53,634 nucleotides of DNA, from positions 1 through 53,634 of the forward strand of contig CAIKGD010000050.1 of assembly GCA_903826865.1 (NCBI GenBank), in the 5' to 3' direction. This DNA comes from an uncultured Verrucomicrobiota bacterium. Lineage in GTDB: Bacteria > Verrucomicrobiota > Kiritimatiellia > Kiritimatiellales > Tichowtungiaceae. Made by a program: the position numbers and the translations under genes. This document shows positions 1 to 53,634 of this stretch, piece after piece. Position 1 is the stretch's first letter. Every line of letters starts with the position of its first letter. A model generated the notes under the pieces. It was given only the letters and a program-made list of their open reading frames with translations, did no database searches and was not told the origin of the DNA.

Positions 1-363
1 GCCCGCACCCAACCCTCAATACAATGGACAACTTTTAAAAGCGGGAGCGCAGAAACTGTACATGGTACCGCCTAGAAAAGGCGTTAAATAGAATGTGAGC
101 TCTGTTGACCCGGCGGTTAAATCCGGATCGTATGCTGTTGAACTGTTGCCGTTCCCCGGCCCGCTTGAAATAGAGTCTGTTACCATACAGCTGATCCGTT
201 ACTTGTCATTTTACTTTTCGGAATGCTGATGTTTTTAAAACATCCAGAAGAATATCGCGGAATCCGGCTGCGTGGTGATGGCTTTACCGTTCGTTACGGT
301 GCTGAACAGCATGCGAACAGCGCTCCGAGAACGTTAGCGTTTATTCAGAATAATTATTTACGG

Positions 364-396
364 GCAGCCGTTTCTGGCAGGAACGGCTGTCTTTTA
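364..396 (+). terminator. Hairpin followed by T-tract upstream of the M24-like gene
   Basis: A 9-bp stem (364-372 pairs with 382-390, with one G-T pair) and a 9-nt loop are followed by CTTTTAT, which fits an intrinsic terminator read on the plus strand. It either ends a gene lying left of the window or acts as an attenuator about 50 bp before the next start. Nothing else recognisable was seen in 1-434: no protein family match and no clear promoter. Confidence 0.5.
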
Positions 397-446
397 TAGT
401 TTAAGGCCTGCCGCAAACGGATTAAAAAGAAAGTGTGAAAAATATC

Positions 447-1646
447 ATGAGACATCAGAAAATATTTGATATGCAGGCACCCCCGCCGGCCATGACGGCC
501 GGCGAGCTCCGCATGAAACTCGGCCATCTGTCCGGCGTACTGGCGGCGGGAAAATACAAAGCGATTGCTTTGTACAGCGAAGCTGCCTTGCGCTGGCTGA
601 CGGGGCTGAAACATCAGCTCGGCGATATTGCGCCGTCTGCTGTTTCTCCGGTTAATGCGCTGGTTCAGGTGAAGGATTCGGGGAAATTTAAAATTTCCAT
701 TATTGCCAAACCGTTTGAAATGCCGCGCCTTCGATCCGAAATTCCGCAGGTATTTGATACGGTTCCGGAGATCGAGTACGGGTTTCTTGAGCAGATGCCG
801 GCGATGGACCCCGGCACCGTACACAGCGCCAGCGATAATTATCAGCAGCTAGCAGATCAAATGATCAGACCGCTGCCGGGCGGTGTGGACGGCAGCTCGT
901 ATGCCAAGCTGAGCTGGCTGGCAGGCGCGACGATGAAAGTTCTTTCTGAAACCGCACAGGAGCTGGAGGCGGGGATGAACGGGCTGACAGTCAGAGGAAG
1001 AGTGCTTTGTAATCTTGCCCGGGAAGGCATTGATGCCAATCTGGTGCTGATCGCGCTGTCCGGACAGGAAACTTATTTGCATCCGGTTGCTTCGGCGCAG
1101 TACCGGGTGGAAAAAGGGAAGTGGATGAAGCTGGTGGTCGGCACGCGGTATGCTGAACACATTGTTTCTCAGTCGCTGATGGTGAAACTGGGCGGATCGG
1201 TGTCGGAACATGAAGCGGAAGTTTACCGGGCGCTGCAGCAGGCTTCGGTTGAGTATGCCGATCTATACCGTGAGGGCGCGAAAGAGAGCGATATTTACAA
1301 AGGCATGGTCGAACGGTTCCGGAAAGTCGAACACGACACCGGACTGTCCGGGTTCGGAAAATCCGCGACGCTGCATCATCCCGGCGGGGGAACTTCGCCG
1401 CTCGGCAACCGGGACCGGATGATTGATCCGTCCGGCAGCCGCACGTGCGGAGCCTGGACGCAGTTTGCCGTTAATCCGGCTGACACACTGCTTAGCCTTA
1501 AGGTGGAGTTTCAGGGGATCATTCAGCCGGACGGCGCGCCGCCTGAAATACTGGAGTTGCACAGAATGGCTCCTGCACTTTCATTCAGCGAAATCAAAGC
1601 GAGTGGCGGAACAACTGCAATTTTGCCGGATTTATTCGTTGTCTGA
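447..1646 (+). CDS. M24 (Xaa-Pro aminopeptidase/creatinase-like) family protein, probably catalytically dead
   Basis: The roughly 400-residue protein has an N-terminal creatinase-like domain and a C-terminal 'pita-bread' domain, recognisable from the GTRYAEHI strand, the helix after it and LHHPGGG near residue 310. In active M24 enzymes the first segment reads DxGARY...SD and supplies two metal-binding Asp residues. Here the same places read VVGTRY and VSQS, so both Asp are missing. The likely role is therefore non-peptidase binding, or an unknown reaction. ATG 447 was chosen; a GTG at 435 in the same frame is the alternative. Neither has a strong ribosome-binding site. It is monocistronic, and a dead transposase lies downstream. 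Family assignment is by motif recognition only. Confidence 0.6.
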   Translation: MRHQKIFDMQAPPPAMTAGELRMKLGHLSGVLAAGKYKAIALYSEAALRWLTGLKHQLGDIAPSAVSPVNALVQVKDSGKFKISIIAKPFEMPRLRSEIPQVFDTVPEIEYGFLEQMPAMDPGTVHSASDNYQQLADQMIRPLPGGVDGSSYAKLSWLAGATMKVLSETAQELEAGMNGLTVRGRVLCNLAREGIDANLVLIALSGQETYLHPVASAQYRVEKGKWMKLVVGTRYAEHIVSQSLMVKLGGSVSEHEAEVYRALQQASVEYADLYREGAKESDIYKGMVERFRKVEHDTGLSGFGKSATLHHPGGGTSPLGNRDRMIDPSGSRTCGAWTQFAVNPADTLLSLKVEFQGIIQPDGAPPEILELHRMAPALSFSEIKASGGTTAILPDLFVV

Positions 1647-1884
1647 AAAAGAGAGTGCCGGATGAAGATCACCATGGTATCGGCGGGTCTTTTGTTTGAA
1701 CCGTAGCCGCACAAGGAACTCCGGATCAAGGCAACTTCTTCGCTACCGCACTTCAGCTTCTAGTGTACGGATTTGAAGAGGTCGGACATCAAATACGTAA
1801 TGGTAATTGAGAAGTGCGGCCGGATCGTAAAAGCTCTGAAATTCTGCGAAAAAACGCACCAAAGTCATGCCCGTTTCAAGCACC

Positions 1885-2227
1885 TTAATTCCCCCCCCCG
1901 TTCTCTGGAATAACTCCTGTACCGGAGGTCTGCCAGCAGCCCTTCATTTCATTCAACCGACCCGAGGAGATACCGGCCTGCTTAGAAACACTCCGGCAGT
2001 TTTCGGACGCATACTGTGAACCCTGATCGGATTGCACCAGTACGCCATCACACGGACGGCGAAGATCAATGGCCAGCATCAATGCTCCGGAACCGGTTCG
2101 CTTTTCATATTACCGGACATCGCCCAGCCCGCTCACAACTCTGGAATACAGATACAGAACCATACAGGCATACAGCCGGTCTTTCCGTGCCGGAACCGCA
2201 GTCATTACCTCTCAATGACAAAGCCGG
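1885..2227 (-). pseudogene. Remnant of an IS3-family transposase (OrfB, rve integrase core)
   Basis: Read on the minus strand, 2227-2113 encodes a degenerate copy of the IS3 core (PARKDRLY, then LYSRVVSGLG, which matches the usual PTRxGWLY and LYSRxVVGWA). An in-frame stop at 2110-2112 follows. The same frame then continues with LMLAIDLRRP and QSDQGSQYAS, which corresponds to the HSDRGSQYxS motif holding the second catalytic Asp. The first catalytic Asp (in DITY) has been lost. The frame runs into a poly-C stretch near 1890-1900 and ends. No intact ends or OrfA were seen, so this is a fossil. The rest of 1647-2261 shows no supported gene. Confidence 0.75.
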
Positions 2228-2261
2228 ATAAAAAATTGAGGTATGGAAACGGAATTATTTC

Positions 2262-3119
2262 TTAACTGGAAACCGAAATGACCAGGCCCGACCATTCGCC
2301 GTCGCCGTCACGGACAATTTCGCGTCCGCCCAGCCGAACAAATGTATCGGCCACACCGTCGAGTTCGACTTCACGGATACCGGTCAGCAGCAGGTATTTT
2401 CCCGCCACACGCAAAAGTGTCGCTGCGTTATCGATCAGCAGTGACGCGTAGATGTTGGCGCAAACCATGTCATATTTTTCGTCCGGCCAGCCATCGGTGA
2501 TGTCATGCTGGCGGAATGAGGTATGCTCCGAAACGCCGTTGGCCTGCGCGTTCTCAATCGAGCACTCGACACAGACCGGATCAAAATCCACGCCGAGCGC
2601 CTTTTTGACACCGAGTTTAACAGCGGCAATGGCCAGAACACCGGAGCCGGTGCCGACATCAAGCATGGTCTTCGCTCCGCTCTGCGGAACAAAGCGGTCG
2701 AGCTGTTCGAGGCAGAAGCGCGTCGTAAAATGGTTGCCGGTTCCGAAACTCAATCCCGGATTGATCACCAGTTCGATGCGGTCGCTCTGCCCGGCGAGCC
2801 ACGGCGGAACAACGCGCAGGTTCCGGCCGATATTCATCGGCTTGAAATGCTTTTTCCAGCTCTCCGCCCAATCCTCGGCGGCATATTCGCGGATCGCACG
2901 GCCCTTGACGGGGAAATGCTCCAGCGCCCGTGCGGCGATTTCCGCCTCAATTGTGCTGTCAAAATAAATTTCGAGCGCGCATTCGACACCGCCCGGCTTT
3001 TTCAGCTCGACGACCGTTTTTGCCAGATTTTCAGCCACCCAGTCACTGATTGCTTCCGCCGCGTTTTGCGCCGTAATCAGTGTTAAAATTGCTCCGCCTG
3101 CCGGTTTTTCCGTTTTCAT
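2262..3119 (-). CDS. prmA: Ribosomal protein L11 methyltransferase (PrmA family)
   Basis: This is a class I SAM-dependent methyltransferase that N-methylates ribosomal protein L11 in the cytoplasm. The 285 residues match the usual PrmA length. NPGLSFGTGNHFTT (about 120-133) is the family signature before the SAM site. LDVGTGSGVLAIAA (about 153-166) is the glycine-rich SAM-binding loop, followed by the acidic VDFDP. CANIY in place of the common ANIL is the PrmA substrate-side motif. The gene is divergent from pdxB, with only 31 bp between start codons, so their promoters must overlap the coding ends. Loss of prmA is tolerated in E. coli, so the gene is usually not essential. Confidence 0.88.
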   Translation of the reverse strand: MKTEKPAGGAILTLITAQNAAEAISDWVAENLAKTVVELKKPGGVECALEIYFDSTIEAEIAARALEHFPVKGRAIREYAAEDWAESWKKHFKPMNIGRNLRVVPPWLAGQSDRIELVINPGLSFGTGNHFTTRFCLEQLDRFVPQSGAKTMLDVGTGSGVLAIAAVKLGVKKALGVDFDPVCVECSIENAQANGVSEHTSFRQHDITDGWPDEKYDMVCANIYASLLIDNAATLLRVAGKYLLLTGIREVELDGVADTFVRLGGREIVRDGDGEWSGLVISVSS

Positions 3120-3150
3120 ATCAGGGACTTATACCGTAGATTCTCCGCCA

Positions 3151-4284
3151 ATGAAAACTGTTGTGGCGGAAACTGTGCTTTTAGGGCGCGAAGCGTTTGA
3201 AACGCTTGGCGACGCAGTGGTCATTCCCGACCGGCAGATCAGTCCGGAGCATCTGAAAAATGCCGACGCGCTGGTTATCCGCTCCAAAACCAAGATAACA
3301 CCGGAACTGCTCGAAGGCTCCGCCGTCCGCTTTGTCGGCACCGCCACCGCCGGCTCTGAACACATGGATTTCCAAACATTGGAAAAACGCGGTATCGGCT
3401 GGTGCGCCGCGCCGGGCTGTAACGCCGACAGCGTTGCCGACTATTTCACCGCCGCCCTGCTCCGTCTCTACCGGAAAAACCAGCTTAAACTCGAAGACCG
3501 CACACTCGGCATTATCGGCGTCGGCCAGGTCGGCTCGCGTGTTGCAAAGCGTGCGAAAGCGCTCGGCCTGCGCGTTCTGCTCAACGACCCGCCGCGCGCC
3601 GCGCGCGAGGGTGACAGAGGTTTTCATGCCTTGGAAACGCTGCTGGCGGAGTCCGATATCGTTACGCTCCACGTGCCGCTGATTAAGGAAAAACCGTGGC
3701 CGACACTGCGCATGGCCGACTGCCGCTTTTTTGAACAGATGAAACTCAACACGGTTTTCATCAACGCATCACGCGGCAAAGTGCTGGACAGCGACGCTCT
3801 GCTGCTCGCAAAGAAAAACGGTATTGTTTCATACGCTGTACTCGATGTCTGGGACCCGGAACCGGCCATCCGCGCCGACATGCTGGCCGCAGCCGCGATT
3901 GGAACGCCGCACATTGCCGGCCACTCCTTTGAAGGCAAACTGAACGGCACCATTCAGGTCTACCGCGAAGCCTGCCGGTTTTTCGAAACGGCACCGGTCT
4001 GGGATCATACCCCGCTGCTGCCTGTTCCTGCCGTGCCGGAACTAAAAATTGATTCGCGCGGAAAAAGCAATCTTGAGGTACTGGAGGAAGCCGTCACGGC
4101 CGTTTACGACATCGGCGCGGACTGCATGACCGAAAAAGATATCGAACGGTTCGACAAACTGCGCGCCCGTTACGGTGTGCGCCGCGAATTTAAAAACACG
4201 ACCGTCTGCCTGACAGAAAACCGGCCTGCCCTGCTCAAACGGCTCGGGGAAGCCGGATTCGCCCTTCCGCCGGCCGCGCACTGA
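3151..4284 (+). CDS. pdxB: Erythronate-4-phosphate dehydrogenase (PdxB)
   Basis: PdxB is an NAD-dependent D-2-hydroxyacid dehydrogenase that oxidises 4-phospho-D-erythronate in the DXP-dependent pyridoxal phosphate pathway. At 377 residues it matches the length of PdxB. The Rossmann loop is LGIIGVGQVGSR (about 119-130). The catalytic Arg is in NASRGKV, the Glu in DVWDPEP and the His in PHIAGHSFEGK. The GHSFEGK and WDHTPLLP stretches are PdxB-typical and separate it from SerA or GyaR. A PdxB-type C-terminal dimerisation domain follows. The tail ends at PPAAH, slightly different from the enterobacterial form. It stands alone, convergent with the helicase gene, with no terminator evident in the 79-bp gap. 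Confidence 0.85.
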   Translation: MKTVVAETVLLGREAFETLGDAVVIPDRQISPEHLKNADALVIRSKTKITPELLEGSAVRFVGTATAGSEHMDFQTLEKRGIGWCAAPGCNADSVADYFTAALLRLYRKNQLKLEDRTLGIIGVGQVGSRVAKRAKALGLRVLLNDPPRAAREGDRGFHALETLLAESDIVTLHVPLIKEKPWPTLRMADCRFFEQMKLNTVFINASRGKVLDSDALLLAKKNGIVSYAVLDVWDPEPAIRADMLAAAAIGTPHIAGHSFEGKLNGTIQVYREACRFFETAPVWDHTPLLPVPAVPELKIDSRGKSNLEVLEEAVTAVYDIGADCMTEKDIERFDKLRARYGVRREFKNTTVCLTENRPALLKRLGEAGFALPPAAH

Positions 4285-4363
4285 CAGAACTTCATCCGGA
4301 AAGTGCGGTGAGCGCACTCAAACGACATCCGATCCGCGACGAAGTCAAAGTCATGTTTCGTTA

Positions 4364-7300
4364 TTAAACCGGCGCGACCTGCACCGACTCGCCAATCAGC
4401 ACCAGCGCCGCAGAAACCTGTGTGCCGGGATACAGCTTTTGAACCGCCTCGCGGTACGCTTCCAGTTGCGGCGAATAGATATCCAGCGCCGTTTCCGGCA
4501 GCTCATTCGTAAACTTGTAGTCGAAGATTTTAAAGCCGTCGGCCAGTTGCGCGAGCAGATCTATCGTTCCGTCGAGAAGCAGATCGCCGCGCTTCAGTAC
4601 AAACGGATGCTCCGCAAACAGCGCCGTTGCGCCCGCCGTCTCCGCGCTTAAAAGCTCGCGCGCCGCTTCGAGCTGTGCAACCAGCATATCTGTATTCACT
4701 TGGCCGAATTCCGCAGTGAACAGCGTCACCAGTTCGGAAACATTTCCTGCCCACCGGTTCTTCGCCAGTTCTTCGAGAACGGCATGACCAAGCGTTCCTA
4801 ATGATCTCCGGTCATTAGCAGACTTGAGACTTGAGGCGTGAGGCTTGAGGTCTTCAATCAGACTCGTCACCGACTTACGCTCAAATCCTACCGGAACTCG
4901 CAACCGGTTGAATTTTAACTCTTCCCTCAGGCCTAAAGCCTCAGGTCTCAAGCCTTCGCCGGTCTCCGCCTGCGGTAACTTTTCAAAACTCAATTTCCTC
5001 AGAATCTCCGGTGCCGCTCCTCCGAGAAACCCCGCCGCTTGCGCCAGCCAGCCTTTCGGTTCTTTGGTGCCGGCACCGGAAAGAACAACCAGATCTCGGG
5101 CGCGGGTCATCGCCACATAAAAAACATTCGTCAGCTCATGATCGCGGACGGCTTTATCCGCCTCGCGCGCCGCATCCCAGCCCGGCGATTTCACCTCTTC
5201 GCCCGCCAGACCGGAGGTTTTCATCTCCAGCCGTCCTCCCGGCGAAAACATCGCGAAGCCCGGATCGTTCACATCGCCGAAACTGATGTCCGGCACAAAA
5301 CAGACCCGTTTCGTCAGCCCTTTCGCGCCGTGCACTGTCATCAGCGTCACCGCGTTCTGTTCCGGATCGGGCAGCAGTGCTTCGGCGGCTCCGCTGCGCG
5401 GCGGCGTCTTAATGTATTTCTCAAACAGCCGCACCACGTCCGGCAAAAGCATCTGGCCGCCGCGCTCGGCGGCGCGCAGCCAGTCGAGCGCCTTTTTGAA
5501 ATTGGCCAGCTTCTGTTCGCCGCCCGGCAATCCGGCCAAATGCGCATCAAACGCTGTTTCGCGCACGATTTCACGCACCAGTTGCGACGGCAGCTTTTCA
5601 CCGGTTTGACCGCGGTAGCGCAGCAGACGTTCCGCCGCTTCTGAACCGCTCTCGAAAAACTGTTTACGCAGAATCTCATGGTCAAATACTTCGCCATTCC
5701 AGCCGAGTGTAACAATTGTTTCGTCCGGCACATTGGCGAACGGCGAGCGCATAAAGCCGACCAAAGCCAGATCGTTGGACGGTTCACAAAGCACCTGCAG
5801 AAACAGAAGCAGATCGCGCACTTCCTGCTGTTCAAAGAGTGCTCGGCCTTTACCGCCGCTGGTGTAGGGAATACCTGCATCGCGCAGCGCCGTTTCGAGC
5901 GCAGCCTGATGCGTCGAACGCTTCAGCAGAATCAGAATATCGCCGTAATTGAACGGCTCATCTTTGGCAAACATCTTGCCGTTATGCCCGAACCTTGGCC
6001 GCCATTCCGCGCCGCCGGAAACCAGTAAGCGGATGCGTCGCGCGACGGCAGACATTTCGTCTTCGATCGTACTCTCGTCGTTGTCCTTCATCAAAAATTC
6101 AACGCACGGCCCCTCGCCGTCTATTACCGCCCCGAGCTCTTTGACGGGCTCCAGCGCCGCGGCCTCATAATCTTTATAAATTCCGCTGAACAGTCCGTTC
6201 ACCGCTTCGAGCACGCGGTCTTTACTGCGATAACTTTTCTTCAGCGCAACCTGCTTCAAATCGCCGCGCCGCTCCATCGCTTTTTCAAGATCGGGCATCA
6301 CCTGCGGATCGGCGCTGCGCCACGCATAGATCGACTGCTTCTTATCACCGCAGATCACCAAATGCGTCTCTTTACCCCAAAGCGCCTCGATCACATCGCA
6401 CTGCACCCGCGAGGTGTCCTGCACTTCGTCCACAATGATCCAGTCGAACAGTCCGGTAAATTTTCCGCTCCGGAGCAGATCGCGCGCCAGCAGAAGCTGA
6501 TCGCCGAAATCCACCGCGTCGCGCGAGCGCTTCGCTTCGGTAAAGCCGCGCGCCGCAGCGGCAAGGTATCGGGCGAAAGCGCGGAATTTTCCGGCGTTCT
6601 GTTCATAAAAATATTCAGTCAAAAAGCGCTCTTTTAGTTCATCCAGTTCATCAGAGATTTCTTTCATTTCTTTGCCGGTAAATTTGGTGAGAGAATCAAA
6701 CAACGCCAAACCCACCCCGTCCGTCGCATTGCTCCGGCCACCCCTCCCCTGGAGGGGAACTTTCGAAATCCCCTCCACCGGAGGGGTGCCCGCAAGGCGG
6801 GGTGGGTTTCCTGCAGCTGGAAAATTCTGCAGCAAAGTTACCAGAACTTGGAGAACACCGGCCGCCTTAGCAGGCAATCCGCGGTCGGCGTTGATTAAAC
6901 GAAGTTTTTCGTAGATTTTTCGGAATTCCTTTTCGCCGACCGTGCGTTCCGGCGGCGGAAGCAGCGCTTCGGCAAGGCTCAGATCAAGCCCGCGGCTGGA
7001 TGCGTTTTCGAGCAGGGAACGAGCCGTGTTGATCAGACTGTACGGATTGTCCGGCGAACCGAGAATTGAAACACCGGAGCAGAATTCGCGGAAGTCGGGA
7101 TCATTTTCCAGAGATTTAAAAATCTCAGCCTTAAGCACCTCGTCGAGCAGCGCGTCACGGTCTTCGTCTTCCAGCGTTTGGAAAGCCGGGGAAAGTCCAA
7201 GCTCCAGCGCATGTTCGCGAAGCAGTCCGGCGCAAAAGGCGTGAATCGTCGAAATATTCGAAGCCGGCATAGCGCGCAAAACCCGCCTCGCGCGGTCGCC

Positions 7301-7543
7301 CAGTTCATCATCGCCGCTTTCGTGTGCGGCCGTTTCGGCGGCGATCATCTTCTTCGACACGTTCCCGCGCAACTCGGCGGCGGCGTTGTCGGTGAAGGTC
7401 ATCAGCAGAATTTTTTCGGGGGCGACAGGACGACGGCCCGGCGGCAGATGTTCATGATCTTTTCCCAGCACCAGAGCGGAATAGAGTTCGGTGACCTGCC
7501 AAGTCTTCCCCGTTCCCGCCGATGCGTTAAAAATCATGTTCAT
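4364..7543 (-). CDS. AddA/RecB-type UvrD-family helicase with C-terminal nuclease domain
   Basis: This is a superfamily 1A DNA helicase-exonuclease of 1059 residues, expected to process double-strand breaks. Visible motifs are Walker A ASAGTGKT (8-15), DEVQDTSR (about 371), KQSIYAWRSADP (about 402), LMTVHGAKGL (about 731) and AMTRARDL (about 808). The C-terminal RecB-like PD-(D/E)XK nuclease keeps LDGTIDLL (about 983) and the DYK of KIFDYKF (about 1002). No addB partner is present in the window. The gene is unusual in carrying three repeat insertions without losing its frame: a 102-bp palindromic core (residues about 245-279) and two heptad arrays (about 864-873 and 898-907). The start at 7543 places Walker A at the usual N-terminal distance. 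Confidence 0.85.
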   Translation of the reverse strand: MNMIFNASAGTGKTWQVTELYSALVLGKDHEHLPPGRRPVAPEKILLMTFTDNAAAELRGNVSKKMIAAETAAHESGDDELGDRARRVLRAMPASNISTIHAFCAGLLREHALELGLSPAFQTLEDEDRDALLDEVLKAEIFKSLENDPDFREFCSGVSILGSPDNPYSLINTARSLLENASSRGLDLSLAEALLPPPERTVGEKEFRKIYEKLRLINADRGLPAKAAGVLQVLVTLLQNFPAAGNPPRLAGTPPVEGISKVPLQGRGGRSNATDGVGLALFDSLTKFTGKEMKEISDELDELKERFLTEYFYEQNAGKFRAFARYLAAAARGFTEAKRSRDAVDFGDQLLLARDLLRSGKFTGLFDWIIVDEVQDTSRVQCDVIEALWGKETHLVICGDKKQSIYAWRSADPQVMPDLEKAMERRGDLKQVALKKSYRSKDRVLEAVNGLFSGIYKDYEAAALEPVKELGAVIDGEGPCVEFLMKDNDESTIEDEMSAVARRIRLLVSGGAEWRPRFGHNGKMFAKDEPFNYGDILILLKRSTHQAALETALRDAGIPYTSGGKGRALFEQQEVRDLLLFLQVLCEPSNDLALVGFMRSPFANVPDETIVTLGWNGEVFDHEILRKQFFESGSEAAERLLRYRGQTGEKLPSQLVREIVRETAFDAHLAGLPGGEQKLANFKKALDWLRAAERGGQMLLPDVVRLFEKYIKTPPRSGAAEALLPDPEQNAVTLMTVHGAKGLTKRVCFVPDISFGDVNDPGFAMFSPGGRLEMKTSGLAGEEVKSPGWDAAREADKAVRDHELTNVFYVAMTRARDLVVLSGAGTKEPKGWLAQAAGFLGGAAPEILRKLSFEKLPQAETGEGLRPEALGLREELKFNRLRVPVGFERKSVTSLIEDLKPHASSLKSANDRRSLGTLGHAVLEELAKNRWAGNVSELVTLFTAEFGQVNTDMLVAQLEAARELLSAETAGATALFAEHPFVLKRGDLLLDGTIDLLAQLADGFKIFDYKFTNELPETALDIYSPQLEAYREAVQKLYPGTQVSAALVLIGESVQVAPV
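4823..4850 (+). repeat. Heptad tandem array (CTTGAGR)4 inside the helicase gene
   Basis: Four 7-bp units are visible: CTTGAGA, CTTGAGG, CGTGAGG, CTTGAGG. On the coding (minus) strand they add a low-complexity peptide of LKPHASSLK type between helicase and nuclease domains. The array lies in inverted orientation to the one at 4925-4952. Confidence 0.8.
4925..4952 (+). repeat. Heptad tandem array (CCTCAGG/TCTCAAG) inside the helicase gene
   Basis: Four 7-bp units are visible: CCTCAGG, CCTAAAG, CCTCAGG, TCTCAAG. It is the inverted counterpart of 4823-4850, 74 bp away, so the two could pair in single-stranded DNA or RNA. It encodes GLRPEALGLRE-like residues on the coding strand. Confidence 0.75.
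6708..6809 (+). repeat. Palindromic element core inserted in frame in the helicase gene
   Basis: The ends are AAACCCACCCCG (6708-6719) and CGGGGTGGGTTT (6798-6809), which are perfect inverted repeats. An inner pair of CCCCTCC and GGAGGGG blocks lies between them. The length is 102 bp, exactly 34 codons, and the minus-strand reading through it has no stop (GTPPVEGISKVPLQGRGG is part of it). The same core occurs at 30066-30170 and 51838-51939, and a half copy lies at 11260. The long outer ends seen in those two intergenic copies are absent here. Confidence 0.9.
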
Positions 7544-7570
7544 TGCGTCGCAGTATGCGACGGTGAGAGG

Positions 7571-7602
7571 AATATTGGAATATTGGAATGTTGGAATGTT
7601 GG
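7571..7602 (+). repeat. 8-bp tandem array (AATATTGG/AATGTTGG)4
   Basis: Two AATATTGG units and two AATGTTGG units follow each other exactly in the 104-bp gap between the divergent helicase and MFS genes. A TTGACA hexamer follows at 7611-7616, but no matching -10 box was found. Confidence 0.85.
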
Positions 7603-7647
7603 ATGGAGGGTTGACAGCTTACCGCCCCGTTTTCACACTCGGCGGGA

Positions 7648-8844
7648 ATGAAAGCTTCATCGCATAAGCGCAACATGACCGGACTGGTCGGTATGATTAT
7701 ACTGGTCGGCATGGGCGAACATATGGCCGAACGCTTTCTGCCGCTCTATCTGCAGCAGCTCGCGCAGGCTTCGACCGCCGTGCTGGCCATCGGCCTGCTG
7801 GCGGGCATGGACGATCTGCTCTCCGCGCTCTACTCGTTTCCGGGCGGCTACCTCAGCGACCGGCTGGGCACCAAACGCGCGCTGCTTTTCTTTAACGCCC
7901 TCTCGATGATCGGCTACCTGTGCGTCATTTTCATCCATTCGTGGTGGGCGGTGCTGCTCGGCGCGGCCTTTTTCATCTCCTGGTCGGCCATATCGCTTCC
8001 GGCCACCATGGATCTGCTGGCCAAGATCGTGCCGAAGGACCGGCGCACGATGGGCGTATCGGTGCTGGCGCTGGTACGGCGGGTTCCGAAAATGCTCGGC
8101 CCGGTGGTTGGCGGAGCCTGCATCGCCGTATGGGGCGTCGAACAGGGCGTGCGCGCCGCCTTCATCCTTGCCTTACTGCTTGCTCTGGCCGCTTCTGTAC
8201 TTCAGCAGGTCATGATCACCGACGATTCGAAAGAGGACAAAAAAGCCGAAGCCAATCCGCTGCGGCTGTGGCGCGAAATGCCGGCCGGTCTGCGCAATCT
8301 GCTTCTGTCGGATATTCTCATCCGTTTCTGCGAACGCATTCCCGACGCCTTCGTCGTCATCTGGGCGACGCGCGCCATTCTGCATCCGGTCTCCGAACTC
8401 ACCTTCGGCTGGCTCTCCGCCATCGAAAACATCACCGCCGTACTGGTGTACCTGCCCGTCGCCTACATGGCCGACCGCTTCGGCAAAAAACCGTTCGTCC
8501 TGATCACCTTCGCCTTCTTCACCTGCTTTCCGCTGGCGCTGATGCACGCCCACTCGCTGTTCCCGCTGATCGCGGCATTCGTACTGCGCGGACTCAAAGA
8601 ATTCGGCGAACCGACCCGTAAAGCGCTCATCATGGATCTCGCGCCGGAAGAACGCAAAGCGGCCATGTTCGGACTCTACTATCTGGTGCGCGACGTCATC
8701 GTCGCCTTCGCCGCCTTCGGCGGCGCCCTGCTCTGGCGCATCTCTCCGGAACTCAACCTGAAAGTCGCCTTCGGCTTCGGCATACTCGGCACCCTCTGGT
8801 TCGCTTGGCGCGGATCGTCCGTCAGTCCCGAGAAAAACCAATGA
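7648..8844 (+). CDS. Major facilitator superfamily transporter
   Basis: The 398-residue protein has about 12 hydrophobic segments and belongs to the MFS of inner-membrane secondary transporters. GGYLSDRLGTKR (about 72-83) is the loop 2-3 signature of MFS. A second DRFGKK motif (about 278-283) in the second half reflects the internal duplication. The substrate cannot be told from sequence; the closest resemblance is to drug- or sugar-type antiporters. The gene starts 104 bp from the divergent helicase gene, separated by an 8-bp tandem array. Its stop codon overlaps a possible ATG of a short downstream reading frame (ATGA at 8841-8844). Confidence 0.8.
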   Translation: MKASSHKRNMTGLVGMIILVGMGEHMAERFLPLYLQQLAQASTAVLAIGLLAGMDDLLSALYSFPGGYLSDRLGTKRALLFFNALSMIGYLCVIFIHSWWAVLLGAAFFISWSAISLPATMDLLAKIVPKDRRTMGVSVLALVRRVPKMLGPVVGGACIAVWGVEQGVRAAFILALLLALAASVLQQVMITDDSKEDKKAEANPLRLWREMPAGLRNLLLSDILIRFCERIPDAFVVIWATRAILHPVSELTFGWLSAIENITAVLVYLPVAYMADRFGKKPFVLITFAFFTCFPLALMHAHSLFPLIAAFVLRGLKEFGEPTRKALIMDLAPEERKAAMFGLYYLVRDVIVAFAAFGGALLWRISPELNLKVAFGFGILGTLWFAWRGSSVSPEKNQ

Positions 8845-9122
8845 ACTGGAAACGAAAAATCAGCGCTCTGAAAAATCCGGAGATCAAACGGATAAGGAAA
8901 ACGTTTGCAAGCTTTCAAGCATCGTTCTGCGATCAAGAAATTCCTCTTGATGCCCCGCTTCCCAAGGACTCCGGATTTTGCCGCCGTCCCCTTGCCCGCG
9001 ATTTCCTATACGTTGTTGGCAATCGAACCAATGGAAAGCAATCATCTATTCGCTGCGGTTCGTTTTCAACCGAACTGCTGGACGCGGTTCGTAAACAAAT
9101 TCAGCTTCCTGATTCGCTTTAA
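8841..9122 (+). CDS. Small hypothetical protein, weakly supported
   Basis: A 93-codon reading frame begins with the ATGA overlap at the MFS stop, an arrangement typical of translational coupling. It encodes a basic, non-membrane protein (starting MNWKRKISALK). No domain was recognised, and another frame is also open over part of the same stretch (8905-9141), which lowers confidence. It may simply be non-coding spacer before the D-aminoacylase gene. No promoter or terminator was recognised between 8845 and 9162 apart from the 10-bp tandem array at the end. Confidence 0.25.
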   Translation: MNWKRKISALKNPEIKRIRKTFASFQASFCDQEIPLDAPLPKDSGFCRRPLARDFLYVVGNRTNGKQSSIRCGSFSTELLDAVRKQIQLPDSL

Positions 9123-9151
9123 TTCGTGTCCATTCGTGTGAATTCGTGGTT
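9122..9151 (+). repeat. 10-bp tandem array (ATTCGTGTNN)3
   Basis: The units are ATTCGTGTCC, ATTCGTGTGA and ATTCGTGGTT, ending 11 bp before the D-aminoacylase start. A degenerate copy in the opposite orientation is at 32850-32878. Confidence 0.85.
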
Positions 9152-9162
9152 AACATACCGAC

Positions 9163-10728
9163 ATGAAATTCGACCTGCTGATTGAGAACGGCACGGTGCT
9201 GGACGGAACCGGCGCGGAAGCAATCCGTGTCGACATCGGAATTTCCGGCGAGCGGATTGTCGAAGTCGGCGATCTGTCAAAAGCTGAAGCCAAGCAAACT
9301 ATCGACGCGACCGGACAGATCGTCTGCCCCGGATTTATTGATGTCCATTCCCACTCGGACGCTTATCTACTGATTGAGCCGCGCGCTTCGAGCAAGGTGT
9401 TTCAGGGCGTCACGACCGAAGTATGCGGCAACTGCGGTGCATCGGCCGCGCCGCGCCTCGGCGACGCGAAGCTGCCGTCCGACTGGCAGGACAAACCTTT
9501 TCCCGGAACGTGGAGCACGGTTGCCGAATACCGCAAACTTTTTGACCAGGCGAATCCTGCCGTAAACGAAGCACTGCTGATCGGTCATAACACGCTGCAC
9601 CGCGGCGTCTGCGGTTACGAGCCGCGCGGCGCGACGCCGGACGAACTCGCGGCAATGGTGCGGGCGCTCGAGCAGGCGCTCGACGAAGGCGGTTGCGGTC
9701 TGAGCACGGGATTGATTTATCCGCCCGCCTCCGCCGTACCGGCGGATGAAATCATCGCGCTGGCGAAGGTCTGCGCCGGGCGCAATAAAATCTACACCTC
9801 GCACATGCGCAGCGAGGGCAAACAGCTTCTTGAAGCGATGGATGAAGCGCTGATGATCGGACGCAAATCCGGCGCGCGGGTGGAAATTTCGCATCTGAAA
9901 ACGTCCGGCAAGGACAACTGGCATAAGATCGATGACGCGTTGGCGAAAATTGAAGCCGCCCGCGCCGAAGGCATTGAAGTCGCCGCCGACCGTTATCCTT
10001 ACACCGCCTCCTGCACTGATCTGGACATTACGCTGCCGAACTGGGCGCTTTACGACGGTAAAGCCGCCGTGCTGGCACGGCTGGCGGATTCCGAAATACG
10101 AAAAAGAATCCGTGACGAAATTCTCGAAGGGCGCGGCGAATTCGGCTTCGGCATTATTATGATCGGTTCGACAGAGCATCCCGACCTGCAACGGTTCAAA
10201 GGCATGTACCTGCCTGAGGCCGCCAAGATGCTCGGAATGGAACCGGTGGATGCTCTGCTCCACATTGTCGAGAAGGACGAACTGCGTACAGGCGGAATCT
10301 TTTTCGGTATGAGCGAAGAGAATATGCAGAAGATTCTGGCGCAGCCGTGGGTAATGATCGGAAGCGACGCCTCGATCCGTGCGCCGGACGGTATTCTGAG
10401 CAAAGACCATCCGCATCCGCGCGCCTACGGCAGTTTCACCAAGGTGCTGCGCGCCGTACTGGACAGCCGGGCCGCGGCGCTGCCGGAAACGGTACGCAAG
10501 ATGACTTCCCTGCCCGCCGAACACTTCCGGCTGAAAGACCGCGGCGTACTGAAAAAAGGCAATTTCGCCGACCTCGTTGTTCTCGACCCGCAGAATCTCA
10601 AAGCAAACACCACTTATGCCCGGCCGCATCAGCTCTCATCGGGGATCACCGCGCTGGTCGTTAATGGAACACTGACGATTAACGACGGTGCTTTGACCGG
10701 AAAAAGGAACGGTCAATTCTTGGATTGA
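9163..10728 (+). CDS. N-acyl-D-amino-acid deacylase (D-aminoacylase)
   Basis: This amidohydrolase-superfamily enzyme would release D-amino acids from N-acyl-D-amino acids. The 521 residues match the family. Visible features are the N-terminal small beta domain (IENGTVLDGTG), the metal-binding FIDVHSHSD (about 58-66), a Cys in the VCGNCG segment (about 87-92) that ligates zinc in the family, ISHLKTSG (about 243-250) and a late GSDAS (about 402-406) with the catalytic Asp. HPHPRAYGSF near 415 is a well-conserved D-aminoacylase stretch. No signal peptide is evident, so a cytoplasmic location is likely. It is followed 34 bp later by a DNA glycosylase gene. A role in cell-wall D-amino acid recycling is an inference. 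Confidence 0.87.
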   Translation: MKFDLLIENGTVLDGTGAEAIRVDIGISGERIVEVGDLSKAEAKQTIDATGQIVCPGFIDVHSHSDAYLLIEPRASSKVFQGVTTEVCGNCGASAAPRLGDAKLPSDWQDKPFPGTWSTVAEYRKLFDQANPAVNEALLIGHNTLHRGVCGYEPRGATPDELAAMVRALEQALDEGGCGLSTGLIYPPASAVPADEIIALAKVCAGRNKIYTSHMRSEGKQLLEAMDEALMIGRKSGARVEISHLKTSGKDNWHKIDDALAKIEAARAEGIEVAADRYPYTASCTDLDITLPNWALYDGKAAVLARLADSEIRKRIRDEILEGRGEFGFGIIMIGSTEHPDLQRFKGMYLPEAAKMLGMEPVDALLHIVEKDELRTGGIFFGMSEENMQKILAQPWVMIGSDASIRAPDGILSKDHPHPRAYGSFTKVLRAVLDSRAAALPETVRKMTSLPAEHFRLKDRGVLKKGNFADLVVLDPQNLKANTTYARPHQLSSGITALVVNGTLTINDGALTGKRNGQFLD

Positions 10729-10732
10729 GTAA

Positions 10733-10756
10733 TGGGACAGTGGCACAGAGGCACAA
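10733..10756 (+). repeat. 8-bp tandem array (TGGSACAG)3
   Basis: The units TGGGACAG, TGGCACAG and AGGCACAA lie between the D-aminoacylase stop and the next start. The period is the same 8 bp as the arrays at 7571 and 30427, but with an unrelated unit sequence. Confidence 0.75.
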
Positions 10757-10762
10757 AGTAAG

Positions 10763-11260
10763 ATGGGAAAAATACAGAGCTTTCCGTTTTCTGCCGACAA
10801 AAACTCGCGGGTGCTGATTCTCGGTTCGATGCCGGGCGAAGAGTCGCTGAGACAGCAGCAGTATTATGCTCATCCGCGCAATCTGTTCTGGGATGTGATG
10901 GGCGATCTGTTCGGCGCGGGCCGGACTGTTCCGTACGAAAAGCGCCTGGAAATTTTACGCGCAAACGGCATTGCCCTCTGGGATGTGGCGCACACCTGCC
11001 GCCGCAAAGGGAGTCTTGATTCCAACATGACCGATGTGGCGGCGAACGATTTCGGCTCCCTGTTTGCAGAAGCACCGCAAATTCACACCGTTTTCTTCAA
11101 CGGGCAGACGGCGGCCGCACTGTTCCGCAAGCTGGTTCTGCCGGAACTGAATCGCAAACTGACGCCGGTCACGCTGCCATCAACGAGTCCGGCCCATGCC
11201 TCGGTTCCGGCCGCAAAGAAAAAAGCGGCCTGGCGCAAAGTCCAGACCGCTTTGAAATAA
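10763..11260 (+). CDS. DNA-deoxyinosine/uracil glycosylase (UDG superfamily, family 6-like)
   Basis: The 165-residue single-domain enzyme would excise deaminated purine bases, mainly hypoxanthine, as the first step of base excision repair. The start motif LILGSMPGEESL (about 17-28) corresponds to the UDG motif 1 loop. YYAHPRNLFWDVMG (about 34-47) is strongly typical of the hypoxanthine-DNA glycosylase group. The late LPSTSPAHAS (about 140-149) is motif 2, contacting the DNA minor groove. Its length and motifs distinguish it from Mug and family 4 enzymes. The stop codon touches a half copy of the palindromic repeat at 11260, which lies in the gap to the convergent prepilin peptidase gene. Confidence 0.85.
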   Translation: MGKIQSFPFSADKNSRVLILGSMPGEESLRQQQYYAHPRNLFWDVMGDLFGAGRTVPYEKRLEILRANGIALWDVAHTCRRKGSLDSNMTDVAANDFGSLFAEAPQIHTVFFNGQTAAALFRKLVLPELNRKLTPVTLPSTSPAHASVPAAKKKAAWRKVQTALK

Positions 11261-11334
11261 CCCACCCCGGCCTTCCATCCTTCGCAAAGGCTGCGGCGGA
11301 TACAGACGGCCACCCCTCCCGTGGAGAGGATTTT
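11260..11334 (+). repeat. Left half of the dispersed palindromic element
   Basis: The copy begins ACCCACCCCGGC directly at the glycosylase stop and reaches the CCACCCCTCCC block near 11310-11320, then GTGGAGAGG. The right half (GGAGGGGTGCC and the closing GGGGTGGG) is missing. It fills the gap between two convergent genes, where it could still fold into a weak hairpin. Confidence 0.65.
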
Positions 11335-12144
11335 TCAGAAACCCATGATGGAGAGATAGACCTGCCAAAGCCGGAAGCCGCCGAGCAGCCAGGAGAAGGC
11401 GGCGAGCGAGATGTAGGGGCCGTAGGGAATCTGGCTCTGAATGCCTTTGCGGTGCAGCGCGATAAGCGTGATGCCCGCCACCGAACCGATCAGCGCGGAA
11501 AAGAAGACGATATAAATGACGGCTTCCCAGCCGAAGAGTGCACCGAGCGCACCCATGAGCTTGACGTCACCGAAGCCCATGGCTTCTTTTTTCAGCGCGG
11601 CCGTTCCGATTGCACGAACCAGCCAGAGCGAACCGAAGCCGGCCGCGAGACCGATCAGGGAATCTTTAAGTCCGCTCAGCCAGGCCGTTTCGCCCTGCAA
11701 CGGGGGAAATAATACACTGAGCATCGGAAAAAGAATCATTCCGCCGATGGTAAGGCGGTCGGGCAGAATCATATGTTCGAGGTCGATAAAGGTACCGAGC
11801 AGCAGACCGAATACAGCGAGCATATAAATCGGGGTGAACCAGGAGAAACCATAGATGAGCCAAATGGTAAGAAAGAAGAATCCGGTAAGCAGTTCGATAA
11901 CCGGATAAACCACGGAAACGGGCAGTTTGCAACTGCGGCATTTGGCATGGAGCAGGAACCAGCTGATTACCGGTATGTTGTCGTACCATTTGATATAGCT
12001 GTTGCAGTTCGGACAGGACGAAGGCGGCCAGACTACAGATTTTCCCAGCGGAATGCGATAGACACAAACATTAAGGAAACTGCCGAGGCAAAGACCGAGA
12101 ATAAAGATCAGCGCCAGCCAGTAGATGGTCCAGAATTCTGTCAT
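11335..12144 (-). CDS. pilD: Prepilin peptidase (leader peptidase/N-methyltransferase, A24A)
   Basis: This polytopic inner-membrane aspartyl protease cleaves and N-methylates type IV prepilins and type II secretion pseudopilins. LGSFLNVCVYRIP (about 20-32) is the N-terminal signature. Two CxxC pairs in CPNCNSYIKW and CRSCKLP form the zinc-binding cytoplasmic loop. FGDVKLMGALGALFGW (about 194-209) includes the second catalytic Asp of the GxGDxK motif, and the first Asp lies in LGTFIDLEHMILPDRLT (about 138-154). The 269 residues are standard length. It is the last gene of the leuA-aroE-pilD run, overlapping aroE by 4 bp. No pilin or pseudopilin gene lies in the window. Confidence 0.88.
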   Translation of the reverse strand: MTEFWTIYWLALIFILGLCLGSFLNVCVYRIPLGKSVVWPPSSCPNCNSYIKWYDNIPVISWFLLHAKCRSCKLPVSVVYPVIELLTGFFFLTIWLIYGFSWFTPIYMLAVFGLLLGTFIDLEHMILPDRLTIGGMILFPMLSVLFPPLQGETAWLSGLKDSLIGLAAGFGSLWLVRAIGTAALKKEAMGFGDVKLMGALGALFGWEAVIYIVFFSALIGSVAGITLIALHRKGIQSQIPYGPYISLAAFSWLLGGFRLWQVYLSIMGF

Positions 12145-12986
12145 GAGTACACCGCCTTTTCTAATGATTTACGCATCGCTCCGATATCCGGTTCGATTCC
12201 GGTCCAGATATTAAATGCTTTTGCCCCCTGATGCAACAGCATGCCGAGACCGTTGGCAATCTGCGCGCCGGCGGCTTTGGCCGTACGGAGAAAGGCGGTC
12301 TCGGGATACATGTAGATTAAATCGAAAACACGTTGTCCTTTGTGAAACGCTTCCGGCGGCAGAAGCGACGGATCGTCTTTCTTCATGCCGACCGGCGAAG
12401 CCTGAATGACCAGACTGGAAGACTGACTCAATTCAATTAGACTCTGTTTGTCTGTTACGCAATCAACACCAACAGACGGACAAAGGTTCTTAATCTCATC
12501 CCGCAGAGAATAAACCCTCCCCTGATCGGTATCGGTTAGATTAAGATGCTTCACACCGTTAAGCGCGGCAGTCAAAGCAACCGCACGTCCTGCTCCGCCA
12601 CAACCAAGAAAAAACACTCGGTCGTCCACGACTGTTTCGCCGAAGGCCTCTTCGAGTGCTTTCAGAAAGCCGTAGCCGTCGGTGTTGTGGCCAACCAGTC
12701 CGTTCCGGGAAAATTCAACGGTGTTGACTGCACCAAGAATCCGGGCGCTGGCCGCTAAATTTCCGAGCCCCTTGAACGCAACTTCCTTCAACGGGATTGT
12801 CAGATTGACGCCAACATAGCCTTCGGCAGGCAGCTGCGCGAGACGAACCATCAATTCGTCGGGACGAACGTCAAGGCTGCTGTAGTGATACTCCTCATCA
12901 AGCCCCAACGCCTTGATGGAGGCATTGTGCATGACCGGCGACAGCGTGTGTCCGATGGGATGTCCGAGAACTGCCAGTTTTTTCAT
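12141..12986 (-). CDS. aroE: Shikimate dehydrogenase (NADP+)
   Basis: AroE reduces 3-dehydroshikimate to shikimate in the chorismate pathway in the cytoplasm. The 281-residue protein has the substrate-binding opening GHPIGHTLSPVMHN (about 8-21), NLTIPLKE (about 61-68) with the catalytic Lys, NTDGYGFL (about 100-107) and the NADP loop GCGGAGRAV (about 128-136). LHQGAKAFNIWTG near the C-terminus is also family-typical. It is translationally coupled to leuA upstream and pilD downstream by 4-bp overlaps, so it should share the leucine-responsive attenuator. That linkage of aromatic, leucine and pilus-processing genes is unusual. Confidence 0.9.
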   Translation of the reverse strand: MKKLAVLGHPIGHTLSPVMHNASIKALGLDEEYHYSSLDVRPDELMVRLAQLPAEGYVGVNLTIPLKEVAFKGLGNLAASARILGAVNTVEFSRNGLVGHNTDGYGFLKALEEAFGETVVDDRVFFLGCGGAGRAVALTAALNGVKHLNLTDTDQGRVYSLRDEIKNLCPSVGVDCVTDKQSLIELSQSSSLVIQASPVGMKKDDPSLLPPEAFHKGQRVFDLIYMYPETAFLRTAKAAGAQIANGLGMLLHQGAKAFNIWTGIEPDIGAMRKSLEKAVYS

Positions 12987-14665
12987 CTATGTTTTCCTGC
13001 GATGCGGTTCAGTCCGGCGATAATGGCGCGCACGGCGGCCTGGTCAATATTTGAATCGGAGCCGACGCCGAAGACCATTCCGTTGCCTTCCAGCTTCAGC
13101 GGAACATAGGCCAGCGCCTGCGCATCCGCGCCTTTGCCGACAGCCTGCTCGTGATAGTCGGCAACGCTGAAATCTATGCCGACCACACTCCGTACCGCGT
13201 GCACAAAGGCGGAGATCGGGCCGTTGCCGTCGGCGACAGCGGTTTTTTCAACACCGTTGATGCTGACACGAACCTCACCGTGAATGAAGGTCGGATCTTT
13301 GTCGTCAGGCCGCGGCCAGTAGCCGATCAGTTTGAACGGACCTGCAGGATTGACAAATTTTTCGCGAAAAACGGTGTGCACTTCTTCCGATGAAATTTCA
13401 CGGCCGACCGCTTCGCTGTAGGTCTGAACCTCTTCGCGCAGTTCGGGCTGCATGGTTTTGGGCACCTGAATGCCGTAATCCTGTTCCAGCACCCAGGCGA
13501 TACCGCCCTTGCCGGACTGCGAGTTGATGCGGATCATGCGCTCGAAACTGCGCCCCAGATCGGCAGGATCAACATGCAGGTAAGGCACCTTCCATTTCAT
13601 GCCGAACACCTTGTCTGCTTCACCCAGACGATGCAGTCCTTTATTGATGGCGTCCTGATGCGAGCCGGAGAAGGCCGTGAACGCATACTCACCGGCGTAG
13701 GGCTGGCGGTAATAGACGGACATACCGGTCAGCCGTTCGACGGTTGCGGCAATTTCGCTCAGCCGGGAGAAGTCCAGTCCGGTTCCGATACCGCGCGAAA
13801 ACAGGTTGTTGGCCACGGTGACCAGATCAACATTGCCGGTGCGTTCACCGTGTCCGAACAGAGTGCCTTCAACGCGGTCGCCTCCCGCCAGCAGTGCCAG
13901 CTCGGTGGCGGCAACGGCCATGCCCTGATCGTTGTGGGCGTGCAGCGATATTTTTACGCTGTCGCGGTGCGGAAAGTTGTTGATGAACCATTCGATCATG
14001 TCGGCGTAGTGGTTGGGCGGCCGGCGCTCAACGGTGGCCGGCAGATTCAGAATCATCGGCTTTTCAGGAGTTGCCTTACCCCATGCCGCATAGACTGCCT
14101 TGCACATTTCCAGACAGAACGACTGATCGGTGTCGGTGAATTCCTCGGGCGAGAATTCGTAGCGGATATCGCTTTCCGGCATGGTGTCGGCCAGCGCACG
14201 AATCCGGCGGGTGGACTCAACGGCCGCTCTCAGCGTGCCCTTCTGATCTGTTCCGAACACCTGCTTCATGTGCAGATCTGATGTGGCAATGTAGGCATGC
14301 ACGATTCCTTTTTTGACGCCTTTGAATGCCTCAAAGGTACGGTCGATCAGGTGCGGGCGGCACTGGGTCAACCCCATGATAAAGACATCATCGGGGATGT
14401 GTTTCCCATCGATCAGCCGCCGGAAAAAGTCGAAGTCGTCCTGACTGGCGGAGGGGAACCCTGCTTCTATTTCCTTAAAGCCGATGCGGCACAGCATCTG
14501 GAAGTATTCCAGCTTCTGGCCGGGATCCATCGGATTAGGCAGTGCCTGATTGCCGTCGCGCAGGTCAACGGAGCACCAGGCGGGGCTGACGGCCAGCGTC
14601 CGCGCAGGCCATTGCCGGTCCGGCATTTCAATCGGCGCGGCGGCTTTATATTTCGGTGTTTTCAT
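12983..14665 (-). CDS. leuA: 2-isopropylmalate synthase, long (yeast/actinobacterial) type
   Basis: LeuA condenses acetyl-CoA with 2-oxoisovalerate, the first committed step of leucine synthesis. The 560 residues, and DLRDGNQALPNPMDP (about 35-49) at the start of the TIM barrel, identify the LeuA type 2 group rather than the shorter E. coli form. The metal-binding HxH is in SLHAHNDQGMAVA, and FGHGERTGNVDL follows. The C-terminal third is the LeuA allosteric dimer domain, the site of leucine feedback inhibition. The start is preceded by AAAGGAATGAGCG, a plausible ribosome-binding site. Upstream lie a leader peptide and attenuator hairpin (14709-14843). It heads a leuA-aroE-pilD operon. Confidence 0.93.
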   Translation of the reverse strand: MKTPKYKAAAPIEMPDRQWPARTLAVSPAWCSVDLRDGNQALPNPMDPGQKLEYFQMLCRIGFKEIEAGFPSASQDDFDFFRRLIDGKHIPDDVFIMGLTQCRPHLIDRTFEAFKGVKKGIVHAYIATSDLHMKQVFGTDQKGTLRAAVESTRRIRALADTMPESDIRYEFSPEEFTDTDQSFCLEMCKAVYAAWGKATPEKPMILNLPATVERRPPNHYADMIEWFINNFPHRDSVKISLHAHNDQGMAVAATELALLAGGDRVEGTLFGHGERTGNVDLVTVANNLFSRGIGTGLDFSRLSEIAATVERLTGMSVYYRQPYAGEYAFTAFSGSHQDAINKGLHRLGEADKVFGMKWKVPYLHVDPADLGRSFERMIRINSQSGKGGIAWVLEQDYGIQVPKTMQPELREEVQTYSEAVGREISSEEVHTVFREKFVNPAGPFKLIGYWPRPDDKDPTFIHGEVRVSINGVEKTAVADGNGPISAFVHAVRSVVGIDFSVADYHEQAVGKGADAQALAYVPLKLEGNGMVFGVGSDSNIDQAAVRAIIAGLNRIAGKHR

Positions 14666-14708
14666 CGCTCATTCCTTTACTGTTTTTTCTCAATTAAACC
14701 CACTATGA

Positions 14709-14741
14709 AAATAAAAAACCTCTCCGGGCTGCGGAGAGGTT
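14709..14741 (-). terminator. Attenuator terminator of the leu operon
   Basis: A perfect 10-bp stem (AACCTCTCCG at 14717-14726 pairing with 14732-14741), a short loop and a run of T residues on the minus strand (TTTTTTATTTT) lie between the leader peptide stop and leuA. This fits a rho-independent terminator in an amino-acid attenuator. The competing anti-terminator fold was not computed. Confidence 0.8.
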
Positions 14742-14768
14742 CGGCCGAATCTTTGTTGGAGGGTCAGA

Positions 14769-14843
14769 TCAACAGGCGCAGAACTCCCGCAGGGTTTCCC
14801 CGGCGAGCAGAAGGAGTCCAAGGCTGCTGAAGTTGTGTTTCAT
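14769..14843 (-). CDS. leuL: leu operon leader peptide
   Basis: This is a 24-codon reading frame starting at 14843: MKHNFSSLGLLLLAG, then ETLREFCAC. It has six Leu codons, four of them consecutive (CTC CTT CTG CTC). It lies directly before a terminator hairpin and leuA, as in the classic leu and ilv leader peptides. Ribosome stalling at the Leu run under leucine shortage would be expected to block the terminator. No Shine-Dalgarno sequence precedes the ATG; the -10 box ends only 9 nt upstream, so the RNA could start at or just before the ATG. Confidence 0.8.
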   Translation of the reverse strand: MKHNFSSLGLLLLAGETLREFCAC

Positions 14844-14852
14844 TGCGAGGGG

Positions 14853-14882
14853 ATAGTAAGTGCAGGGCTCAGATTCTGTCAA
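14853..14882 (-). promoter_or_regulatory. Sigma70-type promoter of the leu operon
   Basis: TTGACA (14882-14877) and TACTAT (14858-14853) are separated by 18 bp on the minus strand, a good housekeeping sigma match. The -35 box overlaps the stop codon of the EpsI gene. Transcription would begin about 6-9 nt after the -10 box, almost at the leader ATG at 14843. Confidence 0.65.
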
Positions 14883-15676
14883 CCCTCTTTCTGTTTATTG
14901 AGCAGCAGATGCGGATACAGTTTCTGAACAAAATCGATAATTCCCTGTTTGTAATCATCTGCTTCTTCACCCCCGCGATCACCGGCAATAGCGATATAGG
15001 CCCATTTGTTGGCAACACTGTTCACGACGCGATCCCAGGCCAGCCAGAGCATGCGGGCATAGTGGCTGGGGGTTTCGCGGTTCTGCCCGACAAACCAATA
15101 GGCATAATAGCCATAATAGGTTTTGCGCTCGCCATCGGCACTGCGATAGTTACGGATGGTCTCCAAAACAGCTACCTTAAGCGGCTCACGGCCTTCCAGA
15201 GGAACTTCAATGATCTCGGGCATGAGAACGTTCCAGAAGTGCTGATTGACAATGGTATTGCCCTGTCCGATCAAACAGCGTTCCGGACGGTGAATACTGT
15301 CACGCTCGCGGCCCGAAAGCACGATGGAGACAAAAATCTCTTTGGCTGCCGCGTTGGTATAAATGGATTTTACGAACTCTGTATCTTTTGGCAGCGCGTC
15401 ATATTCAGCCAGACTCATGGTAAAGAGTTTTTTGCCAGTTTCGGGATCCGTGTTGGGCAATTCTAATTCGCTGACACGATACTGTTTTGGATTCTCGGCG
15501 TCATGGGAGTAGCGCAATTCGTCGCCGATCCAGCCGCCGTCCAGTACGACAGGCAGTTTCATGCAAACCCCGGCCTGATCACTAAGCGTAACGTCTACAG
15601 TAAACGCCAAAGCCAGCGCTGTAATAATCATTAGACCGATCAGCACTAAGTGCGGTGTAAAAGTACGGATTTCCAT
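14879..15676 (-). CDS. EpsI-type exosortase-associated protein
   Basis: The 265-residue protein has one N-terminal membrane anchor (about residues 9-29) and an extracytoplasmic domain. The HRPERCLIGQG stretch (about 129-139) resembles the HRPExC motif typical of EpsI domains found beside, or fused to, exosortases. Its gene overlaps the exosortase gene by 31 bp, so the two are coupled. EpsI-type proteins are linked to exopolysaccharide production, but their biochemical activity is not known. The stop codon is shared with the -35 box of the leu promoter. No PEP-CTERM substrate gene was found nearby. Confidence 0.75.
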   Translation of the reverse strand: MEIRTFTPHLVLIGLMIITALALAFTVDVTLSDQAGVCMKLPVVLDGGWIGDELRYSHDAENPKQYRVSELELPNTDPETGKKLFTMSLAEYDALPKDTEFVKSIYTNAAAKEIFVSIVLSGRERDSIHRPERCLIGQGNTIVNQHFWNVLMPEIIEVPLEGREPLKVAVLETIRNYRSADGERKTYYGYYAYWFVGQNRETPSHYARMLWLAWDRVVNSVANKWAYIAIAGDRGGEEADDYKQGIIDFVQKLYPHLLLNKQKEG

Positions 15677-16623
15677 TTTTTCATCACCTCGATGAATTCA
15701 AGATTCAACACGCCGCCAATGACCACCATCATACTGATAGCCGCCGTAAAAAGAATATAGCCGGAATAATCATGGTAAAGGCCGAGCGCCAGCTTCCCGC
15801 CGAAGGCTTCGGCCACGATGGCCACCGTAACGATACGTGCGATATTACCGATAACGGCCAGCGGAATAGACGCCATGAAAAGAATCCATTTGCGGGCAAG
15901 TGTCCGTTGAGTGAAGTAGGCGTAAACCGCCGTCAACGCGGTCATAGCGAGCAGTGAGCGCAACCCGCTGCACGGGTCGGCCACATCAAACTCAAAGCCG
16001 CCGGCGACGTTTGAATAAATGGCCGTTCCAGACCGGATTGCACCGATCCCGATACCGTTCAGCATAGCAGTGGCCAGACTGGTTGAGAAAATACGCAAAG
16101 GAAACGCCAGCACGTCCATGAAGTTTAACGGGATGCAGAAAATCAGGTAGGCGCAAGGGAAAATCAGTTTTTTTGCCAACTCCCACCCGAACAGATAAAA
16201 TGGAATACCCCATATCAGCAGCACAAGACTGGTCAGCGAAAAGTGGGTTTGCTGCATTTTGGCACCAAGCCAGTGCACAACCAACGCAAAGATCACAACA
16301 CCCAATCCGCGCGAATCCGTATGCATGTCGACCGAAAAGATTTCCTTCCGCTTGTACCAAATCACCCAGAGACTGACAAAAGGTATAAAATACCCGTGGG
16401 AATAGTCCGCCCCGAAAGAAATTGTGTCTTTCCAGCGGGCGAACATCCATTGAAACGCGGAACGGCTGCCGACATTCACCACGGTATTTCCCAGCATGTG
16501 GAACATTAGAAACATCAAACCGACTATGACAGAAACCAGCCCGATCTGCACCAGCTGGGGCGCAGACAGCGCTCCGAGCCGCCAGCGCTCGCTCCAGATT
16601 TTGATGGTTGACTGATTCTGCAT
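15646..16623 (-). CDS. Exosortase (EpsH/Xrt family)
   Basis: Exosortases are multi-pass membrane cysteine transpeptidases that process PEP-CTERM proteins for surface attachment. The 325-residue protein has about eight hydrophobic segments and all three catalytic residues: Cys in DPCSGLRSLLAM (about 217), Arg in IGNIARI (about 261) and His in YHDYSGY (about 283). The subfamily was not determined. It is upstream of and overlaps EpsI, and follows two GT-C-like genes on the same strand, which fits the common linkage of exosortases with polysaccharide loci. The upstream gap 16624-16687 has an AT-rich stretch but no convincing promoter. Confidence 0.85.
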   Translation of the reverse strand: MQNQSTIKIWSERWRLGALSAPQLVQIGLVSVIVGLMFLMFHMLGNTVVNVGSRSAFQWMFARWKDTISFGADYSHGYFIPFVSLWVIWYKRKEIFSVDMHTDSRGLGVVIFALVVHWLGAKMQQTHFSLTSLVLLIWGIPFYLFGWELAKKLIFPCAYLIFCIPLNFMDVLAFPLRIFSTSLATAMLNGIGIGAIRSGTAIYSNVAGGFEFDVADPCSGLRSLLAMTALTAVYAYFTQRTLARKWILFMASIPLAVIGNIARIVTVAIVAEAFGGKLALGLYHDYSGYILFTAAISMMVVIGGVLNLEFIEVMKKWKSVLLHRT

Positions 16624-16687
16624 AAAAAAACTTAATTAATAAGAAAACGGTACTACATCTGCTTATGAATCAAAAGATTTATCGCCG

Positions 16688-18301
16688 CTACCTGCATCCC
16701 TTGTAGCGCACATTCCATATAGCTTCCAATTCGACAGGGTTGCCTTGATAGACCGCAAAAGGCTTGGGCGGTTCATTGAAATTTTCAAATTTTGTTTTGA
16801 TCACTGTGGTATAAAGTACATGAGTTTTAAACCCGTCCAGTAGCACCGACGGTGTATCAAGAACTAAAAATTCAACTCCGTTCCTCTCAAAAACAGCGGC
16901 ACAGTTTTTTCCACGGACAAGCGCGGCGTGTTCAAAATCTCCAATCAATCCGTTCAGCCCTGTAAAATCACGCTGGCTAAAATACGAAACAATCCCTGAG
17001 TCAAACATCGCTCCGCGCGATGACGGCAAAGTTTTTTCCCTCAGGAAACGGGCAACTTCCAGTTTGGCCCAACTCATGGTTTTACGCTGCACCAGCAATG
17101 GATAAATCCACAGCTGAGCCCCGGCCAGCAAAACAATCAGAGCCGGGACAACCGGTATTCCTGCCCGGCGGATGTCCGGGAGTGCCGCGCCGGCAGACAG
17201 CGCAATCAGAGTGATTTCAGGTATCCAGTACCAGGCCGAGGCCGCCGCATCGTGCGGAGCCGCCAGAATGATAAACAAAGCGTGCAGGCCGGTAAACAGC
17301 AGGAATTCAGGACAGAATCCGAGTTTTCCGGTCAGCCGGTGGCGGCGTGCGCCGGTCAAAAGATACACCAGTGCGAGCAACCCGCCCAGAAGCAGTCCTC
17401 CCAAAAGTAATTCCGGAGAAATACGCTGCAAGCCGAGAATATGCTGTACGCGGGGAATAAACTGGTGCAGGCACCAGCCCGAAATCAGCTTCCAGCTGGC
17501 GACCGGAGAAAAAGAGGCGGTTTTCTGCCAGGCCGATACGGTTTGCAGATGACCAAAGTTTATCCAGTTCCACAAAAGATACGGGATCGTCAGCAGCAGA
17601 CATCCGGCGGCGGCGGATCCAGCAGAAAGAACAAGCTGCTTCCATTGCCCGCGCTGCCGCAGTAGCCTGGTCAGCCATACAACAGCATATGCCACCGGCA
17701 GCAGAAAACTATCCAGCCGCGCCAGAAAACAGATTCCAGCCAGCAGCCCGGCAATCAAAGCATAGTGCGGATTTTCAAACCGGCGCTCTCCCGCACGCAA
17801 ACAGAAAGCGATGTAGACAAGCAGCGTGAGAAGCACCAGCGGACTTTCCAGAAAACTGAAAAATACGGTAAAAGACCGGATGTTTAAAAAAAGGATGAAA
17901 GTCGCCGCCGCCAGCCCCGCCGCCGTCATTCGCGTGCGCCGGGCAATAAGTACCAGCAGTGCGAACGATGCCAGCTGCAGGGCCAGAATGACCGCATAAA
18001 CACCGCGCAGCGCAAGCCACGGATCATGAATCAGTCCATAAACCGGCAACAGCACCAGCAACCACAAGGGATGAAATCCGTTTGTAACCGTTACGCCGTC
18101 ATAGGTGCACAGGCCGCGCGTCATAATGTTGCAGGCCAGCTGCGGATAATAAAGGCCGTCATCCGTCGCGGCAAAAGCAACGGCTTTTTCCAAAGGTTGG
18201 AAAAATATCATCCAGCCGGCCGTGAGCACAAACAGACCGGCCATCAACCACAGCGTTCCGCGCAAAGGAGTTTCGCCTTTTTCGATCAAAGTCCGCTCCA
18301 T
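16688..18301 (-). CDS. Multi-pass membrane protein, probable GT-C glycosyltransferase
   Basis: This is a roughly 537-residue protein with about ten membrane segments and a soluble C-terminal domain of about 120 residues. The segment DDGLYYPQLACNI...TNGFHPLW, between helices 1 and 2, sits where GT-C enzymes (dolichyl/polyprenyl-phosphate mannosyltransferase-like) carry their catalytic acidic residues. The start was set at ATG 18301 because the residues encoded upstream are hydrophilic and overlap the preceding gene. That gives a 16-bp overlap with the upstream gene. The sugar and acceptor are unknown. It might transfer a lipid-linked sugar to a surface polymer or protein. Confidence 0.6.
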   Translation of the reverse strand: MERTLIEKGETPLRGTLWLMAGLFVLTAGWMIFFQPLEKAVAFAATDDGLYYPQLACNIMTRGLCTYDGVTVTNGFHPLWLLVLLPVYGLIHDPWLALRGVYAVILALQLASFALLVLIARRTRMTAAGLAAATFILFLNIRSFTVFFSFLESPLVLLTLLVYIAFCLRAGERRFENPHYALIAGLLAGICFLARLDSFLLPVAYAVVWLTRLLRQRGQWKQLVLSAGSAAAGCLLLTIPYLLWNWINFGHLQTVSAWQKTASFSPVASWKLISGWCLHQFIPRVQHILGLQRISPELLLGGLLLGGLLALVYLLTGARRHRLTGKLGFCPEFLLFTGLHALFIILAAPHDAAASAWYWIPEITLIALSAGAALPDIRRAGIPVVPALIVLLAGAQLWIYPLLVQRKTMSWAKLEVARFLREKTLPSSRGAMFDSGIVSYFSQRDFTGLNGLIGDFEHAALVRGKNCAAVFERNGVEFLVLDTPSVLLDGFKTHVLYTTVIKTKFENFNEPPKPFAVYQGNPVELEAIWNVRYKGCR

Positions 18302-19830
18302 TGATAGACCGTCCCAAACCCGTCTTTGTGCACCGGACGCAGCTCCGGTTTGAGCAACGCACCGAGCTGCCGTATTTGCTGAACTGAAGCCGGAGCGCGG
18401 CAAGCAACCGGCGGAAGCAGCTCAAGCACATCCCCGAAAACAAAAATCCGGCCGGTAGTTTTACGTTTTGCTTCAGCCCACTGCTTTGAATCCGCAAATT
18501 TCGCATCCAGAACCCGGGCAGAAGTCTGATACTCCAGAAACGTCACAAAACTATGTGAATCTGCCGAAACAATTAAATCGTCCGCACAGGCCTGTCCCAA
18601 AATCCAGGCTCCCTTCTGCCGGCAGTAGTCTCCCGCAGGATTTTTTACAAGACTGATGCCGCCGGTCCAGTTATGCAACAGCAGTCCTGCTGCCAGTGCG
18701 ACAGGCAGCCAGCGTGAAAGCCGACCTTCCGGCACGGCGCACCAAAACAGGCCGGCCATCAACCAGAATGGCGCTAGAGCGCAAATCCACGTTTCCGGAT
18801 TAGCCGGTTCAAAACAAACGGCTATCGCTGCGGTTCCGCCCAGCCACAGCAGGGCCGCGCCTGTCAGCACCGGCTGTTCAGTCATCGCCCGGCGGACGTT
18901 ACGCGCAGAGAAAAATAACAGCGCAACAAAAAAAGCCGCAGCCGCACCCAACGTAACCGGGGCCAGCCATCGGGCCGGAGCCGCAGCCAGCCGACCCATA
19001 AAAACTTCTTCCTGAAGCATCTGGGACGGAAACAGCGATTCGCTCTGTGCGGCTGCAGAAGAAAAAGAAAACAGAAAATTGCCTGACAACAGATTCTGTC
19101 CCGAAGCAACTGCGCCTTTGAGCCAGACACGGGGAGATAGCAGCGTTTCATGCACAACCTGTTTATCGGTAAAAACAGTCAGTCCGGTCATTCGGGCGGC
19201 AGAAAAATATACGACTGATACCAGCAGAACCGTCAGAGCGGAATACACGACGGCGAGACGGCGGCACCGCCGCGCAAAATAAAGCAGCGGAACCGCCAGC
19301 AGAATCGCCGGCAGGGTGACAAGATGTATCAGCAGGGCGCAAACTCCGCTCAGCACACTGCCGACGAAAAACAGCGGATGCTCTCTGGCGCGAACAGCGC
19401 AATAAAAAGTCAGCAGCGCCAATGCCGTCGCTGGAATATAAATTTCCGCAGTGGTACTGTATCGCCAGAAGCCGTAAGAAAACAGCAGCGCCGCCGAGAA
19501 AAACCGGGCCGTGCCCGTTCTCAAGCCCGCCCGCCGCAACAGTGCGGCCAGAAGACAGACCGCCAGTGCGCCGGAGACCATGCTGATGCCGGTCAAAACC
19601 GGCAGAGAACGTCCGGTGTATCCGCACAGCTGAAGCCCCCGGAAAGCCGCACGCATCAACGGAAGATAGAGCAGATGGTGCCCGTGAAACATTTCAGACC
19701 AGACTCCCTGCTCGGCCATGCGGGAATAATAATAGGCGTCCTCGGCCTCGCTGTGGTTGGCCGGAGCCGTCAGCAGCAGAAATCCGAGCGCGGCGGCAAA
19801 TAAAAGCAACGATTTAAACCGGGCGGTCAT
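18286..19830 (-). CDS. Multi-pass membrane protein, probable GT39-like glycosyltransferase
   Basis: The 514-residue protein has about eleven hydrophobic segments. An N-terminal loop with SEAEDAYYYSRMA (about 27-39) contains acidic residues where GT-C enzymes hold the catalytic Asp. YGFWRYSTTAEIYIPATALALL (about 118-139) resembles the WxxSxxxEVY segment seen in many uncharacterised GT39/PMT-like proteins. It overlaps the next gene by 16 bp and the upstream wecG-like gene by 4 bp, so it belongs to one operon. The substrate is unknown. Confidence 0.6.
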   Translation of the reverse strand: MTARFKSLLLFAAALGFLLLTAPANHSEAEDAYYYSRMAEQGVWSEMFHGHHLLYLPLMRAAFRGLQLCGYTGRSLPVLTGISMVSGALAVCLLAALLRRAGLRTGTARFFSAALLFSYGFWRYSTTAEIYIPATALALLTFYCAVRAREHPLFFVGSVLSGVCALLIHLVTLPAILLAVPLLYFARRCRRLAVVYSALTVLLVSVVYFSAARMTGLTVFTDKQVVHETLLSPRVWLKGAVASGQNLLSGNFLFSFSSAAAQSESLFPSQMLQEEVFMGRLAAAPARWLAPVTLGAAAAFFVALLFFSARNVRRAMTEQPVLTGAALLWLGGTAAIAVCFEPANPETWICALAPFWLMAGLFWCAVPEGRLSRWLPVALAAGLLLHNWTGGISLVKNPAGDYCRQKGAWILGQACADDLIVSADSHSFVTFLEYQTSARVLDAKFADSKQWAEAKRKTTGRIFVFGDVLELLPPVACRAPASVQQIRQLGALLKPELRPVHKDGFGTVYQWSGL

Positions 19831-20576
19831 TTACCGGCTCCTCCCGTCCGCTGCCGGATGATGCGAAATAAAAAAAGCGGCAGTCCGAGGACATAGCGTT
19901 TGAAATGCTTCCGGGGTGCTGCAACCAACCGCGCCAGCCACTCAAATCCGGACTGCGTTACCCATTGCGGGGCACGCTTTTCATACCCGGCATACCAGCG
20001 GAACAGCGCCCCGGTTGCAATAATCACACCTTTGCTCAGCCGCGCCTTGGCCTGCCAAGCCCATTTTTCCTGCAGCGGCATGCCCATGCCGGTAACAATA
20101 ATGTCCGGGCTCAACCGCTGAATTTCTTTCATGATGCGGGTGTTTGCATCGCTGTTCAGCGCAAAATATCCATCGTGCCGGCCGATCACCCTGAGCGAGG
20201 GATGTTTTTCCTTCACACCCTGAGCGAACCACGTCACAACCTCCTCCGTATCGCCGAGAAAATAAAGACAGTATCGCCGTTGCACACATAGTTTAAAAAA
20301 CTCGTCAATCCAGTCGGGCGGTGTCATACGCTGTCCGAGTTTTTTACCAAGCAGACGGGCGCCGAGTTTGACGCCGAAACCGTCACAGAAAACAATCTCG
20401 GAAGCGTTCAGGATTTTGCAAAATTCCGGATCGGTATAAGCGATGTTACAGGCATTCACATTGACGTTATTTACCAGCGCCGGACGTCGTGCCGCCGCGA
20501 GCCGGTCAATTTCAGCCAGCAGTTCCGGCTGATTGATTACATCTACACTGACGCCAAGAATGTTTATTTTATCCAT
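19827..20576 (-). CDS. WecG/TagA/CpsF family glycosyltransferase (GT26)
   Basis: The 249-residue protein begins MDKINILGVSVDVIN, the normal opening of the family; upstream codons belong to an artefactual extension, so the start is set at ATG 20576. FCDGFGVKLGARLLG and RMTPPDWIDEFF are the conserved GT26 core (often DGxGxV and R..GxD). YFLGDTEEV and VTGMGMPLQEKW complete the signature. Family members add the second sugar (ManNAc or ManNAcA) to an undecaprenyl-linked precursor at the inner membrane. It overlaps the following gene by 4 bp and the preceding glycosyltransferase by 8 bp. Confidence 0.85.
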   Translation of the reverse strand: MDKINILGVSVDVINQPELLAEIDRLAAARRPALVNNVNVNACNIAYTDPEFCKILNASEIVFCDGFGVKLGARLLGKKLGQRMTPPDWIDEFFKLCVQRRYCLYFLGDTEEVVTWFAQGVKEKHPSLRVIGRHDGYFALNSDANTRIMKEIQRLSPDIIVTGMGMPLQEKWAWQAKARLSKGVIIATGALFRWYAGYEKRAPQWVTQSGFEWLARLVAAPRKHFKRYVLGLPLFLFRIIRQRTGGAGK

Positions 20577-21522
20577 GAATTTCCCTGGTGAACTCATCCA
20601 GCCGGTCAGCGACCGCCTGCACCGTGCGGGCCGCGCAATAGCCCGCAAAATCATACCCGCCGCTTCGCATCCGCTTAATCGCGCGCCGGACAGCCGCCGG
20701 CAGCTCATCCGGTGTCCGGAATGTTTCGCCGATCTGCACGGGGGAAAAAACCTGATGCCGCAGCAACGGAAAATCCGGAACCACTACGGCAGTGCCGGAA
20801 GCGGCCGCATCGGCCAACGGCCCGGAAGCGCGATAAAAATAACTGTCTCTCTCGCCGTTCTGAACCAGCACGTCACAACAGGCCAGCATGGCGCGGTAGT
20901 CTTCGGCCGCCGCCGTATTGATCACTTTCACAGACGGGATATGCACAGCTTCGGGATTGGGAACGCCTGCAACAATATCGCAATCCGGAAAATGTTCTGT
21001 CAGCAGCCGGAGGAGCCCATCCATTCCTTTTTCCGGACGATAGTAACCGGCGACACCGATGACCGGACGATCCGAGCTCTTTTCCCCGGCAACCTGACGC
21101 GGAACCGGATGCGGCAGCACCAGATCGGCAGACGCACTTTCCGTCCGAACCTCATAAACCGCCCGGCGTGCACCCAGCCGGATCAGCAGACAGAGCCCGA
21201 AATTCTCCACCCGGCTTCGCGCCGCCCACTGTAAATTATGATGAATAAAAAACAACAGTTTGCGGCGAATCGGCCAAAGCAACGGGAAAACAATCAGCAA
21301 AGGAATTGTTGAAAACTCCCGCACCAGAACATAGCGATGCGGCGCAACGCGCCAACAGCGGTAAACCAGCGCGAAATGCCGCAGCAAGACTCCCGCTTTC
21401 CAGCGCAGAGTGCCCTCGCAACCCCAGCCAACCAGCGGATTCGGAATGCAGACCCAGCCGCTTCGTGCAAGGCGGCAGGCTTCCTGCGGCCACGGATTGG
21501 GATGATAGCTTTCAGCCTTCAT
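20569..21522 (-). CDS. Glycosyltransferase family 1/4-like protein
   Basis: The 317-residue GT-B type protein is smaller than usual and has a degenerate N-terminal half. The C-terminal half has IGVAGYYRPEKGMDGLL, the usual nucleotide-sugar domain entry, and RASGPLADAAASGTAVVVPD, which replaces the EAxxxGxPVI region. The donor sugar cannot be deduced. A hydrophobic segment near 75-95 (IPLLIVFPLLWPI) may associate it with the membrane. It overlaps the genes on both sides (8 and 11 bp), so it belongs to the same transcription unit. Confidence 0.65.
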   Translation of the reverse strand: MKAESYHPNPWPQEACRLARSGWVCIPNPLVGWGCEGTLRWKAGVLLRHFALVYRCWRVAPHRYVLVREFSTIPLLIVFPLLWPIRRKLLFFIHHNLQWAARSRVENFGLCLLIRLGARRAVYEVRTESASADLVLPHPVPRQVAGEKSSDRPVIGVAGYYRPEKGMDGLLRLLTEHFPDCDIVAGVPNPEAVHIPSVKVINTAAAEDYRAMLACCDVLVQNGERDSYFYRASGPLADAAASGTAVVVPDFPLLRHQVFSPVQIGETFRTPDELPAAVRRAIKRMRSGGYDFAGYCAARTVQAVADRLDEFTREIHG

Positions 21523-22663
21523 AATTAAAGGCGCTCAGTATCACACGGGAAAACCCGGCCGGACAGCTCTTTTCGACAAACGCCTTACTCCGCTCCTGAT
21601 CGACCGCCGGACGATTCGCGACAGCCCCTGAAATCGCTTCTGCCACTGAATCCGCAGTCACTGAACAGGTGATTCCCAATCCGTTCTGACGAATCAGCCG
21701 CCCGAGCAGTCCGGTACCGGGTCCGATCACCGGTCTTCTGCATTTTGCCGCAAGAGCCAGAATCCCGCTTGAATAGTCGGAACGGGTGTAGGGCATTAAC
21801 ACAACGTCGGTTTGCTCAAACAGAGACATCATGCGCTCATCGGACACAAAGCCGGCTTGAATGTTCAGTTTGATGTCGGGCCGGGCAGCACACAGACGGG
21901 CACAGGCCTGTTCAAAAATCCGCCGGTAAGCGCGTTCCGGTTCGCCGCAGAAAATGAAAGAGCTTTTCGCCGCTGCTTCGGGCGGAAGCCGATGCAGCGC
22001 GGCAATTAAAACGTCAGCCCCTTTACGCAGAGAGATGGCTCCAAAGAACAGAAAGACCGTTTGGTCATCATTGATTTTATATTCATGGCGGAGAGAATAA
22101 CCGGCCTCAGCGGAAATTTCCGGCACCGGATCCGGAAGCGGAATAAAACGGGTGCAGGAGCCGAACCGGTTTGTCAGCCAGCGGCAGGCCTCTTCGCCGT
22201 TCAGCAAAAACAGATTTTTTACCGGTGTGCGGTGCAGCAGCAACGTCGTTTTCCAATCCTTGAAAAAAAATTTCAGCCCTCGCGGCAGTTCGGGATATTG
22301 AACAAACAGGATGGCGGAAACCAGGCACGGTGCGCCGCGCCAGACAAAGGAAAGTTCCATTTGGGTTAATTCAAGTATGAGCGCATGATCCGGGGAATGC
22401 TCTGCCGCGCAGTCGTCAAAAAGATTCCTCAGCAGTCCGCGCAGTTTCCACGATGAACTGGACGACGCCAGTTCCCGCGCCAGTTCCGGAGAGATTTTAT
22501 GAGAAGACAGCGGCGCTGCGGACGGGATGTCCACGCCGGGATCTGTAACGAAAATGAAATGGCAGTCCGGAGGCGGATTATCCGCAATTGAGTCCGCCAG
22601 CCAGTGAATATAGTTGGCACGATGCCCGCCGGAAAGCGGTTCGAATATCAGAATCGTTTTCAT
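21512..22663 (-). CDS. Glycosyltransferase family 4-like protein
   Basis: The 383-residue GT-B fold protein opens with ILIFEPLSGGHRANYIHWL, a glycine-rich acceptor-side motif. LFFGAISLRKGADVLIAAL (about 208-226) is the start of the second Rossmann domain. DVVLMPYTRSDYSSGILALAAK (about 281-302) is the nucleotide-sugar region, with Ser in place of the first Glu of the usual ExxxxxxxE. The gene overlaps the O-antigen ligase gene upstream by 4 bp and the next glycosyltransferase by 11 bp. Its likely role is assembly of a lipid-linked repeat unit on the cytoplasmic face. Confidence 0.75.
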   Translation of the reverse strand: MKTILIFEPLSGGHRANYIHWLADSIADNPPPDCHFIFVTDPGVDIPSAAPLSSHKISPELARELASSSSSWKLRGLLRNLFDDCAAEHSPDHALILELTQMELSFVWRGAPCLVSAILFVQYPELPRGLKFFFKDWKTTLLLHRTPVKNLFLLNGEEACRWLTNRFGSCTRFIPLPDPVPEISAEAGYSLRHEYKINDDQTVFLFFGAISLRKGADVLIAALHRLPPEAAAKSSFIFCGEPERAYRRIFEQACARLCAARPDIKLNIQAGFVSDERMMSLFEQTDVVLMPYTRSDYSSGILALAAKCRRPVIGPGTGLLGRLIRQNGLGITCSVTADSVAEAISGAVANRPAVDQERSKAFVEKSCPAGFSRVILSAFNYEG

Positions 22664-24558
22664 TTAACCGCTGGTTTCTGATCGCCGGTCTCCGCCATCC
22701 GCCGCGTCAGCCACTCAATATTCCGCCTTACAGTCGGGTTGGAGGGATACAGTTTCTGCGCATATTCGAAGGCTTTCAGCGCTTCTTCATACCGTCCTGC
22801 CTTGCGCAGTTCGATTCCAAGCTTGCGCCAGTAAAAATCGTTAAACCGTTTATAATTTGCGGCCTGCCGCAGATAATCCAGCCCCTTGTCCCGATTACCA
22901 AGAAATAACTCGGCGCTCCCCAGGCCGAAAACCACTTCTTCTTTTTTAGTGTTCGTCTGATAAGCCTGTGCATAGGCCGCCTTTTCTTTGAGCGCCCATT
23001 CATGTTTACGAGCCGGATCCAGTTCACAATACCGGTAATTATAATAAATCTGCCCGAGTCCCAGCTGTGCCTGCCAGTTCCGGGGATCAAGCCGTCCTGC
23101 TATTTTAAAGAGCTTTCCGGCCTCAGCAAATTTATCTTTCAGGAGCAACTGGTCTCCGCGGGACCGTATCCCGGCTGAACTCATCACTTGTAATGTCCAA
23201 AGCGCAGACAGCAGAACGGCTAAAGCAAAAATCCATTGGATAATCTTGTCGCGTCCCGGATGTCTAGCCGGAACGGTTTGAATCAGCGGTGCGGCAACGC
23301 ATCCTGCCAGCAGGGCCAGCATCAGCGCGTTAGGAAAAATGTGTAATTCGAAATCGAAAAAGCCGTGCACGGCTGTGCCGGCCAGTGCACCGAGCAGCGC
23401 GGCGGCCGGAAGCGCATGATAGGGTCGGGGCGACGTCCGAATGAAACGAATCATCTGTACAGAAACACTGATCAGCGCCGAAAGCACCAGTATGCCGCCA
23501 ATCAATCCGTATTCGGCCAGCAGTTCAAGATATTCGTTGTGAGGATGCACCGTTTCAATGCGCACGGCCTTGCAGCGCTGGCGGTAATCCTCAAACATCA
23601 GCGCATAATTGCCGGGACCGAACCCCGAAACCGTCCGGACTTTAATCATCTCAACGGTATCAAGCCAGGTCAGCGGGCGAAAATCATTAAAGGTCGTATC
23701 TATATCCTTGCCGGCAACGATAAGACCAACAAACTTCACCACCGGTTGCATGCGGGTTCTAAACATTGACGAACCCGCCCAGAGTCCGCCGACGGCAACA
23801 GCTCCCAGCAGCGGCACCACCAGTAAGGCAATCATAAATGCCCGCCGGCTTTTGCGCAGAACCATCATCAGCACGGTTGCACTTAAAGCCGCCACGGTTC
23901 CAAGCAGACCCGCCCGCGACTGAGTTTGATAGATCAGCAACAGGAACAGCGGAAGGGCATAAGCGAAACAGATCCGCCAGAACCAGCCGAATTGCGGAAG
24001 AAAAAGGAAGACGAGACAGAGCGGAAGCCACATTTGAAAAAGATGTGCGATGTGATTGGGACACTGATAGGTTCCGCCCAATCTTCCTTCTTCCCAGTAG
24101 TTTGCGTAGCGCTCCATGCCGAAAATAATATTCGGCGCAACGTGATGCTGTACCAGACTGTAGAGCGCGGTGAAAACCAGCAAAACAAAAAGCGTTGTCC
24201 AAACGGCCTTCCGGTAAGAAAAGCGGGTCAGCAGATTGGCGGACGCCCAATAGACGGCCAGATAACAGCCAAAGCTGAGCGAACTGATTTTTGCTTCATA
24301 TTGAAGCAGGGAGAATGGAATCATCGCAAAACTGTAGAGCCAGAACAGAAAGAGCGGGATCCCGCCGGGCGGTACAAAAAGTTTGCCAACCGAGCGGTTT
24401 TTTATATGAGTCACCAGCCATCCGGCAATCGCCAGATAGATCACGGTAAAGATCGGGGCATAAAATATGGTTTTATCTTCCCAGACACCAAAAAGCGTGA
24501 AAGCGGAGGTGAGGGCGGCGACAATCACTCCAATTGTAATTTTTTCAAAAGGTTTCAC
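22660..24558 (-). CDS. O-antigen ligase/polymerase family protein with C-terminal TPR domain
   Basis: The 632-residue protein has about 11 membrane segments followed by a periplasmic tail. The large loop TVSGFGPGNYALMFEDYR and HPHNEYLELLAEYGLIGG is the Wzy_C signature of O-antigen ligases and polymerases, and the His/Glu pair is typically essential. The C-terminal part has tetratricopeptide-like repeats (KAGRYEEALKAFEYAQKLYPSNP is one), which is common in PVC and deltaproteobacterial homologues. The protein would polymerise or ligate polysaccharide at the periplasmic face. A second protein of this type lies at 44895-46472, so the window encodes two. Confidence 0.8.
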   Translation of the reverse strand: MKPFEKITIGVIVAALTSAFTLFGVWEDKTIFYAPIFTVIYLAIAGWLVTHIKNRSVGKLFVPPGGIPLFLFWLYSFAMIPFSLLQYEAKISSLSFGCYLAVYWASANLLTRFSYRKAVWTTLFVLLVFTALYSLVQHHVAPNIIFGMERYANYWEEGRLGGTYQCPNHIAHLFQMWLPLCLVFLFLPQFGWFWRICFAYALPLFLLLIYQTQSRAGLLGTVAALSATVLMMVLRKSRRAFMIALLVVPLLGAVAVGGLWAGSSMFRTRMQPVVKFVGLIVAGKDIDTTFNDFRPLTWLDTVEMIKVRTVSGFGPGNYALMFEDYRQRCKAVRIETVHPHNEYLELLAEYGLIGGILVLSALISVSVQMIRFIRTSPRPYHALPAAALLGALAGTAVHGFFDFELHIFPNALMLALLAGCVAAPLIQTVPARHPGRDKIIQWIFALAVLLSALWTLQVMSSAGIRSRGDQLLLKDKFAEAGKLFKIAGRLDPRNWQAQLGLGQIYYNYRYCELDPARKHEWALKEKAAYAQAYQTNTKKEEVVFGLGSAELFLGNRDKGLDYLRQAANYKRFNDFYWRKLGIELRKAGRYEEALKAFEYAQKLYPSNPTVRRNIEWLTRRMAETGDQKPAVK

Positions 24559-24580
24559 GGTTCAAATTCTATTGGTCTTT

Positions 24581-25984
24581 CTAATACGCCCCCGACCCTT
24601 TAATAACCGTCAGAAATGTGCGGGCAAGAATGACAATGTCGAGCCAGATCGACCAGTTGCGAACATAGTAAGTATCCCACTTTTCCATGCCGGCGGTTCC
24701 GCTTTCGCTGCGGCCTGATACCTGCCAAAGGCCGGTCATGCCGGGGCGGACCCGACTGCGCGGAGTACGAACGGATTCTGTCAGCTGCTCGTGATGATAG
24801 TCCGGTAACGGCCGGGGTCCGACCAGCGCCATCTGCCCGAGAAGCACATTAAGCACCTGCGGCAGCTCATCGAGCGAAGTGCGCCGCAGAATACGGCCCA
24901 TGCGTGTCACCCGGGGGTCATTACGAAGCTTGCAGTTTTGCGTCCATTCATGCCGCAAGGCAACATCGGCGGCCAAAGTCTGCTCCAGTTCTTTTTCGGC
25001 ACCGGTCCGCATCGTGCTGAATTTAACAGGGCAAAACGGGCGGTTGGCTTTGCCGACCCGATGCCGGAGAAAAAACGGATTCTGCCGATCAACGAGCAGA
25101 ATCAGCAGGGCGATCAGCGCCAAAAGAGGAACCCATAGCGGTACGGTAACAGCAACCAGCAGCAGATCCAGACTTCGCTTAAAAATACGGGCAACAGGAT
25201 TAAGCAGATTACTGGTCACCTCGAGCCCGATCAGGCTGCCCAGTGTGCGGGGAACGGCCCAAAGGAAAACATCTTCCTTGATATCGGGCAACAGAACCAC
25301 CCGCTGATAGCCGGAAAGGATACGGTCGAATTCTTCTGACAGCGAAAGTCCCTCAGCAAAGGCAACCGGAACAATCGCCACGGATACGGCAGCACTGCGG
25401 TCTTCCAGCCGGCCCAGCACCGGGACGCCCAGAATAAAAGCACCGGCAGACAGATCGTTTGTAAATACTCCGCAAGGCGTATACCCGAGCAGCGGATTTT
25501 TCTGAAACGTTTCGATAACGCCGGAAGCCTGCCGGGTATTGCCATACAGAACTGTCGGACAGCCCCACTCTCCGGCGGTTAGAAGCAGTTTTTTGACCGG
25601 AATACGAACCAGCGGAATAAAAAAGGCACTGAACAGATACGAGAACAGATAGACGATACGGCTGGGAGGCACCGCCCCGCGGCTGAAAAAAACGGCGATG
25701 CCGGCCAGCGCAAAAACGGCCAGCAGCAGCAACTGGGTACGCCGCAGCTCCTCGACAGCACCAAGCCCCCAGGCGGGAACCACGCGGATGATCACCGCTC
25801 CGGCGCACCAGACCGGGATAACCGCGAGCGCGTAATGAATGGATACCGGTATTCCATGAATCAGGAAAATAATCCAGTTGCCCAAATACAGACCGGCCAG
25901 CAGCACCAGCGAATCACTGATGCAAAGAGCCGCTGTATTCAGCATCTGCCGCAGCAAAAAAAAGTTTTTTCTAAATGCAGGCAT
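24581..25984 (-). CDS. Polyprenyl-phosphate hexose-1-phosphate transferase (WbaP/WcaJ type)
   Basis: The protein begins a lipid-linked repeat unit by moving a sugar phosphate onto undecaprenyl phosphate. About 467 residues remain if the start is ATG 25984, chosen because it lies just after the stop of the upstream aminotransferase; an ATG at 26035 would overlap it by 44 bp. The N-terminus has four to five membrane segments and a Rossmann-like domain. The C-terminal bacterial sugar transferase domain shows KRSLDLLLVAV, the inserted re-entrant helix, SLDELPQVLNVLLGQMALVGPRPLP and RPGMTGLWQVSGRS. The sugar is unknown. A second enzyme of the same type is at 27383. Confidence 0.85.
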   Translation of the reverse strand: MPAFRKNFFLLRQMLNTAALCISDSLVLLAGLYLGNWIIFLIHGIPVSIHYALAVIPVWCAGAVIIRVVPAWGLGAVEELRRTQLLLLAVFALAGIAVFFSRGAVPPSRIVYLFSYLFSAFFIPLVRIPVKKLLLTAGEWGCPTVLYGNTRQASGVIETFQKNPLLGYTPCGVFTNDLSAGAFILGVPVLGRLEDRSAAVSVAIVPVAFAEGLSLSEEFDRILSGYQRVVLLPDIKEDVFLWAVPRTLGSLIGLEVTSNLLNPVARIFKRSLDLLLVAVTVPLWVPLLALIALLILLVDRQNPFFLRHRVGKANRPFCPVKFSTMRTGAEKELEQTLAADVALRHEWTQNCKLRNDPRVTRMGRILRRTSLDELPQVLNVLLGQMALVGPRPLPDYHHEQLTESVRTPRSRVRPGMTGLWQVSGRSESGTAGMEKWDTYYVRNWSIWLDIVILARTFLTVIKGSGAY

Positions 25985-25991
25985 TGCGCAG

Positions 25992-27098
25992 TCAATTTCT
26001 GTAGAACGCCCGGATTGCATTGCAGACATACTCAATCTGCTCTCCGGTAATTCCAGGAAAGATGGGCAGGGAGAGAATTCTGCCGGCCAGCTGCTCCGTC
26101 AGCGGGAATGCTCCGGCTTTCCACCCCTTGGAAGCATAGGCCTTCTGCAGATGAACCGGAACGGGGTAATGAATGAGACACTCAACGCCCTGCTCCAGAA
26201 GGTACTTCTGCAGAGCATCGCGCCGTCCGGTCTGAACCACATAGAGATGGAATACGTGTTCCGAACCCGGACGAACCGCCGGAGTGATGATATCGCCCGC
26301 ACCCCGCAACTGTTCCGTATAAAGCGCGGCGGCGGCACGGCGGGCGGCATTGCCCTGATCCAACCCGTTAAGCTTCACTCCCAGCACGGCGGCCTGCAGA
26401 GTGTCGAGGCGGCTGTTTTCGCCTAATTCATCATGATAATATTTTTTTGCCGACCCATAGTTGCGCAACGTACGAATGCGGTCGGCCAGTACCGTATCTG
26501 AGGTGGTCACAGCACCGCCGTCGCCGTAAGCGCCCAGATTTTTACCGGGATAAAAACTGAACGCGGCGGCATCCCCCGCAGAACCTGCTTTGCGGCCGTT
26601 GCAACAGGCTCCGTGAGCCTGACAGGCGTCCTCAATTACCTTGAGTCCGTGCCGGCGGGCTATAGCAAGAATCGGCTCCATAGCGACGGTTTGCCCGTAA
26701 AGATGAACCGGCATGACTGCTTTAGTGCGCACCGTAATGGCCGCCTCAAACGCCTGAGGATTCATCGTGAAGGTGGCGGGGTCGACCTCGACCAGAACCG
26801 GAGCGGCGCCCACCGATGAAATAGCCAGTGCGGTGGCAATGAACGTGTGTGAAACCGTAATGACCTCATCGCCGGGACCGATCTCCATCGCCCGGAGAAT
26901 CAGCTTCAAAGCATCCAGACCGGAAGCGACACCGATCCCGTATTTGCAATCGCAATAAGCTGCAAAGGCGGACTCAAAATCCGCCACGGGCTTACCTAGA
27001 ATAAAATTGCAGTCGGCCAGCACTTGATCCACGGCAGACCGTATATCGTTACGAAGTTCCGGCGGCTGGTTCTTCAAGTCTAAAAATGGAATATGCAT
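25992..27098 (-). CDS. DegT/DnrJ/EryC1/StrS aminotransferase, FdtB-like
   Basis: This PLP-dependent sugar aminotransferase of 368 residues is expected to aminate a keto-nucleotide sugar. [20 protein letters not shown] (about 187-206) includes the Lys that binds [12 protein letters not shown]-type nucleotide-side residues appear as [11 protein letters not shown], and DACQAHGA (about 163-170) holds the Asp that binds the pyridine nitrogen. The [14 protein letters not shown] variant is typical of the FdtB/QdtB group that acts on dTDP-3-keto-6-deoxyhexoses. fdtA and rmlB homologues lie at 30201-32810, which supports that role. It is divergent from the second sugar transferase, with a 284-bp gap. 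Confidence 0.85.
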
Positions 27099-27382
27099 AA
27101 TTGATCCCGTTTAAACGCCCAAAGGGTTCATTCAAGCTGTTAAAATCGTTGAAGCCGTTCAATACCTTTTAGAATATAGTCATCTCGCGGTCGCGAAGAA
27201 AGCGAAGATTTTTACCGGCGCGGCATTCCCTGAAAATTACAGGAAACAGCAGGGGTCAAAACGTTTCATTTTGTTTCAATATCGCGGCTGCGCCCTCCTT
27301 CAAAAATCTTGTTTCCGTGACAGATGAGTATTAGACTCTGTTCCCGAGTACTTAATCCCAACCCGCACGTTTGGAAAATATT
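27099..27382. promoter_or_regulatory. Divergent intergenic region of the polysaccharide block
   Basis: This 284-bp gap separates two diverging transcription units and must hold both promoters. It has several AT-rich stretches (around 27170-27180 and 27260-27290), but no -35/-10 pair that I would trust and no -24/-12 sigma54 match. Nothing else was recognised. Confidence 0.4.
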
Positions 27383-28828
27383 ATGAATCTATTCCGCCGG
27401 TATGAACGTGTTACCGCCTACCTGATGCTGACAGACTGGGTGATTCTGGTCGGCACTTTTGGAGCAGCCCTGCACTGGCGGCGGTATGATCCGAATCTGA
27501 ACATTATTTCGCGCTCACATATTGCAGCCGAAGCGCTGACCATTTTCATTTATTCTTTTGCGTTAATCGGCATTTTCGGGGCGCTGAATCTGTATAAAAG
27601 GCGAACGCTTCTCAGCCCGGTCTCGCATCTTTTGCGGATTGCTCAGGGGGTTGCCTTGTGCATACTGGGATATTTGCTACTGCGAACATCAATCAAGTTT
27701 TTCGTTTTCGTTCCATCCCGGCTGGTTATTCTGAACTGGATGTTTTTGCAATTCAGCGCACTGGTCATTCACCGCATGATATTATTTCCGGCGCTGCTTC
27801 AAGCCGGCACCCGCGCGCAAATGCAACGCCGGGTAGTCATCATCGGTGTCAGTGACGCCTCGATTAAATTTGCACAACAACTGCTGGCACAACAGCGATT
27901 TTCAACGTTGATGCCGATTGGATTTTTATCCAACCGCCGGAACAAGGGAGAACCGGTTGTGGACAACCTTTCTTGTCTCGGACAAATCACCGATCTGCCC
28001 GAGCTGGTGTTTCTGCATAAAATAGAAGGGGCGATTCTTACAGAAACCGATCTCTCCTATCAGAATATGATGGATCTGATTGAACGCTGCGTCCGGCTGT
28101 TCGGCTGGGTGGATGTCCACACCAGTAAATCCGCAGTCTGGCATAACAACCTGAATGCCGACACCTATTTTGACATCCCTTTTGTCCGAATGAGGGGAAT
28201 TTCGACCGGTCCGGTAATCCAAGCCTATAAACGAACCACCGATCTGGCCGGCGCCTTGACCGGTATTATACTGCTCTCACCCATCTTTATTGCCGCCGCT
28301 CTGGCCATCAAGCTGACTTCACCCGGTTCTGTTTTCTACACCCGTGAGCGGATCGGAAAAAACGGGAAACCCTTCCTTTTCTATAAATTCCGATCAATGT
28401 ATGCAGGTGCGGATCAGGATCCGCGCCGAAATGAAGAAATTGAGGAATACCTGAAATCCGGAGAAAAAGTTTCCCGAAAAACAATAAACGTGGATCAGGC
28501 AACCCCGGTCGGGCGCTTTATCCGCAAATGGGCGATTGACGAACTGCCACAGCTTTTCAACGTAATGAAAGGCGACATGTCACTGATCGGACCGCGACCG
28601 GTTCCGCAAGGGGAGTATGAAATCACAGATGAATGGCTCAAGCGCCGTTTTGACATCAAGCCCGGCTGTGCAGGTCTCTGGAAGATCTATGCATCCCGAA
28701 CCGGCATTTCGATGAATGATACGGCACTTTATGACATCTATTATGCCCGCAATATTGGTCCGCTGCTGGATCTATATATCGTTTTTGCCACCATTTGGAT
28801 CATTCTTACCGGAAAGGCCGACGGTTAA
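27383..28828 (+). CDS. Polyprenyl-phosphate hexose-1-phosphate transferase, second copy
   Basis: The 481-residue protein starts at ATG 27383; an in-frame TTG 12 bp earlier is less likely. The N-terminus has four to five membrane helices, then a CoA-binding-like Rossmann domain (VVIIGVSDASIKFAQQLL). The C-terminal transferase domain has KRTTDLAGALTGIILLSPIF, YKFRSMYAGAD, IDELPQLFNVMKGDMSLIGPRPVP and KPGCAGLWKIYASR. The enzyme is a full-length WcaJ/PssY-like initiating transferase, clearly different in sequence from the one at 24581. It is followed after 2 bp by the FemAB-like gene, so the two form one plus-strand transcript. Confidence 0.86.
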   Translation: MNLFRRYERVTAYLMLTDWVILVGTFGAALHWRRYDPNLNIISRSHIAAEALTIFIYSFALIGIFGALNLYKRRTLLSPVSHLLRIAQGVALCILGYLLLRTSIKFFVFVPSRLVILNWMFLQFSALVIHRMILFPALLQAGTRAQMQRRVVIIGVSDASIKFAQQLLAQQRFSTLMPIGFLSNRRNKGEPVVDNLSCLGQITDLPELVFLHKIEGAILTETDLSYQNMMDLIERCVRLFGWVDVHTSKSAVWHNNLNADTYFDIPFVRMRGISTGPVIQAYKRTTDLAGALTGIILLSPIFIAAALAIKLTSPGSVFYTRERIGKNGKPFLFYKFRSMYAGADQDPRRNEEIEEYLKSGEKVSRKTINVDQATPVGRFIRKWAIDELPQLFNVMKGDMSLIGPRPVPQGEYEITDEWLKRRFDIKPGCAGLWKIYASRTGISMNDTALYDIYYARNIGPLLDLYIVFATIWIILTGKADG

Positions 28829-28830
28829 AT

Positions 28831-29826
28831 ATGAGCATCACTATAAAACGTTACACAGAAGGCGAATCCGAAAAAATCTGGGAGAATCTGGTGCTTTCAT
28901 CTCCGCAAGGAACCATTTTCCATACCCGCCGGTTCTTAAGCTATCACCCTGAAGGCCGTTTTACAGACCACTCACTCCTGTTCTTTGACGGCGGCAAGTT
29001 GCTGGCTGTTTTCCCTGCAGCAGAAGTCCCTGAAGAAACAGGATCCCGGATTTTAAAATCACACCCAGGAGCATCCTACGGAGGTATAGTTACTTACAAC
29101 AATCTCCAGACTGGGGATTGTATTGAACTGACCGAGGCTCTTGTCTCCTATGCTTCCAGACAAGGATTTAAATCTATCGAATTTCGTGCAACAGAGCGCA
29201 TTTTCCATCGCTGCCCGGCAGAACAAATGGAATATGCCCTTCTTCGCTCCGGCTTCTTGCGTGCATATGAGGAAGTCGGCACCTATTTTGATCTGGAAGA
29301 CCACTGGAGCAGAAGTGACGACGAAATCATCATGGCTATTTCCGAGAAACCGCGTCGATCAATTCGCAGGGGTCTTGAGCATGGACTGCAGTTTCGATTG
29401 CTGAGTGAAAAAGAGACCCGGGATATTCACGCACTCATTACTAAAAATCTCACCAAACACGGGGCTTCGCCTACGCATTCGGAAGAAGAGTTAATGCGGC
29501 TGGCCAGCCTTTTTCCAACCCGGGTTCGTTCTTTTGGAAACTTCGACGGAACAGCTTTAATCAGCGGATTCGTACTATTCGAAATCAACCCAGGAAAATG
29601 GCATATTTTTTATGCCGCAATGGATTATGAATATTCCAAACTTTATCCTCTTCACCTGGGTCTTTATCAACTGCTCTGCTGGGCTCGCAACAATAGATAC
29701 AAATATCTAAACTACGGTATCTCTACCGAAGATCGGGGCCGGGTGATCAACTCGGGCCTGTTGAAATTCAAGGAAAGTTTTGGCGGTAATGCGGTTATCC
29801 GGACTTACTGGACGAAACAGCTCTGA
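28831..29826 (+). CDS. FemAB/GNAT-like acyltransferase
   Basis: The 331-residue protein starts MSITIKRYTEG at 28831, two bases after the sugar transferase stop. The fold is suggested by two GNAT-like halves: FHTRRFLSYHPEG, HPGASYGGI, then a second part ending LYPLHLGLYQLLCWARNNRYKYLNYGIS. The last motif (YxxxxxGLYxxxxxWA followed by a YLNYGIS strand) resembles the 'GNAT family, peptidoglycan bridge-like' proteins found in exopolysaccharide loci. A role in amino-acylating or acylating a sugar or lipid precursor is possible. No active-site residues can be assigned. Confidence 0.65.
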   Translation: MSITIKRYTEGESEKIWENLVLSSPQGTIFHTRRFLSYHPEGRFTDHSLLFFDGGKLLAVFPAAEVPEETGSRILKSHPGASYGGIVTYNNLQTGDCIELTEALVSYASRQGFKSIEFRATERIFHRCPAEQMEYALLRSGFLRAYEEVGTYFDLEDHWSRSDDEIIMAISEKPRRSIRRGLEHGLQFRLLSEKETRDIHALITKNLTKHGASPTHSEEELMRLASLFPTRVRSFGNFDGTALISGFVLFEINPGKWHIFYAAMDYEYSKLYPLHLGLYQLLCWARNNRYKYLNYGISTEDRGRVINSGLLKFKESFGGNAVIRTYWTKQL

Positions 29827-30034
29827 TACCAAATGCGTATGAGGTTCGGTATTTATGTCAAGGCCGCCGAGACGACGGCGGTACGTATCGCAACCGTCCC
29901 GGTTGCTTTGTTGATAAACCGAATATCATATTGTGCGCCAGAAATTCTGCTCCGGATATTTTTCATGCAATTTCTATCGGAAAAAGCGGCGTCAGGCCGC
30001 CGCACTCCAAATGGCGGATAGATTTCCCTGCCGA

Positions 30035-30204
30035 CTAGAGCAATTCACAATTGAGAAACCGTACTTACCCACCCCGTCTGTCACTTCGTTCCAGCCACCC
30101 CTCCCAATGGAGGGGAGCTTTTTAATAATCCCCTCCTTCGGAGGGGTGCCCGAAGGGCGAGGTGAGTTTGGACATCACGACGTTTCAATCGTTATCCGCT
30201 CTAG
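30035..30204. mobile_element. Palindromic MITE-like element, full copy
   Basis: The element is 170 bp. Left end CTAGAGCAATTCACAATTGA and right end ATCGTTATCCGCTCTAG form imperfect terminal inverted repeats. An inner region has ACCCACCCC...CCCCTCC and GGAGGGG...GGTGAG blocks. It closely matches 51809-51972. No gene is encoded, so any movement would be in trans. The last bases overlap the fdtA stop codon, read on the other strand. The rest of 29827-30034 holds no recognised feature apart from a GC-rich inverted repeat near 29985 without a T-tract. Confidence 0.82.
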
Positions 30205-30761
30205 CCTGCGCTCCCGCCCAGACCGTTCCAGCCTTTGGCAATCCGTTCAAACCCGGCGCGGTCACGGATATAATCGGCTTCATCATATTTGATATTGGCA
30301 ATCACCATGAGCGTGGTTCCGGGTTCGAAGTCGCGCATTACGCGCCAGATGTGCGGATAAAGCAGCAGAGCTGCTTTAGTATCGGGGTATGGGGGTTGTT
30401 GTGTACGGGCGTCATCCAAAAACACCTCTACACCCTTACTCCCACACTCCGCTACTCCACTACTCCCGCATGACGAAAGGTGAACACTCTCCTTTCGTCC
30501 TTTGCCATCATCAAGATCAACGGTGCAACCGCCGGTCAGAGCAACAAGAATTTCTTCGGTTTCGTAATGAGCATGATTACCGCGCACATCGTCTGTGCGG
30601 ATATCCGACATCACCAGCACCTTGCCGATTTGAAAAGGCAAAGCATTTATCGTTTCCAGACCCGGCTGGAATTGAACCAGCCTTCCCCCTACGCTTCCCT
30701 GTCGCTCGCAAAATCTCAGTAATTTATACAACTTACTTTCTTTTGCACATTTATCGATCAT
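30201..30761 (-). CDS. Sugar 3,4-ketoisomerase (FdtA/QdtA cupin)
   Basis: This small cupin protein isomerises dTDP-4-keto-6-deoxyglucose to the 3-keto form. Visible motifs are RGNHAHYETEEILVALTGGCTV (about 59-80), with the catalytic His pair, and PHIWRVMRDFEPGTTLMVIANIKYDEADYIRD (about 137-168). At 186 residues it is longer than usual (about 135-150), owing to an extra segment between residues about 95-130. That segment contains an 8-bp tandem array translated in frame. The stop codon TAG is the outer end of a MITE-like element. It is downstream of the TylF-like and rmlB genes on the same strand. Confidence 0.8.
   Translation of the reverse strand: MIDKCAKESKLYKLLRFCERQGSVGGRLVQFQPGLETINALPFQIGKVLVMSDIRTDDVRGNHAHYETEEILVALTGGCTVDLDDGKGRKESVHLSSCGSSGVAECGSKGVEVFLDDARTQQPPYPDTKAALLLYPHIWRVMRDFEPGTTLMVIANIKYDEADYIRDRAGFERIAKGWNGLGGSAG
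30427..30466 (-). repeat. 8-bp tandem array (GGAGTAGT)5 inside fdtA
   Basis: On the minus strand the five units are GGAGTAGT, GGAGTAGC, GGAGTGTG, GGAGTAAG and GGTGTAGA. They are translated as part of the segment SSCGSSGVAECGSKGVEV, which replaces the tight loop normally present in FdtA. Confidence 0.8.
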
Positions 30762-30812
30762 TCCCTATGCCCCCGTTACTTACGCTAACAACAGGCTCTG
30801 CGTCCGCGCCCC

Positions 30813-31826
30813 CTATTTTGCAAACACAGCTGTTCCGCATGAATCGCTTAGTGGGAAAAAAGCGAGCTTGTTCGTGTCGGCAAATTCTCTGACTGCAAGA
30901 TTGGCTCCCATAAAAATTGAATTGTTGTAATCATGCACAAATATAAAACCACCTGGCGCGAGCCGCGGATAAAAATACTTAAGTCCATCTAAGATCGGCT
31001 CGAAGAGATCTGCGTCTATACTTACAAAACAATATACTTCATTTTCAAGTCCCGTAGCAGTCGCCGGAAACAACCCAGCTCTCACCACGCATTTTTCGGG
31101 GTATTTCATCCTTGAAAGTACCTGCTCTGGACTTGTGTCTACAAATTGTGTTCCGACATTAGCAGTGAGACCATTCCTTTGGTCATTCTCCGCCTGTTCA
31201 TGATCAAAACCAACGAATGTATCGAACAAATATAGTTTTCTATCCCCGAAGGTCTCATTAATTTTTACAGCAAAGTCACCTCTATAAACTCCGAGTTCGG
31301 CGACACAACCGGGAATTTTATTTCTTTCGATTTCCCTCCCCACGAGCTCCAGCGACGAGTAACGCACGAAATCCGTAAGTCGGTCAGAAAGATCAATACT
31401 TCTAGACCTTCCAAGTATGGGCATCGTTGCCAGCCCGATCACATCGGTTCTGTAAAACATGCATTCTTCAAGCGCGGATCTACTCCTGAAGGTATTTATT
31501 CTGGCATTAAGATCCATAACCAGACTCTCCACCGTTTTACTTTCAAGCGCATTATAAACAGCCATTTTCTCAGGACCAACCCCAACAGATTTTAGCTGGG
31601 CTACCATACTGTCACACGCCCCCGCAGCAATAATTATTAAGTCATACGACACATTGCAGAGACTTTCTGGATGAATCACCTTGAGTCCATTCGATACTGA
31701 ACCTTCCAGTGCCTTGTCGCTATTTATATAACCTACGATGGCCGCCTTTTCAGGGTCAATTGCCCTCTTGACAACATCTGAGAGGCCTCCGGTTCCAAAA
31801 CACATTAATTTGATAATTTTGCTCAT
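30813..31826 (-). CDS. TylF/MycF-like methyltransferase with N-terminal nucleotide-binding domain
   Basis: The protein of about 337 residues begins at ATG 31826, preceded by AAGGAG nine bases upstream. The N-terminal 100 residues (KLMCFGTGGLSDVV, then IIIAAGACDSM) look like a Rossmann/PglD-type domain. The C-terminal domain has AELGVYRGDFAVKINETF and YLFDTFVGFD, then SIDADLFEPILDGLKYFYPRLAPGGFIFVHDYN, the TylF/macrocin O-methyltransferase hallmark. The SAM site and metal-binding DAD/HD residues are present. It probably methylates a deoxysugar. The gene is visibly more AT-rich than its neighbours, which suggests transfer. It overlaps no neighbour. Confidence 0.75.
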   Translation of the reverse strand: MSKIIKLMCFGTGGLSDVVKRAIDPEKAAIVGYINSDKALEGSVSNGLKVIHPESLCNVSYDLIIIAAGACDSMVAQLKSVGVGPEKMAVYNALESKTVESLVMDLNARINTFRSRSALEECMFYRTDVIGLATMPILGRSRSIDLSDRLTDFVRYSSLELVGREIERNKIPGCVAELGVYRGDFAVKINETFGDRKLYLFDTFVGFDHEQAENDQRNGLTANVGTQFVDTSPEQVLSRMKYPEKCVVRAGLFPATATGLENEVYCFVSIDADLFEPILDGLKYFYPRLAPGGFIFVHDYNNSIFMGANLAVREFADTNKLAFFPLSDSCGTAVFAK

Positions 31827-31877
31827 CACATCTATCTCCTTGGCTCGCCTAAACTCCCGGTTATACGCCACCAACAA

Positions 31878-32810
31878 CTATAACCCTAAATATTTCTTAT
31901 ATAGTTTTATATAGATTGGAATATATTCACGCAAAGAGGTTTTCGGTCCCCAGCCGAGTGCGCGGACCTTGGCGGTATCAACGGAATAGCGCAGATCCTG
32001 CCCCGGGCGATTCGGAATGTGAACCAAGGCATCTTCTTCTTTGATTCCCATCTCCTCTACAATCATTTTCACCGCTTCGATAACCGAGTGTTCCTCATTG
32101 GAAGAAATATTATACACCTCGCCCTCTTTACCTTTCTCGAGAACCGTGAGAATCGCTTCACAATTATCTTCAGCATAAATCCACTCGCGGCGGTAGGTGC
32201 CGTCGCCGTGCACTGTCATCTTCTTGCCTTTCAGCAAAAACTCAATCGTCTTGGCCAGCAGTTTTTCCGGATACTGGCCGAAGCCGTAGTTGTTGCAACT
32301 GCGACAGATGACGGCCTTGATTTCATGCGTATGCCGCCAGCCGAAAATCAGCTGTTCGGCCGCCGCTTTGGTGGCCGAATAGGGATTGGAGGGCAGCAGC
32401 TTGTCTTCTTCCGTAAATGAGCCCTCATGGGCCGTGCCGTACACTTCATCGGTTGAGATATGCAGCAAAAGGGGCTGGTCGGTTTCATCCTTGGCGCGGA
32501 TCAGCTCAAGCAAATTGTAAACGCCGCCGATATTGCTGTCATAGAATTCCTGATTGGCATGGATCGAGTTATCCACATGCGACTCGGCGGCGAAATTGAC
32601 GAGCACATCCACGCCCGGCGGAATGTGCGTCATGGTGCGGATATCCGCTTCGATAAACTCATAATGCTTCCGGTTATGAAAATCGACATCGTCGCGCGCG
32701 GCGTAGGTTTTTTTATCTACGTTAATCACGTAGTAGCCCGCCTTCAGCGCCATATCCACGAAATATGATCCAATAAAGCCCAACCCGCCGGTAACCATCA
32801 GTTTTTTCAT
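31878..32810 (-). CDS. rmlB: dTDP-glucose 4,6-dehydratase
   Basis: This NAD-dependent extended short-chain dehydrogenase/reductase converts dTDP-glucose to dTDP-4-keto-6-deoxyglucose. The 310 residues are somewhat shorter than the usual 340-355. VTGGLGFIGSYFV (about 6-18) is the NAD loop. STDEVYG (about 122-128) carries the catalytic Thr-Asp-Glu, and NPYSATKAAAE (about 146-156) the Tyr/Lys pair. RPGQDLRYSVD (about 272-282) is the substrate-binding stretch of RmlB. The upstream enzyme RmlA is missing from the window. Its partner fdtA lies downstream and an FdtB-like gene is at 25992. Confidence 0.85.
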   Translation of the reverse strand: MKKLMVTGGLGFIGSYFVDMALKAGYYVINVDKKTYAARDDVDFHNRKHYEFIEADIRTMTHIPPGVDVLVNFAAESHVDNSIHANQEFYDSNIGGVYNLLELIRAKDETDQPLLLHISTDEVYGTAHEGSFTEEDKLLPSNPYSATKAAAEQLIFGWRHTHEIKAVICRSCNNYGFGQYPEKLLAKTIEFLLKGKKMTVHGDGTYRREWIYAEDNCEAILTVLEKGKEGEVYNISSNEEHSVIEAVKMIVEEMGIKEEDALVHIPNRPGQDLRYSVDTAKVRALGWGPKTSLREYIPIYIKLYKKYLGL

Positions 32811-32849
32811 AATTTATTCTTTCTATCTAATTTGAAGCTGTAAAGAGTC

Positions 32850-32878
32850 TAACCACGAATCACACGTATTGGCACGGA
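32850..32878 (-). repeat. 10-bp tandem array, degenerate and inverted copy of the 9122 array
   Basis: On the minus strand it reads TTCCGTGCC AATACGTGTG ATTCGTGGTTA, matching most positions of the 9122-9151 array. It lies in the 196-bp gap upstream of rmlB. The rest of that gap shows no clear promoter. Confidence 0.65.
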
Positions 32879-33006
32879 AAATTCCGCGAACAGATCCACT
32901 CGTAACGAACCGTGTCACCGGAACTACACCCGGCCCCCTGCTTTATACAAATCCCGGTGTCCGATTTTCCATCCTCGGTTCGGCCATGTTCACCGCAGAG
33001 AGTTCT

Positions 33007-34191
33007 CTATATCTCTGCCGTTTCCAGCGCATACGAATAGGCGTGTTCTAATTCATCGATTATGCCGGACCATGCAAGATCTGTTTCCGCGATTTTCCGT
33101 GCGGTCTTGCCCATTTCTCTGGATCGGGATGGGTTTTTTAAAATCCGAATAACCCCTTGAGCAAAATCGTTTGAATCGAAAGCCGTCAACTCCCCTGCAG
33201 GATGTACCTGCATGATAGAGAGCACCTCGCCGACAGGATTAGAAACAACCGGACGCCCTGCCGCCAGATAATCACCGATCTTGCACGGCCAGCGTCCGCG
33301 GTTATAAATCTTATCGGCAAAAGGAAGCAGAAAAACATCGGCGCAGGTCAGCGCTTTTACAAACTCATCCTGAGGAAGCCGTCCAAGATGAATAAAGAAT
33401 TCACTGAGCCCCTTTTGTCGGGCCCTCTTATTTAACACATCGGCACCATTCCCGGTCATTACCAGCTTAAACTCAGAACACACCGCCTTCACCTTGATCG
33501 CGGCATCAAAAACAAGCTCCACATCCATCACCGCATCCATTGCAGAAAAAAGGGCTATTTGATCTGCACTGGAAAAGCCAAACTCCGCACGATGTGTGTT
33601 AGGATCAACAAAAGGAATATTCTCCGTGTCCGCACCGATTGGTACCTTGAAAATAGACTCGGGATTAACGCCAAGTCCCTCAGCACGGCGACCAAGGGCA
33701 GAGCAAATCACCGTCGTTGCATCCGCCATCGCACGAAAATGCTCCTCATAAAAAGTCTCAAAAGGTCCGAACAGGATCTGATACCATTTAGGCCGGTTCG
33801 TCGTGATGATTCCACCGCGCCCCCACCAGTCGATCCAGTCAATCACCAGAGGAATCCTTCTCTTCCGCAACATTAACTGCAACGGATGAATTGTCGCGGG
33901 GCGGGTCTCAAAGGCATGGATCAAATCAAAACCCAGATTTTTTCTAAGCCACAGCCAGCGGTTGAATGCGTCCCACGGATCCCACCCCGTGCGCAACTTG
34001 CCAGATAAAAGGTCGGGCATCTCGATGTATCGGACGCCGTTGACGGTGCTTTCTGTAACCCCGCGCCGCGCTGTATCGGAGATACATAAAAGTGTCACTT
34101 CATGCCCGCGCTGTGCAATACGAAAAGCCAGGTTTTCATATCGCCAAAAAGACCGTCTTCTTGTGTGGTGAGTGATATATAGAAGCTTCAT
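33007..34191 (-). CDS. Glycosyltransferase family 4
   Basis: The 394-residue GT-B fold protein opens MKLLYITHHTRRRSF, then YENLAFRIAQRGHEVTLL, the usual family 4 acceptor-side start. The nucleotide-sugar half has VFLLPFADKIYNRGRWPCKIGDYLAAGRPVVSNPVGE (about 296-332), with a KxxEY-like region. The start is preceded by GAGGTG eight bases upstream. The donor sugar is not predictable. It lies between the rmlB block and capG, 59 bp from capG, and could transfer either of the two sugar types made by the neighbours. Confidence 0.8.
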   Translation of the reverse strand: MKLLYITHHTRRRSFWRYENLAFRIAQRGHEVTLLCISDTARRGVTESTVNGVRYIEMPDLLSGKLRTGWDPWDAFNRWLWLRKNLGFDLIHAFETRPATIHPLQLMLRKRRIPLVIDWIDWWGRGGIITTNRPKWYQILFGPFETFYEEHFRAMADATTVICSALGRRAEGLGVNPESIFKVPIGADTENIPFVDPNTHRAEFGFSSADQIALFSAMDAVMDVELVFDAAIKVKAVCSEFKLVMTGNGADVLNKRARQKGLSEFFIHLGRLPQDEFVKALTCADVFLLPFADKIYNRGRWPCKIGDYLAAGRPVVSNPVGEVLSIMQVHPAGELTAFDSNDFAQGVIRILKNPSRSREMGKTARKIAETDLAWSGIIDELEHAYSYALETAEI

Positions 34192-34250
34192 AAAAACACC
34201 TCTTCGTTAGTGCTCTGCAATGCGCTCCGCATAGCGCCCCCGCCCGCCGT

Positions 34251-35393
34251 TTAAGAATAAATATTTTTTTGCCACACCACGCGCCGTATATAATCAGCAT
34301 AGGAAATGATTATCCGCAACACCTTGTCCGCCACATTGGGCATGGAATAATCCGCCACCGGCCGCAACAGCCGTTCCGCGCCGCGCGGTTGTTTTTCCAG
34401 CACTTTGAGCGCCTGCTGAATACGTTCAACATTCATGCCGGTAAACATGACGGAGGCTTCTTCAAAAGCTTCGGGGCGCTCATGAGCCTCGCGGATATTA
34501 ATTGCCGGAAAGTTGAGGATGGAGGATTCCTCGGAAATAGTTCCGCTGTCGGAAAGCACCGCCTTCGCATTCATCTGCAAGTTGACATAGTCAATGAATC
34601 CAAGCGGTTTGAGTAGCTGGATGTTATGTGAAAACTTGACGCCTTCTTTTTCGATCCGATTGCGTGTCCGTGGATGAGTCGAAATCATTACCGGCAGATC
34701 ATAGACCTCGGCCAGCATCTGCATGGCTTTCACAAAATGATGAAACATATCGGTGCTTACATTTTCTTCGCGATGCGCCGATACCATAAAATATCCGCCT
34801 TCGTTCAAATTCAGACGTTTCAGCACATCGGCTTTCTGAATGGCCGCCAAATGTGAGTGCAACACCTCAAACATCGGACTTCCGGTTTTGATCACCCGGT
34901 CCGGAGGACAGCCCTCACGAAGAAGATACTCGCGTGCAATATCACTGTAGGTGAGATTGATGTCGGATATATGATCCACAATCTTACGGTTGATTTCCTC
35001 CGGCACACGCTGATCAAAACAGCGATTGCCCGCCTCCATGTGAAACACTGGCACCTTGCGCCGTTTTGCCGGAATGGCGCACAAGCAACTGTTGGTATCG
35101 CCCAGCACCAGAAAAGCATCCGGCTTCACCTCTTCCAGCACGGCGTCAACGGCCGTGATGGCGTTACCGATCATGGAACAGGGGTTCCCGGTGGCAACAT
35201 TCAGAAAATAATCCGGTTTACGCAGGCCGAGATCGTCGAAGAATACCTCGTTCAGCTCATAGTCGTAGTTCTGGCCGGTATGTACCAGCACATGATCAAT
35301 TGCTTCGGACTCATCCAGTTTTTTGAGTACACACGAAAGCCGGATAATCTCGGGACGCGTGCCGATCACCGTCATCACTTTTAGTCGTCTCAT
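34251..35393 (-). CDS. capG: UDP-N-acetylglucosamine 2-epimerase-like (CapG/WecB family)
   Basis: The 380-residue non-hydrolysing UDP-HexNAc 2-epimerase probably performs the last step of UDP-L-FucNAc synthesis, because capE and capF lie upstream in the same strand order. MTVIGTRPEIIRL (about 7-19) is the N-terminal signature. HTGQNYDYELNEVFFDDLG, HMEAGNRCFDQRVPEEINR (about 119-137) and LSDSGTISEE (about 279-288) follow. A general UDP-ManNAc-forming WecB is the alternative. The gap to capF holds the four-helix-bundle gene and heptad arrays, so the operon is interrupted. Confidence 0.85.
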   Translation of the reverse strand: MRRLKVMTVIGTRPEIIRLSCVLKKLDESEAIDHVLVHTGQNYDYELNEVFFDDLGLRKPDYFLNVATGNPCSMIGNAITAVDAVLEEVKPDAFLVLGDTNSCLCAIPAKRRKVPVFHMEAGNRCFDQRVPEEINRKIVDHISDINLTYSDIAREYLLREGCPPDRVIKTGSPMFEVLHSHLAAIQKADVLKRLNLNEGGYFMVSAHREENVSTDMFHHFVKAMQMLAEVYDLPVMISTHPRTRNRIEKEGVKFSHNIQLLKPLGFIDYVNLQMNAKAVLSDSGTISEESSILNFPAINIREAHERPEAFEEASVMFTGMNVERIQQALKVLEKQPRGAERLLRPVADYSMPNVADKVLRIIISYADYIRRVVWQKNIYS

Positions 35394-35409
35394 AACTCGC
35401 TTTGCTCCT

Positions 35410-35541
35410 TATTTCTGGACACTAGGGTCTAGTCACTGGGTTCGGGGAGAACTGGGTTCTGGGGACTGACACCTAGCGACTCGCACCTAGCACCCAGCAC
35501 TTGGCCTTAGCGACTCGCGTCCGGCATCTAGCCGCCAGTTT
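35410..35541. repeat. Degenerate heptad array downstream of the four-helix-bundle gene
   Basis: The clearest 7-bp units are CACCTAG, CGACTCG, CACCTAG, CACCCAG and CACTTGG, then CATCTAG, CCGCCAG, TTTCTAG. The array fills most of the 148-bp gap to capG and runs into the last codons of the preceding gene, whose TAG stop lies in a unit. Confidence 0.8.
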
Positions 35542-35904
35542 CTAGCTCCTCGCCTCCACTGATTGAATAAATACATTGATCTGCCGTCCGAGACTATCGA
35601 TTTCACTCAAAAGAGATTTCGCTTCCGATGTCAAATCCTCATACAGGTCTTGAATATAAGTCAGCCACTCATTGGTCTCATCGCACGACGACTGACTGTA
35701 CACGAGAAATTTTACATAATCAGCCTGATAGCGGCGACGGCCATACCCTTCGACAATATTCGCCGATATCGATTTCGATGCCCGGCGAATCTGCGAACCG
35801 GTTTCGTATACTTCGAACTTCGGGAGCTTAAGACTGAACTTATGAACTGCCACTCCCAGCTTGTGCGCCTGCTGATAGACAACCAAATCCTTATATCCCG
35901 CCAT
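35542..35904 (-). CDS. Four-helix-bundle protein (23S rRNA intervening-sequence protein family)
   Basis: The 120-residue, mostly helical protein belongs to the TIGR02436/IVP family: AGYKDLVVYQQAHKL (about 2-16), SQIRRASKSISANIVEGYGRR (about 38-58) and SLLSEIDSLGRQINVFIQS (about 98-116) are the helix cores. The family is seen in intervening sequences of 23S rRNA and as freestanding genes; its exact biochemical role is unknown. Here it sits between capF and capG, flanked on both sides by heptad tandem arrays, and its stop codon is part of an array unit. This layout suggests a mobile cassette. Confidence 0.9.
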   Translation of the reverse strand: MAGYKDLVVYQQAHKLGVAVHKFSLKLPKFEVYETGSQIRRASKSISANIVEGYGRRRYQADYVKFLVYSQSSCDETNEWLTYIQDLYEDLTSEAKSLLSEIDSLGRQINVFIQSVEARS

Positions 35905-35924
35905 ATTAAAACTCCTTTTGGAAC

Positions 35925-35988
35925 TGACCCCCAGTCCCCAGCACCCAGCACCTAGCGCCCAGCACCCAATCCCCAGCCCCTAGCGCCC
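35925..35988. repeat. Degenerate heptad array upstream of the four-helix-bundle gene
   Basis: The units run CCCCCAG, TCCCCAG, CACCCAG, CACCTAG, CGCCCAG, CACCCAA, TCCCCAG, CCCCTAG, CGCCCGT. The capF stop codon (complement CTA at 35980-35982) lies inside the array. Unit sequence and period match those of the array at 35410. Confidence 0.85.
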
Positions 35989-37113
35989 GTCTTCCAGCAC
36001 CGGTGCATAGTACGTATCCGGCTTCACAGGGTTAAAAATCTCGTTGGCCCAGAAAAGGGTAATCATTTCGGTGCCGCCAACATTTTCAATGGAATGCGTA
36101 TAACCCGGAGGGATATCCACAATCTGAATATTCTCTCCGGACACCTCGCATATAAATATTTCATTGGTCATGACATGCCGGAAGCGGATTGCGCCCCGGC
36201 CTTGAATGACACAAAATTTTTCCACCTTGGTGTTATGCCCATGGTTTCCGCGTGTGATGCCCGGATGGGTCTGTGAAACAAAAATCTGGCCGAACTGTTC
36301 AGACTTGATCAGTTCAAAAAGCCAGCCGCGGTTGTCGGTATTCATTTTGGCCGGATAGGCAAAAGCCGCCGTGTCATAGTAAGAGAGAAATGTTGCATAC
36401 AGCTTTTTAGTGAACGGATCAGAAAGATCCGGCATCGGGCCGCCTTCACGCACCGTCCGGAAAGCTTTGAGCAGACCGGCCAGCCGCCCAAGTGAAACCG
36501 AATACGTCTCCGTTACTTCATAACGGTACTGCTTCGCATCTATTTCGCCGGAACGACGCATCTGTTTCAAACATTCATCCACAACATCATCCACATAAGC
36601 AAAAGTCACCGTATGTGCCGGATCGTTCACTTGTATCGGCAGATCGTGCGTCACGTTATAGCAAAAAGTCGAAACCGCGGAATTGTAATTCGGACGCGAC
36701 CACTTTCCGAACAGATTGGGAAACCGGTAAACCAGCACCGGAACACCGGATTGTCTGCTGTAATCAATCAGCGCATCTTCCGCCGCCCGTTTGCTCCTGC
36801 CGTAGGCATTTTGGCTTTCCGCCTGCGTGGATGAGCTGAACAGAACCGGCGCGCGACTATTGTGTTTTCCGGCAAAACCGCATAGGAGTCTGGTCAGATC
36901 GGTGTTGCCCTCGGAAAACTCTTTTTCATCTTTTGGGCGGTTCACACCAGCCAAATGAAATATAAAATCCGCCTGCGCCACCTGCTGCTCCAGTTCTTTA
37001 AGCGTGTTCTGCAAATCAAACCGCAGAACCTTTATGCCGTCACAGCGGCATAACGCCACGCAGAGATTGCGACCGAGAAAGCCTTCTGATCCGGTTACTA
37101 AAATGCTTTTCAT
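35980..37113 (-). CDS. capF: CapF: UDP-N-acetyl-L-fucosamine pathway reductase/epimerase
   Basis: The bifunctional 377-residue protein has an N-terminal short-chain dehydrogenase domain (VTGSEGFLGRNLCVAL, residues about 6-21; YGRSKRAAE about 110-118) and a C-terminal cupin domain. The cupin has GITRGNHGHNTKVEKFCVIQG (about 284-304) and DIPPGYTHSIENVG. The domain order is that of S. aureus Cap5F, which epimerises at C3 of the CapE product and reduces it. In the window it is preceded by capE (with one gene between) and followed by capG. The stop codon lies in a heptad array, so the true C-terminus may have changed. Confidence 0.88.
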   Translation of the reverse strand: MKSILVTGSEGFLGRNLCVALCRCDGIKVLRFDLQNTLKELEQQVAQADFIFHLAGVNRPKDEKEFSEGNTDLTRLLCGFAGKHNSRAPVLFSSSTQAESQNAYGRSKRAAEDALIDYSRQSGVPVLVYRFPNLFGKWSRPNYNSAVSTFCYNVTHDLPIQVNDPAHTVTFAYVDDVVDECLKQMRRSGEIDAKQYRYEVTETYSVSLGRLAGLLKAFRTVREGGPMPDLSDPFTKKLYATFLSYYDTAAFAYPAKMNTDNRGWLFELIKSEQFGQIFVSQTHPGITRGNHGHNTKVEKFCVIQGRGAIRFRHVMTNEIFICEVSGENIQIVDIPPGYTHSIENVGGTEMITLFWANEIFNPVKPDTYYAPVLEDGR

Positions 37114-37141
37114 AATCTGTCTCTTAAGTTGGTAGCTGATG

Positions 37142-37870
37142 CTAACGGCCAGAGCGACCGGCTCCGGTCTTTCTGGCGATAAATACTATCCACGGACTAA
37201 TATGTGTCAGTCGTCGCAACCCTAACAATTTTTCTATGCGCACAAAAAAAGGAGCAAATATCGAGTTGCTGGCCCGGCCGAACGGGAACCAGCAGTATCC
37301 TTCTTCATAAAGCATCGTGTATCCGTTGCATAACAACTTTCTCCTCCAGGCCGGGTAAAAAAGTTTGTAATCATCAAAAGCGCCCGAAAAAAACCTTCTC
37401 GTGTGCACATAAAAGCCTCGTAAAGACAACCGGTTTAAGAAGACTCCGACTATTAGGCCATCATTCTGTAAAACCCGACAGGCTTCACGAACAAACCAAT
37501 CGGCTTGTACTACGGGAGGCACCTCGATGCAAAGCAGAAGCCTAACCGATTCCGATTCGCAAGGAAGTGTGGTTCCGTCTGGCCGCACAAGAATACAATT
37601 TGCCGATGGAATTCTCTTTTTACATATCGCCAGAGCTTTTTCATTAATATCGGTGCAGGTCATTCTCCATCCAAGCCCTGTAAGCAATGCCGACCATCTT
37701 CCGCCCTCAGCTCCAATTTCAAGAGCCGCTGCCGGGGTTTCAGACAGATCATGCGCTTTTAAAATAGCTTCTTTTTCAATGCCGGTTACATAAGCTCCCC
37801 ACCGTGTACAGGTTACTTTTTCCCAGAAAGTATTATCGTCTCGACCTAAGTTTTCGACATCGTATGCCAT
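37142..37870 (-). CDS. Class I SAM-dependent methyltransferase
   Basis: The 242-residue protein has ALEIGAEGGRWSALLTGLGWRMTCTDINEKAL (about 49-80), a SAM-binding loop with the acidic end of strand 2, and SVRLLLCIEVPPVVQADWFVREACRVLQNDG (about 108-138). The motif II region differs from most. The substrate is unknown; sugars or lipids of the polysaccharide are candidates. It is inserted between capE and capF and is visibly more AT-rich than both, so recent acquisition is likely. The gaps (28 and 66 bp) hold no terminators. Confidence 0.75.
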   Translation of the reverse strand: MAYDVENLGRDDNTFWEKVTCTRWGAYVTGIEKEAILKAHDLSETPAAALEIGAEGGRWSALLTGLGWRMTCTDINEKALAICKKRIPSANCILVRPDGTTLPCESESVRLLLCIEVPPVVQADWFVREACRVLQNDGLIVGVFLNRLSLRGFYVHTRRFFSGAFDDYKLFYPAWRRKLLCNGYTMLYEEGYCWFPFGRASNSIFAPFFVRIEKLLGLRRLTHISPWIVFIARKTGAGRSGR

Positions 37871-37936
37871 TTTGATTTCCTTTCCGTCCTCCGGCTTCTG
37901 TCATCGGATCAACAGTTTTAGCCGCAGGCTGCAAGG

Positions 37937-38956
37937 CTACCGCTCAGCCCCCAGTTCCTCCTGAATGTATTCCAGCTTCATCAGCATTTGGATGAGTTCA
38001 TCTTTTTTAAGCTGGCGGGTATTGCCGGAGGTGTAATCGTGTTCAACAGAGACTTTCCCCTCGCCTTCCTCAAAATACTTTCCGTAGTTCAGATCGCGGG
38101 TATCCGACGGTACGCGGTAGTAATCTTTCATGTCCTCCGCATGAACGAGTTCTTCGCGATTTAACAATGTTTCATGTTTTTTCTCGCCGTGACGTGTACC
38201 GATCACCTTGATTTCATTATCGGCTTTGAAGATCGTTTTGATTGCTTCCGCCAGTAGTTTAATCGTGGCGGCAGGCGCTTTCTGAACAAATGTGTCTCCG
38301 CCGATTCCATTCTTGAAAGCAAACAGCACCAAGTCCACGGCATCGTCGAGAGACATCATAAAGCGGGTCATTTCCGGATCGGTTATGGTCAGCGGCCTGC
38401 CCGCTTTAATCTGATCCCGGAAGAGGGGAATAACCGAACCGCGCGAAGCCATCACGTTGCCGTACCGTGTAACACAAATCACCGGCTCTTTTCCGTTACC
38501 GATCATGCGCGCTTTGGCCACAGCCACCTTTTCCATCAGCGCTTTGGACATTCCCATGGCATTGATCGGGTAAACCGCTTTGTCGGTGCTGAGCACCACC
38601 ACATTTTTCACCCCGTTTTCGATAGCAGCGTTCAGAGTGTTTTCTGTGCCGAGCACGTTGGTATAAACAGCCTGAAGCGGATAAAACTCGCAGGAGGGCA
38701 CCTGCTTGAGCGCAGCGGCGCTGAACACATAATCCACGCCGCGCATGGCCGAGTTAATGCTGTTAAAATCGCGGACGTCGCCAATGTAAAATTTGACCTT
38801 ATCGTTCTGCAGATGGTGCCGCATATCATCCTGTTTCTTTTCGTCGCGGCTGAAAATGCGTATCTCGCCGACATCGGTACTTAAAAACCGTTTCAGCACT
38901 GCATTTCCGAACGACCCGGTTCCGCCGGTAATCAAAAGTGTTTTGTTTTTAAACAT
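37937..38956 (-). CDS. capE: CapE: UDP-N-acetylglucosamine 4,6-dehydratase (5-inverting)
   Basis: The 339-residue SDR protein catalyses the first step toward UDP-L-FucNAc. LITGGTGSFGNAVLKRFL (about 8-25) is the NADP loop. SAAALKQVPSCEFYP (about 79-93) is the typical ALKxVPxCE stretch, and STDKAVYPINAMGMSKALMEKVA (about 124-146) holds the catalytic residues. The cytosolic, non-membrane form is the CapE type. A good SD (AAGGAGGG) lies just before ATG 38956. The upstream gap (38957-39073) has a TATAGT hexamer at 39048-39043 with a poorly spaced TTGGCG, so a promoter is possible but unproven. Confidence 0.88.
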   Translation of the reverse strand: MFKNKTLLITGGTGSFGNAVLKRFLSTDVGEIRIFSRDEKKQDDMRHHLQNDKVKFYIGDVRDFNSINSAMRGVDYVFSAAALKQVPSCEFYPLQAVYTNVLGTENTLNAAIENGVKNVVVLSTDKAVYPINAMGMSKALMEKVAVAKARMIGNGKEPVICVTRYGNVMASRGSVIPLFRDQIKAGRPLTITDPEMTRFMMSLDDAVDLVLFAFKNGIGGDTFVQKAPAATIKLLAEAIKTIFKADNEIKVIGTRHGEKKHETLLNREELVHAEDMKDYYRVPSDTRDLNYGKYFEEGEGKVSVEHDYTSGNTRQLKKDELIQMLMKLEYIQEELGAER

Positions 38957-39073
38957 TTTCCCTCCTTAACCTGCCATTTATGTTTTTCCGTGACATTGAA
39001 ACCAATACCTCCAGATTCAAAAAATTGTCTTGCGCCAAATGTACTATACGCCGGTTTTGTTTCCGCCAATGCT

Positions 39074-40162
39074 TTAAGACAACCACCGGTCGACATTTTC
39101 CAAATAAGTTTTTAAGTCATAGCGTTCCCGGAATGTCTTCACATTCTGTGTCCGTATACCGTGCAAAAGAGCCCTGTCAAAATATAATTTCCGGATGGCG
39201 CTATACAGCGCCTCGGCAGAAATTTCGGGAAGAATCATTCCATTCACTCCGTCTTCAATCGTATCCGGAATGGCACCGATACGCGTACTGATAATGGCCA
39301 GCCCGGATCCCATGGCCTCGAGAATGGTCATCGGCTGTCCATCCAGATCGGTCGGATGTGTCAATATGTGCGCTTTTTCATAAAACGCCCACTTTTCACT
39401 GCCCTTCAGCAGTCCGGTAAAGACAATCATTGCATTCAATTGATTCTGCTGTATCAACGCCCGCATTTCGTTTTCAAAAGCCGGGTCTTTCCATTCCCCG
39501 ATTAAGGTGCAACATACATCAAGACCATCTTCGCGGCAATGATGCAGCGCCTGCACGATTCGCCCGACGCCTTTGGAACGGCTCAACTCGCCCACAAACA
39601 GCAATTCAAGCCTCGCATGATCCGGCGGGCGGTCAATGACGGTTTTCACACAGGGGTGCTCGCTCCCGTTGGGGAAAACGACCGGATTATTAAATCCGTA
39701 AGGTTCGTGGTACTTTGCGATACTTTCGCCAAGGAAACGCAGGCTGTACAACTTGCGGAGAAAATACAGGCCGACCGTCTTTTTCCAGCCGCCCTCTTCC
39801 AGAAAAAGAAAATTAGCCCCCGCCAGCTCGCCATACACTTTAATTCGAAGTATCTGCGCCAGATAAAATAACGGCACCATCCGTAAAAAAGCGCCGATAT
39901 TTTTCGGGATGTTGAAAAACATTATCTGCGGACGACAGATGATCATGTGCATCGCGCTGCGGCCTATGTAATACAAACCAAAAAAAATATTCCGGAACGT
40001 CACCCGGCCCTGAGTAAACTTATTTGCCCAAGGACGGGAAAAAGTGAGCGCGCGAACGCCGTCGCGGCCGAGAAAATACCCGGCCATGCGTAACGCGCGA
40101 TTCTCCCCTCCCCCATAGGGTGGAGGAACGACAAGTAAAAGAAGAAGTTTGATGGTTTTCAT
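39074..40162 (-). CDS. Glycosyltransferase family 4
   Basis: The 362-residue protein starts MKTIKLLLLLVVPPPYGGGENRAL at ATG 40162; 11 further codons upstream are unlikely. ELLFVGELSRSKGVGRIVQAL (about 199-219) and ILTHPTDLDGQPMTILEAMGSGLAIISTRIGAIPD (about 274-308) are the family 4 signature, including the Glu of E-x7-E in LEAMGSG. It is probably cytosolic or membrane-associated, and the acceptor and donor are unknown. It begins 7 bp upstream of the stop of the acyltransferase gene and the two are likely co-transcribed. Confidence 0.82.
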   Translation of the reverse strand: MKTIKLLLLLVVPPPYGGGENRALRMAGYFLGRDGVRALTFSRPWANKFTQGRVTFRNIFFGLYYIGRSAMHMIICRPQIMFFNIPKNIGAFLRMVPLFYLAQILRIKVYGELAGANFLFLEEGGWKKTVGLYFLRKLYSLRFLGESIAKYHEPYGFNNPVVFPNGSEHPCVKTVIDRPPDHARLELLFVGELSRSKGVGRIVQALHHCREDGLDVCCTLIGEWKDPAFENEMRALIQQNQLNAMIVFTGLLKGSEKWAFYEKAHILTHPTDLDGQPMTILEAMGSGLAIISTRIGAIPDTIEDGVNGMILPEISAEALYSAIRKLYFDRALLHGIRTQNVKTFRERYDLKTYLENVDRWLS

Positions 40163-40169
40163 TCGTGAT

Positions 40170-40775
40170 CTACCGGGTATTCGCCTGTTTAACAAATTCT
40201 GTCAGCTGCTGTACGGGAAACCGCTGCTCCGCAGGATACAATCGGCGTTCATGCTCAAGAATCTCGTCCACCGTCCAGCGGAACTTTATGACTTTGGCAG
40301 GCATACCACCGGCAATGGCATAAGGCGGAACAGAACGGGTCACGACCGCACCGGCCGCTATCACTGCGCCGCGGCCGATCGTAACTCCTTTTAAGATCGT
40401 CGTGTTGCATCCAACCCAGACATCATCTTCAATGACTACCGGCTGGTCATCCTCCGGTCTCTTTGTTTGCACATCAAACATATACGACCCGATAACAGAG
40501 GTGTTATGGTTGCCGCCGCGAATCGATACGTTCGGACCGAACATGACTTTATTTCCGATACGAATTTCGCTGATCGCCGCAAAGAAAAGAGCGCCCGGCC
40601 CGATGAATACATCATCTCCGATTGAAATACTGCGAAACGAGTAGCAACCGAACCCGTCAAAGCGGACGTTTTTACCGCAGGAACGGAAAAGCGGACGCAG
40701 AACGAAACAGGCCAGCTTATTCACCGCTTTACGGGTAAAACACAAAAACATCCCCGGCAGACAGAATATTTTCAT
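40170..40775 (-). CDS. Left-handed beta-helix (hexapeptide) acyltransferase
   Basis: The 201-residue protein has multiple hexapeptide repeats ([46 protein letters not shown]) and a trailing [10 protein letters not shown]. It is of the WcaF/CysE/NodL type and would O- or N-acetylate a sugar. The catalytic His is probably in [10 protein letters not shown] (about 88-97). A GAGAGGAGGGG ribosome-binding site precedes the start. A weak promoter-like pair (TTGTCA, 18 bp, TGTACT) lies upstream between 40776 and 40886 on the minus strand. FdtC-like acetylation of a 3-amino sugar is one possibility. Confidence 0.8.
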
Positions 40776-40886
40776 AAGGTTCCCCTCCTCTCACCCTAAG
40801 TACAATTTACACTGGAATTCTTTGACAATACCGTCTCGTTGTCTCGCCGATGAAACCGCTTTTTATAATTCGCCTGCTCTAAAAAA

Positions 40887-42092
40887 TCACCTGGTGTCGC
40901 TTTCGGTCCGCCCGCCAGCGCGCCCAGCTAACTCGTCAATGAAATTAAGCAGGCGGCGAGAATGAACGCGGTAATCAAACTCCCGCGCGGCTAACGCACG
41001 ACCTGCCGAACCGATCCGGCAAGCCAGTTCTGGATCGTCAAGCAATTGGATGATGCGTTCGCTCCAGCCGGCAATATCGCCCGGCAATGCCAGCATGGCT
41101 GTATCACCATCCGTGAGATATTTCGCCACCTCACCGACCTGCGATGAAACAACAGGGCGTCCGCTTGTAAGATATTCGCCGAGTTTGGTCGGGAAACAGC
41201 ACTCCCAGCGGATACCCGACGGAAGCGGAGCCAAAAGCGCCGCCGCACCATTGATCGGAGCCGCCAGCTGTTCTTTGGGGACAAATCCATGTACCGTAAC
41301 GGCGGCCCGGCGGCCGGTAACGCGCTCCGCTCGCAATTCCAACTCACTCTTCAAGTCCGCATTAAAGTTTCCCATCAGCACTAGGCTGCACTCTGGGTGT
41401 TTACGGCGAACAAGTGACAGCACGTCGATTAAAAATTCCAAATGCGCACGGACTTCTCCAAAGGGATCGCCCGTCCAGAGAAGATAGGGTGAATTAAAAA
41501 CAGGCCCGGCTACAGGGGCTGAGTCCGCATGGATATCCATTAGAATCGGCACCCGTAACTGGGGAAAGGAATGCCGCCAGAACTGCATTCGAACGCGAAC
41601 CCGCTCTTCAATCGCCCGGCTGATCGGCACTGCACCGGCGGCGGCAATAAAACGGAGCCACCACGTGCGGTCTGTCCGCCCCGGATACCATTCACTAATC
41701 GCCGCAACGACCGGAGCCGCCGCCGCCAGAAAAATGTTTTCAGCCCCGTACATCTCTGAATAAATCACCACCCGGTCACCCCGGCTCCGCAAGCGGCGTA
41801 TTTCCGCAATAACCGAAAACAATCCTGTCGCATTGCGCCGCATCCGGATCCATCGCCTCGTTTCGCGACGCGTCGCGCGAGGAAAATAACGATAGGCAAT
41901 GCCGCGCCAGACCCCGTCCGGCATTGCGTTTTCAAACGGACTCCCGCCAATATGAAACACGCTGAATTGAGCGCCCGCATCGAGAAGTGCGAGCCCCAGC
42001 ATCTTGATCCGGTTGGTTACCGCCATGCCGACAGGAAAACCAAGTCCGCAACAAACCACCACAACATGAAGTCTGCCGCAGTCTGTTCGCAT
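40887..42092 (-). CDS. Glycosyltransferase family 4-like protein
   Basis: The start was set at ATG 42092 because GGGAGAAG precedes it; codons further upstream encode a low-complexity, probably untranslated region. The protein has about 401 residues and opens with a Gly-rich start (HVVVVCCGLGFPVG). LLAPLPSGIRWECCFPTKLGEYLTSGRPVVSSQVGE is the nucleotide-sugar site with the KxxEY motif. It is more GC-rich than the neighbouring acyltransferase. It is followed by 111 bp without a recognised feature and preceded by 273 bp that hold only the start region. Confidence 0.75.
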   Translation of the reverse strand: MRTDCGRLHVVVVCCGLGFPVGMAVTNRIKMLGLALLDAGAQFSVFHIGGSPFENAMPDGVWRGIAYRYFPRATRRETRRWIRMRRNATGLFSVIAEIRRLRSRGDRVVIYSEMYGAENIFLAAAAPVVAAISEWYPGRTDRTWWLRFIAAAGAVPISRAIEERVRVRMQFWRHSFPQLRVPILMDIHADSAPVAGPVFNSPYLLWTGDPFGEVRAHLEFLIDVLSLVRRKHPECSLVLMGNFNADLKSELELRAERVTGRRAAVTVHGFVPKEQLAAPINGAAALLAPLPSGIRWECCFPTKLGEYLTSGRPVVSSQVGEVAKYLTDGDTAMLALPGDIAGWSERIIQLLDDPELACRIGSAGRALAAREFDYRVHSRRLLNFIDELAGRAGGRTESDTR

Positions 42093-42365
42093 TGGTAAAT
42101 CTTCTCCCATAACGCCCCCGAAGCCTTCACTCAATTGTTTTGAACCAACAGATAAATACCCAGCCAGACTCACACAGTTCGCACGAGCAGAACTACTTGG
42201 TTCTGGGCTGGGATTTTCTGCCGGCCAGATGTCACCATGCCCGATTTTTTCGCAAGGCAAAGTGCCGCAAACATCGCTCCCTTGTCTGATTTTCTCGAAA
42301 CCGGACTGCCGTCTGCTTCCTGTGTGCTACTACGAAATTCTGCTTGGTTAAACTCCGAGCTGAGA

Positions 42366-44426
42366 TTAATTTTTTAAGCAGGCCGCTTGAAAGAGGAACG
42401 GCAAGATAAACTGTGCCGCACGCAAAGACCCGTCTGGAGAAAGATGGCTTGCATCTCTGTACAAAGGAAGGGTTTTGCCATTCTCCTGACCAAAGTAAAC
42501 ATAATGATCATTTTCTTTAAATGCCAACTGCAAGGGCATAAATACTGCGCCCGTCTTCCTGCATATTTCTTCTAACCGCGCATTAATACCATTCTGCATA
42601 CGGCAATATTCTTGTTCGGACTGCTGAAGGCTCATCCACTCGGGCTCCATTCTGCGCGGCGCAATGATTTTCGTACGGGCGATAATATCATTAAGCGCCC
42701 ACTTGTAATTCGGAACATCTCCAATAATCAGAAGCGTCTTCCCTTTGGATTTGATGTAGAAGGCAAACTCTTCCAGCTGAGCGTATGCCGCTTCTGCATT
42801 TACAGGCTTACCCCAGTTGTCATCAAAATACCCAAGCCAATATTGAGCAAGGATCACTGTTGAAACTTGCGGCAGTTCATCCAAATTTTTCAGCGCGGCC
42901 CGGGTCTCGGGAAGGCTCATGTCGAACATCAGAGTGCCGGAGCGGATAACACCATAACCAGCCAGATTTTCGCCGCGAAAAACTGTATCTAGTCCACATC
43001 GAAGCGCTCCGGCATGGCTGTCGCCAATAAGAAATACTTTCGGAGCCCCTGAGCCGCCAAGCATAGCGTTGCCGTCGCCTCCTTCCGCTATGATCAAAGC
43101 TTCCCGTTCCAGAACACTCTTGTGAAAAATACTGAAGTGAGGCCCCATCATGGAGTCAATGCGCCGGATAATGCCCGGAATTCCTCCTCCGGCAAAAAGC
43201 GGATTCGGCGCACCTGCCCACTCATTTGCACAGGAGTGTAGCTGGGTCGGCCAGTCTTTTAGATATATACACGCCGTCCCTAAGGTAACCAAAAAAGCGA
43301 TTCCAGCAGCAGCGAATGCGAATGTTCTGCGCACAGTCCAGACAGGAGATGTGCGAACAGGAAGTTCAACAAACCTCCAGGAGAGATATCCCAAGACTAA
43401 CGACAACAGAAACATGCCCAAATAGTCATAGACGTTCACCTGATTATATATCGCATATCTCCAAAACACGGTAACCGGCCAGTGCCAAAGATAGAGCGAA
43501 TAGGAAATTTTCCCAATGGCGACAAACGGGCGATAAGAAAGAAGCTGCGAAACCCAGCCGCTTTGTCCGTAACGGATGAGAAGTGCGGTTCCAACAACCG
43601 GAGATACAGCGGCCAGCCCCGGGAATGGTGTCTTTGACGAAATAATGGCATAGGGGATGAGTACCATCAGCAAACCCGCAGCGGCGAAAAAAGTATGCCA
43701 TGTATCGGTTTTTTGTTTAGAGAAAGGCGGCACTTTGCGAGTAACGGCAGGAAGCATGGCCAACAGAGAACCGGCAAGCAGCTCCCATGCGCGGAAATGG
43801 AGAAAATAAAAGGCACTGTTTTGTTTGCCAGATATTACGGCATAAATGGCACTGCCCAGTGAAAGGATCGCCAACAGCGACAGAATAGGCGCAATCAGGC
43901 GTCGGCGAAACTTCCAGATGATGGCGCAAAACAGCGGAATGAAAAGATAGAACTGCTCTTCGACGCTCAGCGACCAAAGATGTAACAGCGCCTGAGAGTG
44001 TAATTGCGGTGCAAAATAATCGCCTCCCATTTTCCAAAAGTGGATATTCGCCAAAAAAAGTGTACCTGCTGTAACAGCATTACTGAGATATATCAAAGGT
44101 GTCGCATAATAGAGTGTGCATCCGGTTACGAACACGCCGATGATCATCACGAAATACGCGGGCATAATGCGGCGGATACGGCGATAATAAAAGTTGCGGA
44201 TGGTGAATCGGTCTTTCGCCAGATCACGGAGTATGCCACCGGTGATCAAATAACCAGAGATGACGAAGAAAACATCCACACCGGCAAAACCGCCCGGACA
44301 AAGCATAGCGAGAATATGAAACAACACGACAGGAAGCACAGCGAGCGCGCGAATGCCGTCTATGTGTGGATAATACTCACCATGTATGGCCTGAGCAGAG
44401 CGATTTATGGCAGAGAATTGTTTCAT
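42366..44426 (-). CDS. Acyltransferase 3 (OafA/YrhL) with C-terminal SGNH domain
   Basis: The 686-residue membrane protein O-acetylates surface polysaccharide. The N-terminal half has ten or so membrane segments. HIDGIRALAVLPVVLFHI (about 22-39), FFVISGYLIT (about 53-62) and FYYRRIRRIMPAY (about 83-95) are the typical acyltransferase-3 motifs. The C-terminal periplasmic SGNH domain has FLIGDSHAGALR (about 471-482, block I), and DASHLSPDGSL near the end holds the catalytic Asp and His. Full length is normal for the family. Hairpins or promoters were not evident in the flanks. Confidence 0.87.
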   Translation of the reverse strand: MKQFSAINRSAQAIHGEYYPHIDGIRALAVLPVVLFHILAMLCPGGFAGVDVFFVISGYLITGGILRDLAKDRFTIRNFYYRRIRRIMPAYFVMIIGVFVTGCTLYYATPLIYLSNAVTAGTLFLANIHFWKMGGDYFAPQLHSQALLHLWSLSVEEQFYLFIPLFCAIIWKFRRRLIAPILSLLAILSLGSAIYAVISGKQNSAFYFLHFRAWELLAGSLLAMLPAVTRKVPPFSKQKTDTWHTFFAAAGLLMVLIPYAIISSKTPFPGLAAVSPVVGTALLIRYGQSGWVSQLLSYRPFVAIGKISYSLYLWHWPVTVFWRYAIYNQVNVYDYLGMFLLSLVLGYLSWRFVELPVRTSPVWTVRRTFAFAAAGIAFLVTLGTACIYLKDWPTQLHSCANEWAGAPNPLFAGGGIPGIIRRIDSMMGPHFSIFHKSVLEREALIIAEGGDGNAMLGGSGAPKVFLIGDSHAGALRCGLDTVFRGENLAGYGVIRSGTLMFDMSLPETRAALKNLDELPQVSTVILAQYWLGYFDDNWGKPVNAEAAYAQLEEFAFYIKSKGKTLLIIGDVPNYKWALNDIIARTKIIAPRRMEPEWMSLQQSEQEYCRMQNGINARLEEICRKTGAVFMPLQLAFKENDHYVYFGQENGKTLPLYRDASHLSPDGSLRAAQFILPFLFQAACLKN

Positions 44427-44695
44427 AACAGTTTTTTGGTAAGAAATGAAATTGAGGCTGATTGAAGTCCTGAAAGCACTGCTTTATTCATAAGATTTTG
44501 AGTTCGTACTTAACTTTCCATCCCTTTCTGTATCAGGATCCGACTAGAATTCTTGGCGTACTTCGAATATCCGGGAGCCCCGTGCGCCGCATTAAAAAAC
44601 ATCAAACACTTTATGCACAACGAAAATATTACTCCCCAGAATAGCTGTCTGAATTTTTCATTAGTCCCGCGCTTTGGGATCCTACTCGCCGCCAG

Positions 44696-44794
44696 TCAAA
44701 GCTCTCCGCCTTTCAGCGACTTGATCTTACGAGCCGGATTACCTGCCCATATTTCATCCGTTGGAAAATCGAAGCAACCCGCTACCGACCCGGC
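44696..44794 (-). pseudogene. C-terminal remnant of a hexapeptide acyltransferase
   Basis: A 32-codon stretch on the minus strand reads AGSVAGCFDFPTDEIWAGNP, then ARKIKSLKGGEL and a stop. It matches the end of a WcaF-like acyltransferase, and is close to the intact protein at 51131-51763 (SADEVWAGNPARKIKEHR). An in-frame stop lies just before it (44795-44797), and no further hexapeptide repeats are recognisable upstream. It is therefore a truncated relic. No other gene was recognised in 44427-44894. Confidence 0.75.
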
Positions 44795-44894
44795 TCACTT
44801 GTCTTCGCGCTCGTCTGTTCATCAGCCTTCAAGCAGCTGAAGCTGTCCAGTCGCCGTTTAACTTTCGTTCTCTGGCCTCGATTCGACGGCGGGC

Positions 44895-46472
44895 CTACCG
44901 CAAGCCGGACTTCGCCCACTGATTATTTACCGGCTTTACTGATTTGAACGGCTTTAATAAGGCATCCTGCGCCGGTTTGATGGATTGCGTTCCTGTCACA
45001 GACGGGCTTTCCATCAAAAAATTCTTCTTCAATATCCGCAACATCGCCGCTTCGACCAGCATTCGGGGAAGCGCTGTCGGCACGGATCCGAATACGAAGA
45101 AATAACCGAACAGCTCGTAGGTCATCACAACAACCAGAAAAATGTAATATTTACTGATCGTATCGTCCCGAAGTGACGCATAGCGACGCGCCGTTCGCCA
45201 GCCATCTTTGATAACCAATAAGAAAAACAGAGTGAATGCGACGGTTCCAAATAATCCGAAATCCAGCAGTAAACTGAACGGTCCGCTGTGATACGCATGC
45301 ATATGATAAGCAAACTCCGCCGATCCGTACCATGACGACTGCAACCAGGAAAAACTCGTTATGTCTGAAACCACCCCCCGGCCAATTAAAAGGTGCTTGG
45401 GCACATTGGGTATGCAATAGTCTTTCCACATATTAAAGCGCCAGTCACCAGACAGCTTGGCGACCCTTGCTACCGTAGCGTCGACTTTTACACCCGGAAT
45501 GTCTGAAAGAACCCGTTGAATTGAAAGGGGTAGCTTCGTCGAAGCAAGGGCAATAAATCCAACCCCTGCAAGTCCGATAAGAAGCCAGAGAAGAACCGTT
45601 TTTGCCCGATGCTTCGAAAAACAAATGCTCGCAAAGAATGTTAACATTGATAAACGAAAGACCCGCGACCGGAACCCTGTTAGACCCATCATCAGGAATG
45701 ACCAGATGAGCAAAATCGCTCGTATCGTCCGCTGCTTGCACAACACATATGCAACGGTAACCAGAGCAAAACTGAAGCCCGACAGTTGATTCCAGCGAAC
45801 CGCATCACTTGGGCCGGCCTGCTCCAACATGAAATACTCAGTGTTAATGGTTATATACCGGGTAAGCAAGGGCTCCATTGCCGGGTTGAAATAGACCACG
45901 AATTGCAAGCCGGCAGGAATAGCCGCTGCGACCAACACACCCCATATCATAATTTTGAGCTGTTTTTCAGTAAAAGTTAACTTAACAGCGGAAAAATAAA
46001 ATCCAATTGCGGCCAACAACCCCAAGTAAACAGAACCCCCATACGAACTTTGACCCTGCACACGGAATCCAACTCCTGTAACAGCCATTATGAATATAAC
46101 GTTTATAAAAAACAGCACCATCCAGACATCAATGCTTGTATCATACGAGAAACAAGCCTTACGCTTCCGCATGGCGATGTCGAGAACAGCCCATCCGATT
46201 AAGAATATCTCAAACACCTCCCTGCCGCCCAGAGCGTCAGGAAACCCGGGAATTCTCACCATTGCTTCTGAGGCAGCTAAAACGCAAATAAAAATCAGCC
46301 AGGGTCTTTCTAATAGAAGACTCACGATGAGTATGCCCGGAATTGCCAGCCCGAAAACCGGGGTTCCGTTCATGAATGCAAACCGGGCGAGAATAATGCT
46401 GGCAACCATGAGAAATCCGGTCAAAACCGCCCGGTGTATTTGTTGTGTATTCGAATTTGAGTTTTGTCTCAT
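44895..46472 (-). CDS. O-antigen polymerase-like membrane protein (Wzy)
   Basis: The 525-residue protein has about twelve hydrophobic segments and a large periplasmic loop (about 320-390). LTGFRSRVFRLSMLTFFASI and LLIGRGVVSDITSF, with YHMHAYHSGPFSLLLDFGLFGTVAFTL, resemble the Wzy_C region of O-antigen polymerases. It lacks the C-terminal TPRs of the protein at 22660. Sequence divergence in this family is high, so the assignment is by topology and the HxxH..G..FG pattern. It lies in an acyltransferase, pyruvyl transferase and flippase neighbourhood, supporting a role in repeat-unit polymerisation. Confidence 0.75.
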   Translation of the reverse strand: MRQNSNSNTQQIHRAVLTGFLMVASIILARFAFMNGTPVFGLAIPGILIVSLLLERPWLIFICVLAASEAMVRIPGFPDALGGREVFEIFLIGWAVLDIAMRKRKACFSYDTSIDVWMVLFFINVIFIMAVTGVGFRVQGQSSYGGSVYLGLLAAIGFYFSAVKLTFTEKQLKIMIWGVLVAAAIPAGLQFVVYFNPAMEPLLTRYITINTEYFMLEQAGPSDAVRWNQLSGFSFALVTVAYVLCKQRTIRAILLIWSFLMMGLTGFRSRVFRLSMLTFFASICFSKHRAKTVLLWLLIGLAGVGFIALASTKLPLSIQRVLSDIPGVKVDATVARVAKLSGDWRFNMWKDYCIPNVPKHLLIGRGVVSDITSFSWLQSSWYGSAEFAYHMHAYHSGPFSLLLDFGLFGTVAFTLFFLLVIKDGWRTARRYASLRDDTISKYYIFLVVVMTYELFGYFFVFGSVPTALPRMLVEAAMLRILKKNFLMESPSVTGTQSIKPAQDALLKPFKSVKPVNNQWAKSGLR

Positions 46473-46598
46473 CTTGGATTCTCGCGTACTGAGGTGTGAG
46501 TAATTCTAAAAAACTGTGCATTCCGGCGATACAGCCGCACCGTGAAATCATATTGGCTATATCAATATATCTAACGAATAAGTCATCCCGGCGTTAAA

Positions 46599-47699
46599 TC
46601 ATAATCCTTTCACAGATACATCCGTGAATTTAGTGCCGGCGAAAAGCGCGTCTGAAAGAAACCTCTGCGCCTCTTGTGCCATAGTTTTTATTTTATCCCG
46701 TACCAGCCCGACAGGCCAGTCCTTCAACAGAATCTGTTCTGCGCCGTTTCCTTCATTTCTATTCAAAATCCTTTGCGTAAGCCCGAGCCGATCCAACATG
46801 CCCTGCGTTTTTGACTCAATGGCCGGATTATATTCCGTGACAAATTTTTTGCCCAGCAGGATTGAAAATACGGTGCCATGGAACGTATTTGTCATCACAT
46901 ATTCCGCCCGTTCGAATGTTGCAAACCAGTCCTCAGGTGCAGCTTCTACAAAATTATGATCTGCCCATTTGGCACGATAACCTACAGCACAAAGCGGTAA
47001 TTTATTTTTGGCCGCAAAGGCTCTCGCCTGCGACACAAAGCTCGCAGTAATTAGACCGGGAATTGCATACACCGCGATGTAAGGTTTTTGAGGCGCCTTC
47101 CCGCGAGGAATCGCAGTGATGTCCAGATTAAAGGTCGGATCAGGCAGTACGTCTGCGACTCGTCCGGAAATTTTCCTAACCAGGTCAGCCGTTTTTTCAT
47201 CCCTCACGGAAATCGCTTTAAATTTAGGAAGACCCTTGCTAACGAATTCCGGAATTTCACCCGCTGAATCACAAGCCCCCATGCTAGCCGCCCATGAAAT
47301 GAGCTTCGGGGTATTTAAAAATTCGCCGAAATAGACCGGATCTTTGCCTAACTGCGGGGATCTGAAATCCCATACGATGTCAGCTCCTATGATGACCGCA
47401 TCAAAGTACTCTGTCATCAAGTCCGCGCGGGTCAAAAACCGCCGACTGATTGGAAGCAGCTTCTCGCGGGATCGCCCATAGGAAAGGTCTTTACGGCAGC
47501 AGTCGATCCAATAACCCGGTTGTCGCCAAGCCCCCAGATTCAACAGCCCCGGCAGCGGACGGAAGCGATGCGCGGGATTCGTGTAGTTAATCACAACCGG
47601 CTCATGCCCAAGGTTGCGAACAACCTGACAAGTCGCATAGGCCTGCCAGAAGGCTCCCGGATTAAACACTTCGTGAAAAGTTAAGATACCGACGCGCAT
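46599..47699 (-). CDS. Polysaccharide pyruvyl transferase family protein
   Basis: The 366-residue protein opens MRVGILTFHEVFNPGAFWQAYATCQVV, the family start. NTFHGTVFSILLGKKFVTEYNP (about 271-292) is the conserved C-terminal motif with the His involved in pyruvyl or phosphoenolpyruvate handling. It probably adds a pyruvate ketal to a sugar in the polymer or its repeat unit. It overlaps the flippase gene by 38 bp. Such proteins often neighbour nitroreductase-like or F420 hydrogenase-beta-like proteins in polysaccharide clusters, as here (49013). Confidence 0.8.
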   Translation of the reverse strand: MRVGILTFHEVFNPGAFWQAYATCQVVRNLGHEPVVINYTNPAHRFRPLPGLLNLGAWRQPGYWIDCCRKDLSYGRSREKLLPISRRFLTRADLMTEYFDAVIIGADIVWDFRSPQLGKDPVYFGEFLNTPKLISWAASMGACDSAGEIPEFVSKGLPKFKAISVRDEKTADLVRKISGRVADVLPDPTFNLDITAIPRGKAPQKPYIAVYAIPGLITASFVSQARAFAAKNKLPLCAVGYRAKWADHNFVEAAPEDWFATFERAEYVMTNTFHGTVFSILLGKKFVTEYNPAIESKTQGMLDRLGLTQRILNRNEGNGAEQILLKDWPVGLVRDKIKTMAQEAQRFLSDALFAGTKFTDVSVKGL

Positions 47700-48978
47700 A
47701 ATAAAGCCCCCATTTAATAACCGGAATAAAAGTCAAAACTCTGGTTTGTAACCGGAAAAGCGGACGGGTTTTTTTCATCATCAATAATGCCAAATGCATA
47801 GACATAAAATAAGCCATTACGCTGGCAACCGCTGCGCCGCGCCCGCTCCAGACGGGAATCAGCCACCAATTCAGTGCTATGTTAACGATCAGCCCCATCA
47901 CATTTCGCTGCAAGGCCAACTTTGTTTCACTTTCTGTAATAAACCATGCTGAACTGGCCAGCCCCATTCCCTGTACGATCAGTAAAATGGTTAAAATCAT
48001 CAGAATATTGGCACTCTCGGCATAAACAGCCCCGAACAAAAGAGAAACTATCCAATGCCCGGCCAGCAATAGAAAAATAAGGGCAACGGCACCAAGCCCC
48101 ACATGCAATGACAAAAGCTGCTCAAGTTTCTGCCAATAGGCGGAATCCCCGTCTTTCTTCGCCTGCACAACCGCCGGATATAAAATCCCGCCGATCAGAG
48201 GGAAAAGCGCATAAAGCGGGCTGTAAATCTGTCCTGCCACGCCATACAACCCCGCCGCCTCGGAACCCTGCATATGGCGCAGCATAATCATATCGCTACG
48301 GGTATAAACAATCGACGCAAGTGCCGAAAGAGCCAGCGGGATGCCGTCTACCAACATTTCTTTGGCCAGCCCTTTAGAAAAACAGCGCCCCTCTTTCGGG
48401 TAATGCTCCCGCTTGTAAAAAAGAAAAAGAAACAAGGCATCCAGCCAAAACCGGGAAACAAATCCCAGCGCAATGGCATACAATGGCCAGCCGGCCAGAA
48501 CGGTTAACACCTGAACAGGTGCAGATATAATTAACCCTGCAAGCCGGGCCTTCACAAAAATTTCATACCGCACCTGCGCTTGAAAATATTCACCGAAAAC
48601 CTCAAAGGCCAAGCTCCAAAGCATTGTCCCAAAACAAACGGCCAGCCAGAAGGTGTTTCCAATCCCATCTAGAAAAACAGTAATGATCAACAACAGTATG
48701 AAGCCGATAAATGCGGATACCTGCCGGACGATCAGTGAGGTCCAAAGAAGTGCCGGGGACTGCTCCGGATTTCTGACCAGATCCCGGACAAGAATCCGCT
48801 GCATCCCCACCGGAACCAAGGCTGCAAAAATGCCGCTCAGGGCCATCATGTAGCTGAATTCCCCCATCAATCCGGGACCCAGCTTGCGAGCCATGACTAC
48901 AGAAACAAGAACCCCGAAAACCATGGTAACAGCGCGCTCAATCAGGGCCCACGCGCCGCCCTTGAGGTATTTGCTCAT
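47662..48978 (-). CDS. Oligosaccharide flippase (Wzx/MATE-like)
   Basis: Wzx-type proteins move lipid-linked repeat units across the inner membrane. The 438-residue protein starts MSKYLKGGAWALIERAVTMVFGVLVSVVMARKLGPGLMG at ATG 48978; the 29 codons upstream are not likely translated. About 12-14 hydrophobic segments are present, with LPILIA-type helices and several positively charged cytoplasmic loops. It lies next to the pyruvyl transferase and follows the nitroreductase-like gene. It is the only flippase seen in the window, despite two polymerase-like proteins and two initiating transferases. Confidence 0.83.
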   Translation of the reverse strand: MSKYLKGGAWALIERAVTMVFGVLVSVVMARKLGPGLMGEFSYMMALSGIFAALVPVGMQRILVRDLVRNPEQSPALLWTSLIVRQVSAFIGFILLLIITVFLDGIGNTFWLAVCFGTMLWSLAFEVFGEYFQAQVRYEIFVKARLAGLIISAPVQVLTVLAGWPLYAIALGFVSRFWLDALFLFLFYKREHYPKEGRCFSKGLAKEMLVDGIPLALSALASIVYTRSDMIMLRHMQGSEAAGLYGVAGQIYSPLYALFPLIGGILYPAVVQAKKDGDSAYWQKLEQLLSLHVGLGAVALIFLLLAGHWIVSLLFGAVYAESANILMILTILLIVQGMGLASSAWFITESETKLALQRNVMGLIVNIALNWWLIPVWSGRGAAVASVMAYFMSMHLALLMMKKTRPLFRLQTRVLTFIPVIKWGLYYARRYLNFSRSV

Positions 48979-49012
48979 AAAAATATATTTCCCGCGCCCG
49001 GATATTCGTTGA

Positions 49013-50008
49013 TTAACGCCAGAACAAAACTTTTTCCATTTCGATGCGTTGGGAAAAGGCCACATTAAACTGTTCTGTCAAAGTTCCAACTGCTATCAGC
49101 ATAGCTACCGAACAGGCCGGAGAAATATCGGCCAGCTCGCGCAACTGCCGGTCTTTCGCCGGATCGACACACCAGTGCAAAGGACAAGCTCCCAGACCGA
49201 GATGATGCAGGCCCAGCAGCAACGACATCGCAAATATCCCGCTATCGCAATAAACCTGATTGCGTTCCACAGGAGAATGAAACGCCCGCAAGTCGCCGCC
49301 AACAATCAAAAGCGTATCAATCTGTTCTGCGAATCCCCGCGCGCCTCCCTGAATCAGTAGAATTTTTTTGATTTTTTCAGCATCCTTAACCGCAAAAACC
49401 CGAACCTCCTGTCGATTACAGACGGAAGGACTTTTCTGAGCCCACTGTACAGCTTTCGAAATATCTTCCACAGCAACCGGCAGAGTTCCGAAATCGCGCA
49501 CACTGTAACGCGAAGTCATAAGTTCCGGAAATGACCCCCGTGCCCCGGCCAGCACTTCCGCACGGGTCAAGCATTTCGTTCCTCCCGAAACATCAGATAT
49601 TTTCCGTACCCCGGCTTCTTTAAAAAAGTTTTTGATGGAAGCCAACGGCTCTGTCAAAGGTTCAATCCCGGCAAGCTCTTCATGATATTCACTATACGCC
49701 GCAAGCACCTGAATTGCGGTTTGATATACTCTGTCATTCGGGTCGTGCCCGGCCCGTTCGTAGCCGTCGAGCAATTCGATTAAACGGGGCACAACATCCT
49801 TTCCGAACAACGGGCGTACCTCTTTCATAGAGAGCCCTTTTTCTATCACATGATAGTGGCAGGTGATCAATGCCTGCATTTTCTCCCGGTCCGCACGGTC
49901 TTTTTGCACACTATATCGATACATGCGAAATCCATCATACAGGGCAATCTGGAACGGCAGTAATGTCTGTTGAATCCGATTTCGAATTTTATTAAAAAAT
50001 TTCTTCAT
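49013..50008 (-). CDS. Nitroreductase-family protein with N-terminal helical extension
   Basis: The 331-residue protein has an N-terminal helical region of about 150 residues and a C-terminal FMN-type nitroreductase domain. SRYSVRDFGTLPVAVEDISKAVQWAQKSPSVCNRQEVRVFAV (about 169-210) is the typical start of the nitroreductase fold; the N-R-Q and S-V residues contact FMN. The start was set at ATG 50008 (MKKFFNKIRN). It sits between the glycosyltransferase and flippase genes, which suggests a role in sugar redox modification, though no substrate is known. It overlaps the upstream gene by 17 bp. Confidence 0.75.
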   Translation of the reverse strand: MKKFFNKIRNRIQQTLLPFQIALYDGFRMYRYSVQKDRADREKMQALITCHYHVIEKGLSMKEVRPLFGKDVVPRLIELLDGYERAGHDPNDRVYQTAIQVLAAYSEYHEELAGIEPLTEPLASIKNFFKEAGVRKISDVSGGTKCLTRAEVLAGARGSFPELMTSRYSVRDFGTLPVAVEDISKAVQWAQKSPSVCNRQEVRVFAVKDAEKIKKILLIQGGARGFAEQIDTLLIVGGDLRAFHSPVERNQVYCDSGIFAMSLLLGLHHLGLGACPLHWCVDPAKDRQLRELADISPACSVAMLIAVGTLTEQFNVAFSQRIEMEKVLFWR

Positions 50009-51134
50009 ACACTTTTCCCAGTTCGCCCCAAATAGCAACAGGATTTAAATTCATCCGTATGGCTTGCGCGACACGCTCCATCTTTACCCGGTCAAGCCAA
50101 GGCTGATCCCGAATCACCTGTCTCAATTTTTCAGTTAACGCATTTATGTCCCCGGTCGGCACAAGAGTTCCTACTCCGTAACGACCAATTAATTCCTGCG
50201 GCCCGGTGTTGTCATAACAGACAGGCCAAAGACCCATCGACAGCGCTTCCTTGAGTGCGGTAGGGCCGGTATCCGTATAGGACGGAAGCAGAAAAAGCGG
50301 GCTTTTTTTAAACCACTCAATAATTTGCATAGGCGTTTGTGTACCCATCAGCACTACGCGCGCTCCCGCATTCTGCTCTGCCAAAAACCGATCCACTTCT
50401 TGGCGGTCCTTTGCGGAGGCCGCCATACCGATGCAGACCAATTTCCAGTCAGAATTCAAAGAAAGAAAGGCTTTGACCGCATCAAAAAAACCTTTGCGGC
50501 GCGCCAGCACGCCCAGATACAAAATAATCTTTTCATTGTTCGCGCCCAAAGGCGCCGCAAGAAATTCTCCGCGCAACGGATGCGGAACCATCGAAACCTT
50601 CGCGGAAGTAAATCCGGACACTGTTCGGCATGAATAGTCGCTCTCCGCCACGCATCGTCTGGCCTTCCGCAAAACACACCGTTCGTTTAACACGACCAGC
50701 ATCAATTCAAGATTCTTTCTCATTACCGGCCAGGTAACAGCAAGAATACCCTGAATCCCGATCACATGATTTTCAGGCGCTGCGCGCAATGCCGCCATCC
50801 CGCATCCGCCCTCAGTTCCCCAGCTGTGAACGATGTCCGGCTTCAGCTCGCGCGTTTTCTTTATAAATGCAGGAATCCAGCCCCGGTACATCAGATAGCT
50901 ACCGCCGCGCGGAACCTTCAGCAAATGAAACGTCGCGCCGCTCCATGGCCGTGACACATTCGTCTTCAGCCGCCGGTCCGCACAAACAATATGCAGATCA
51001 ATATGCGGCGGCGGCGGCAGATGAGCCACCACCCATGACCAAGAATTTCCCGGCAAAAGTCCTTGATCGGCAAACACCTCGACCCGCGCTTTCTCGGGCA
51101 CTCCGCAAAACCAAACCACTCTCTTTTTCATCAT
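49992..51134 (-). CDS. Glycosyltransferase family 4
   Basis: The 380-residue GT-B fold protein has HIDLHIVCADRR and RGWIPAFIKKTRELKPDIVHSWGTEGG (about 83-109) in the acceptor half. KIILYLGVLARRKGFFDAVKAF (about 198-219) opens the donor half, and PLFLLPSYTDTGPTALKEALSMGLWPVCYDN (about 275-305) has the ExxxxxxG region. The stop is 17 bp inside the nitroreductase gene, and the start overlaps the acyltransferase by 4 bp. It is likely a repeat-unit transferase. Confidence 0.8.
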   Translation of the reverse strand: MMKKRVVWFCGVPEKARVEVFADQGLLPGNSWSWVVAHLPPPPHIDLHIVCADRRLKTNVSRPWSGATFHLLKVPRGGSYLMYRGWIPAFIKKTRELKPDIVHSWGTEGGCGMAALRAAPENHVIGIQGILAVTWPVMRKNLELMLVVLNERCVLRKARRCVAESDYSCRTVSGFTSAKVSMVPHPLRGEFLAAPLGANNEKIILYLGVLARRKGFFDAVKAFLSLNSDWKLVCIGMAASAKDRQEVDRFLAEQNAGARVVLMGTQTPMQIIEWFKKSPLFLLPSYTDTGPTALKEALSMGLWPVCYDNTGPQELIGRYGVGTLVPTGDINALTEKLRQVIRDQPWLDRVKMERVAQAIRMNLNPVAIWGELGKVYEEIF

Positions 51135-51763
51135 TGTTCAACCCGATGCTCTTTAATTTTACGGGCCGGGTTTCCCGCCCACACTTCGTCAGCAGAAATA
51201 TCACAACAGACCACTGCACCGGCACCGATTACAGCCCGGTTGCCAACAGTCACTCCTTTGAGAATAATCGTATTAGCGCCAATCAGAACATTATCACCAA
51301 TGTTTACGGGTCTGGTTTTAACACATTTCTGATCCTGTGAAGTTTTCCTGAGTCCCGGATCAAGTGAATGAAAATCATGATCAAAAATACGCACATTCCC
51401 ACCAAGCAAAGTATGTTTGCCAATGGTCACCTTACTGCGGGATGAAAGCACCACCGATGATCCGCCGGAAAAGTCGCCGATTTCGATCTCACCCTCCCCC
51501 AAGGTCTCAAGAACCACCGGACCGGTTAAGCCCACCCGGTTACTGCGGGTGTCCGCAATAAACGTGACATGATTACCAATCCGTATAGATCCGGCCTGTT
51601 GCATCTTGAAAAAACACGGACCGATCGTCGAAAAATTCGTTCCTACCACAGCACCCTGCCAGCGGAGAGACGTTCGAGATTTCACGGTTGAAACTATGCG
51701 AGTCAAACAGGTGCGCGCCGCCCAATATGCTGAAAACACTTTGTTCCGCCATGTGCGTTTCAT
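51131..51763 (-). CDS. Hexapeptide-repeat acyltransferase
   Basis: The 210-residue protein has left-handed beta-helix repeats (IRIGNHVTFIADTRSN, IEIGDFSGGSSVVLSSRSKVTIGKHTLLGGNVRI, VNIGDNVLIGANTIILKGVTVGNRAVIGAGAVV). It ends with DEVWAGNPARKIKEHR. FDHDFHSLD, with a His in the middle, is the catalytic loop of WcaF-like acetyltransferases. It is closely related to the remnant at 44696. It would acetylate a sugar of the polymer. Confidence 0.83.
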   Translation of the reverse strand: MKRTWRNKVFSAYWAARTCLTRIVSTVKSRTSLRWQGAVVGTNFSTIGPCFFKMQQAGSIRIGNHVTFIADTRSNRVGLTGPVVLETLGEGEIEIGDFSGGSSVVLSSRSKVTIGKHTLLGGNVRIFDHDFHSLDPGLRKTSQDQKCVKTRPVNIGDNVLIGANTIILKGVTVGNRAVIGAGAVVCCDISADEVWAGNPARKIKEHRVEQ

Positions 51764-51808
51764 GACAACCTCAAGATTGGAGTCAACTTCAGAACATCTG
51801 ATGACAAT

Positions 51809-51972
51809 TAGAGCAATTCACAATTGAGAAACCGTACTTACCCACCCCGGCTGTCACTTCGTTCCATCCACCCCTCCTTATGAGGGGAACTTTAATAATC
51901 CCCTCCGCCGGAGGGGTGCCCGCAGGGCGGGGTGGGTTTGGTATCACGATGTTTCAATCGTTATCTGCTTTA
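51809..51972. mobile_element. Palindromic MITE-like element, second full copy
   Basis: This copy matches 30035-30204 closely. The left end TAGAGCAATTCACAATTGAG and right end ATCGTTATCTGCTTTA form imperfect terminal inverted repeats. The inner core (51838-51939) has CCCACCCCG, CCCCTCC, GGAGGGG and CGGGGTGGG. No reading frame of note is present. The rest of the 319-bp gap (51764-52082) holds no other recognised feature. Confidence 0.85.
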
Positions 51973-52082
51973 GTAAGCAATCAACTATCGGCTTTTATCA
52001 AATGGACAGAACCGGATCAGATGCCGGACAAGGATAAATTATGAGCACAGGATAATAAGCGACAAGTGATGAATTGTTGCGA

Positions 52083-52613
52083 TCAGATGAACGGAACTGA
52101 ATTCTTCGCCGGATTATAATTCAAGTCCTTTGACCGTTCGGCGATTTTCTGCGCCGGAACGCCACCAACCACCGTGTAGGGTTCAACTTCTTTAGTGACT
52201 ACCGCTCCCGCCGCAACGACGGCTCCTTCTCCGACTGTCACACCCGGCAGGATGATGCAGCGCGGACCGAGCCAAGCATAATCTGCTATTGTTACCGGCT
52301 TAAAAACAGTGCCGAACTGCGGATCGCGATAATCATGTTGCGCCGTCCAGATCATGACTTCACTGCTGAAGTTGACATTTTTCCCGATCATCAGCCCGCC
52401 GCGCGCATCCAGTGTTGCACGATGTCCAATCACCGTATTTGCGCCGATTTTCAGTTTGCGCGGACTCCGGATTTCAAAGCCGCCGTACAAAACTGCTGAT
52501 GAGGCTATTTTCACCCCGAACAAATACCTGAGAACGAATTTCCGGAAACCCTGTGACGGAAACTGCGCCAGCAATTTCAACGAAAGGTGATACGCTCCGT
52601 GAATAAAATTCAT
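52083..52613 (-). CDS. Hexapeptide-repeat acetyltransferase
   Basis: The 176-residue protein has LRYLFGVKIASSAVLYGGFEI, then KIGANTVIGHRATLDARGGLMIGKNVNFSSEVMIWTAQHDYRD (about 57-99), with the catalytic His in AQHDYRD. Repeats VTIADYAWLGPRCIILPGVTVGEGAVVAAGAVVTKEVEPYTVVGG and the ending VPAQKIAERS follow. It is a WcaF/NodL-type O-acetyltransferase. It stands 82 bp from the fucokinase gene on the same strand. GC and codon use are like its neighbours. Confidence 0.83.
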   Translation of the reverse strand: MNFIHGAYHLSLKLLAQFPSQGFRKFVLRYLFGVKIASSAVLYGGFEIRSPRKLKIGANTVIGHRATLDARGGLMIGKNVNFSSEVMIWTAQHDYRDPQFGTVFKPVTIADYAWLGPRCIILPGVTVGEGAVVAAGAVVTKEVEPYTVVGGVPAQKIAERSKDLNYNPAKNSVPFI

Positions 52614-52694
52614 GGCTTAACTGCACCGTGAAAGAAAATCCTGATATGATCTAAAGCCCCGGTTTACCGAGCGAAGCATTTTAACGCACAGCGA

Positions 52695-53634
52695 CTAGCT
52701 CCGTGAAATCTGCAATCCGGTCGTGGACACTTCAAGGTCTACGAAACGCGCCCGGCTGTTGGGCGGGTTTCCCGTCAACTCCTGTTTGATTGCGGCCGCA
52801 GTCTGGAGGCCTTCCGCCAGAATCAGCATGTAGCCGCCCCCGCCGGCACCAGTGAGTTTCAGCGCCTCGTATTTGCCTTCAATGCGTCTGATGATGGATT
52901 GCACCTCCGGCGGATTAACGCCGGAGTCGAGAGCCTGATTCAACGCCCAGCTTTTCCGCACACTCCCGGCAAATCCAGACCAGTCATTCCGCTGTATGGC
53001 TTCGAAGGCCGCGCGTCCGTTTGCAGCAATGGCATCTAAACCGGCCAGCACTTCAGCCTGGTTGAGAAACATGTTGCGTACAATTTCGCCGAGCACACTG
53101 TGTGCAATGCGGGTGATGCCGGTGTAATACAGCAGCATCCGTCCGCTTTGAACGGCTTCATCAAAGAACCCGCCGGGTGCCCAGCGGATCACGGCCGTCT
53201 GTGTAAGCCCGGGCCGGGTTTCGATGAGCTTGGCCCCGGGGAACAGTCCGCCGTATTGATCCTGCCAGCCGCCGCCGGTACCCAGCATCTGTTCCAGCGC
53301 ACTGACGCGCCGGGCGATTTCAATGCGATCCCAGCCCAGTCCGCAGAAATCAGCCAGTCCGCCCAGTAACGTGCCGGCCAGAATACTGCTGGCACCCAGC
53401 CCTGATCCTTTCGGGATGGCCGCCAGCAGCGAAACTTCAATACCGCCGCCAAAAGCCTCCAGCTGTTTTTCCAGTGTCTGAAAGCCCGCCCCGTTAAAGT
53501 CCGGATGAAACCCGGCCAGTGCGAAAGCTGCACGGGCTATGGCGAAGCCGGATCCAATACCGCGATATGCTCCGACATCCTCATAGGTATAAAGCTCTTC
53601 TTTAAGCCCTAAGTCTATGGAACGGATCACCAGC
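52695..53634 (-). CDS. fkp: L-fucokinase domain (C-terminal part, GHMP kinase), partial at right edge
   Basis: The last 311 or so residues of a larger protein are present, the N-terminal part lying beyond the window. IPKGSGLGASSILAGTLLG (about 93-111 of the seen part) is the GHMP ATP-binding motif. LEQMLGTGGGWQDQYGGLFPG and LLYYTGITRIAHSVLGEIVRNMFLNQAEVL are strongly like the kinase domain of Bacteroides FKP, the bifunctional fucokinase/GDP-fucose pyrophosphorylase. LTGAGGGGYMLILAE is the last GHMP motif. It makes L-fucose 1-phosphate and possibly GDP-fucose, which would supply fucose to a polysaccharide. The missing N-terminus would show whether the pyrophosphorylase is present. Confidence 0.85.
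   Translation of the reverse strand, partial: LVIRSIDLGLKEELYTYEDVGAYRGIGSGFAIARAAFALAGFHPDFNGAGFQTLEKQLEAFGGGIEVSLLAAIPKGSGLGASSILAGTLLGGLADFCGLGWDRIEIARRVSALEQMLGTGGGWQDQYGGLFPGAKLIETRPGLTQTAVIRWAPGGFFDEAVQSGRMLLYYTGITRIAHSVLGEIVRNMFLNQAEVLAGLDAIAANGRAAFEAIQRNDWSGFAGSVRKSWALNQALDSGVNPPEVQSIIRRIEGKYEALKLTGAGGGGYMLILAEGLQTAAAIKQELTGNPPNSRARFVDLEVSTTGLQISRS

Follow-up and report, generated by a model that had tools for sequence, protein, structure and literature searches.

The window examined here, a stretch of 53,634 nucleotides from an uncultured bacterium of the phylum Verrucomicrobiota, contains an AddA/RecB-type gene with a palindromic repeat inside its reading frame. How did such a repeat enter a long coding gene without destroying it, is it one of many, and what spreads it?

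A palindromic insertion in an intact addA gene

The segment in addA (Table 1) was a 102-bp quasi-palindrome, and its first and last 12 bases were perfect reverse complements, as the initial annotation had described; terminal inverted repeats are a classical MITE trait. It consisted of two G+C-rich hairpins, CCACCCCTCC..GGAGGGG and CCCCTCC..GGAGGGGTG, and lacked both the GTAG tag and GGGGTCAG ends. The coding strand had been reported as stop-free, and indeed no stop occurred in any of its three frames; because the insert was 102 bp long and contained no stop, the ORF stayed open. The description as exactly 34 codons was right as to length but not as to alignment, since the segment started with the last base of a codon. 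It lay, as proposed beforehand, between helicase motifs, in a poorly conserved, variable stretch after the N-terminal motifs and before motif II (DEVQD); this stretch gave no alignment to solved AddA or RecB.

In same-genus genomes with an AddA spanning the region, tblastn matches were interrupted at residues ~242 and 275-287, and in an alignment of the same-genus AddA proteins the peptide NPPRLAGTPPVEGISKVPLQGRGGRSNATDGVG was present solely in the protein from the window. These relatives lack the peptide, and the segment is therefore an insertion. An empty site was found in one of them (L082, GGAAAC-TTTGACGGG vs. GGAAAC[...]TTTGGCGTTGTTTGA in the window), giving a net gain of 105 nt between GGAAAC and TTTGA, with no clear target-site duplication relative to this empty site, which is diverged. 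The density of differences between addA and five relatives was 2-4 times higher at third codon positions than at first and second ones, which fits a gene under purifying selection. The initial annotation had held that its reading would fail if homologues from relatives without the repeat carried the peptide or if the gene proved to be a pseudogene; the peptide was absent from the same-genus proteins, and addA, with its intact ORF and divergence piled up at third positions, was not a visible pseudogene.

Table 1. Coordinates (positions in the window), strand and properties of the features discussed.
Feature	Position	Strand	Remarks
AddA/RecB-type helicase-nuclease gene	4364..7543	-	1059 aa, intact; UvrD helicase, UvrD_C and PDDEXK_1 domains
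In-frame palindromic repeat insertion in addA	6708..6809	-	peptide ~G/NPPRLAGTPPVEGISKVPLQGRGGRSNATDGVGL, residues ~245-279
Terminal inverted repeat arm AAACCCACCCCG	6708..6719	none	perfect 12-bp match to other arm
Terminal inverted repeat arm CGGGGTGGGTTT	6798..6809	none	perfect 12-bp match to other arm
Intergenic copy of the addA-insert repeat	30067..30169	none	nested in longer element, ~30046-30205, with TAGAGCAATTCACAATTGAGAAACCGTACTT-type ends
Intergenic copy of the addA-insert repeat	51840..51939	none	in same longer element, ~51810-51974
Degenerate, probably half copy of the addA-insert repeat	~11259..11344	none	at boundary of two genes
In-gene hosts in the same genome (Pfam)			AddA; peptidase U32; two methyltransferases; radical SAM protein; YgiQ; HAD hydrolase; TPR protein; MnmA; photolyase; FAD protein; GspK; PLD protein; LysU/EpmA-like synthetase; cytidylyltransferase-like protein; PheT; M16 peptidase
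DUF559 in frame in hsdM/hsdR	L086, L087, L095, L096, L098-L101, L104, L105, L108		several families of the phylum

A dispersed family within and between genes

The two further copies that had been noted at 30066 and 51838 were real (Table 1) and were 82-83% identical to the addA insert. The longer element around them had imperfect inverted ends (TAGAGCAATTCACAATTGAGAAACC...), and partial ends of this type were also seen at several other loci of the genome. A search of the whole genome (an 88-contig assembly of 2.64 Mb, 98% complete) with the repeat, a check that the initial annotation had suggested, gave 83 blastn matches, which merged into 40 places. Exact CCACCCCTCC-N1-10-GGAGGGG sites numbered 31, vs. 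0 for the reversed control pattern; this abundance is far beyond chance. Several copies were incomplete, which may mean that the family is in decay.

Seventeen of the 40 places were in frame within long ORFs that were read through (in two cases close to the start of the ORF), i.e. in 16 genes besides addA. Pfam matches were found on one or both sides of the copy in most of the 17 hosts, and copies sat within Radical_SAM_N, tRNA-synt_2, tRNA_synthFbeta and Methyltransf_23 matches: in YgiQ, for instance, the Radical_SAM_N profile (1-301) was stretched across 349 residues with the copy inside, and in PheT the repeat peptide was a gap with respect to the solved PheT structure. The preferred reading frame encoded xPPRx (11 of the 14 scorable copies, p = 0.0007 vs. 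one third).

Rickettsia palindromic elements (RPE; Ogata 2000/2002) are summarised in PMC10969869 as ~150 bp long and as lying in frame in unrelated genes and in intergenic DNA, nearly half of the copies being in ORFs. The family found here is likewise palindromic and occurs both between genes and, in frame, within unrelated genes; for AddA and PheT the homologues without the element were also without the peptide. The RPE-like, in-frame colonisation suggested by the initial annotation is thus supported for this family by its dispersal, its in-frame copies and the homologues lacking the peptide. Unlike RPE, it belongs to another phylum and in relatives the same repeat flanks a nuclease gene; the likeness described here is one of behaviour.

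In relatives, 42 places of the repeat included 11 further long ORFs that were read through (e.g. close to where a HypD ORF begins, and beside PDDEXK and radical SAM domains). These were other genes than in the window's genome, so the insertions look species-specific. AddA itself was a recurrent target. Three further species of the genus had unrelated palindromes at a second site of it, likewise in frame: a GTAGGAC...GTCCTAC REP dimer near residue 633 in G003 and G008 (6 and 12 places of this pattern in the respective genomes, 0 in that of the window), and a GGGGTCAGTC palindrome at the same place in G004. At the first site, that of the insert in the window, addA of G003 and G004 had small TTCCAA..TTGGAA palindromes. 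An ORF of G011 with PDDEXK_1 and a weak UvrD_C match carried a copy of the window's family beside the PDDEXK_1 domain. TTCCAA..TTGGAA palindromes were very frequent in general (32 in 179 kb of the genome's own loci) and were also seen inside addA of relatives (L081-L084).

Intragenic REPs have been reported in many species (Di Nocera 2013, PMC3733652), the highest number of the GTAG kind being in Opitutus terrae, a verrucomicrobium; in-gene palindromes are therefore not new to PVC bacteria, and the initial annotation was wrong to regard such insertions as absent from the literature on PVC-like bacteria. In the same survey, GTAG and CGTC REPs sat in many genes, including recB and photolyase, recB of two Xanthomonas species had REPs at about the same site, CGTC repeats were apparently without a dedicated transposase, and the authors speculated on a selected function of REPs in repair genes (PMC3733652). 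The window's family resembles these REPs, and REPINs with their RAYT (PMC3733652, PMC2817692, PMC3116915), in its many-copy hairpin pairs, in a nuclease gene flanked by repeats and in its intragenic copies in DNA-repair genes; intragenic REPs lie in recB among others and also occur in Opitutus terrae. It differs from the REP/REPIN of RAYT in having no GTAG tag and no linked Y1/HUH transposase, the linked enzyme being a DUF559 protein of the PD-(D/E)XK type. New are the repeat family itself, the scale on which it occurs in a single genome of a Pontiellaceae-like genus and, as an association, the link with DUF559. The initial annotation had noticed neither this scale, with its 17 in-gene copies, nor the DUF559 link. 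Palindromes lying in frame within genes have been on record since 2000, and how the non-GTAG kinds move is the question that this link addresses. The repeated insertions in AddA and RecB raise the further question of whether recombination enzymes attract such inserts or simply tolerate them.

DUF559 nuclease genes flanked by repeats

That C/T-rich repeats of this kind can occur near DUF559 genes served as a lead, and DUF559 (PF04480) was looked for. Full matches were found in 21 of 289 genomes of the phylum, one in each. Full or half copies of the window's repeat flanked the DUF559 gene in three genomes of the class: G001 (Pontiellaceae bacterium GMC3.metabat2.52) and G011 (Verrucomicrobiota CSMAG_2814), where the gene was bordered on both sides, and G054, from another family, where almost the whole ~95-bp repeat lay on each side (L114). 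All three show the same repeat on both sides of the gene, in the same or related genomes, which we propose as the mark of a DUF559-associated repeat.

At 16 loci of the phylum the longest word common to both DUF559 flanks was longer than in windows at a distance of 600 bp (Wilcoxon p = 3e-4), and at 12 DUF559 loci of other phyla, from a plasmid collection, flank-shared words exceeded the control on average (p = 0.003), 3 of the 12 having none beyond it. C/T-rich palindromes were seen beside most of the DUF559 genes examined in the phylum and beside several in other phyla. Genomes with the repeat pattern were enriched for DUF559 (5/17 vs. 21/289, p = 0.004); the other 12 of these 17 had no DUF559 at the threshold used, and the window's own genome gave no match to PF04480 or to a narrower DUF559 profile (A2). 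The A2 search found 4 loci only, two of which (L117 and L118) belonged to another DUF559 subfamily, without evident flanking repeats. In the literature searched, DUF559 was not linked with repeats or mobility. The Caulobacter DUF559 protein VsrA, a putative mismatch-repair endonuclease, has been named as the cause of the SOS (DNA damage) response in scmA mutants (PMC12907096). The candidate mover is of the same domain family as VsrA.

These associations give moderate support to DUF559 as a putative mover of the family in trans. Flanking by repeats is in itself compatible both with DUF559 moving the repeats and with DUF559 merely riding inside them. Several genomes have the DUF559 family beside this repeat, and several phyla have it beside similar palindromes, which makes the question of the mover directly testable; should the link be true, these enzymes might also serve further palindromes for which no mover is known.

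About half of the DUF559 matches of the phylum were themselves in frame within hsdM (N6_Mtase) or hsdR (HSDR_N, SWI2_SNF2) ORFs (Table 1). The sites recurred by eye, after PxxLWF in hsdM and after TTIxKF or near FYAWR in hsdR. These cases could also stem from one ancestral DUF559 fusion carried along with the restriction genes. A broader proposal, that Vsr-like DUF559 nucleases move a wide class of C/T-rich palindromes as a PD-(D/E)XK counterpart of RAYT/REPIN, and insert their own gene as well as the repeats into host genes with the frame kept, often at recurring hsdM/hsdR sites in the manner of homing endonucleases, is tentative, and we give it somewhat less than an even chance.

Origin of the addA insert and competing explanations

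The reading that we favour, with a probability of about 0.75, joins three parts: a member of a dispersed, non-autonomous palindromic family (REP/MITE-like) inserted into addA with the frame kept, it would persist as a translated and tolerated loop, and the family may be spread in trans by DUF559. The insertion, the family, the frame, the absence from relatives and the many other in-gene copies were observed directly. Judging from the sequence, the repeat peptide in AddA is probably translated and harmless: since all three coding-strand frames are stop-free, an insert of suitable length at a tolerant position of the protein could survive as a Pro/Gly-rich loop, here in the variable stretch that separates motif II from the N-terminal helicase motifs, and most insertions destroying needed genes would be purged by selection. 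The mover would be a Vsr-like PD-(D/E)XK endonuclease of the DUF559 family, flanked by the same repeats after the fashion of RAYT, and the window's genome would then have lost its DUF559 gene, unless the missing 2% contains it.

RAYT transposases lie between REPs whose movement is attributed to them. A RAYT (Y1/HUH REP-associated transposase) could have spread the repeats, as proposed for GTAG REPs, with the DUF559 genes as passengers inserted into existing repeats. The window's genome does have four Y1_Tnp genes, one of them with GGGGTCAG repeats on both sides (L048:2068-3193, G000:C55), and the genus has palindromes of the GTAG and GGGGTCAG types, which are typical of Y1 systems. However, the CACCCCTCC repeat was near none of the four Y1 loci, so that Y1/RAYT is not supported as its mover; the repeat has neither the tag nor the ends of those palindromes, and C/T-rich palindromes occur at DUF559 flanks in several phyla. 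We regard this explanation as unlikely. No classical transposase associated with the window's repeat was found. The GGGGTCAG repeats flanking L048:2068-3193 resemble the GGGGWSAS TIR type of PMC3733652.

Adaptive domestication, i.e. selection of the peptide for a function in AddA such as the tuning of recombination, is quite improbable. It would suit the palindromic inserts in AddA of four species of the genus (at least three families, two sites), the copy beside PDDEXK_1 in G011, the Xanthomonas recB REPs at about one site (PMC3733652) and the over-represented xPPRx frame; yet the AddA inserts vary in sequence and length among species and most relatives have none, many unrelated genes are also hit by the repeat, a frame bias can arise from avoidance of disruptive residues, and a long gene with variable loops offers a large neutral target. 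An artefact of assembly or binning, or a pseudogene, is hardly credible: the assembly is of 88 contigs with many dispersed repeats, but this repeat is short and well inside a 53.6-kb contig, the addA ORF is intact with divergence concentrated at third positions, and 16 other in-frame cases exist in the same genome.

Two further domains were seen inside other genes. In a plasmid of Pseudanabaena galeata (L128), DUF559 shared a CDS of 1621 aa with an MmeI-like methyltransferase domain and was flanked by a 26-bp inverted CCCTCACCCCCAGCCCCTCTCCC repeat. In the window's own genome, a gene resembling CCA-adding/poly(A) polymerases contained a Y1/RAYT domain in frame (L049:1862-3917, - strand, G000:C42); this was a 685-aa ORF with the order PolyA_pol, RNA-binding, Y1_Tnp and HD, and with GC-rich palindromes around.
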